The notes beneath the pieces were generated by a model that was not told the origin of the DNA, did no database searches, and was given only the letters and a program-made list of their open reading frames with translations. Shown here in pieces: positions 1 to 37,346 of a stretch of 37,346 bases of DNA. This stretch comes from Alphaproteobacteria bacterium (GTDB lineage: Bacteria > Pseudomonadota > Alphaproteobacteria > DSM-16000 > Inquilinaceae). Each line of letters opens with the position of its first letter. Within the stretch, counting starts at the first letter, position 1. The translations under genes and the position numbers were made by a program. Where the stretch lies: positions 1 to 37,346 of the forward strand of contig JAAAOG010000026.1 of NCBI GenBank assembly GCA_009909005.1, given 5' to 3'.

Positions 1-98
1 TCACTTCGCGTTACAAACGAACGGAAACCGCCGTGGTACGTAGCACGTATGCCCGGTGGTGTGGGAGGCGGGAACCGCGAGGAACCCGCCTACCCGAT
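1..98 (+). mobile_element. Group II intron, 3' end (domains V and VI)
   Basis: The first 98 bases look like the 3' terminus of a bacterial group II intron. Positions 27-60 form a 34-nt segment, the usual length of catalytic domain V, whose ends ACCGCCG and CCCGGTGGT pair with a G-T wobble in the triad position (CGC rather than AGC). Positions 63-95 form domain VI: GGG (63-65) pairs with CCC (93-95), AGGCGGG (66-72) pairs with CCCGCCT (85-91), and the loop carries a CC-GCGA-GG mini-stem. A92 is left unpaired, exactly seven bases from the end, where the branch-point adenosine is expected. The intron ends in AT at 97-98, matching the AY rule. The rest of the intron, including any reverse transcriptase/maturase gene, would lie to the left of the window. 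Confidence 0.8.
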
Positions 99-480
99 TC
101 TCCGACGGCGCCGGGGCCAAACGTTCCGGTCGCAGGTGCAACCTGCGACCATCCGGGTGTTCGAGCTGCAGGCGGTCGCCGCGCTCAGCGGCAGCTTTCA
201 GCTGGGCGCGGTGCAGCGGGCCGACAATGGCGCGCTGTCGATGGCCCTCGGCGCCTTCCACTTCCGCAGCACGGAGGCGCGCCGGCGCGTGCTGTTCTGG
301 TCATGGGGCGCCGACGACATCGAATTCTGGACCGCCGCCGGGAAGATGACCCTGAACACCGCGCATTACGACCGGGTCAGGCAAGCGGTCATCGACAAGC
401 TGGCCGACGACGCCGCCGACTACATCGTCCGCCTGGACAGACCGGACGCAAGCCGCTTCGGCTCGAACAATGGGATATGA
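99..480 (+). CDS. 3' exon of an unrecognised gene interrupted by the intron
   Basis: From the inferred intron end to a TGA at 478-480, one frame stays open and shows the GC-rich third-position codon use of the rest of the window. It gives about 127 residues of mixed polar and hydrophobic protein, including FELQAVAALSGSFQLGAV and VLFWSWGADDIEFW. I do not recognise the family. No start codon is assigned because the upstream exon is outside the window and the frame continues leftward into the intron only by chance. Whether the intron splices and restores a working protein cannot be told from here. The frame is chosen on codon use alone, so it is moderately certain. Confidence 0.45.
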
Positions 481-539
481 TCAAGTTATCATAGCGAACG
501 GTCATGGCGTCGTGCCGACGGGGATCGCGGCCGGTTTTC

Positions 540-615
<76 letters not shown>

Positions 616-627
616 GGACCGGACCGG

Positions 628-656
628 TAAATAAGACATCGCGGCGGGCTTGGCAA
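628..656 (-). promoter_or_regulatory. Probable sigma70-type promoter of tRNA-Lys
   Basis: On the minus strand, TTGCCA (651-656) and TATTTA (628-633) are separated by 17 bases and lie just upstream of the tRNA 5' end at 615. Spacing and position fit a housekeeping promoter starting near 621. This is a sequence match only. Confidence 0.55.
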
Positions 657-814
657 GCGGTTGCGCGGTTGTCGGTCCCGCCGGCGCCGGCCCTGAGTGA
701 AATCATGATTTTTTTAAAAAAGAACTTCGAGGCAGCGTCCGGCCAGACAAAGTTTCTACAGAATTCCGCGAGACTCTGACAGTCGCATCAACCGGACGAC
801 AGGGGGGGTTCGGC

Positions 815-1660
815 GTGTCACTCAAATCATTGCGGTTCAACACAACCCCGGAACTTGTTGCTGCTGCAAAGAATGCGCCGCCTCTAAAAAAAGGCGCTAC
901 CGGACGCGCTGTTCATCTCGTGCAGTTTGCTCTGCTCGACCTTGGCTATAGCATGCCGCGATCGACCGGCGGCTCAATGAGCCCTGACGGCATCTACGGC
1001 GATGAGACGGTGGCGATCGTCAAGGACTTTCAGCGGAAACAAGGGCTGGGTGTCGACGGCATCGTCGGCAAGAATACCATGGCCGCTCTCGACACCAGGT
1101 TCGAATGGCTGAGCCATCGGGTCCGACTTCATTTCATCAGCATTTCCTTGGCGACGGTACCGTTCGAGGAATCCTTCAGCAAGGCGCAAAAGGTCTACGG
1201 CCAATACGGGATCGACATCCAATTCGGTTCGGGACGATCGCTCCTTCTGACCCCGGCCGAGACGGCGATGTTCGAGAGGATCGATCAGCAGTGCAATTGG
1301 GAGTTGACATCCGGCGAATATGACAAGCTCCATCGGCTCGGCCCGACGGTGCCGGCCTTCGAAATCAAGGTCTATTTCGTCGACAAGATGCGCGGCGTGC
1401 TGGGATGCGGCGGCCATGCCCCCGGGCGACCGGCGGCGACGGTGGCGAAAGAGGCATGGCGGTGGGATATGGGCCACGAGGTTGGGCACGTCCTTCTGAC
1501 AAAGACCTTCACCCCGGTGCATCACCCGCACCAGGACAATCTCATGAACGCCTTTCCGGCCAATAACGAAGTCGTCAAGCTGCTGACCGACGCTCAGGTC
1601 CGGAAGATACGCACCCATCCGTGCTGCAAGCGCCAGTACCCCGTGTCGCCGGCCTATTGA
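815..1660 (+). CDS. Peptidoglycan-binding putative zinc metallopeptidase
   Basis: This 281-residue protein starts at GTG 815, preceded by a G-rich stretch (ACAGGGGGG) that could serve as ribosome binding site. Residues about 24-95 fit a PG_binding_1 domain, a three-helix fold that binds cell-wall peptidoglycan; the closing signature [20 protein letters not shown] followed by [12 protein letters not shown] is typical. The C-terminal half holds a zinc-protease motif HEVGH at residues 221-225 and, further on, [12 protein letters not shown]. The latter may supply a third ligand histidine and a methionine turn as in metzincin-like enzymes. The spacing is longer than the classic HExxHxxGxxH, so the exact clan is uncertain. 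No signal peptide is evident. It stands alone between the tRNA and rdgB. A role in cell-wall or protein hydrolysis is inferred from domains only. Confidence 0.7.
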
Positions 1661-1670
1661 GGCCGGCCTC

Positions 1671-1707
1671 GACGGACGGACGGACGGACGGGCGGACGGG
1701 CGGGCGC
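1671..1707. repeat. GGAC/GGGC tetranucleotide repeat tract
   Basis: Between the metallopeptidase stop and rdgB, the sequence runs as successive GGAC units that degenerate into GGGC units, about nine tandem tetranucleotides. It lies about 100 bases before the rdgB start, in non-coding DNA. Short tracts of this kind can change length by slippage. Confidence 0.75.
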
Positions 1708-1809
1708 GAGGTGGGGCGCGCCCGCCACGGCCTAAGCGTTGCGAGGCTTTGGTCTGCCCGGCCTCCATGCCTATGTTCCTGCACGAAGACGGCGCAGGCG
1801 AGGGCGGAT

Positions 1810-2424
1810 ATGGTCCGGGTGTTTCGCAACGACCGGCTGGTGATCGCCAGCCACAATCCCGGCAAGGTGCGGGAAATCGCCCATCTTCTGGGCACCTTCG
1901 TGCCGCAGGTCGATTCGGCGGCGGACCATGGCCTGGCCGAGCCGGAGGAGACCGGCGACAGCTTCGTCGCCAATGCCGCGCTGAAGGCGCATCACACGGC
2001 GGCGGGCACCGGGCTGCCGGCCCTGGCCGACGACAGCGGCCTGGTCGTTCCGGCCCTGGACGGGGCGCCGGGGCTGCACTCGGCCCGCTGGGCGGTGCGC
2101 CCGGAGGGCCGCCGCGATTTCGGCTGGGCGATGGAGCGGCTGACGGCCGCCCTGGACGACCGGCCGAACGCCGATCGCCGGGCGTATTTCGTCTGTGCCC
2201 TGGCACTCGCCTGGCCGGACGGCCCGTGCGAGACGGTCGAGGGTCGGGCCTATGGCTGCCTGGTCTGGCCGCCGCGCGGCGACAGGGGCTTCGGCTACGA
2301 CCCGATCTTCGTGCCGGACGGCCATGACGTCACCTATGGCGAGATGGAACCGGCGGCCAAACACGCCATCAGCCACCGGGCCGACGCCTTCCGGCAGCTG
2401 GTCGCCCGTTGCTTCCGGCGATGA
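1810..2424 (+). CDS. rdgB: RdgB/HAM1 family non-canonical purine NTP pyrophosphatase
   Basis: The 204-residue product matches the RdgB/HAM1 family, which hydrolyses dITP, XTP and dHapTP to monophosphates and keeps deaminated purines out of DNA and RNA. The N-terminal nucleotide-binding signature [12 protein letters not shown] starts near residue 11. The central ADDSGL motif carries the conserved acidic catalytic residues, and [11 protein letters not shown] followed by [10 protein letters not shown] is the family's C-terminal signature. I chose ATG 1810 because it gives the usual family N-terminus ([17 protein letters not shown]) and follows a purine-rich GGCGAGGGCGGAT; longer in-frame starts lie in the repeat-rich gap. 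Its TGA overlaps the hemW ATG, so the two are probably translationally coupled. Confidence 0.93.
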
Positions 2425-3584
2425 GCGGCACGGAGAGCGATCCGTTCGGCCTTTATGTGCACTGGCCGTTCTGCCTGTCGAAATGCCCCTATTGCGATTT
2501 CAACAGCCATGTCCGGGACCGCATCGACCAGGGGCGCTGGCAGCGGGCCTACCTCGCCGCCCTCGACCGTTACGCCGCCGAAACAGAAGGCCGCACCGTG
2601 GCCACGGTGTTTTTCGGCGGCGGCACCCCGTCGCTGATGGCACCGGAGACGGCGGCGGCCATTCTCGACCGGGTCGCGGCGCTCTGGCCGGTGGCCCCGG
2701 ATGTCGAGGTGACGCTGGAGGCCAACCCGACATCGGTGGAAGCCGGCCGCTTTGCGGCCTTCCGGGAGGCCGGGGTCAACCGCGTCTCGCTCGGCGTGCA
2801 GACGCTGGACGATTCGGCCCTGCAGGCGCTGGGCCGCGGCCATGACCGCCGGCAGGCCCTGGCGGCGCTGGCGCTGGCCGCCCGTCATTTCGATCGTTTC
2901 AGCTTCGATCTGATCTATGCGCGGCCCGGGCAGACGCCGGCGGCCTGGCAGGCGGAACTGGAAACGGCGCTGGCGCTGGCCGGCGATCACCTCTCCGTCT
3001 ACCAGCTGACCATCGAGCCGGGCACCGCCTTCGCCACCCTCTACGCCCGCGGCGCGCTGACGCTGCCGGACGAGGACGCCGGCCTGGCGCTCTACGACAT
3101 GACGCTGGAGCGGCTGGCGGCGGCCGGCCTGCCGGCCTATGAGGTGTCGAACCATGCCCGGCCGGGCGGCGAGTGCCGGCACAACCTCATCTATTGGCGG
3201 GGCGGGGACTATGTCGGCATCGGCCCCGGCGCGCATGGGCGGCTGACCGGGCCGGCGGGGCGGGTGGCGACGCGCGCCCACCGGGCACCGGAGGTCTGGC
3301 TGGACCGGGTGGAGCAGGGCGGCACGGGCGAGCACCCGCGCGAGCGGCTGGAGCCCCGCACGGTCGGCGAGGAACTGCTGCTGATGGGGCTGCGCCTGAC
3401 CGAAGGCATCGACCGGCGGTGGTTCCGCCGCTGCACCGGCCTGGATATCCCCGACCTCGTCGACCCGGCCGGTCTCGACCGTCTGACGCGGGCCGGGCTG
3501 GTGGTTCTGGATGCGGCCGGCCTGCGTGCCACCGCCGATGGCCGGACGCGGCTCGATGCGGTGCTGGCGGCCCTGCTCGCCTGA
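2421..3584 (+). CDS. hemW: Heme chaperone HemW (radical SAM, HemN-like)
   Basis: This 387-residue radical SAM protein has the cluster motif C18-x3-C22-x2-C25 followed by DFNSH, and the SAM-binding GGGTPSLM. HemW proteins resemble oxygen-independent coproporphyrinogen oxidase HemN but act as heme chaperones that deliver heme to membrane respiratory enzymes. The signature [19 protein letters not shown] and the C-terminal HemW domain are present. ATG 2421 overlaps the rdgB stop by four bases and is preferred over an earlier in-frame TTG at 2409. The rdgB-hemW pairing is common in alphaproteobacteria. About 90 non-coding bases separate it from murQ. Confidence 0.92.
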
Positions 3585-3676
3585 TCGCCGGGGGCGGGCG
3601 GCCGCGGCCCGCGTCTCTCGTGTCCGCCGGCCGGCGCTGATAGACTGCCGGGCGCCTCTCGCCTTCTGGAGATTGC

Positions 3677-4576
3677 ATGGGCACCGAAACCCGCAGCCCG
3701 CGCCTGACCGGGCTTGATCTCTGGCCGGACCGTGACCTGCTCGACACGCTGGTCGAAGGCCAGATGGCGGCGGTCGCGGCCGTCCGTGCCATCATTCCGG
3801 ATCTGGAACGGATTGCCGGCCCGGCCGCGGCGCGGCTGCAGGCCGGCGGCCGGCTGGTTTATATCGGAGCCGGAACGTCCGCCCGGCTGGCGGTGCAGGA
3901 CGGGGTGGAGCTGACCCCGACCTTCGACTGGCCGCCCGAGCGGCTGGTGTTTCTGATCGCCGGCGGCACCGCGGCGCTGACCCGGGCGGTCGAAGGGGCG
4001 GAGGATGATGCGGCCGCCGGCGCAGCGGCCGTGGCGGCGGCCGGGGTCGGGGCTTCGGACGTGGCGATCGCGCTCGCCGCCAGCGGCCGCACGCCCTATA
4101 CCGTCGCCGCTCTGGACGAAGCCCGGCGGCGCGGGGCGCTGACCGTCGGCGTCGCCAACAACCCGGACACGCCGTTGCTGGTCGCGGCCGAACATCCCGT
4201 GCGGCTGGAGACCGGGCCGGAGGCGATCGCCGGCTCGACCCGGATGAAGGCCGGCACGGCCCAGAGGGTGCTGCTGACCGTGCTGTCCTCCCTGCTGATG
4301 GTCCGGCTCGGCCGGGTGCATGACGGCTATATGGTCGACCTGCGGGCGACCAGCCGCAAGCTGGAGCGCCGTGCCGTCGCCATGGTGAGCGCCATCACCG
4401 GCGCCGATGCCGAGGCGGCGGCCGCGGCGCTGGACCGTTGCGGCGGCCGGGTCAAGCCGGCAATCCTCCTGCTCTCGGGCGAGGCGGACCCGGAGGCGGC
4501 GGTGCGGCGGCTCGACCGCCATGCCGGCCGGCTGCGCCCGGCGCTCGCTTCCCTCAAGGATGGAGAGGGCCCATGA
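3677..4576 (+). CDS. murQ: N-acetylmuramic acid 6-phosphate etherase MurQ
   Basis: The 299-residue protein is a SIS-domain enzyme that cleaves the lactyl ether of MurNAc-6-phosphate to give GlcNAc-6-phosphate and D-lactate, a cytoplasmic step in cell-wall recycling. Visible signatures are LVYIGAGTSARLAVQDGVEL near residues 60-80, LIAGGTAALTRAVEGAEDD near 93-111, and GSTRMKAGTAQR near 190-202, all characteristic of MurQ. The C-terminal part holds the small UBA-like region found in the family. Its stop overlaps the next start (ATGA), linking it to ridA. No recycling partner such as anmK lies beside it; the neighbours are general housekeeping genes. Confidence 0.93.
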   Translation: MGTETRSPRLTGLDLWPDRDLLDTLVEGQMAAVAAVRAIIPDLERIAGPAAARLQAGGRLVYIGAGTSARLAVQDGVELTPTFDWPPERLVFLIAGGTAALTRAVEGAEDDAAAGAAAVAAAGVGASDVAIALAASGRTPYTVAALDEARRRGALTVGVANNPDTPLLVAAEHPVRLETGPEAIAGSTRMKAGTAQRVLLTVLSSLLMVRLGRVHDGYMVDLRATSRKLERRAVAMVSAITGADAEAAAAALDRCGGRVKPAILLLSGEADPEAAVRRLDRHAGRLRPALASLKDGEGP

Positions 4577-4983
4577 CGCGCCGGCTGATCTCAAGCGGTT
4601 CGGCTTTCGAAGCGGCCTACGGCTATTCCCGGGCGGTGATCGCCGACGGCTGGGTGTTCGTCGCCGGCACCACCGGCTTCGACTATGCCGCCGGAACGAT
4701 TGCCGACGATCCGGCCGGGCAGACGCGTCAGGCGTTTCGCAATATCGCGGCGGCCCTGGCCGAGGCGGGCGCCGGTCTCGGGGATATCGTCCGTGCCACC
4801 TATTACGTCGTCGATCCGGACGACTGGCCGGCGATCGGTGCCGTCATCGGCGATTGGATGGGCGAGGTGCGGCCGGCAGCAACCATGCTGTTCTGCCGGC
4901 TGATGGACCCGCGCATGAAGATCGAGATCGAGGTCACGGCCCGGCTTCCGCAGCCGGCGTCCGGGCCGGGCGCGCCGGGATGA
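4573..4983 (+). CDS. RidA/YjgF family reactive imine deaminase
   Basis: The 136-residue product belongs to the RidA (YjgF/YER057c/UK114) family, trimeric enzymes that hydrolyse reactive enamine/imine intermediates released by PLP enzymes. Family features include GWVFVAGTTGFDYAAGTI, QAFRNIAAALAEAGAGLGDI, the stretch YYVVDPDDWPAI and the C-terminal PRMKIEIEVTA. The arginine in this last motif fits the substrate-binding arginine of active RidA members. The start ATG 4573 overlaps the murQ stop. A longer in-frame reading into murQ exists but would be entirely overlapping. The specific subfamily cannot be settled here, so no gene symbol is given. Confidence 0.88.
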   Translation: MTRRLISSGSAFEAAYGYSRAVIADGWVFVAGTTGFDYAAGTIADDPAGQTRQAFRNIAAALAEAGAGLGDIVRATYYVVDPDDWPAIGAVIGDWMGEVRPAATMLFCRLMDPRMKIEIEVTARLPQPASGPGAPG

Positions 4984-4990
4984 CCGGCCG

Positions 4991-5713
4991 ATGATCGTTC
5001 TCGGCGTCGATACGGCCGGCGGTGCCTGTTCCGTTGCGCTCAGATGCGATGGTGTGACGCAGTCCGCCCGGCAGCGGACGATGCCGCGCGGGCATGCCGA
5101 GGCGCTGGTGCCGCTGATCCTGGAGGTGCTGGCGGAGGCGGGCCTGGACCCGGGCCGGATCGACCTCTACGGCGTCACCATCGGCCCCGGCGCCTTCACC
5201 GGCTTGCGGGTCGGACTGGCGACGGTGGCCGGCATGGCCCTGGCGCAGGATCGGCCGATCGTCGGGATCGGCAGTTTCGAGGCGGCGGCGGCCGATGCGC
5301 TGCGGCGTTTTCCCGATGCCCGGCGGGTGCTGGTTCTCCTCGAAAGCCGCCGGGCCGAACTGTTTGCCGGCCTGTTCGACGCGGCCGCCGAGGCGGCCGG
5401 CGCCCCCCGTGCCGCGGGCGCACCCTTTGCCGTCGCCCCGGATGCCCTGGCGGCCATGCTGCCCCCCGGACCGCTGGTGCTGGCCGGCGACGCCGCGGAG
5501 CGCGGGGCTGCAGCGCTGGCCGATGCGGGGCAAGAGCCGGCCGGCATGGCGGGCGGACCGGCCGATGCCGCCCTGGTCGCGGCTCTTGCCGAGGCCCGGG
5601 CAGGCGAGGCCGGGCGAGACCCGCCCTCTCCTTACTATATGCGGGCGCCCGATGCGCGCCCGTCCCGGCCCGGCCGTCGGAGCGGCGCGATCCTGTCGGA
5701 TGCGAGCCGATGA
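4991..5713 (+). CDS. tsaB: tRNA threonylcarbamoyladenosine biosynthesis protein TsaB
   Basis: The 240-residue protein is an ASKHA-fold homologue of TsaD that serves as its partner in installing threonylcarbamoyl on A37 of ANN-decoding tRNAs. It begins with MIVLGVDTAGGACSVAL and continues with RGHAEALVPLILEVL and GVTIGPGAFTGLRVGLA, the diagnostic TsaB motifs. Seven bases separate it from ridA, and its TGA overlaps the rimI start, a tsaB-rimI pairing that is very common in bacteria. Length is normal for the family. Confidence 0.95.
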   Translation: MIVLGVDTAGGACSVALRCDGVTQSARQRTMPRGHAEALVPLILEVLAEAGLDPGRIDLYGVTIGPGAFTGLRVGLATVAGMALAQDRPIVGIGSFEAAAADALRRFPDARRVLVLLESRRAELFAGLFDAAAEAAGAPRAAGAPFAVAPDALAAMLPPGPLVLAGDAAERGAAALADAGQEPAGMAGGPADAALVAALAEARAGEAGRDPPSPYYMRAPDARPSRPGRRSGAILSDASR

Positions 5714-6240
5714 GGGACCCTTTGCCGCTGCAGCGCGGCCCGATCGTACTGTGGCCGGCCGGTCCCGCCGAAGCCGCAGGACTGGCTGCGCTCCAGGCCT
5801 TGTGCGTCGGCGAACGGCCGGGCCTGGAGGCGTGGCCTGCCGCCGAATGGCAGGCGCTGCTGACCCAGAGCGGGACAGTGGCGCTGCTGGCCGGATTGCC
5901 AGGGGAGGAGCCGGCAGGCTTCGCGCTGGTCCGTGCGACCTGGGACGAAAGCGAACTCTACTCCATCGGCGTGCGTCCCGACCGTCGGCGCCTGGGCCTC
6001 GGGCTAGCGCTCCTGCAGGCCGCCTGCCGGTCCCTGGCCGACAGCGGCGCCCGCGTCCTGTTCCTGGAAGTGGCATGCTCGAATGCGGAGGCTCTTGCAC
6101 TCTACAGCGGCGCGGGTTTCGAGCTCGTCGGCCGGCGGCGCGATTACTACAGATCGTCCGCCGGCACCGAAGACGCGCTGGTCATGGCGCGGTCATTGAC
6201 GGCCGCAGATCTGAGAACCGGGCAATTGGAAACCGAGTAG
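5710..6240 (+). CDS. rimI: GNAT acetyltransferase, RimI-like (ribosomal protein alanine N-acetyltransferase)
   Basis: This 176-residue GNAT protein contains ELYSIGVRPDRRRLGLGLAL, where the R/Q-x-x-G-x-G/A acetyl-CoA loop sits. It continues with LFLEVACSNAEALALYSGAGF and VGRRRDYYR, the usual RimI signature ending in a region like EDALVMAR. RimI acetylates the N-terminal alanine of ribosomal protein S18 in E. coli. The start ATG 5710 overlaps the tsaB stop; upstream in-frame sequence lies wholly inside tsaB and was excluded. Position after tsaB supports the call. RimI-like enzymes can have broader substrates. Confidence 0.87.
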   Translation: MRDPLPLQRGPIVLWPAGPAEAAGLAALQALCVGERPGLEAWPAAEWQALLTQSGTVALLAGLPGEEPAGFALVRATWDESELYSIGVRPDRRRLGLGLALLQAACRSLADSGARVLFLEVACSNAEALALYSGAGFELVGRRRDYYRSSAGTEDALVMARSLTAADLRTGQLETE

Positions 6241-6483
6241 GCTCGGCCTCCGCCCGGCAGGTGTCTCCAAGCAGTCGATCACGACCTGCCGGCATGCGCG
6301 TGTCGCGAGTGGCTCGCGAGGGAACGGGTGGGCAACCGGCCAAGAAATCCGTCCGGTCGGCCGCGCCCCCTGAGTAATTTAGTATGCGAAATGGTAAACG
6401 CCGGACCGCCTTTGGCTAATGCGCCGAAGTCAACGCGGCGGAGCTTTAACCAATCGCCGGCTCTGTGTTACCAACAATTATCA

Positions 6484-6534
6484 TTGCGATTAGCCGACAA
6501 AGCATCTATAAAATTCGACAGGTATTCCGAGGAG
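6484..6534 (+). promoter_or_regulatory. mucR promoter and ribosome binding site
   Basis: TTGCGA (6484-6489) and TATAAA (6507-6512) are separated by exactly 17 bases, a strong housekeeping-type promoter with a start expected near 6519. GAGGAG at 6529-6534 lies seven bases before the mucR ATG. The flanking sequence 6380-6515 is unusually AT-rich with several TA steps, the kind of DNA MucR/Ros proteins bind, so autoregulation is plausible. The rest of the 300-base gap after rimI shows no gene. Confidence 0.65.
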
Positions 6535-6541
6535 CGACGCT

Positions 6542-6958
6542 ATGAGTAACGAAAGCCCTTCGCAGGAGCTTCTGACGTTGACGACCCAGATCGTTGCCGC
6601 GCATGTGGGACATAACAAAGTCGAGATGACCGACCTGCCGCCGCTTATTGAACAGGTCTACCGAACGCTGTCGAATGTCGGCGCGGAACCGCCGCCACAG
6701 CCGGAGCGGCCGCAGCCTGCGGTGCCGATCAAGAAATCGGTGACGCCCGAGTACATTGTCTGCCTGGAAGACGGCAAACAGCTGAAGATGCTGAAGCGGC
6801 ATCTCAAGACGGCGTACAATATGACACCGGAGGAATATCGGGAGCGGTGGCAGCTGCCGCCCGACTATCCGATGGTTGCCCCCAATTATGCCCGTCAGCG
6901 CAGCAAGCTGGCCAAGGATATCGGGCTGGGGACGAAGGCGCGGCGCGGCATGCGCTGA
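6542..6958 (+). CDS. mucR: MucR/Ros family transcriptional regulator
   Basis: The 138-residue protein is a MucR/Ros-type regulator, a family of alphaproteobacterial H-NS-like DNA-binding proteins controlling surface polysaccharides, motility and cell cycle genes. The N-terminal half (about 1-45) matches the oligomerisation region, followed by a proline-rich linker (50-62). The zinc-finger-like domain contains YIVCLEDGKQLKMLKRHLKT and NMTPEEYRERW, then PMVAPNYARQRSKLAKDIGLG. Compared with the usual Cys-x2-Asp/Cys-x9-His-x3-His arrangement, C74, D77 and H87 are present but the last ligand position (91) is alanine. It has its own promoter and a 298-base gap downstream, so it is probably monocistronic. 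Confidence 0.94.
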   Translation: MSNESPSQELLTLTTQIVAAHVGHNKVEMTDLPPLIEQVYRTLSNVGAEPPPQPERPQPAVPIKKSVTPEYIVCLEDGKQLKMLKRHLKTAYNMTPEEYRERWQLPPDYPMVAPNYARQRSKLAKDIGLGTKARRGMR

Positions 6959-7256
6959 CGCCTTTCCGTGCCATCCGGCTTTCGGGGGCCGGCACGGCTC
7001 GCGTCCGTGGCGATAGCCGGTGGCAGGGGACGGCCGTGTCGGCGTCGGCGTCGGCGCAGGGTCGGATTGATCGGTGGCCGTGCGGATGTCTGTGCCGAAT
7101 GCATTGCGGCGCACGGCCCTCCATGCCAGATTACCGGAGCATTAAGAGCGTTCCGTCCTGTCGTCGGATGCCGGACCTGCGACCGCGGAGGTGGCCGGCA
7201 GTACGGCAAGGGGCGACGCACGGGCTCCGCTGCATGGAGGGAGAGACAGGCAGATC
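6959..7256. other. Non-coding gap between mucR and olsB
   Basis: This 298-base stretch is GC-rich and holds no convincing gene. It contains a short GTCGGC-rich direct repeat near 7039-7057. I see no clear terminator hairpin with a T-run after mucR and no clear promoter for olsB. GGAGGGAGAGACAGG before 7257 may include the olsB ribosome binding site. Confidence 0.5.
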
Positions 7257-8090
7257 ATGGCCGATCCGTTGCCTTTAGGCGCGGGTGGATGGAGCGTCCG
7301 CGCCGGCGACCTGGAGGTGCGCCTTTCGGAAGACGCGGCCGAAGTGGCGGCCGCGCAGTCCCTGCGATACCGGATCTTTTACGAGGAGCTGGCGGCCCGG
7401 CCGACGCCGGAAATGGCGCGCGACCGCCGCGACTTCGATGATTTCGACCGGTGTGCCGACCACCTTCTGGTGATCGACCACGCCCGCGGTCATGGTGCCG
7501 CCGGTGTCGTGGGGACCTATCGCCTGATCCGCCGGGCCGCGGCGGCAGAGATGGGCTCCTTCTACACAGCGCATGAATACGATATCGGGCCGATCCTCGA
7601 CTATCCGGGCGAAATCCTGGAACTCGGGCGGTCCTGCGTCGGTCCCGACCACCGGACCGGCCAGGTCATGCAACTGCTCTGGCGCGGCATCGCGACCTAT
7701 GTCTTCGAACACGACATAAAGCTGATGTTCGGCTGTGCCAGCCTGCACGGCGTGGACCTCACGGAACTCGCTCTGCCGCTTTCGTATTTGTATCATCACC
7801 ATCTGGCGCCTCCGGCGCTGCGACCGACGGCGCTTGCGGAGCGGCGGAGCGAAATGGACCTGATCCCCGCCCAGCAGATCGATGTCAGGCGAGCCGTCGC
7901 CGCCTTGCCGCCCCTGGTCAAGGGCTATCTGCGGCTCGGCGGGAATGTCGGCGATGGCGCGGTGGTCGACCACCAGTTCCACACGACCGATGTCTGCGTC
8001 GTTGTCAAAACGGATCTGGTAACCGACAAGTACTACAAGCATTATGAGCGGCAACGGGGGCGGCCTGACATGGCCTTGACCTCCTCTTGA
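7257..8090 (+). CDS. olsB: Ornithine N-acyltransferase OlsB-like (GNAT fold)
   Basis: This 277-residue protein carries the signatures of the OlsB family: LRYRIFYEEL near residues 34-43, a FDDFDRCADHLLVID segment, VVGTYRLIRR, and ELGRSCVGPDHRTGQVMQLLW. OlsB transfers a 3-hydroxyacyl group from acyl carrier protein to the alpha-amino group of ornithine, the first step of ornithine lipid synthesis. ATG 7257 is chosen because upstream in-frame sequence has no family similarity. Its TGA overlaps the TTG start of an acyltransferase gene, forming an olsB-olsA pair as known in rhizobia. The fold is shared with acyl-homoserine lactone synthases, but the adjacent partner gene favours the lipid role. 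Confidence 0.82.
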   Translation: MADPLPLGAGGWSVRAGDLEVRLSEDAAEVAAAQSLRYRIFYEELAARPTPEMARDRRDFDDFDRCADHLLVIDHARGHGAAGVVGTYRLIRRAAAAEMGSFYTAHEYDIGPILDYPGEILELGRSCVGPDHRTGQVMQLLWRGIATYVFEHDIKLMFGCASLHGVDLTELALPLSYLYHHHLAPPALRPTALAERRSEMDLIPAQQIDVRRAVAALPPLVKGYLRLGGNVGDGAVVDHQFHTTDVCVVVKTDLVTDKYYKHYERQRGRPDMALTSS

Positions 8091-9043
8091 TCAAGGGCAC
8101 GCAGGTGGCGCCTGCACTGGATATTGCGCCGCGAGACGAGCGGCGGGCGGCCATGGGGTCGAATGTTCTGGCCGTACGGCGGCTAGTGTTGTATGTGCTG
8201 CTGACGATTGTGAGCCTGCCGGTCCAGGCTGCCTTGCTCTTGCTCCGCTCGCCTTGGCGCGCCCGGTTTCCCGTATTCTTTCACAAATCGTGCCTTCGGA
8301 TACTCGGCATCGAGCTGGTGGTTCACGGTACCCTGTGCCGGGACCGGCCCGCCTTGTTCGTGGCCAATCACTCCTCCTATCTCGATATTATGGTTCTCGG
8401 CAGCCTCGTCTCCGGCAGCTTCATCGCCAAGTCCGAGGTGAAGGACTGGCCGTTCTTCGGCCTGCTGGCGCGCATGCAGCGCACCGTTTTCGTCGACCGG
8501 AAGCAGGCCTCCGTGGCGCTGCACCGCTCCTCGATCCAGACTCGCCTGGAAGCCGGCGAGCAGCTGATCCTGTTTCCGGAGGGCACGTCGAGCGACGGCA
8601 ATCGGACCTTGCCGTTCAAGAGTGCGCTGTTCTCCGTTGCCCAGCTTCGCATCGGCGATGCGCCGCTGCCGGTCCAGCCGGTATCGGTCAGCTGTACGGC
8701 GCTCGATGGGATTCCCCTCGGGCGCTGGCTGCGCCCGGTCTATGCCTGGTATGGAGATATGGATCTGCTGCCCCATATCTGGAACGTCGCCAAAGCAGGC
8801 AAGCTGTCGGTGTCGGTCGTCCTGCATCCCGTCGCGACAATCGACGAGAACGGCTCGCGCAAGGCGCTGGCTCAGGCCTGCTGGGAGGCGGTTGCGGACG
8901 GTGTGGCCCGGGCCAACTCCGGCCGGCTGGGGGCGCGGGCCAGACGGCGCGGCTGGCAGGCGAAGTGGATGGAGGACAGACGCCGCCAGAGGCCGGCGGG
9001 CGGCGGAGAGCCGGGTGCGACAGACGGCCAGGGCCGGGACTAG
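8087..9043 (+). CDS. olsA: 1-acyl-glycerol-3-phosphate/lyso-ornithine lipid acyltransferase (PlsC family, OlsA-like)
   Basis: The 318-residue membrane-associated protein belongs to the PlsC acyltransferase family. A hydrophobic segment at about residues 30-50 is followed by the catalytic block NHSSYLD (NHx4D-type) and the substrate block FPEGTSSDGN. Next to olsB, the likely role is O-acylation of lyso-ornithine lipid. A general lysophosphatidic acid acyltransferase role is the alternative. TTG 8087 overlaps the olsB stop in a TTGA arrangement and is the most economical start; ATG 8153 is an alternative that would shorten the protein by 22 residues. Three bases separate it from miaB. Confidence 0.8.
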   Translation: MIKGTQVAPALDIAPRDERRAAMGSNVLAVRRLVLYVLLTIVSLPVQAALLLLRSPWRARFPVFFHKSCLRILGIELVVHGTLCRDRPALFVANHSSYLDIMVLGSLVSGSFIAKSEVKDWPFFGLLARMQRTVFVDRKQASVALHRSSIQTRLEAGEQLILFPEGTSSDGNRTLPFKSALFSVAQLRIGDAPLPVQPVSVSCTALDGIPLGRWLRPVYAWYGDMDLLPHIWNVAKAGKLSVSVVLHPVATIDENGSRKALAQACWEAVADGVARANSGRLGARARRRGWQAKWMEDRRRQRPAGGGEPGATDGQGRD

Positions 9044-9046
9044 CGG

Positions 9047-10474
9047 ATGCCAGACGCCATTCCTCAAAGAAAGGTTCACATCAAGACCTGGGGTTGCCAG
9101 ATGAACGTCTACGACTCGGTCCGCATGGCCGACGTCCTGGCGCCGCTTGGTTTTTCGGTGAGCGAGACGCTCGATGACGCGGACATGGTCATTCTCAACA
9201 CCTGCCATATCCGCGAGAAGGCGACCGAAAAGGTGTTCTCCGACCTCGGGCGGCTGCGGGCGTTGAACGAGCAGCGCCGCGCCGGCGGTCGCGACGAACT
9301 CATCGTCGCCGTCGCCGGCTGCGTCGCGCAGGCCGAAGGCGAGGCCCTGGTGGAACGTGCCCCGGTCGTCGACATGGTGTTCGGGCCGCAGACCTATCAC
9401 CAATTGCCGGAAATGGTGGTCCGGGTCCTCGAACGCCGGGGCGAGCGCGTGCTGAATACCGACTTTCCGGTCGTTTCGAAGTTCGATCACCTGCCGGAAG
9501 AAAGCGCCGGCCAGGGCGTGACGGCCTTCCTGTCGGTGCAGGAGGGGTGCGACAAATTTTGCACCTTCTGCGTCGTTCCCTATACGCGCGGGGCGGAATT
9601 CTCCCGTCCCGTCGCGCAGGTTCTGGCCGAGGCCCGGCGGCTGGTGGCGGGCGGCGCCCGTGAAATCACCCTGTTGGGACAGAACGTCAATGCCTATCAC
9701 GGCGAGGGACCGGACGGCCGCGTCGAAGGGCTGGGCACGCTGATCCGCCGGCTGGCCGGGATCGACGGTCTCCTTCGCATCCGCTACACGACCTCGCACC
9801 CCAAGGACATGGATGAGGACCTGATTGCCGCGCATGGCGAGGTGCCGCAGTTGATGCCGTCGCTGCATCTGCCGGTGCAGAGCGGGTCGAACCGGATCCT
9901 GCAGGCGATGAACCGCAAGCACGACCGCGATGCCTACCGGCGGATCGTCGAGCGGCTGCGGCGGGCGCGGCCGGACCTCGCGCTCTCTTCCGACTTCATT
10001 GTCGGCTTTCCGGGCGAGAGCGACCGCGACTTCGCCGACACGCTGGGCCTCGTTGCCGAGGTGACGTACGCCCAGGCGTACAGCTTCAAGTACAGCCCCC
10101 GGCCGGGGACGCCGGCGGCCGCCGAAACGGACCAGGTGCCGGAGCCGGTCAAGGCGGAGCGCCTGCAGAGCCTGCAGCAGCTGCTCAATGCCCAGCAGCT
10201 GGCCTTCAACCGCGCCTGTGTCGGCCGTACGCTGGACGTGCTGGTCGACCGTGCCGGCAGGCGGCCGGGCCAATGGTCAGGGCGGACCCCCTATCTGCAG
10301 GCGGCGCATTTCTCCGCCCCGGACGACATGGCGGGCGACCGGCACGGCCGCCTCATCGATGTCCAGATTGTCGAGGCGCACGCCAACAGCGTCGCAGCGG
10401 TCCCGGCCGGCGAACCCGACGGGCGGCCCGACACGGCCGGGGCCACCGCCCGGGCGGAGAGGCACCCCGTTTGA
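9047..10474 (+). CDS. miaB: tRNA-2-methylthio-N6-dimethylallyladenosine synthase MiaB
   Basis: The 475-residue methylthiotransferase adds a methylthio group to isopentenyl-A37 of tRNAs reading UNN codons. The N-terminal UPF0004 domain begins [16 protein letters not shown] and includes the second cysteine in [10 protein letters not shown], with a third in AGCVAQAEG, ligating the auxiliary cluster. The radical SAM motif is C-x3-C-x2-C in [33 protein letters not shown] and [11 protein letters not shown] are family hallmarks, and a C-terminal TRAM domain follows. Length is normal with a slightly extended tail. Its stop overlaps the phoH start. Confidence 0.97.
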
Positions 10475-11460
10475 CACCGCAAGCCACACGCCTGCACATC
10501 ACCTTCGAGGACAATACGCTGCTGCCGCTGCTTTACGGCGAGCACGACAGCAATCTTGCCCGCATCGAACACCAGCTCGGGGTTTCGCTGGCCTCGCGCG
10601 GCAATACGGTCACCATCATCGGGGTCGCCGACGCGGCCGAGGCGGCCCGCACCGCTCTGGCGGCCCTGTGGGAGCGGGTCCGGAAGGGCCTCGTCCTCGG
10701 AGCGCCGGATATCGATGCGGCCGTCCGCCTGTCGCGGGACTCGGGCGCCGAACCGGATGCCGACCTGGCGCAGCTCACCCGGCCCGAAAACACCATCGTC
10801 ACGCGCAAGCGCGCCATCGCCCCGCGGACGCCGGGACAGGCGCGCTATATCGAGACCCTGCGGGCCTATCCGCTGGTGCTGGCGATCGGCCCTGCGGGGA
10901 CCGGAAAGACCTATCTGGCCGTTGCCCAGGCGGTCTCGATGCTGGCCCGCGGCCAGGTCGATCGCATCATCCTGTCCCGGCCGGCGGTCGAGGCGGGAGA
11001 ACGGCTGGGCTTTCTGCCCGGCGACATGCGGGAGAAGGTGGACCCTTATCTGCGTCCGCTCTACGACGCCCTCTACGACATGCTGCCCGGCGAACAGGTG
11101 GCGCGGCACATCGAAAGCGGCATGATCGAGATCGCGCCGCTCGCCTTCATGCGGGGGCGGACCCTGGCCAATGCCTATGTGATTCTCGACGAGGCGCAGA
11201 ACACCACGACCATGCAGATGCGCATGTTCCTGACCCGCATGGGCGAGAACAGCCGGATGGTGGTGACCGGCGATATCAGCCAGGTCGACCTGCCGGCGGG
11301 CCAGCGCTCCGGCCTCGTGGACGCGCTGGAGGTCCTGGACAATATCCAGGAGGTCGGCACGGTCACCTTCAGCCATCTCGACGTGGTTCGTCACGCCCTG
11401 GTGACGCGGATCGTCCGGGCCTATGAAGCCCAGGACAAGCGGCGGGGGCAGGGGACATGA
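10471..11460 (+). CDS. PhoH family ATPase (PhoL type)
   Basis: The 329-residue cytoplasmic ATPase has a PhoH/YbeZ layout: an N-terminal KH-like region (about 1-90) followed by the PhoH domain. The Walker A motif is [11 protein letters not shown] and the Walker B motif [26 protein letters not shown] and GDISQVDLP are strongly conserved in the family. PhoH/PhoL with YbeY is linked to ribosome and RNA metabolism. TTG 10471, overlapping the miaB stop, is chosen because all longer in-frame starts lie inside miaB. Its own stop overlaps the ybeY ATG, consistent with translational coupling. Confidence 0.93.
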
Positions 11461-12050
11461 GAACCGACAGCCCCGCCCCGCCGCCGCCGGACCCGCGGCC
11501 GGACCCGCCGCAAGACCCGCCCGACATCGATTTCGATGTCGCGGTCGAGGCCGAAGGCTGGGACGCGGTGCTCGGCGACTCGGGCGCAGCCGGGGCCAAG
11601 GCGGCGGTGCGCGAAGCCCTGGACGCCGCCGGCCTCGCCCGTCCGGTCGAACTCGGCATCCGGTTTTCCGACGATGCGGGCGTTCGCGATCTCAATCGCG
11701 CTTATCGCGGTCGCGATGCGCCGACGAATGTGCTCTCCTTCGCCCTGTGGGAAGGCGGCGATGCGGATCCGCGGGCCCCCGCCGCACCGGAGGAGCCGCC
11801 GCTTCTGTTGGGCGATCTGGTGCTGGCCCTGCAGACCGTTCTGACGGAAGCGAAAGAGCAGCAAAAAACGCCCCGAGATCACACATATCATCTATTGATC
11901 CATGGTGCGCTGCATCTCATGGGCTATGACCATCAATCCGAGGCAGAGGCCGAACGCATGGAAAGCCTGGAAACCCGGCTTTGCGGGCTGTTCGGGATTG
12001 CCGATCCCTATACGGATCCGGGCTCTGCCGTTCCGAACAGCGGGACATGA
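11457..12050 (+). CDS. ybeY: Endoribonuclease YbeY (rRNA maturation)
   Basis: The 197-residue protein ends with the metal-binding motif H-x3-H-x5-H in HGALHLMGYDH, the defining YbeY signature, preceded by RDAPTNVLSFAL and GDLVLALQTV. YbeY is a single-strand endoribonuclease involved in 16S rRNA 3' end maturation and ribosome quality control. The first 25 residues are an unusual proline/aspartate-rich stretch without family similarity, so translation might begin later, but no better start with a good ribosome site is visible. It overlaps phoH at the start and corC at the end by four bases each. Confidence 0.94.
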   Translation: MRTDSPAPPPPDPRPDPPQDPPDIDFDVAVEAEGWDAVLGDSGAAGAKAAVREALDAAGLARPVELGIRFSDDAGVRDLNRAYRGRDAPTNVLSFALWEGGDADPRAPAAPEEPPLLLGDLVLALQTVLTEAKEQQKTPRDHTYHLLIHGALHLMGYDHQSEAEAERMESLETRLCGLFGIADPYTDPGSAVPNSGT

Positions 12051-12997
12051 CCGATAACGGACCGACAAGACGGCCCCGGACGAACGGGGCGGACGACACT
12101 CCCTCGACGCAATCCCACGGCCTCTTCCGGACCTGGCTGCGCGGCCTGCGCGGCAAGACCGAATCGAGCTGGCGCGATACGATCGAAGAGCTGATCGAGG
12201 AGCGCGACGAGCCCGAGCCCTCGATGCAGCTGCACGAGCGGATGCTGCTGCGCAATATCCTCCGGCTGCAGGATACCACCGCCATCGACGTCATGGTGCC
12301 GCGCGCCGACATTGTGGCGGTGGACATTTCCACATCGCTACCCGAAGTCCTGCGCGTCCTGTCGGAAAAGGCGCATAGCCGGGTTCCGGTCTACCGCGAG
12401 ACGCTCGACGACGTGGTCGGCATGGTCCACATTCGCGACGTGCTGTCGGTCCGCTCGCCGGGAGCAGCTGGCGACGGTGAGGACGAAGACGCGGCGGGGG
12501 CGACATGCCTGCGCGATATCCTGCGCGATATTCTGATCGTCGCCCCGTCCATGCCCGTGCTCGACATGCTGCTGGAGATGCGCCAGCGCCGCCAGCACAT
12601 GGCGCTTGTCGTCGACGAATTCGGCGGCATTGACGGGCTGATTACGATCGAAGACCTGATCGAGGAGATCGTCGGCGAGATCCAGGATGAGCATGAGATC
12701 GACGAGACGCCGCGTCTCGACGAGCGGCCGGATGGCACCTTCCTCGCCGATGCGCGGCTGCCGATCGAGGATTTCGAGAAACGGGTGACGCCCGTCCTGG
12801 AAGACAATGAACGCGATGATATCGACACGCTGGGCGGGCTGGTCTTCACCATTGCCGGCCGGGTGCCGGCCCGCGGCGAGCTCTTGCGCCACAAGTCCGG
12901 ACTCGAATTCGAAGTGATCGACGCCGATTCCCGCCGGATCAAACGCTTGCGGGTGCGTCGGGTGGCTCAGGAAGAGCAGCAGACCGAGTCGGCCTGA
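12047..12997 (+). CDS. CorC/HlyC family CBS-domain protein (hemolysin-like)
   Basis: The 316-residue soluble protein has tandem CBS domains (about 78-215), with DVMVPRADIVAVD at the start and LVVDEFGGIDGLITIEDLIEEIVGEI in the second. A C-terminal CorC_HlyC domain ends with RRIKRLRVRRV. The family is annotated for magnesium/cobalt efflux or as hemolysin homologues; the function is not well defined. It has no membrane segment, unlike the long DUF21-containing relatives. ATG 12047 overlaps the ybeY stop. The phoH-ybeY-corC-lnt order is conserved across proteobacteria. Confidence 0.9.
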   Translation: MTDNGPTRRPRTNGADDTPSTQSHGLFRTWLRGLRGKTESSWRDTIEELIEERDEPEPSMQLHERMLLRNILRLQDTTAIDVMVPRADIVAVDISTSLPEVLRVLSEKAHSRVPVYRETLDDVVGMVHIRDVLSVRSPGAAGDGEDEDAAGATCLRDILRDILIVAPSMPVLDMLLEMRQRRQHMALVVDEFGGIDGLITIEDLIEEIVGEIQDEHEIDETPRLDERPDGTFLADARLPIEDFEKRVTPVLEDNERDDIDTLGGLVFTIAGRVPARGELLRHKSGLEFEVIDADSRRIKRLRVRRVAQEEQQTESA

Positions 12998-13070
12998 ACC
13001 CGGATAAGGCGGCGGCGATGCGCACGGCGCCCTGCCGCTTGCCGGGGAGATGCGAAAGGAGCATGCGGGC

Positions 13071-14714
13071 ATGAGCGATTCACAGGCGGCCGCCGGTCCG
13101 CTTGCGGCGCGGCGCGGCGCGGGTGGCCGGGTGCGTGCCGTGCTCGTCCGCTGGGCCGCCTTCTGCGCCGGGCTCAGCGGCTGGCGCCGCTTGGCCATGG
13201 CCGTCGCGCTGGGCGCGGCCGGCGCGCTGGCGCTGCCGCCTGCCGGTGCCGCACCCGTCCTGCTTCTCTGCGTGCCGCCGCTGCTCTGGCTGCTGGACGG
13301 CGTCCGCAGCCGGTGGGGGGCCTTCGCCGTCGGCTGGGGGTTCGCCTTCGGCTTTCTGCTGTTCAGCCTCTACTGGATCGCCTTTGCCCTGACGGTCGAC
13401 CTGCCGCGCTTCTTCTGGATGATTCCCTTTGCCGCGGCCGGGCTGCCGGCGTTTCTGGCGATGTTCACCGGCCTGGCGACGCTCGGTGTCTATCTGCTCC
13501 GGCTCTCCGGTGTTGCGCAGGCGCTCGGCTTTGCCGTGCTTTGGAGCGTCACCGAATGGCTGCGCGGTCATGTCCTGACCGGCTTTCCCTGGAATCTGCC
13601 GGGCTATGTCTGGGTCGACTGGCTGGCGGTGCTGCAGAGCGTCTCGGTCATCGGCATCTATGGCCTCACCCTTCTGACCGCCGTCCTGGCGGCCTTGCCG
13701 GCCGCGGTGATCGACCGCCGGGCGAAAACCTGGTCGCGCGGCGGTCTCGCCGCTTTCGGGCTGGCGCTGGCCGTCTTTGCCGCTCTGACCGGCATGGGGG
13801 CCTGGCGGCTGGCGGCTGGCGAGAGCGGCACGGTGCCCGGGGTCGTGCTGCGCCTTGTCCAGCCGAACATCCCGCAGGCGCAGAAATGGGACCCGGCGTT
13901 CCGGCACGAGAACTTTCTCCGTCACCGCGCCCTGTCGGTCTCGGCCGGGCCGCGGCCCGTCACCCATGTGATCTGGCCGGAGACCGCTGTTCCCTATGCG
14001 CTCGGCCGGGACGAGAACGCGCGCGACGCCATCGCGGCTGTCACGCCGCCGGGCGGGCTGACGCTGACCGGCGCGCCGCGATTCGCGCCGGAGGGGGCGG
14101 AGCCCCAGCACTGGAACAGCCTGATTGCCATCGATTCGCGCGGCGACATCGTCGCGATCTACGACAAGGCGCATCTGGTTCCGTTCGGGGAGTATGTGCC
14201 CTTCCGGGAGATCCTGCCGATCGATACGGTTGTGGCGAGTCGCGTCGACTATTCGGCCGGGCCCGGCGTCCGGACGCTTTCCCTGCCCGGTCTGCCGCCG
14301 GTCAGCCCGCTGATCTGCTACGAGGCCATCTTTCCCGGTGCCGTGGTCGCCGAGACGCACGACAATGGCGAACAACCATCCTGGCTGTTGAATATTACGA
14401 ATGACGCTTGGTATGGCGAAACGGCGGGTCCATATCAACATTTCGCCATCGCCCTGACGCGCGCCGTCGAAGAAGGACTGCCGCTCGTCCGTGTTGCGTC
14501 GACCGGGATCAGCGGGGTGGTTGATTCCCATGGCAGGGTCACAGCCCGCCTGGGTCTCGGCGAGCGTGGCGTACTGGATGCCGATTTGCCGGCTGCCCTG
14601 GACCGGCCAACCGCCTATCGCCGGTTCGGCGATAGCGGTTTCTGGCTGCTGACAGGCAGCTTCACGGTAATCGTGCTTGGCCTCGCGTCGCGACAACCGA
14701 AAGTCCTTGCATAG
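13071..14714 (+). CDS. lnt: Apolipoprotein N-acyltransferase Lnt
   Basis: The 547-residue inner-membrane enzyme performs the last step of lipoprotein maturation, N-acylating the lipidated cysteine. An N-terminal block of about seven hydrophobic segments (residues 35-255) precedes a periplasmic nitrilase domain. The Glu-Lys-Cys triad is visible in VIWPETAVPY, YDKAHLVPFGEYVPF and LICYEAIFPG. A final membrane segment near the C-terminus (FWLLTGSFTVIVLGLA) is present. ATG 13071 is favoured over an in-frame ATG 13050 because GAAAGGAG lies at a proper distance before it. Confidence 0.95.
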   Translation: MSDSQAAAGPLAARRGAGGRVRAVLVRWAAFCAGLSGWRRLAMAVALGAAGALALPPAGAAPVLLLCVPPLLWLLDGVRSRWGAFAVGWGFAFGFLLFSLYWIAFALTVDLPRFFWMIPFAAAGLPAFLAMFTGLATLGVYLLRLSGVAQALGFAVLWSVTEWLRGHVLTGFPWNLPGYVWVDWLAVLQSVSVIGIYGLTLLTAVLAALPAAVIDRRAKTWSRGGLAAFGLALAVFAALTGMGAWRLAAGESGTVPGVVLRLVQPNIPQAQKWDPAFRHENFLRHRALSVSAGPRPVTHVIWPETAVPYALGRDENARDAIAAVTPPGGLTLTGAPRFAPEGAEPQHWNSLIAIDSRGDIVAIYDKAHLVPFGEYVPFREILPIDTVVASRVDYSAGPGVRTLSLPGLPPVSPLICYEAIFPGAVVAETHDNGEQPSWLLNITNDAWYGETAGPYQHFAIALTRAVEEGLPLVRVASTGISGVVDSHGRVTARLGLGERGVLDADLPAALDRPTAYRRFGDSGFWLLTGSFTVIVLGLASRQPKVLA

Positions 14715-14807
14715 GTTTTTATGTGTGGTTATCGATACTCGTGTATGCAAGAATCACAGCGGATCGGTACCCTCACTTCGATCTTCCCCCGTACGCGGTA
14801 CAAGTGT

Positions 14808-15389
14808 ATGATGGCGACCAAAATGGCGAGACAGATTGAAACAGTGACCGGCAAGAGCCCCACCAGAAGGCCCGCAGGGCGCCCGCGGATCGGCAAGCCC
14901 CATCCGATCGACGTGCATGTCGGGTCAAGAGTTCGGTTGCGCAGGACTCTCCTCGGGATGAGCCAGGAAAAGCTGGGCGAAGCGATCGGACTTACCTTTC
15001 AGCAGGTTCAGAAGTATGAGCGCGGTGCGAACCGGATCGGTGCCAGCCGTCTCTACGACCTGAGTCGGGTCCTCGATGTGCCCGTGTCGTTCTTCTTCGA
15101 CGACGCGCCGGCCGGCGAAATGCCGCCGGTCCCGGAAGGCGTCGAAGAGGAGCAGGCGCCGGTCGAGCTGGACCCGATGGCAAAACGGGAGACGCTGGAA
15201 CTCGTGCGCGCCTATTACCGCGTGACCGATCCGTCGGTGCGGAAGAGGCTGTTCGAGCTGACCAAATCCCTGGCCAATGCCTACCGGGCCGAAATGGAAG
15301 AGGCCGCGGAGATCGAGGGCGAGCTTGAAGAGCCCGAACTCGAAGAGGCCGACCTCGAGGACGAGGACCTGGATCACGAGGACGACTGA
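14808..15389 (+). CDS. XRE family helix-turn-helix transcriptional regulator
   Basis: The 193-residue protein has an HTH_3 domain at about residues 40-95 ([20 protein letters not shown], then [16 protein letters not shown] and [16 protein letters not shown]). The C-terminal region contains [15 protein letters not shown] and then a strongly acidic tail of Glu/Asp repeats. Regulators of this type commonly sit just before metK in alphaproteobacteria. The start is uncertain: adjacent ATGs at 14808 and 14811 fit, and an earlier ATG at 14721 would add 29 residues with no family character. A weak promoter-like pair TTGCAT (14707-14712) and TATCGA (14730-14735), 17 bases apart, lies upstream. Control of metK or methyl-cycle genes would be a guess. 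Confidence 0.88.
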
Positions 15390-15583
15390 GGCCGCAGGCA
15401 CGGGGCGGCGGGTTCGTCGAACGGATCTTCCGCAGTCCGGCGGGCGGGGCGCGGGCGCAGCCGGAGCCGCTGGAGCCGCCGCGTCATGTGGAATTCTGTC
15501 CGGCATCATGGCGCCGGCTGGGAGCGCTTGACAGAGAGAGCAACTGCCCTCTATCGGAGTGTCCTGCCTCGTCCTCCTCTGTC
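15390..15583. other. metK upstream region
   Basis: This 194-base gap before metK is GC-rich up to about 15500 and then more mixed. I looked for known SAM or SAH riboswitch features and saw no convincing match. No clear terminator for the XRE gene is present. Confidence 0.4.
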
Positions 15584-16768
15584 ATGCAGGAAGTCGCCGT
15601 GCCCAGGGGCTCTTATCTTTTTACCAGCGAATCGGTTTCCGAAGGACATCCCGACAAGGTCTGCGATCGCATCTCGGATGCCATCGTCGATGCCTATATG
15701 GCGGTGGATTCGCGTTCGCGCGTGGCCGTTGAAACCCTCTGCACGACCAATCGCATCGTCGTCGCCGGCGAGGTGCGTGGCCCGGATACGATCACGCCCG
15801 GGGTCATCGAACAGATCGCGCGGCACGCCGTGCGCGATATCGGCTATGAGCAGGACGGCTTCCATTGGCAGCGGGCCGAGGTCGCGGTTCATGTCCATCA
15901 GCAGTCGGCCGACATCGCCATGGGTGTCGATGCTGCCGGCAACAAGGACGAAGGCGCCGGCGACCAGGGGATCATGTTCGGCTTCGCCTGCCGGGAGACG
16001 CCGGCCCTGATGCCGGCGCCGATCTATTACGCCCATGCCATCCTGCACAGCCTGGCCGAGGCCCGGCATTCCGGCTCGGCCCCGCAGCTGGGGCCCGATG
16101 CGAAAAGCCAGGTGACGCTGTTGTATGAAAACGGCCAGCCGGTGCGGGCGACCTCGGTCGTCGTGTCCACCCAGCATACGGAGGATGTCGATCAGGATGC
16201 GGTGCGCGAGATCGTCCGGCCGCATGTCGAAAACGTCCTTCCGGCCGGCTGGATGTGCGGGGACGAGACGTTCTACGTCAACCCGACCGGGCGCTTCGTC
16301 ATCGGCGGACCGGACGGCGATGCCGGGTTGACCGGCCGCAAGATCATTGTCGACACCTATGGCGGTGCCGCCCCGCATGGCGGTGGCGCCTTCTCCGGCA
16401 AGGATCCCACCAAGGTCGACCGGTCGGCCGCCTATGCCGCCCGCTATCTCGCCAAGAATGTCGTGGCCGCCGGCCTGGCGGAGCGGTGCACCATCCAGCT
16501 GAGCTATGCGATCGGCGTGTCGCAGCCGCTGTCGGTCTATCTCGACTTTCACGACACCAGCGCGGTGTCGGAGGACCAGGTGGCGCTGGTGCTGCGCGAG
16601 TTGATGGACCTGAGCCCGCGCGGCATCCGCGAGCATCTGGCTCTCAGCCGGCCGATCTATGCGCGCACGGCGGCCTATGGCCATTTCGGCCGGACGCCGG
16701 ACCCCGATGGCGGCTTTTCCTGGGAACGGCTCGACCTTGTCGAGGCGTTGAAGGCCCGTCTCGGCTGA
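15584..16768 (+). CDS. metK: S-adenosylmethionine synthetase MetK
   Basis: The 394-residue enzyme makes S-adenosylmethionine from ATP and methionine. Family blocks are [20 protein letters not shown] near the start (ATP and metal binding), [13 protein letters not shown] in the middle, and [19 protein letters not shown] (P-loop-like) near residues 265-283. Length matches the family. ATG 15584 gives the usual short leader before [10 protein letters not shown]; an earlier in-frame ATG at 15488 would add 32 unrelated residues. It is followed 17 bases later by trmB. Confidence 0.97.
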
Positions 16769-16785
16769 CCCCGTGCTCGCTTCCG

Positions 16786-17499
16786 GTGAGTGACGACCTT
16801 CCGCCCGACGCGACCGGCCCGCGCTTCTACGGCCGGCGGCACGGGCGCAGGCTGCGGGCCGGACGGGCGCGTCTGCTGGAAACGCTGTTGCCGGCACTCA
16901 GCGTCGGGATCCCGGCGGCGGGCGGGGATCTCGACTTGCCACCTCTGTTCCCGCGGCCGATGGCCGGCTACGCGCTGGAGATCGGCTTCGGGGCCGGTGA
17001 GCACCTGGCCTGGCAGGCGCGCGCCAATCCGGACATCGGGTTTCTCGGCTGCGAGCCTTTCGTCAACGGCATCACCACGCTGCTGGCCGAGGTCGAAACG
17101 CACGGCCTCGACAATATCCGCATCTTCCCGGACGACGCCCGGCTCATCCTGCCGGCCCTGCCCACCGCCGGGATGGGCCGCTGCTTCATCCTCTTCCCCG
17201 ACCCCTGGCCAAAACGGCGCCATCGCGACCGGCGCATCGTCAACCCGTCGGTGCTCGATGAGATAGCCCGGATACTTGCCGACGGCGGAGCGCTGCGCCT
17301 GGCCAGTGACCACCCGGTGATGGTCGACGGCATGCTGATGCATGGCCGGGCGCATCCGGCCTTTGTCTGGGAGGCGGAGCGGGCGGCCGATTGGCGGCAG
17401 CGGCCGGCCGACTGGCCGCCGACCCGCTACGAGGCCAAAGCGTTGCACGGCCGGCCGGTCTTCCTGACCTTTCGCCGCATTGTCAGGCAGCAGGGCTGA
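16786..17499 (+). CDS. trmB: tRNA (guanine-N7)-methyltransferase TrmB
   Basis: The 237-residue SAM-dependent enzyme methylates G46 in the variable loop of tRNAs. The SAM-binding motif is ALEIGFGAGEHLAWQA, and FPDPWPKRRHRDRRIV is the diagnostic TrmB signature, followed by ASDHPVMVD. The PRFYGRRHGRRL segment near the N-terminus is also typical. GTG 16786 is the only start that gives a normal N-terminus without overlapping metK. It shares the metK transcript by spacing; pairing a SAM-making enzyme with a SAM-using one is common here. Confidence 0.94.
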   Translation: MSDDLPPDATGPRFYGRRHGRRLRAGRARLLETLLPALSVGIPAAGGDLDLPPLFPRPMAGYALEIGFGAGEHLAWQARANPDIGFLGCEPFVNGITTLLAEVETHGLDNIRIFPDDARLILPALPTAGMGRCFILFPDPWPKRRHRDRRIVNPSVLDEIARILADGGALRLASDHPVMVDGMLMHGRAHPAFVWEAERAADWRQRPADWPPTRYEAKALHGRPVFLTFRRIVRQQG

Positions 17500-17792
17500 T
17501 GCCCGACCCGGGAACGGCAAGAAGCAGCCGACGCTCGTTCAGCATACGCCGGCATGTCGGTTAACACAGGGCCGAGCTGGATAGAAATATTCCTTAAAAA
17601 TTCCACTCCATACCACAATGCAGACAGGGAGATATCGGCGACAGTATTCCGTTGGAAAGGGCTGACTCTATACCGATCTGTACGAAAGTATGGCATCTCC
17701 AGATTTTTACGAAATATTTACATCGGAAATTGTTTCATCCAGTGGTCCAACGAATGATAACAGTCTGCGACCTCTGTCGGTTATACCAGGCC
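17500..17792. other. AT-rich non-coding gap before a histidine kinase
   Basis: This 293-base stretch is markedly richer in A and T than its surroundings, especially 17570-17760, with runs such as TTCCTTAAAAATTCC and ACGAAATATTTACAT. No gene is convincing. It probably holds the promoter region of the downstream kinase, but I could not fix a single clear -35/-10 pair. Confidence 0.5.
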
Positions 17793-19406
17793 ATGACCAT
17801 CAATACATCAGCCATCCACCGGCCGCGGCACCGCCCGGCCAGCGACCCGATGCTCTGCTTTCATCCGGCTGCGGATACGGCCGGGCTCTGCAACCCCGTT
17901 GCGCTCGCCCAAAGTCGACGGAAGCGCGCATGGGTCGAGGGTCTGATCCTCCTCGCATTTTTCCTTTTGGCCCTTTACGTTCTGATCGACAATCACGTCT
18001 TGACGCTGTTCGTTCATTGGAGTGCGCATCACGAGCACCATGCCGTCGATAGTATCGTAGTGGGATCTCTGCTCGGATCGGTTTTCCTTCTGGCTTTTAC
18101 GGTTCGGCGAGCCGCTGATCTTCGCGCGACGGTGCGGGACATGGAAGCGGTCAGCCTGCATCAAGAGCTGACCCTGTGCCGGCTCAAAGATGCGATCGAA
18201 GTGATTGATGCGGGTTTTGCTCTCTGGGATGCCGAAGACCGGGTGATTCTCAGCAACAGCCGCTATAAGTGCATGTTCTCGGAGATTGACGACTTGATTT
18301 TGCAGGGAGCCGCCTTTGAAACGATCTTGGACAGGCATTACAGGCAGCTGCAGTTGAAATACCCGGGCGTTGATCTGACCGAAGGCCGGGCCGAGCGGCT
18401 TCGTGCGCATCGCGAATGCGGGACGGCAGTCGTACGGATGCCTGATGGCACCTGGCTGCAATGCGACGATCGCCGCACCTCCGAAGGCGGCCGGGTCAGC
18501 CTGCGAACGAACATTACGCTTATGAAGCAACGAGAGGAGGATCTTGTCGCATTAGCCCGGGATGCCGAATATCAGGCTGTCGACCTGGCGCGGATGGCGG
18601 AAGACCTGGGCCAGGCCTTGCAACGCGAAAAGCAGGCAACTTTGGAAGCGGAAAGCGCCAATACAGCGAAGTCGCGCTTTCTGGCAACCATGAGTCACGA
18701 GCTACGGACGCCGTTGAATGCCATTATCGGCTTTGCGGAGATCATCAAGGACCACGTCCTGGGCAATGCCATGTCCGACCGCTATTTCGATTATGCGGCT
18801 GACATTCATAGCAGCGGCACGCACCTCCTGAATATTATCAATACGATCCTGGACCTGTCGAAGGTGGAAGCCGGCAGCCTCAATCTCGATCGAACCATGG
18901 TCGACCTCCCGCAAATGATCAATCGCTGCTGCAAGCTGGTCAGCAGCGCAGCCGAGGCCAAAGAGATATCCATCACAGTGAGGGACCTGCAGGCAACGCC
19001 ATTCGTCTATGCCGATGCACAAAGTCTGCGCCAGATTTTGCTTAATGTTTTTTCCAACGCGATCAAGTTCACGCCCATGAATGGCCGGGTCGGGATCGCG
19101 GCGGAGCCGTCGGACGGGGGATGGGTGGTCATCCGGATCAGCGACACCGGCCCCGGGATACCGGAAAGCGAGATTCCCAGGCTGTTTGAGCCGTTTGAGC
19201 GCATGGAAGATGACCATGCCGGCGAGGCCAGTGGAACGGGCCTGGGTCTGCCGATCGTTCGCAGGCTTATGGAGCTGCATGGGGGCACGGCCGACTTGGA
19301 AAGCACGCTTGCGGTCGGGACGACCGTCGTGCTGCGGTTTCCGGGGCCGCGCGCAGACCCCGCCGCGGCCGGGCCTGTGATCGCGGACCCGCAAAAAACC
19401 GTCTGA
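17793..19406 (+). CDS. Membrane sensor histidine kinase with PAS domain
   Basis: The 537-residue protein has two hydrophobic segments (about 47-66 and 90-105) separated by a short His-rich extracytoplasmic stretch (HWSAHHEHHAVDS). A PAS-7-like domain follows (about 135-240; AIEVIDAGFALWDAEDRVIL), then a short coiled linker. The HisKA domain has phospho-acceptor H302 in ATMSHELRTPLNAIIGFAEI, and the HATPase domain has N, G1 and G2 boxes (NVFSNAIKFTP, ISDTGPGIPE, GTGLGLPIV). ATG 17793 is preferred; an in-frame ATG 17754 is possible. No response regulator lies nearby, so it is an orphan kinase. The histidine cluster might bind a metal, but that is speculation. Confidence 0.9.
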   Translation: MTINTSAIHRPRHRPASDPMLCFHPAADTAGLCNPVALAQSRRKRAWVEGLILLAFFLLALYVLIDNHVLTLFVHWSAHHEHHAVDSIVVGSLLGSVFLLAFTVRRAADLRATVRDMEAVSLHQELTLCRLKDAIEVIDAGFALWDAEDRVILSNSRYKCMFSEIDDLILQGAAFETILDRHYRQLQLKYPGVDLTEGRAERLRAHRECGTAVVRMPDGTWLQCDDRRTSEGGRVSLRTNITLMKQREEDLVALARDAEYQAVDLARMAEDLGQALQREKQATLEAESANTAKSRFLATMSHELRTPLNAIIGFAEIIKDHVLGNAMSDRYFDYAADIHSSGTHLLNIINTILDLSKVEAGSLNLDRTMVDLPQMINRCCKLVSSAAEAKEISITVRDLQATPFVYADAQSLRQILLNVFSNAIKFTPMNGRVGIAAEPSDGGWVVIRISDTGPGIPESEIPRLFEPFERMEDDHAGEASGTGLGLPIVRRLMELHGGTADLESTLAVGTTVVLRFPGPRADPAAAGPVIADPQKTV

Positions 19407-19450
19407 ATTGGTGCCTGGCCGCGCGAGTGCCGCAAAACCGGTCAAAGCTG

Positions 19451-19478
19451 TTGCGACGGGCCGGGCTGTGGCTATATT
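19451..19478 (+). promoter_or_regulatory. Probable promoter of the rimP-nusA operon
   Basis: TTGCGA (19451-19456) and TATATT (19473-19478) are separated by 16 bases in the gap after the histidine kinase, about 125 bases before rimP. The -35 sequence is identical to that proposed for mucR. A start near 19485 would give a leader containing the hairpins described below. Confidence 0.55.
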
Positions 19479-19500
19479 GATTGTGTCATCCTGAATAGGT

Positions 19501-19563
19501 GGTGCGGCCTTGAAATCTGGCCGCGGCACCCGCAACGAGGGTGGGCCGCGGCCCGCCCTTTTT
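19501..19563 (+). terminator. Leader hairpin and attenuator-like terminator upstream of rimP
   Basis: Two hairpins lie between the promoter and rimP. The first pairs GGTGC and GGCC (19501-19509) with GGCC and GCACC (19519-19530), with a small bulge. The second is a strong GC stem, GGGTGGGCC (19539-19547) against GGCCCGCCC (19550-19558), followed directly by TTTTT (19559-19563): a textbook intrinsic terminator. Because it is downstream of a good promoter and upstream of the operon, it could act as an attenuator for rimP-nusA-infB, or it may simply end the kinase transcript. Confidence 0.75.
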
Positions 19564-19601
19564 GTTAGGCGGACGGCGCCGGCGGGCGCCAGACGAGGAC
19601 G

Positions 19602-20147
19602 ATGGGACCGGGCGAGCTGATCGAGCGATTGGAAGAAATTTTGACGCCGTCTTTGGAAGACATGGGCTACGAACTGGTCCGCATTCACCATTCCGGCGGC
19701 CAGCGGCCGGTCATCCAGATCATGTGCGAACGCCGTGACAGAGCCGGCATGACCGTCGACGATTGCGCCGATATCAGCCGCACGGTGTCGGCCCTTCTCG
19801 ATGTCGCCGACCCGATTCCCGGCGAGTATTTTCTTGAGGTGTCGTCGCCCGGGATCGACCGCCCGCTGACCCGGCGCGGCGATTTCGAGCGTTTCGCCGG
19901 TTTCGAGGCCAAGGTGGAGACGAAATCGCTGGTCAGCGGCCGCCGCCGCTTCCGCGGCCGCCTTCTCGGTCTGGAGGGCGACGACGTCCGCATGGCGGTC
20001 GAAGAGGACGGCCGGTCGGCGACCGTCGCGCTGCCGTTCCATGAAATCCGCAAGGCCAAGCTGGTCCTTACCGACGATCTCGTCGCCGCATCCTTGCGCG
20101 ACGAGGCGGGCGGGGACGGCGCCGCCTCGCCGGCCGGTGGCCATTGA
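19602..20147 (+). CDS. rimP: Ribosome maturation factor RimP
   Basis: The 181-residue protein is required for late 30S subunit assembly. The N-terminal domain contains GYELVRIHHSGGQRPVIQIM and the family hallmark VSALLDVADPIPGEYFLEVS followed by SPGIDRPLTR. The C-terminal SH3-like domain follows (about 100-165) with a short variable tail. ATG 19602 follows GACGAGGACG. It starts the rimP-nusA-ylxR-infB operon, a gene order conserved through most bacteria. Confidence 0.95.
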   Translation: MGPGELIERLEEILTPSLEDMGYELVRIHHSGGQRPVIQIMCERRDRAGMTVDDCADISRTVSALLDVADPIPGEYFLEVSSPGIDRPLTRRGDFERFAGFEAKVETKSLVSGRRRFRGRLLGLEGDDVRMAVEEDGRSATVALPFHEIRKAKLVLTDDLVAASLRDEAGGDGAASPAGGH

Positions 20148-20166
20148 CCATCTCAGAGTGCATGCC

Positions 20167-21720
20167 ATGGAAATTCTGCAAGTCGCCGATGCGGTCGCGC
20201 GCGAGAAGAACATCGACAGGGAAGAAGTGCTGGCCGCCATGGAGCAGGCGATCCAAAAGGCGGGCCGGTCGCGCTACGGCCAGGAGCACGATATCCGCGC
20301 GCACATCGATACGAAGAGCGGCGACATCTCGCTCGCCCGCTATCGCGAAGTGACGGAGGAGGTCGAGGACGACGCGACCCAGATATCCGTGGCGGACGCG
20401 CAGGCGAGGCAGCCCGGACTCGGCGTCGGCGACTTTCTCATCGATCCGCTGCCGCCGATCGATTTCGGCCGCATCGCCGCGCAGACAGCGAAACAGGTGA
20501 TCGTGCAGAAAGTGCGCGAGGCCGAACGCAAGCGGCAATACGAAGAGTACAAGGATCGCGTCAGCGAGGTGATCAACGGTCTGGTCAAGCGCGTCGAGTA
20601 TGGCAATGTGACGGTCGACCTCGGCCGGGCTGAGGCCGTGCTACGGCGCGACGAGGTCTTGCCGCGCGAGCATTTCAAGGTGGGCGACCGCGTGCGGGCC
20701 TATATCTACGATGTCCGGCAGGAGCCGCGCGGCCCGCAGATTTTTCTGTCGCGCAGCCATCCGCAATTCATGGCAAAGCTCTTTGCCATGGAAGTTCCCG
20801 AGATCTACGATGGTATTATCGAGATCAAGGCCGTCGCGCGCGACCCCGGCAGCCGCGCGAAGATTGCCGTGGTCTCTTATGACAGCTCGATCGATCCGGT
20901 CGGCGCCTGCGTCGGCATGCGCGGCAGCCGCGTTCAGGCCGTTGTCGGTGAGTTGCAGGGCGAGAAGATCGACATCATTCCCTGGTCCCAGGACCCGGCG
21001 ACGTTCGTCGTCAACGCCCTGGCGCCGGCGGAGGTCAGCAAGGTTGTGCTCGACGACGAGCAAAACCGTATTGAGGTGGTGGTGCCCGACGAACAGCTCT
21101 CCCTGGCCATCGGCCGTCGCGGTCAGAATGTCCGGCTCGCATCGATGCTGACCGGATGGGACATCGACATCCTTACCGAGGCGGAAGAATCGGAGCGGCG
21201 GTCGGAAGAGCTTAACCAGCGCAGCCGGCTGTTCATGGAGGCGCTCGACGTCGACGATGTGATCGCCCATCTTCTCGTCGCAGAGGGGTTTACCCGGCTG
21301 GAAGAAATCGCCTATGTCGCGGTCGATGAATTGACCGAAATCGAAGGCTTCGATACCGACATCGCCCAGGAACTGCAGGATCGCGCCGCCGCCTGGCTGG
21401 ACGAGCAGAACCGGCTGAGCACGGAAAAGTTCCAGGCGCTCGGTGTCGAGGAAGCTTTGACGGAGATCGAACCGCTGACGCCACCCATGCTGGTCAAGCT
21501 GGGCGAGAACGGCATCAAGACCCTGGACGACCTTGCCGACCTGGCGAGCGACGAACTCATCGAAATCGTCGGCAAGGATGCGCTGACGGAGGAGGAGGCG
21601 AACGGCGTGATCATGGCTGCCCGGGCGCACTGGTTTGAAGACGACGACGGCGCGGGCGCGGGCGGGGACGGCTCCGGGGAGCCGGCCGTCGCCGCCGAAG
21701 AGCCCGCAGCCCGGCCATGA
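20167..21720 (+). CDS. nusA: Transcription termination/antitermination factor NusA
   Basis: The 517-residue RNA polymerase-binding factor has the standard layout. The N-terminal domain (about 1-125; EILQVADAVAREKNIDREEV) is followed by an S1 domain (about 130-200), then KH1 and KH2 domains (about 205-345; GACVGMRGSRVQAVVGEL and LAIGRRGQNVRLAS). Two C-terminal helical repeats contain helix-hairpin-helix-like segments LTEIEGFDTDIAQELQ and ASDELIEIVGKDALTEEEA. ATG 20167 yields the conserved start; longer in-frame sequence overlaps rimP and is not conserved in character. It ends in an acidic, glycine-rich tail. Confidence 0.96.
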   Translation: MEILQVADAVAREKNIDREEVLAAMEQAIQKAGRSRYGQEHDIRAHIDTKSGDISLARYREVTEEVEDDATQISVADAQARQPGLGVGDFLIDPLPPIDFGRIAAQTAKQVIVQKVREAERKRQYEEYKDRVSEVINGLVKRVEYGNVTVDLGRAEAVLRRDEVLPREHFKVGDRVRAYIYDVRQEPRGPQIFLSRSHPQFMAKLFAMEVPEIYDGIIEIKAVARDPGSRAKIAVVSYDSSIDPVGACVGMRGSRVQAVVGELQGEKIDIIPWSQDPATFVVNALAPAEVSKVVLDDEQNRIEVVVPDEQLSLAIGRRGQNVRLASMLTGWDIDILTEAEESERRSEELNQRSRLFMEALDVDDVIAHLLVAEGFTRLEEIAYVAVDELTEIEGFDTDIAQELQDRAAAWLDEQNRLSTEKFQALGVEEALTEIEPLTPPMLVKLGENGIKTLDDLADLASDELIEIVGKDALTEEEANGVIMAARAHWFEDDDGAGAGGDGSGEPAVAAEEPAARP

Positions 21721-21759
21721 GACCGACTGACCGGATAGGGAACGCTTCGAGTCGCCAGG

Positions 21760-22536
21760 ATGAAGCCAGACGCGCGCATCGATTCCCCGAGAACGGGGGA
21801 GATACCGTCCACCCGGGCACACCAGGGCCCGGGCATGGGGTCGGCTGCGTCTGCCCGGTCTGCCGGCGCGGCGGATAATCCGGATCAGGGACCCACACGC
21901 CGCTGCGTCGTCACGCGCCGGGTGCTGTCGAAGGGCCGCCTCATTCGCTTTGTCGTGTCGCCGGACGGTGTCCTGACGCCGGACCTTTCGGAAAAGCTGC
22001 CGGGACGGGGTTATTGGGTCTCAGCCGACCGCGCCGTGCTTGAGCGTGCGCTCACCAAAGGTTATTTCTCTCGGGCTGCGAAGGTCACTGTGCGCGCTCC
22101 CGATGGTCTGCTGGACCATCTGGTGGCGGCGCTCGGGGAGCGGTGCCGCAACACAGTGGAACTGGCCCGGCGCGCCGGGCAGGCCGTGTCCGGCTTTGAG
22201 AAGGTTCGGGCATGGGCACTCTCGGGTCGGGCGGCCGTTCTGGTCACGGCCTCGGACGGTGCCGAGAACGGCCGGAAGAAGCTCGAAGGGCTGGCCGCCG
22301 GCCGACCGCTGGTGGTCTGTCTCGACTCCGCGGCCCTCTCCACGGCATTCGGCCGCGGCCCTGTTATTCATGCGGCGTTGGCCGGCGGCGCGCTGGCCGA
22401 ACGCCTCGTAACGGAAGCCGGCCGCCTCTCCGGTCTGACTTCGCCTCGTGCGGGGCCGTCAGAGGATACGCCGAAACGGAAACCACCGCAGCGCTTGAAG
22501 ACCGGCGGGTCGATTACGGACGAGAATGACGGATAG
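21760..22536 (+). CDS. YlxR-type RNA-binding protein fused to an L7Ae-like domain
   Basis: The 258-residue protein joins two domains that are separate genes in Firmicutes. The YlxR (DUF448) domain covers about residues 45-120, with [20 protein letters not shown] and [16 protein letters not shown]. The L7Ae/YlxQ-like domain covers about 125-225, with [20 protein letters not shown] and [20 protein letters not shown]. Such fusions are common in alphaproteobacteria and always sit between nusA and infB. Both domains suggest RNA binding, but the exact role is not known. The N-terminal 40 residues are low in complexity, so an internal start (for example ATG 21835) is possible. It overlaps infB by 11 bases. 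Confidence 0.88.
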
Positions 22537-25276
22537 CAAGGATACGGATCGCAAGACTTTGAGCCTCGGAACTCGGGGCCGCTTGACGCTCGGCAAGCCC
22601 GGCGAGCCTGGCGCGCAGCAGGTGCGCCAGAGCTTTTCGCATGGCCGGTCGAAGACCGTGCAGGTCGAGGTCAAGCGCAAACGCCATGTCGAACATGGCG
22701 GTGCCGGGCTTGCCGATGGCGGGGCTGCCGCGCGGATGGCGGCGGAGGGCACGCCCAACAAGGTCAGCGTCAAGGCGCGTGGCCGCGGCGGCGCGACTCG
22801 CACCCTGACCAAGGCGGAGCGCGATGCGCGCGAACGCGCCTTGAAGACGGCGCGGATGGAAGAGGAAGAGGCCCGGCGCGCCCCACCGATCGGTGATGTG
22901 GCGGTCCTGGAGGAGGAGCGGCTTCCCGAAGAGGTGGAAGAGCCGGTCGTCCTCGACGCCGAGACCCTGCGCGCGCGCGAAATGGAAGAGCTGCGCAAGA
23001 TTGAAGAAGACGCGCAGCGCAAGGTCGAGGAAGAGCGCCAGCGCCTCGAGCAGGCGGAGCGGCAGCGGCACGAGGAAGAGGCGAAGCGGCGCGACGCCGA
23101 GACCGAAAAGAAAAAGGCGCAGCAGGACGAGGTCACGCGGCGCAAGGTGGCCGACCGGGCCGGCCAGGCTGCCGCGGCAAAGGTCGGCGAAAGGCCGGGC
23201 GCGCCGGGGCATGCGGCCGCTCCCGCCGCCCGCCCCGAGGGACCCGTTCAGGCGCGTGGCCCCGGCAGGGGCCCGGGAGAAGATACCGAGGACCAGACCG
23301 CCAAGGCACGCAAGGGCAAGGGCGATGCCAAGAAGGCGGCCGCACCGAGCCGTGCCAAGAGCGGCCAGTCCCGGCGCCGGTCCGGCAAGATGACGGTTTC
23401 GCAGGCCCTGAGCGACGAGGGGACGGAACGGACCCGCAGCCTCGCCTCTGTGAGACGCCAGCGTGAACGCGAGCGTCTGGCGCAACTCGCCGCCCAGCAG
23501 GCCCAGGACAAGGTCATCCGCGAGGTGGTGGTTCCCGAAACCCTGACCGTCCAGGAACTCGCCAACCGCATGGCCGAGCGCAGCGCCGACGTCATCAAGG
23601 CGCTGATGCGCATGGGCGTGATGGCGACCATCAATCAGGTGATCGATGCCGATACGGCCGAACTGCTCGTGTCGGAATTCGGGCACAAGATCAAACGCGT
23701 GTCGGAATCGGATGTGCTGATCGGGCTCAAAGGCGAACGGGACGAAAACATCGCGCTGCAGCCCCGCCCGCCTGTCGTCACGATCATGGGGCATGTCGAC
23801 CACGGCAAGACCTCGCTGCTGGACGCCATGCGCCAGACGGACGTGGCAGCGAAGGAGGCCGGCGGCATCACCCAGCATATCGGCGCCTATCAGGTGGTGC
23901 TGCAGTCCGGCGAGCGGATTACGTTCATCGATACGCCGGGTCACGCCGCGTTCACCGCCATGCGGGCACGCGGCGCCAACACCACCGACATCGTGATTCT
24001 GGTGGTGGCGGCCGATGACGGCGTCATGCCCCAGACCGTCGAGGCCATTCGCCACGCCAAGGCGGCGGCAGTCCCGATCATCGTGGCGATCAACAAGGTC
24101 GATCTGCCGGACGCGAATATCGAGCGTATCCGCAATGAGCTGCTGCAGTACGAGGTGGTGGCCGAGGAGCTGGGCGGCGACGTTCAGATGGTCGAAGTGT
24201 CGGCCAAGGCGAAGACCGGCCTTGCGGACCTGCAGGAAGCGATTCTGCTTCAGTCCGAGGTGCTGGAGCTGACCGCCAACCCCGAACGCGCCGCCGAAGG
24301 CGTCGTGATTGAGGCGAAGCTGGAGCGCGGCCGCGGCCCGGTCGCCACGATCCTCGTCCAGCGCGGGACGCTCCGGGTCGGCGATGTCTTCGTCACCGGC
24401 AGCGAATGGGGCCGGGTGCGGGCGTTGATCAACGACCGCGGCGAACAGATGAAGGCCGCCGAACCCGGCCGCCCGGTGGAGGTGTTGGGGCTGGACGGGG
24501 CGCCGCAGGCGGGCGATGACTTCGTCGTCGTCGACAGCGAACAGCGGGCCCGTGACGTCAAGGCGTTCCGCGAGCGGAAGAAGCGCGAAGCCTCGCAGGT
24601 TGCCACCGCCCGCGGCTCGCTGGAGGAGATGTTCCAGCAGATCAAGAAGGGTGCGGCGAAGGAACTGCCGATCGTCATCAAGGGCGACGTGCAGGGATCG
24701 ATCGAGGCGATCGCCGCCAGTCTGGAGAAGCTGACCGAGGCGAACGAAGAAGTGGCGGTCCGGGTGCTGCATGCCGGTGTCGGCGGCATCAACGAAAGCG
24801 ACATCACCCTGGCGGCGGCCACGCAGGCCATCGTCATCGGCTTCAATGTCCGCGCCAATCCCCAGGCGCGGGAACTCGCCAAACGCGACAGTATCGAGAT
24901 TCGCTATTACAGCATCATCTACGATGTCATCGACGACATCAGGCAGACCCTCACCGGCCTGCTGGCACCGGGCGTGCGGGAGACCTTCCTGGGCAATGCC
25001 CAGATTCGCGAGGTCTTCAACATCACCAAGGTCGGCAAGGTGGCCGGCTGCATGGTGGTCGAAGGGGTCGTCAAACGCGGCGCCAAGGTCCGTCTGCTGC
25101 GCGACGATGTCGTCGTGCACGAGGGGACGCTGAAGACGCTGAAGCGCTTCAAGGACGAGGTCCGCGAAGTCCGCGAAGGCTTCGAATGCGGCATGGCCTT
25201 CGAGAACTATGAGGACATCCGGGCCGGCGACCTTGTCGAGGCCTTCGAGGTCGAAGAGGTCGCCCGGGCCCTGTAG
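22526..25276 (+). CDS. infB: Translation initiation factor IF-2
   Basis: The 916-residue GTPase places initiator tRNA on the 30S subunit. An IF2-associated N-terminal region and a long charged, Glu/Arg-rich coiled region (about 100-220) precede the IF2_N domain (about 325-390; [20 protein letters not shown]). The G domain has G1 [12 protein letters not shown] near residue 421, the G3 DTPGHAAF and the G4 NKVDLPDA. Domains II-IV follow with [12 protein letters not shown] and [20 protein letters not shown] at the end. Length is typical for alphaproteobacteria. The usual downstream rbfA gene is absent; a convergent kinase gene begins 47 bases later. Confidence 0.97.
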
Positions 25277-25323
25277 CCGGGTGGTCGCTGAAAGGCAGCG
25301 CGGGGCCTGTCCGTCATGCTTGG

Positions 25324-27660
25324 CTAGGCGCTGCGGGCCTGCGGCTCTGACGGGGCGGCAGATGAAGAGGACCGGCGGACGCGGGCGGCGGGAAGGACGA
25401 GTCGCGCCTCCGTGCCGCACCCCGGACGGCTGTCCAACTCCAGCCTGCCGCCATGGATCTCGATCAGCGATTTGACCAGGGTCAGGCCCAGCCCGGTGCC
25501 GCGCTCCGGGCTGCGTCGGCCGGCCCAGCCCTGCTGGAACGGTTTGACAACAATCTCCAGGTCCTCGGGCGAGATGCCCATGCCCGTATCGGAGACCGCC
25601 AGGGCCAGGGCGCCGTCCGGCAAGCCCTGCGCGGTGACGGCGATATGCCCGCCCTGCGGCGTGAACTTGACGGCGTTGGACAACAGGTTGACCAGCATCT
25701 GTTTGAGCGCCCGGCTATCGGCCTCTACCGCCTGGTAAGCCGGATGCAGATCGGTGGTCAGTATAATGCCCTTGCTGGTGGCGCGTTCCCGGACCAGCGC
25801 CAGGCTGGCCTCCACGGCCTCGGCGATAACGATCTCCTCGAAAGATAGCTGAAGCCGGCCGGCCTCGATTGTGGACAGGTCGAGGAGGTCGTTGATCAGC
25901 GCCAGAAGATGCTGGCCGCTGTAATGGATGTCGCGTGCATAGTCCTCGTAATGCGGGTCGCCGAGCGGGCCGAACAGCTTGTGCGTCATCACCTCCGAAA
26001 AGCCGTTGATCGCGTTGAGCGGCGTGCGCAGTTCATGCGCCATGATCGCCACAAACTCCGATTTGGCGCGATTGGCCTGGTCGGCCTGTTCCCAGGCGCG
26101 GCGGAGCTCCTGCTCCTTCTGCCGCCATTGCGTCACGTCGCGGGAGAAGATGGCGGCGCGGCCGATCGGGCCGGCGGCATCGGTGGCGGGGACGATGATA
26201 TGGTCGAAGGTCCGGCCGAGCCGCTCATCCTGGAAGCGGACCGCGGTCCCGGTGTCGATCGCCTCTTCGAGCCTGGCGCGGCGCGAGGCGGCAATGCCGG
26301 AGGGCAGCCAATCGAACGGATTGCCGCCGACACAGGCGTCGACGCTCCGCCCCAGGCGGTTCGCCGCCTGGCTGTTCAGCTGCAGGCAGGTACCGTCGCG
26401 CTCCAGCACCAGCATGGCTTCCGGGCTGGCTTCGATCAGTGCGCTGAGATGGGCCTCGGTGTCGCGCAGGGTCCCGGTGGCCCGCGCGACACTGCGCCGC
26501 AAAGTCCAGATGAGCCCGGCGAGGACGAGCGCGAGACCGCTCATCGCCAGGCCGCCGAATTGCAGCCAGGACAGCCAGGCCTCGCGCCGCCGGTTCTCAA
26601 AGGCCTCAGGGTCGAAGAAGACGCCCGCGGGATCGACGGCGATCCCGGCCCCACCGCCGCCGATCAGGCCGGCATCGACCATCAGCTCGTGCATGCGCCG
26701 CCAGCGCTGCGGATTGACATGGCCGATCTCGACCGCCTCGCCGAACGGCTCGACCAGCCGCGTGACCGGGCCGACCTGGAAGTCCAGAAAGGCGCGGTAG
26801 TCGTCGATCGGAAAGGCCGGGTCATAGGTCTCGGCGATCCGCGCGACGATCTCGCGCGGATTATCGAGTGCATAGTGCCAGCCGCGCAGGCTGGCGGTGA
26901 CGAAGCGGTCGATCAGCGCCGGATTGGCTTCGGCGAAGGCACGCGTGGTGAACAGGGAATCGCCGTAGAAATCGATGCCGTAGGTGCGCGGCGACAGGGT
27001 CTTGAGATCGAGCCCGCGGCGCATGGCATCGTAGAGCGTGCCGATCGAATAGCCGGGCATGACATCCACCCGGCCGGCCGCGAGGTCGGCAAGATAGCCG
27101 TCGCGAATGGAAAACGGGGCGGGGGCGATGAGGTCCGGAGCGATGCCTTCGGCTGCCAACATCACCTGGAATTCGACATCGACCAGGTCGCCGGTGCGGC
27201 GCACCACCCGGAGATCTGGGAGGTCGGCCAGTGTCTCAAGCCGGGTATCGGCGCGGGCGAAGAATGTCACGGCGCTGTGCTGGAACAGGCTGGCGAGCAC
27301 CACCAGGTCCGCGCCCTGAGCGCGCGCCAGCAGAATGTCGGCGGCACCGATACCGACTTGCGCCCGGCCGCTCTCGACAGCTTCGGTGACATTGATCAGC
27401 CGGCCGTCGGCGGCAAATGCCGGACGCAGCTCCACCGCCAGCCCGGCCTCCTCATAGAAGCCCTGCCATTGTGCCGCATAGAAGCCGGCGAACTGGAATT
27501 GATGGTCCCAGCGCAGCTGCAGCACCAGCGGATGCTCATCCGCAGCGGAAGTCGAGGGAAGGAGAGCCAGGAAACCAAGGGCACATGCCAGCCACTGCCG
27601 CAGCCGGCGCCAGCCTTGGCCCCGGCGCGCGCGCACGACAGAGGCAAGAGGGGGCAGCAA
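25324..27660 (-). CDS. Hybrid-sensor histidine kinase with periplasmic NMT1/THI5-like binding domain
   Basis: The 778-residue protein starts with a signal-like hydrophobic segment (WLACALGFLALLPSTSAA, ending near residue 40). A periplasmic NMT1/THI5-like solute-binding domain follows (about 45-270; LQLRWDHQFQFAGFYAAQWQ, AQVGIGAADILLARAQGADL). A membrane segment (about 365-390), a PAS domain (about 405-510), a HisKA domain with H542 in AIMAHELRTPLNAINGFSEV and a HATPase domain (NLLSNAVKFTP, SDTGMGISPE, GTGLGLTLVKS) complete it. NMT1/THI5 domains bind thiamine-precursor-like pyrimidines or alkanesulfonate-type ligands, so this may be a small-molecule receptor. TTG 27660 is supported by AGGAGG at 27668-27673, seven bases away. 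No response regulator is adjacent. The gene diverges from coxS-like genes. Confidence 0.88.
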   Translation of the reverse strand: MLPPLASVVRARRGQGWRRLRQWLACALGFLALLPSTSAADEHPLVLQLRWDHQFQFAGFYAAQWQGFYEEAGLAVELRPAFAADGRLINVTEAVESGRAQVGIGAADILLARAQGADLVVLASLFQHSAVTFFARADTRLETLADLPDLRVVRRTGDLVDVEFQVMLAAEGIAPDLIAPAPFSIRDGYLADLAAGRVDVMPGYSIGTLYDAMRRGLDLKTLSPRTYGIDFYGDSLFTTRAFAEANPALIDRFVTASLRGWHYALDNPREIVARIAETYDPAFPIDDYRAFLDFQVGPVTRLVEPFGEAVEIGHVNPQRWRRMHELMVDAGLIGGGGAGIAVDPAGVFFDPEAFENRRREAWLSWLQFGGLAMSGLALVLAGLIWTLRRSVARATGTLRDTEAHLSALIEASPEAMLVLERDGTCLQLNSQAANRLGRSVDACVGGNPFDWLPSGIAASRRARLEEAIDTGTAVRFQDERLGRTFDHIIVPATDAAGPIGRAAIFSRDVTQWRQKEQELRRAWEQADQANRAKSEFVAIMAHELRTPLNAINGFSEVMTHKLFGPLGDPHYEDYARDIHYSGQHLLALINDLLDLSTIEAGRLQLSFEEIVIAEAVEASLALVRERATSKGIILTTDLHPAYQAVEADSRALKQMLVNLLSNAVKFTPQGGHIAVTAQGLPDGALALAVSDTGMGISPEDLEIVVKPFQQGWAGRRSPERGTGLGLTLVKSLIEIHGGRLELDSRPGCGTEARLVLPAARVRRSSSSAAPSEPQARSA

Positions 27661-27695
27661 TCTTATGCCTCCTGAGTAACGTCGGCAGTTTATAC

Positions 27696-27714
27696 CATGA
27701 CGCGTATAGTCATG
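27696..27714. promoter_or_regulatory. Inverted repeat between the divergent kinase and coxS-like genes
   Basis: CATGAC (27696-27701) and GTCATG (27709-27714) form perfect 6-base arms around a 7-base spacer. The site lies in the AT-rich middle of the 171-base divergent gap and might be an operator for either gene. No protein partner can be named. Confidence 0.35.
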
Positions 27715-27795
27715 CTATGCACTTGTGGCGTCGAAGGCATGCCGGAGGACGGCTTGCCTGCATCCCTTGACCCGGCAAGCGCCGGCACTTAGTCA

Positions 27796-27818
27796 CCCGA
27801 GAGGGGTTCTCTGTCGGG
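27796..27818 (+). promoter_or_regulatory. Possible leader hairpin before the coxS-like gene
   Basis: CCCGA-GAG (27796-27803) can pair with CTC-TG-TCGGG (27809-27818), with a small bulge, fourteen bases before the ATG. The ribosome site GAGGGAGAGG follows directly. It is a weak, short structure; function is unknown. Confidence 0.3.
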
Positions 27819-27831
27819 CGAGGGAGAGGCG

Positions 27832-28335
27832 ATGCCCGTGACCGTAAGCATGAGGGTTAACGGCACGGCGTTGACCCGGGAGGTCGAGCCGCACACGCTG
27901 CTCGTCCGGTTCCTCCGGGAGTCTCTCGGCCTGACCGGCACCCATGTGGGCTGCGACACCAGCCAGTGCGGAGCGTGTGTTGTTCATGTCGACGGCCTGT
28001 CGGTGAAAAGCTGCACCATGCTGGCCGTCCAGGCCGATGGGGCCGAGATCCTGACCATCGAAGGCCTGGCGGCGACGGACGGCACCTTGCACCCGGTCCA
28101 GGCCGCCTTTCGCGAGCATCACGGCCTGCAATGCGGCTATTGCACGCCGGGCATGGTGATGAGCGCGGTCGACCTGCTGCGCGTCAACCCGGACCCGGAC
28201 GAGGCCGAGATCCGCCACTGGCTGGAGGGCAATCTCTGCCGCTGCACCGGCTATCACGGCATTGTGACGGCCGTACTGGACGCGGCGGCGCGGTTGCGCG
28301 CCACGCCCCGGACGCCCGGTGAGAGCGCTGTCTGA
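27832..28335 (+). CDS. Small [2Fe-2S] subunit of a molybdenum hydroxylase (CoxS/XdhA-type)
   Basis: The 167-residue iron-sulfur protein carries two [2Fe-2S] clusters. The plant-ferredoxin-type motif is C41-x4-C46-x2-C49 with C61 ([16 protein letters not shown]), and the second domain has CGYCTPGMV and [11 protein letters not shown]. This is the electron-transferring small subunit of xanthine dehydrogenase/aerobic CO dehydrogenase-type enzymes, passing electrons from the molybdenum site to FAD. ATG 27832 has a good GAGGGAGAGG site. The FAD subunit follows after 46 bases, but no molybdenum-binding large subunit is present, so the physiological substrate cannot be deduced. Confidence 0.92.
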
Positions 28336-28381
28336 ATGAGGCGGACAGACCTGCACCGGTCCGGTGTCAGGAGGTAGAGGA

Positions 28382-29179
28382 ATGTACGCGTTCGACTATT
28401 GCCGGGTCGCTGCGGCGGACGAAGCCATACGCGCGTTGCGGGAGGCGGAGGACGGCAGCTTTCTGGCCGGCGGCATGACGCTGATCCCGATCCTCAAGCA
28501 GCGTCTGGCCCGGCCCACCGTGCTCATCGACCTGTCGGGGATCGTCGTCCTGGGCGGCATCGGCGAAGACGAGCAGGGCCTTATCCTCGGCGCGCTGGCC
28601 ACCCATGCCGAGGTCGCCGCCTCACCGCTGGTCCGGCGGGTGATCCCCGGGCTCGCCGAGATGGCAGCCGGCATCGGCGACCCGCAGGTTCGCCATCGCG
28701 GCACGCTGGGCGGCTCGCTTGCCAACAACGACCCGGTGGCCGACTATCCCGCCGCCATGCTGGCGCTGGATGCGACCATCCGCACCGACCGCCGCGCCAT
28801 CGCCGCCGACGATTTCTTTACGGGGCTGTTCGAGACGGCGCTGGCGCCCGACGAGCTGATCATGGCGGTGCATGTGCCGGTGCCCGACCTCTTCGCCTAT
28901 CGCAAATTCCCCAACCCGGCCAGCCGCTATGCCATGGCCGGAGTGGCTGTCGCGGTGACCGGCAAGGGCGTCCGGGTGGCGGTCACCGGTGCCGGCCTCT
29001 CCGGCGTCTTCCGCATGACCGCGATGGAGGAGGCTTTGGCCGCCGATTTCCGCCCTGAAGCGCTGGACGCCGTGCCGGTGCCGGCCGGGCAGATGAACGA
29101 AGACCTGCACGGCTCCGCCGCCTATCGCGCCCATCTGGTCACGGTCATGGCCAAGAGGGCTCTGGCCGCCGCCCGGTAG
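28382..29179 (+). CDS. FAD-binding medium subunit of a molybdenum hydroxylase (CoxM-type)
   Basis: The 265-residue protein is the FAD-binding subunit of a CO-dehydrogenase/xanthine-dehydrogenase-type complex. Signatures are DGSFLAGGMTLIPILKQRLA (the AGGT/M-S/TL-type FAD loop), GGIGEDEQGLILGALATHAE, and IGDPQVRHRGTLGGSLANND, which is diagnostic. ATG 28382 follows AGGAGGTAGAGGA, a strong ribosome site, and gives the usual start YAFDYCR. It is the last plus-strand gene of the window; the next gene (mftB) runs toward it on the minus strand. The stop is at 29179, and about 110 bases of gap follow without an obvious terminator. Confidence 0.92.
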   Translation: MYAFDYCRVAAADEAIRALREAEDGSFLAGGMTLIPILKQRLARPTVLIDLSGIVVLGGIGEDEQGLILGALATHAEVAASPLVRRVIPGLAEMAAGIGDPQVRHRGTLGGSLANNDPVADYPAAMLALDATIRTDRRAIAADDFFTGLFETALAPDELIMAVHVPVPDLFAYRKFPNPASRYAMAGVAVAVTGKGVRVAVTGAGLSGVFRMTAMEEALAADFRPEALDAVPVPAGQMNEDLHGSAAYRAHLVTVMAKRALAAAR

Positions 29180-29290
29180 GGAACAAGGGCCGCGGGCCTC
29201 ATCTCATTCCCGGGCAAGCGGAAATCACGGAGTGCCGACAGCGTTGGCCTGGATGCCGGTTGTCACGGCGATGACCGTTCTGTCGGGTGC

Positions 29291-29587
29291 TCAATCCGTC
29301 ATGGCCGGGGCGACGAGCCCCATATCTTCGAGCTGGCCGATGGTGCGGCGCAGGCTGTCGCCGGTTTCGGCCGGCAGGTCGCGGGTGCGGCAGAAATCGG
29401 CGATCGCCGCGTCGAGCGGGCGGGCGCCGTCGAGCCCGCCGACAAAATCGGCGACCTCGTGCGAGTGAATGAAGTACAGGCGGCGATTGTCGTAGCGGTA
29501 GACCAGCGCGCCGAAGCGCTCCGGCCGCAGGGCCACGCCCTCGGCCAGTTTGTAGGGGGCCAGCCGGTAGGGGGCCGTTTCGGTCAT
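29291..29587 (-). CDS. mftB: Mycofactocin biosynthesis chaperone MftB
   Basis: The 98-residue protein matches MftB, a small PqqD-like RiPP recognition protein that binds the MftA precursor and presents it to the radical SAM enzyme MftC. The motif EGVALRPERFGALVYRYDNR followed by LYFI is the clear family core, and the C-terminal half forms the expected helical part (TIGQLEDMGL). Its ATG overlaps the stop of the dehydrogenase gene by four bases, making it the last gene of the minus-strand operon. The usual neighbours mftC and mftD do not follow; the next gene downstream is on the opposite strand. Confidence 0.9.
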   Translation of the reverse strand: MTETAPYRLAPYKLAEGVALRPERFGALVYRYDNRRLYFIHSHEVADFVGGLDGARPLDAAIADFCRTRDLPAETGDSLRRTIGQLEDMGLVAPAMTD

Positions 29588-30393
29588 TTCAGCATTCTCC
29601 CGGCATCGACATTGAGCATTTGCCCGGTGACGTAGCGGGCATCGTCGGAGGCGAGCCACAGGGCGGCATTGGCGACATCGGCGGCGTCGATCAGCTTTAC
29701 GGGCAGGGCGTGGCTCAGCACGATGAAGTCGACCAGGGCGCTGGTCTCCATCGAGGCGGCACTGGCCATGCCGGTGATGATGTCGGTGTCGACGGCGGTC
29801 GGGTGGAGGGTGTTGACGGTGATGCTGTGCTCGGACAGTTCGTGCGCCAGCGACTTGGCCAGGCCGACGACCCCCCATTTCGAGGCGCAGTAGTGGGACA
29901 TGCCGGGCTCGCCGCGCAGTCCGGCAACCGAGGAGGTCATGATGATCCGCCCGCCCTTTTTGCGGGCCAGCATGTGCGGCACGACATATTTCGCCGCCAG
30001 CCAATAGCCCTTCAGGTTGACATCGATCATGATGTCCCACCACTCCTCGGTGATGTCCCAGCTCAGGGCCATGTCGGCGATGCCGGCATTGCAGACGAGG
30101 ATGTCGATATGGCCGAACTCGGCGATGGTCTCGTTGACGGCTGCTTCCATTTCGGCCGCGACCCGGACATCGGCTTCGATGTCGAGGCAGCGCCGGCCGA
30201 GCTGCCGGACGAGCCCGGCCGTCTCGTCGAGGTCTTCGCGATTGGCCAGCTTGTAGCGGGGATAGGAGAGAGTCCGGCAGATATCGATCACGGCGATATC
30301 CGCCCCCTCGCGCGCCATGGTGACGGCATGCGCCCGGCCCTGGCCGCGCGCCCCGCCGGTAATCAGGGCCGTTTTTCCCTCAAGCTTGCCCAT
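29584..30393 (-). CDS. Mycofactocin-coupled SDR family oxidoreductase
   Basis: The 269-residue short-chain dehydrogenase has the NAD-binding motif TGGARGQGRAHA near residue 13, the catalytic Ser in TSSVAGL and the YxxxK pair in HYCASKWG. It carries the insertion typical of mycofactocin-coupled SDRs after the second beta strand (VIDICRTLSYPRYKLANRED), which is thought to shield a non-exchangeable NAD so that mycofactocin is the external electron acceptor. The usual substrates of the group are alcohols. It overlaps mftB by four bases. Two 47-bp-type repeats lie just upstream, separating it from mftA. Confidence 0.9.
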   Translation of the reverse strand: MGKLEGKTALITGGARGQGRAHAVTMAREGADIAVIDICRTLSYPRYKLANREDLDETAGLVRQLGRRCLDIEADVRVAAEMEAAVNETIAEFGHIDILVCNAGIADMALSWDITEEWWDIMIDVNLKGYWLAAKYVVPHMLARKKGGRIIMTSSVAGLRGEPGMSHYCASKWGVVGLAKSLAHELSEHSITVNTLHPTAVDTDIITGMASAASMETSALVDFIVLSHALPVKLIDAADVANAALWLASDDARYVTGQMLNVDAGRMLK

Positions 30394-30407
30394 CGTGATG
30401 CCCTCAT

Positions 30408-30498
30408 GGAGCGTCGGCCTCCGGCCGACGGCGGCGGCGGAACGCCCCTATGGAGCGTCGGCCTCCGGCCGACGTCGGCGGCGGGACGCCGCCGCTCC
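30408..30498 (-). repeat. Two copies of the 47-bp palindromic element between mftA and the SDR gene
   Basis: A first, right-half-diverged copy starts at 30408 and a second, intact copy covers 30452-30498. The intact copy matches the core of the tandem array at 34022-34635. Each can fold as two hairpins closed by GGAGC/GCTCC. They lie in the transcribed gap between mftA and the dehydrogenase gene. Confidence 0.85.
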
Positions 30499-30500
30499 GG

Positions 30501-30534
30501 GCAATCCATGCTGCCCACGGGTCGCATGGATTGC
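30501..30534. repeat. Perfect 10-bp inverted repeat downstream of mftA
   Basis: GCAATCCATG (30501-30510) and CATGGATTGC (30525-30534) are exact inverse complements around a 14-base loop. On the minus strand the structure begins about 30 bases after the mftA stop. There is no T-run, so it is not a classic terminator; an RNA-stabilising or processing hairpin is possible. Confidence 0.7.
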
Positions 30535-30563
30535 CGTGTCGGCCGTTGTCTCAATGCCGTGCC

Positions 30564-30737
30564 TCAATAGACCCCGCACATGCCGTCAATGCTGACCTCT
30601 TCGATCACCACGTCGTCGAGGATCTGCGGCTTGCCGCCGGCCGGTTCGTCTTGCTTCAAGGCGACCGGTTCGGGTGTCGCGACGATCGGCTCGGGTTGCA
30701 TGACGGTGGCATCCTGGCCAGTGATTTCCGTGTACAT
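30564..30737 (-). CDS. mftA: Mycofactocin precursor peptide MftA
   Basis: This 57-residue peptide begins at ATG 30737 and ends with VIEEVSIDGMCGVY, identical at its end to the IDGMCGVY core that defines mycofactocin precursors. The C-terminal Val-Tyr pair is the substrate: MftC decarboxylates the tyrosine and links it to valine, then MftE and later enzymes release and tailor it into the redox cofactor. The rest is a leader peptide rich in Glu, Pro and Asp, longer than many, for binding to MftB. GAGGAG lies ten bases before the start. It sits alone between mftF and the dehydrogenase gene, with non-coding gaps of 114 and 170 bases on its two sides. Confidence 0.95.
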   Translation of the reverse strand: MYTEITGQDATVMQPEPIVATPEPVALKQDEPAGGKPQILDDVVIEEVSIDGMCGVY

Positions 30738-30851
30738 GAGTAGCGTTCTCCTCTTTATTTGAGATTGTTTCAGAGTCTACCATAAGATTCGGCGGGATTC
30801 ACGAACTCTTTTTCGACAGGCCGGAGATTTTCTTTATCGTACCGCCGCGAC
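30738..30851 (-). promoter_or_regulatory. mftA upstream gap, possible promoter and strong ribosome site
   Basis: The 114 bases before mftA are clearly richer in A and T than the flanking genes. On the minus strand, GAGGAG precedes the ATG by ten bases. Promoter-like pieces such as TATGGT and TAGACT occur about 40 bases upstream of the start, but no strong -35 partner is fixed. An own promoter for mftA is plausible. Confidence 0.4.
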
Positions 30852-32354
30852 TCAAGGCCGCCAGCGCAGCGCCGGCAGCAGCGGCCGCCAGCGCCGCCAC
30901 GCCAGGCAGCCGCGCCACACACCCCATTGATAGGCCGCCATCTCCAGCCAGAACAGACCGGCAAAGGCCGGCAGCGACACGCCCGGCCGCAGCCGGCGAT
31001 GGTCGGCGACGGGCGGGACGAGCATCAGCAAGCCGACGACCGGCAGCAGCGGCAGCCAGACCAGGCCGAGGAGCAGCAGTGGCACGCCGTAGTAGCGGGT
31101 GACATCGCGGCCAAGATGGTAGAGCCCGGCGCCATGCCCGCGCAGCATCGCCGCGGCGAGCGGTCGGAGGGGCACCGACAGTCCCAGACCTCGCAGCCGC
31201 CGGGCCTTGCCGGCCAGCTCCGCGCCGACCAAGGTCAGGGCCAGGGCAATCAGCGCCAGGGCGGCCGGCCAGAAGACGGGGACGACGGCCAGGGCAATCA
31301 GCCCCGCCAGCCCGGCCCGCGGCAGGTATTGGATGCGCCCGGCCTCGGGATGGCGCTCCTGCAGCGCGGCCTCCGACGATCCGTAATCGGCGCGGCGGGC
31401 GAGCAGCGCGCCGAGCCTCACCCGGTGGTCGTGGGTGATGGCGCCGGCCGGGACGTAGCGGGCCCGGCCACCCGCCTGGAGGAGCCGCCAGACGAAGTCG
31501 ACATCCTCGCCGACCCGCATGTCGCGGGCGAAGCCGCCGCCGGCGAGCAGCGCATCCCGGCGGACCAGGAGATTGCAGGTCGGCAGATAGGCGACGGCCT
31601 CGCGCGGGCCGACGGTGCTGCCGGTGGCGCCCATGTCGAGCGGCGAGCGGACGGCCTCGAAACGGGCGACGGCGCCGTCGGGCGGCGGTGCCGCGACCCG
31701 GCCGCCGACCGCCGCCGTCTCCGGGTCGTCGAACCAGGGCACCAGATCGCGCAGCCAGGCCGGACCGGCTAGACAGTCATTGTCGGTGAAGGCGAGCAGC
31801 GCGCCGGTCGCCTCGGCGGCGGCGAGGTTGCGGGCGGCCGACTGGCCGACATTCCGGTCCAGCCGCATCAGCCGTACCGGCAGCCCGGCCAGGGCGGAAG
31901 CCAGCGGCGGCTCGCTGGCATCGTCGACCACGATAATCTCGACCTCGCCCGGATAGTCGAGCCCGAGGAGCGATAGAATGCAGTCGCGGGTCCCCGCCGG
32001 TCGGCCATGCGCAGCGACAATCACCGAGACCGAGGGCCAGGCCGCCGGTGCGGGCGGCGCGCGCTCGACCAGCCGGCGTCCGGCCAGCCCGTCGAGAAAC
32101 GCGGCGGCATCCACGGGAGACAGGTCGGGCACGGCCCGGGCGATGTCCGCGGCGCTCCGGCCGTCGTCCGTCGACAGGGCCGAGACAAGCGCCAGTCCGA
32201 TGGGGTTGAGCCGCAGCGCCACCAGCGGCCGCGCCGAAAACAGGAGGCCGCCGCTCTCCTGGCGGACGATCTCCAGTCCCGCAGCCAGGCGATAGCGCTC
32301 CCCGGGCGTTGCCCTGTCCGCAACACAGCGGTCCAGTGTCGCGACGGCCGTCAT
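30852..32354 (-). CDS. mftF: Mycofactocin system glycosyltransferase MftF
   Basis: The 500-residue protein has an N-terminal PqqD-like domain (about 1-100; RLNPIGLALVSAL) followed by a GT2-type glycosyltransferase domain (about 108-330). Visible are VSVIVAAHGRP, IIVVDDAS, DNDCLAGPAWL and EDVDFVWRLLQAG as the acidic acceptor motif. The C-terminal third has about four hydrophobic membrane segments. MftF adds the oligosaccharide chain to premycofactocin. Its ATG overlaps the mftE stop (ATGA), confirming co-translation with mftE. Length fits the family. Confidence 0.9.
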   Translation of the reverse strand: MTAVATLDRCVADRATPGERYRLAAGLEIVRQESGGLLFSARPLVALRLNPIGLALVSALSTDDGRSAADIARAVPDLSPVDAAAFLDGLAGRRLVERAPPAPAAWPSVSVIVAAHGRPAGTRDCILSLLGLDYPGEVEIIVVDDASEPPLASALAGLPVRLMRLDRNVGQSAARNLAAAEATGALLAFTDNDCLAGPAWLRDLVPWFDDPETAAVGGRVAAPPPDGAVARFEAVRSPLDMGATGSTVGPREAVAYLPTCNLLVRRDALLAGGGFARDMRVGEDVDFVWRLLQAGGRARYVPAGAITHDHRVRLGALLARRADYGSSEAALQERHPEAGRIQYLPRAGLAGLIALAVVPVFWPAALALIALALTLVGAELAGKARRLRGLGLSVPLRPLAAAMLRGHGAGLYHLGRDVTRYYGVPLLLLGLVWLPLLPVVGLLMLVPPVADHRRLRPGVSLPAFAGLFWLEMAAYQWGVWRGCLAWRRWRPLLPALRWRP

Positions 32355-33121
32355 GACGCCACCTTTCGCGGCGCGGTCGCCGCACCGTCCAGCCTCTGCC
32401 GGCCGCTGGCGGTCTGAGCCGCCAGATAGCGCCGGCCGCGGCCGGCCTCGGCACCGGTGGGATTGCCGAGGATCCCGGTCGGGGTGACCGCGCGCAGGCC
32501 CTCGCGTTCCAGGGCCGCGATCAGGCCCTCGTCATCGCTGCACATGCCTGGAACGGCGCGGTGCATCCGCACCAGGTCGGGCCGCAAAGCGAGCATTTCC
32601 GAGGTCTCGCCTTCGCCGGCATGCAGGCCCAGCGCGGAGGCGGGAACGCTTTCGGCGGCGGCGATCGCCAGGACCGCCTCCGACACCGCCGCGCCGCCGC
32701 CCAGGACCGCCACCTCGAGCGCCGGCAGCTCGTCTGCCAGCCGGGCGGCCGCGCGATCGAGTGCCGCGGCATTGCCGCCATGCGCGGACAGCAGCACCAG
32801 CCGGGCGATGCCCCATCCGGCCAGGCGGCGGGCGCAGTCGACGATCACCGCCGCCAGGGTGTCGTGATCGAGGCCGATCAGGCCGGCAAATCCGCTATGC
32901 TCGTCGGAGCAGCCGAAGGGCAGGGCCGGCGCCACCAGCGTGCCGGGCAGACATCCGGCCAGTGCCTCGGCCAGGGCCGTCGCCCGGACCGTGTCGGTCG
33001 ACAGCGGCAGATGCGGCCCGTGCTGCTCGGTGGCACCCAGCGGCAGAATGACCGTCGTCGCCCCGGCGGCCACGGCGCCGGCGACATCCGGCCAGGTCAT
33101 GGTCTCCAGCACCCGGCTCAT
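32351..33121 (-). CDS. mftE: Mycofactocin creatininase-family peptidase MftE
   Basis: The 256-residue protein belongs to the creatininase amidohydrolase family. The metal-binding motifs are ILPLGATEQHGPHLPLSTDT (Glu, His, Asp), LLSAHGGNAAAL, and GLHAGEGETSEML. In mycofactocin synthesis MftE cleaves the modified MftA just before the last two residues, releasing AHDP. It overlaps mftF on one side and etfB on the other by four bases each, so the cofactor pathway and the flavoprotein genes are one transcriptional unit. Sequence context makes MftE the best name over other creatininase homologues. Confidence 0.9.
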   Translation of the reverse strand: MSRVLETMTWPDVAGAVAAGATTVILPLGATEQHGPHLPLSTDTVRATALAEALAGCLPGTLVAPALPFGCSDEHSGFAGLIGLDHDTLAAVIVDCARRLAGWGIARLVLLSAHGGNAAALDRAAARLADELPALEVAVLGGGAAVSEAVLAIAAAESVPASALGLHAGEGETSEMLALRPDLVRMHRAVPGMCSDDEGLIAALEREGLRAVTPTGILGNPTGAEAGRGRRYLAAQTASGRQRLDGAATAPRKVAS

Positions 33122-33987
33122 GCGGCGCTTTCCATAAAGCCGTTCTCGTCGAGGAAATCGAGAATGGCGTCCGCCATCTCTTCCGGCGTGCCGTCGATCA
33201 CCCGCCCGGCCTTGTGGGTCATACCGGCCGAGAGGATCTGCACGGCGCGCTCCTCCGGCGACAGGGCGCTATCGGGAATGAAGATCTCACGCGGCCGCGG
33301 ATAAGGCGGCATGGCCGCCTGCACCGTCGCCGAGGGGAAGCGCAAATCCATGGACGACAGGCCGAGATCGGGCAGATGGCGCACCGGGATGGCGGCCCGC
33401 TTGGCGGCCATGACGCCCGGCAGGCCGGCATAGCGCAGGGCCGCAGTGCCGGGTTCGACCGCCAGGACAGCCGGCAGCACGACGTCGCCCTCCGATCGGG
33501 CGCCGCGGGCCAGCCGCCGCTGGACCTGGACCCGGGCCGCCTGGACGTCGAACGCCAGGACGTCGGTGACGACCGGCCAGCCGAGATACTCGGCAAGCAG
33601 CGCCGGCACCTCGCCCGAGCCGCCGGCAAGGCTGCGGCTGCCGCAGAGCACCAGGTCCGGCACGCCGTCCATGGCCAGTGCCGCGGCGAGCAGCCGCGCG
33701 GTCACCGCCGGGCGCGTCGACGCGCTTCCTTCGTCCCAGAGCCGCAGCACCTCGTCGGCCCCGACCGCCAGGGCGTCGCGGAGCACCCCGTCGGCCTCGG
33801 GCGGCCCGACGGTCAGAGCCGCGATGCTGTCGCCGGGTCCGCGCAGTTGCAGCGCCAGTTCCAGCGCGCAGGCATCGGCCGGGTTGAGGATGTGCAAGGT
33901 GCGGCTGAAGTCGACGCCCCCGGTGATCGGGTCGACCGAGACGGTCTCCGGATCGGGCAGGCGGGCGAGGCAGACGGCGATACGCAT
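33118..33987 (-). CDS. Electron transfer flavoprotein beta subunit
   Basis: The 289-residue protein is an EtfB/FixA-type subunit. It begins MRIAVCLARLPDPETVSVDP and includes LHILNPADACALELALQL and VVLPAVLAVEPGTAALRYAG, where the family binds AMP or FAD, followed by KRAAIPVRHL. It forms a heterodimer with EtfA and carries electrons from flavin dehydrogenases to ETF:quinone oxidoreductase. It overlaps mftE at its stop, and its start is separated from fixX by the ten-copy repeat array, while the alpha subunit lies further upstream behind fixC. ATG 33987 is chosen because the upstream in-frame reading enters the repeats. Confidence 0.9.
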   Translation of the reverse strand: MRIAVCLARLPDPETVSVDPITGGVDFSRTLHILNPADACALELALQLRGPGDSIAALTVGPPEADGVLRDALAVGADEVLRLWDEGSASTRPAVTARLLAAALAMDGVPDLVLCGSRSLAGGSGEVPALLAEYLGWPVVTDVLAFDVQAARVQVQRRLARGARSEGDVVLPAVLAVEPGTAALRYAGLPGVMAAKRAAIPVRHLPDLGLSSMDLRFPSATVQAAMPPYPRPREIFIPDSALSPEERAVQILSAGMTHKAGRVIDGTPEEMADAILDFLDENGFMESAA

Positions 33988-34021
33988 GGGGATCTCCCGG
34001 GACCCTTGGTCAAGTCGTTTT

Positions 34022-34635
34022 GGAGCGTCGGCCTCCGGCCGACATCGGCGGCGGGACGCCGCCGCTCCTGATCGGCGCGTCATGGGAGCGTCGGCCTCCG
34101 GCCGACATCGGCGGCGGGACGGCGTCGCTCCTTATCGGCGCGTCATGGGAGCGTCGGCCTCCGGCCGACGTCGGCGGCGGGACGCCGCCGCTCCTTATCG
34201 GCGCGTCATGGGAGCGTCGGCCTCCAGCCAACGTCGGCGGCGGGACGCCGCCGCTCCTTATCGGCGCGTCATGGGAGCGTCGGCCTCCAGCCGACGTCGG
34301 CGGCGGGACGCCGCCGCTCCTTATCGGCGCGTCATGGGAGCGTCGGCCTCCGGCCGACGTCGGCGGCGGGACGCCGCCGCTCCTTATCGGCGCGTCATGG
34401 GAGCGTCGGCCGCCGGCCGACGTCGGCGGCGGGACGCCGCCGCTCCTTATCGGCGCGTCATGGGAGCGTCGGCCTCCGGCCGACGTCGGCGGCGGGACGC
34501 CGCCGCTCCTTATCGGCGCGTCATGGGAGCGTCGGCCTCCGGCCGACGTCAGCGGCGGGACGCCGCCGCTCCTTATCGGGGCGTCATGGGAGCGTCGGCC
34601 TCCAGCCGACGTCGGCGGCGGGACGCCGCCGCTCC
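34022..34635 (-). repeat. Ten-copy tandem array of a 63-bp unit with a foldable 47-bp core
   Basis: Ten units start at 34022, 34085, 34148, 34211, 34274, 34337, 34400, 34463, 34526 and 34589, exactly 63 bases apart. Each has a 47-bp core (GGAGC, then GTCGGCC-TCC-GGCCGAC, then GTC, then GGCGGCG-GGA-CGCCGCC, then GCTCC) and a 16-bp linker ending near CGCGTCATG. The core can fold as a three-way junction: two 7-bp hairpins closed by a 5-bp stem. Units 3, 6 and 8 are identical; others differ by one to several bases, mostly at positions in the first loop and stem (CCTCCAGCC for CCTCCGGCC). The array fills the gap between fixX and etfB and has no gene of its own. Confidence 0.97.
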
Positions 34636-34641
34636 CGGTAA

Positions 34642-34920
34642 TTACGACTCCCGAAAAGTGACGCCGAAGCCGCCCTTGGGATAGGACCATGAGAGTGCGC
34701 CCTCCTCGGCACAGACATAGAAACAGGCGCCGCATTCGAAGCAGTTCTCGTAGTTGAAGAGCACGGTCCCGTCGTCCAGGCCGACGAAGAGGCCGGCCGG
34801 ACAGACGGTGATGCAGGACTTGACCGCACAGCTCCGGCATTTCTCGCCGTCGACGACGATATGCGGCGTGTCGTCGACCCGGAACCGGGCGGTCCGCATC
34901 TTCTCTTCATGCGTGGTCAT
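34642..34920 (-). CDS. fixX: FixX-like ferredoxin of the ETF:quinone oxidoreductase
   Basis: The 92-residue ferredoxin-like protein holds two cysteine motifs: C28-x2-C31-x4-C36-x3-C40-Pro (CRSCAVKSCITVCP) and C60-x2-C63-x2-C66-x3-C70 (CFECGACFYVC). FixX proteins work with FixC as the iron-sulfur part of ETF:quinone oxidoreductase. The usual family has one cluster site and a degenerate second; here all eight cysteines are present, so two [4Fe-4S] clusters are possible. Its ATG overlaps the fixC stop (TAATG), so translational coupling is likely. The repeat array follows six bases after its stop. Confidence 0.9.
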   Translation of the reverse strand: MTTHEEKMRTARFRVDDTPHIVVDGEKCRSCAVKSCITVCPAGLFVGLDDGTVLFNYENCFECGACFYVCAEEGALSWSYPKGGFGVTFRES

Positions 34921-36248
34921 TACCATAGATAGGCCCTCGCGACTTGGAACAGGTCCTGCACGACATGGTGCGGCTTGGCGCCGACCTGGCGCAGGGTCCG
35001 CCAATACAGAGGCAGGAGTTTCTGCTTGCGGCTGCCGTCGACACGGAACAGCGATTCCGAGGCGCGGGCCGCCATTTCCGGGTAGACGTTCTGCAGCCGC
35101 TCGCCATTCACGAATTTCGGCGCGTGCCGATAGGCGCGGAAATCCGTCAGCACGTGCCGCTCGCGCAGCACGTCCATGTAGAGGGACAGGGTGTAGCGCG
35201 AATATTCGCGGCGCTTGCAGGCCTCGACGGCCGTCTGCCCGGCCGCCAGTCCCGACTGCATGGCGTAGTTGATGCCTTCGATATAGAGGCCGGTCGCCAG
35301 GCAGAAGCCGGCGGCGTCGCCGGCCACCAGCATGCCGTCGCTGAACAGCTGCGGGAACATGTACCAGCCGGCCTCGGGAATAAGGTGGGCCGAGTATTCC
35401 CGCAGCGTCCCGCCGCGCACGAGCGGCGCAATGGCGGGATGGCTCTTGAAGCCCTCCAAAAGGTCGTAGGGCCGCGTCTTTTGCTCGACCAGCGAGGAGA
35501 GCTGGCCCAGGACGCCGAGCGACAGGCTGTTCTTGTTGGTATAGAGGAACGCACCGCCATGGACATTGCCGGTGACCGCGCCGACGTACTCCAGCGCCAT
35601 ACCCTCATCGCCCGAGAGCTGGAAGCGCTCGCGGATCGCCGCCTCGTCGAGGCCGATCACCTCCTTGACGCCGAGCGACAGCTCATGGGTGTGGAGGTCG
35701 CGCTGCATCCCGGCCTTGCGGGCCAGCCACGAATTCACGCCGTCGCAGGCGATGACGACGTCGCCGCGGATTTCGCCCTCGTCGCGGCGCACCTTGACGC
35801 CGACCACCTGGCCGTCCTCGCGGATGACGTCGTCGACGACGGTCGAGCAGAGGAGAAAAGCGCCGGCCGCCTCCGCCTGTTCGGCGAACCAGCGGTCGAA
35901 TTTCGGCCGCAGGATGGTGAAGCCGTTATAGGGCGGCTCGACATAGCCCGCGGAGGAGGAGCGGAAGTCGAGCGAGATCGAGGTGGTCGGCGAGAGCAGC
36001 ACGAGGTCGCGGCGGGTGACGTGGCGCTCGACCGGCGCGTCCTCCCACCAGTTCGGGATCAGCTTTTCCAGGATGGCGCTGCCGTAGAAGACGGCGCCGG
36101 AGACGTTCTTGGCGCCGGGATATTCGCCGCGCTCGATCAGCAGCACCTTCAGCCCGGCCCGTGCGGTGACCAGGGCGGCGGCGCTGCCGGCCGGCCCGGC
36201 GCCGACGATGATGACGTCGAAATTTTCGCTGTCTTTGCTGGCGGTCAT
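34920..36248 (-). CDS. fixC: FixC-like electron transfer flavoprotein:quinone oxidoreductase
   Basis: The 442-residue flavoprotein belongs to the FixC/ETF-QO family. FAD binding is shown by FDVIIVGAGPAGSAAALV near residue 10, and further motifs are GDVVIACDGVNSWLARKAGM and GMLVAGDAAGFCLATGLYIEGINYAM. It takes electrons from reduced ETF and passes them to membrane quinone, with FixX supplying the iron-sulfur cluster. ATG 36248 is preferred; longer in-frame sequence overlaps the next gene's 3' end. It is placed between etfA (28-base gap) and fixX (overlap). Confidence 0.92.
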   Translation of the reverse strand: MTASKDSENFDVIIVGAGPAGSAAALVTARAGLKVLLIERGEYPGAKNVSGAVFYGSAILEKLIPNWWEDAPVERHVTRRDLVLLSPTTSISLDFRSSSAGYVEPPYNGFTILRPKFDRWFAEQAEAAGAFLLCSTVVDDVIREDGQVVGVKVRRDEGEIRGDVVIACDGVNSWLARKAGMQRDLHTHELSLGVKEVIGLDEAAIRERFQLSGDEGMALEYVGAVTGNVHGGAFLYTNKNSLSLGVLGQLSSLVEQKTRPYDLLEGFKSHPAIAPLVRGGTLREYSAHLIPEAGWYMFPQLFSDGMLVAGDAAGFCLATGLYIEGINYAMQSGLAAGQTAVEACKRREYSRYTLSLYMDVLRERHVLTDFRAYRHAPKFVNGERLQNVYPEMAARASESLFRVDGSRKQKLLPLYWRTLRQVGAKPHHVVQDLFQVARAYLW

Positions 36249-36276
36249 CGGTGGCTTTCCATCATCGCGTTGGCCA

Positions 36277-37346
36277 TCAGCCGGCCGCCTGGAGCTCGAG
36301 CGCGGCATGCGCCGGCGGCTCGGCAGCCGGCCCGGCCGGCGGCGCCGCCGCCTCCAACGCCTCGAGCTTGCGCAGCAGGATCGGCACGATCTCGTTGAGG
36401 TCGCCGACCACGCCCAGGTCGGCCATCTTGAGCAGCGGCGAGGTCCGGTCGGTGTTGACGGCGATGATCACCTCGGCTCCGCCGATGCCGGCGACATGCT
36501 GGCCGGCGCCGGAGATGCCGAAGGCGATATAGAGCTTGGGCGCGACGATCTTGCCGGTGGTGCCGATGAATCGGTCGGCCGGCAGCCAGCCCCGGTCGGC
36601 GACCACCCGCGTTCCGCCCAGGGTCGCCCCCAGCGCGTCGGCCAGGCTCTGCAGCTGTTCCATGCCGTCCGGCCCGCCGACGCCCAGCCCTCCGGCGACG
36701 ATCCGCTCCGCGTCGCCCAGGTCGACGGTCTGCGGGTCGGGCGGCAGGGTGCGGAAGGTGCGGTCGCGGAAGCTCGTCGGGTCCAGTTCCGGGATCAGCC
36801 GGACGATCTCCGCCCGCGCCGCCGATCGCGGCGCCCCGACGCCGCGGATACCCGGCGCCATCATGAAGGCGACCAGCGTGCCCCGGGCCCAGATCAGCCG
36901 CTCGTGCATCTTGCCGTCGTGGCTGAAGCGGTAGGCCTCCGGATAGCCGTCCTGGATGATCTTCGCCCGCGAACAGTTGGTCACCAGCGGCATGCGCCAG
37001 CGGGCCGACAGCCGCGGCAGCCAGGCGCGGCCATAGCCGCTGTCGGGCGCGATGATCTGCATCGGCCTGGCCTCGCGGAGCAGCGGCTGCAGCGCCGCCA
37101 GCCAGCCGTCGCCGGTGAACTGGTCCAGCGCCTCGTGCTCGACGACGGTCACCTTGTGCGCGCCGTGCGCCGCCAGCCCCTCCGCCAGGTGGGCTATACC
37201 GGCCCCGGGCAGAATGGCGTGGACCTCGCCGCCGCGCTCCAGCGCGGTGTCGCGCGCCTCCTCAACGCACTCCAGCGTCGGCGGCGTCAGCTCGCCGTGA
37301 TCGGTCTCGGCGATGGCACGGAAGAAAGCCACGCGCGGATGCAATC
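36277..37346 (-). CDS. Electron transfer flavoprotein alpha subunit (5' end at window edge)
   Basis: At least 355 residues of an EtfA/FixB-type subunit are encoded, ending at 36277. The N-terminal part has the ETF alpha/beta-fold and the C-terminal FAD domain is clear: TRVVADRGWLPADRFIGTTG, KIVAPKLYIAFGISGAGQHV and VIIAVNTDRTSPLLKMADLG. A low-complexity Ala/Pro tail follows. A TTG codon at 37344 is in frame, but the reading runs to the window's edge, so the true start may lie outside. With EtfB, FixC and FixX it completes an ETF route to quinone inside the mycofactocin operon. Genes further upstream, possibly mftC and mftD, are not visible. Confidence 0.92.
   Translation of the reverse strand, partial: LHPRVAFFRAIAETDHGELTPPTLECVEEARDTALERGGEVHAILPGAGIAHLAEGLAAHGAHKVTVVEHEALDQFTGDGWLAALQPLLREARPMQIIAPDSGYGRAWLPRLSARWRMPLVTNCSRAKIIQDGYPEAYRFSHDGKMHERLIWARGTLVAFMMAPGIRGVGAPRSAARAEIVRLIPELDPTSFRDRTFRTLPPDPQTVDLGDAERIVAGGLGVGGPDGMEQLQSLADALGATLGGTRVVADRGWLPADRFIGTTGKIVAPKLYIAFGISGAGQHVAGIGGAEVIIAVNTDRTSPLLKMADLGVVGDLNEIVPILLRKLEALEAAAPPAGPAAEPPAHAALELQAAG

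Follow-up and report, generated by a model that had tools for sequence, protein, structure and literature searches.

Why should a strictly periodic array of structured repeats occupy the gap between two genes of a compact operon? The locus lies in a 37,346-nucleotide stretch of DNA from an alphaproteobacterium of the family Inquilinaceae (contig JAAAOG010000026.1 of assembly GCA_009909005.1; the window in what follows). The sequence-only reading of this window had described a phased 10 x 63-bp array with scattered point differences, each unit carrying two 7-bp hairpins and a 5-bp closing stem that fold on both DNA strands, placed between fixX and etfB, and had considered that it could tune the expression of EtfB and the mft genes. 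We are confident that the array is a modular BIME, i.e. that a REPIN was inserted in the fixX-etfB gap and then multiplied head to tail.

Anatomy of the array and its place in the operon

The description given by the sequence-only reading was confirmed. TRF reported one array in the window (34022-34635; period 63, 9.7 copies, 97% matches, no indels), and the listing of its units gave ten starts, each exactly 63 bp after the previous one, with about a dozen scattered substitutions as the differences among the ten units. The period is made up of a 47-bp REPIN and a locus-specific 16-bp inter-REPIN spacer (TTATCGGCGCGTCATG; 34069-34084 in the first module), which has the same sequence in 7 of the 9 intervals; the last of the ten tandem modules consists of the core without spacer. 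The consensus core (GGAGC-GTCGGCC-TCC-GGCCGAC-GTC-GGCGGCG-GGA-CGCCGCC-GCTCC) is formed by two head-outward REPs (GGAG[C/G], 7-bp hairpin, TCC loop) about 3 nt apart, and hence is a REPIN. One half-unit has a GTCGGC-type arm (GGAGC GTCGGCC TCC GGCCGAC; 34022-34043, plus strand) and the other, inverted, a GGCGGC-type arm (GGAGC GGCGGCG TCC CGCCGCC; 34047-34068, minus strand), both recurring every 63 bp, while the closing 5-bp stem is mere complementarity between the two inverted GGAG(C) tags. Both hairpins are perfect in 5 of the 10 units. Folded as single-stranded DNA, the consensus core gave a three-way junction on both strands (-22.9 and -23.1 kcal/mol; z = -4.1 and -3.7). Folded as RNA, the minus strand (the operon sense) gave the complete three-way junction and the plus strand two hairpins, with the closing stem absent.

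The neighbours of the array are those that had been named: a fixX-like ferredoxin gene upstream (34642-34920, minus strand) and a mycofactocin-associated etfB downstream (33118-33987, minus strand). The gene order is etfA, fixC, fixX, array, etfB, mftE and mftF, and the position of the array divides etfA from etfB. Only 6 nt (34636-34641, minus strand) separate the fixX stop codon (34642-34644) from the first transcribed hairpin, and a 34-nt leader with a ribosome-binding-like GGGAG motif (33988-34021, minus strand) leads from the array to the etfB start. The distance from the fixX stop to the etfB start amounts to 654 nt here, as compared with 11, 11 and 16 nt in the same-family relatives G012, G004 and G002, respectively. 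The empty sites in these three relatives thus mark the array as an insertion specific to this lineage, made in a compact operon; judging from this comparison of sequences, it entered the fixX-etfB gap in the lineage of the source genome. The window holds a second small BIME of the same REP family (30408-30498; 1.5 REPINs with a period of 44 bp), which is situated in the mft region, 14 nt upstream of a mycofactocin-coupled SDR gene.

A genome-wide family of REPINs and its RAYT

The element is by no means confined to this operon. A BLAST search with the array against its own genome returned 97 matches, on both strands and on many contigs, and a half-unit pattern (allowing at most 2 mismatches) found 232 REPs over the whole genome, as against 4 for a reversed-pattern control; the genome-wide count of the core that the sequence-only reading had proposed as a check was thus positive. 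Gene contexts outside the window were taken from 41 fetched genome stretches by means of a simple home-made codon-usage gene finder. Within these stretches, 108 of 218 neighbouring half-unit pairs were head-outward (mostly 3-5 nt apart), and 98 head-outward dimers had a gap of 0-8 nt, i.e. the inverted pairs that characterize REPINs. The REP stems covary: both sides had changed in 33 cells, as compared with 9.7 +/- 2.3 in shuffled data (none of 500 shuffles reached this value), and all four Watson-Crick pairs (G-C, C-G, A-T and T-A) are seen at the position that closes the loop. Conservation sets in sharply at GGAG, with positions -1 to -10 being variable, which identifies the conserved 5' tetranucleotide of the REPs. 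Nearly all clusters (47 of 48) are extragenic, at a median of 26.5 nt from stop codons (many of them close), and few (2 of 28) lie between divergent genes, which is the usual REP pattern. The repeats are thus short stem-loops, present in high copy number and mainly extragenic, as expected of REPs and REPINs. Arrays elsewhere in the genome have periods of 32-149 bp and unrelated spacers, the spacers within one array being nearly identical; such head-to-tail modules of inverted REPs with locus-specific inter-REP segments are what defines BIMEs.

Three further loci illustrate the range of the family. On contig G000:C1, a 1026-aa ORF with a DNA methylase domain (PF01555) harbours an in-frame tandem of five REPIN units (L015, 4481-4755; period 57 bp, 19 codons), which adds a repeated GAAASRRRDRPEADPPGGY-like peptide to the product; the frame would survive a change in copy number. 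On G000:C64 (L026, 3190-3397; G000:C64:4689-4896), six single REPs of the same orientation follow each other at a 32-bp period, the last one being paired into a REPIN, a run that amounts to tandem growth of half-units only. A REPIN on G000:C92 (L017, 5919-5964) has very different arms (GCGGGCC / GCGGACG) with unchanged tags, loops and layout, and represents either a second type of REP or a subfamily that has diverged.

A search for a RAYT, likewise proposed beforehand, also succeeded. The gene is located on contig C190 (L012, 8037-8650, minus strand), scores 89.8 bits with NCBIfam NF047646 (cut-off 80), passes PF01797 as well, and retains the HUH (HVH) and Tyr (NYIE) motifs; the only relative of solved structure was TnpA-REP (4er8, E 6.5e-8). 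It is bordered on both sides by inverted copies of the array's REPs (7895-8029 and 8640-8807). The frame has no clear ATG and continues open through the upstream REPs (L012, 8640-8723); as the gene lies at a contig end and a clear ATG start is absent, its expression is not assured. The genome has three Y1_Tnp genes, and no GGAG REPs were found in the fetched stretches near the two others, which were therefore rejected as cognate enzymes. Another RAYT-like Y1 transposase (L014, G000:C128:42045-42359; DHMH motif, 180 aa), which has no GGAG REPs in its vicinity, scores just below the Pfam cut-off for Y1_Tnp.

The link between repeats and enzyme extends to other genomes. A RAYT from a Roseiarcus MAG is 58-61% identical to the C190 RAYT and directly adjoined by the same GGCGGC-type REP. 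The tmRNA of the source genome places it in the Alphaproteobacteria. RAYT matches at E 1e-25 or better were restricted, among 289 genomes of the class, to the source genome and three others; the same-family genomes G003, G004 and G008 gave no match at this threshold. REP number was correlated with the RAYT (220 in the own genome, 91 in the Roseiarcus MAG and 0-1 in seven same-family genomes, G003, G004 and G008 among them), and a RAYT homologue was present in 7 of 8 genomes chosen solely for carrying the REP pattern. The flanks of 30 RAYT loci contained 46 GGAG-tagged hairpins (0.05 expected per shuffle), together with 12 tagged GTAG and 8 tagged GTGG. GGAG-tagged REPs flank RAYTs in at least Alphaproteobacteria, Thiohalocapsa and Opitutaceae, the taxonomic spread of the pattern being a lower bound. 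The idea that the GGAG tag marks a RAYT clade of single origin was unsupported, since on the RAYT tree the loci with GGAG are intermingled with those with GTAG/GTGG.

Tandem growth, unlike arms and the 5' tag

We propose that in this lineage one REPIN was inserted between fixX and etfB, and that it was probably mobilised by the C190 RAYT. REPINs are non-autonomous elements, and the C190 enzyme, as a HUH-type Y1 transposase, would bind hairpin and tag of the single-stranded REP and make its cut next to them. The REPIN, along with 16 bp of adjoining DNA, would then have multiplied head to tail through recombination or replication slippage. We infer that this growth was local because every array has its own period and its own spacer. 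A single insertion followed by local tandem growth corresponds to what has been described for BIMEs (Nunvar et al. PMC2817692; Bertels and Rainey PMC3116915; Di Nocera et al. PMC3733652).

The number of units calls for some caution. Among the 48 repeat clusters examined, 16 were no more than 150 bp away from a contig end, where about 1.6% would be expected per site, and arrays with the same spacer were shared by two contigs in two cases (C121/C184 and C134/C79), so that array copy numbers are to be read as lower bounds and the exact number is uncertain. These same observations speak for the reading in which the array is real and its length of ten is an artefact of the draft assembly; set against them, several units have private or locally shared substitutions, so the length is at least partly resolved, and we regard the artefact as possible, though rather unlikely. 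Given the locus-specific periods and the arrays split between contigs, it is plausible that the arrays are hotspots of copy-number change.

The REPINs obey a strict rule as to their arms. Of 98 close dimers, 96 join a GTCGGC-type arm to a GGCGGC-type arm, and such heterodimers are the only dimers in 33 of the 34 clusters that bear any. When the distinct perfect dimers were folded, 29 of 31 gave two separate hairpins, and the dimers all collapsed into one 22-bp hairpin once their arms were made identical; the cloverleaf shape is thus due to the mismatch between the two arms and would persist because unlike arms fold separately, not as one long hairpin. Across genomes, arms were unlike in 84 of 84 dimers with gaps of at most 10 nt (a small sample, in which array copies are not independent), and identical-arm dimers (12, all from Verrucomicrobia) occurred only at gaps above 10 nt. 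Heterodimers are found in many families, and protection from SbcCD-type palindrome removal has been proposed as the reason (Di Nocera et al., PMC3733652); the gap dependence of arm identity fits this idea.

One may go further and take the GGAG-tagged, strictly heterodimeric and 3-nt-linked REPINs, together with their RAYTs, for a distinct guide class, in which the tag would have shifted along with the cleavage site, the whole cloverleaf would be moved, and the mismatch of the arms would be selected against long palindromes. We put this forward tentatively and doubt it more than we believe it. The replacement of GT[A/G]G by GGAG is a mild variant that may have been described elsewhere before; our literature search for the GGAG tag together with a RAYT yielded nothing relevant. 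A degenerate GT[A/G]G tag just 5' of GGAG was considered and rejected, as those bases are unconserved.

Possible consequences for the operon and kinship with known repeats

Once transcribed, the array would form a row of stable hairpins beginning 6 nt past the fixX stop codon. Such a row would probably shield the upstream mRNA end, and it may hold up ribosomes as they terminate or uncouple the translation of etfB; the insertion also abolishes the close spacing of fixX and etfB. REPs whose distance to a stop codon is below 16 nt have been reported to lower translation in E. coli (work cited in PMC12306157), and the first hairpin falls within this distance. The position, the stable fold of the transcribed strand and the widening of the gap (relative to the 11-16 nt of the relatives) would all suit an array selected to set the ratio of EtfA, FixC and FixX to EtfB, MftE and MftF, be it by 3'-end protection, pausing or ribosome stalling. 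We consider such selection improbable, for the three relatives lack the array at this site, the same repeats stand behind dozens of unrelated genes, and no terminator-like site was found within the array (neither a Rho-independent terminator nor a promoter). The sequence-only reading had itself taken absence of the array from relatives as evidence against its regulatory proposal, and by that standard a conserved regulatory role is disfavoured. EtfA and EtfB are expected in equal amounts. Because the array separates their genes, strong polarity on etfB is unlikely, and the ribosome-binding-like GGGAG of etfB also counts against it. Hence, we expect any effect on expression to be a modest by-product of the insertion and not an evolved switch.

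Other readings fare far worse. An operon-specific structured RNA or cis-regulatory element (riboswitch, attenuator or protein-binding array) would account for the three-way-junction fold that is conserved in every unit, but is hardly credible for an element that has no Rfam family match and recurs at dozens of other loci alongside a cognate RAYT. Direct repeats at constant spacing might equally recall a CRISPR-like, IS-end or minisatellite array unconnected with RAYTs, a notion that can be set aside for repeats dispersed on both strands and flanking a RAYT gene (a CRISPR array being rejected outright, as its spacers should be unique and here the spacer is identical in 7 of 9 intervals).

The fixX-etfB array is therefore a BIME of RAYT-linked REPINs, an element of a well-known kind, and its only unusual points are the GGAG start tag and the strictly mismatched two-arm design. 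With the modular BIMEs of Stenotrophomonas maltophilia and the y-z mosaics of E. coli (PMC2817692, PMC8266576) it shares the head-to-tail arrangement of inverted-REP modules, the two alternating REP types, and inter-REP segments that vary by cluster and thus denote independent origins; it differs from them in its GGAG tag and in the distance of about 3 nt between partners, which yields a compact cloverleaf module. The REPINs of Pseudomonas fluorescens SBW25 (PMC3116915) are likewise mobile inverted REP doublets with a nearby RAYT that has matching REPs, and form tandem clusters that take in flanking DNA, yet each of them forms a single long hairpin with a longer spacer, and the largest of their clusters comprises four REPINs, as opposed to the two hairpins and ten or more units seen here.

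The GTAG and CGTC superfamilies (Di Nocera et al. 2013, PMC3733652) offer the 5'-tagged hairpin, head-outward dimers, heterodimers, tandem clusters with flanking DNA and occasional in-frame intragenic copies. The present REPs match neither consensus: in place of GTAG, GTGG and similar tags, GGAG is found in the own copies and in most of the RAYT-flanking REPs found, and an unpaired CGTC tag is absent. They go with a RAYT, which is present and flanked by them, whereas CGTC repeats do not. Similarity to the TnpA-REP subclasses (PMC6006769) extends to the HUH-Tyr transposase, to a WQ...D-R...R region that resembles (by eye) that of subclasses 2.5/2.7, and to short perfect hairpins with 1 nt between tag and stem; the GGAG tag is unlisted there. 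The tag of the REPs in PMC2817692, PMC3733652, PMC6006769 and PMC8266576 is GT[A/G]G, unlike the GGAG of the present family.

What appeared to be a structure specific to one operon thus belongs to a population of REPINs that is spread over the genome of an alphaproteobacterium and has an identifiable transposase. The case bears on why REP dimers often join unlike partners, which is to be expected if long palindromes are purged, and the difference between GGAG and GT[A/G]G offers a clean case for asking whether the 5' tag guides the choice of the cleavage site.
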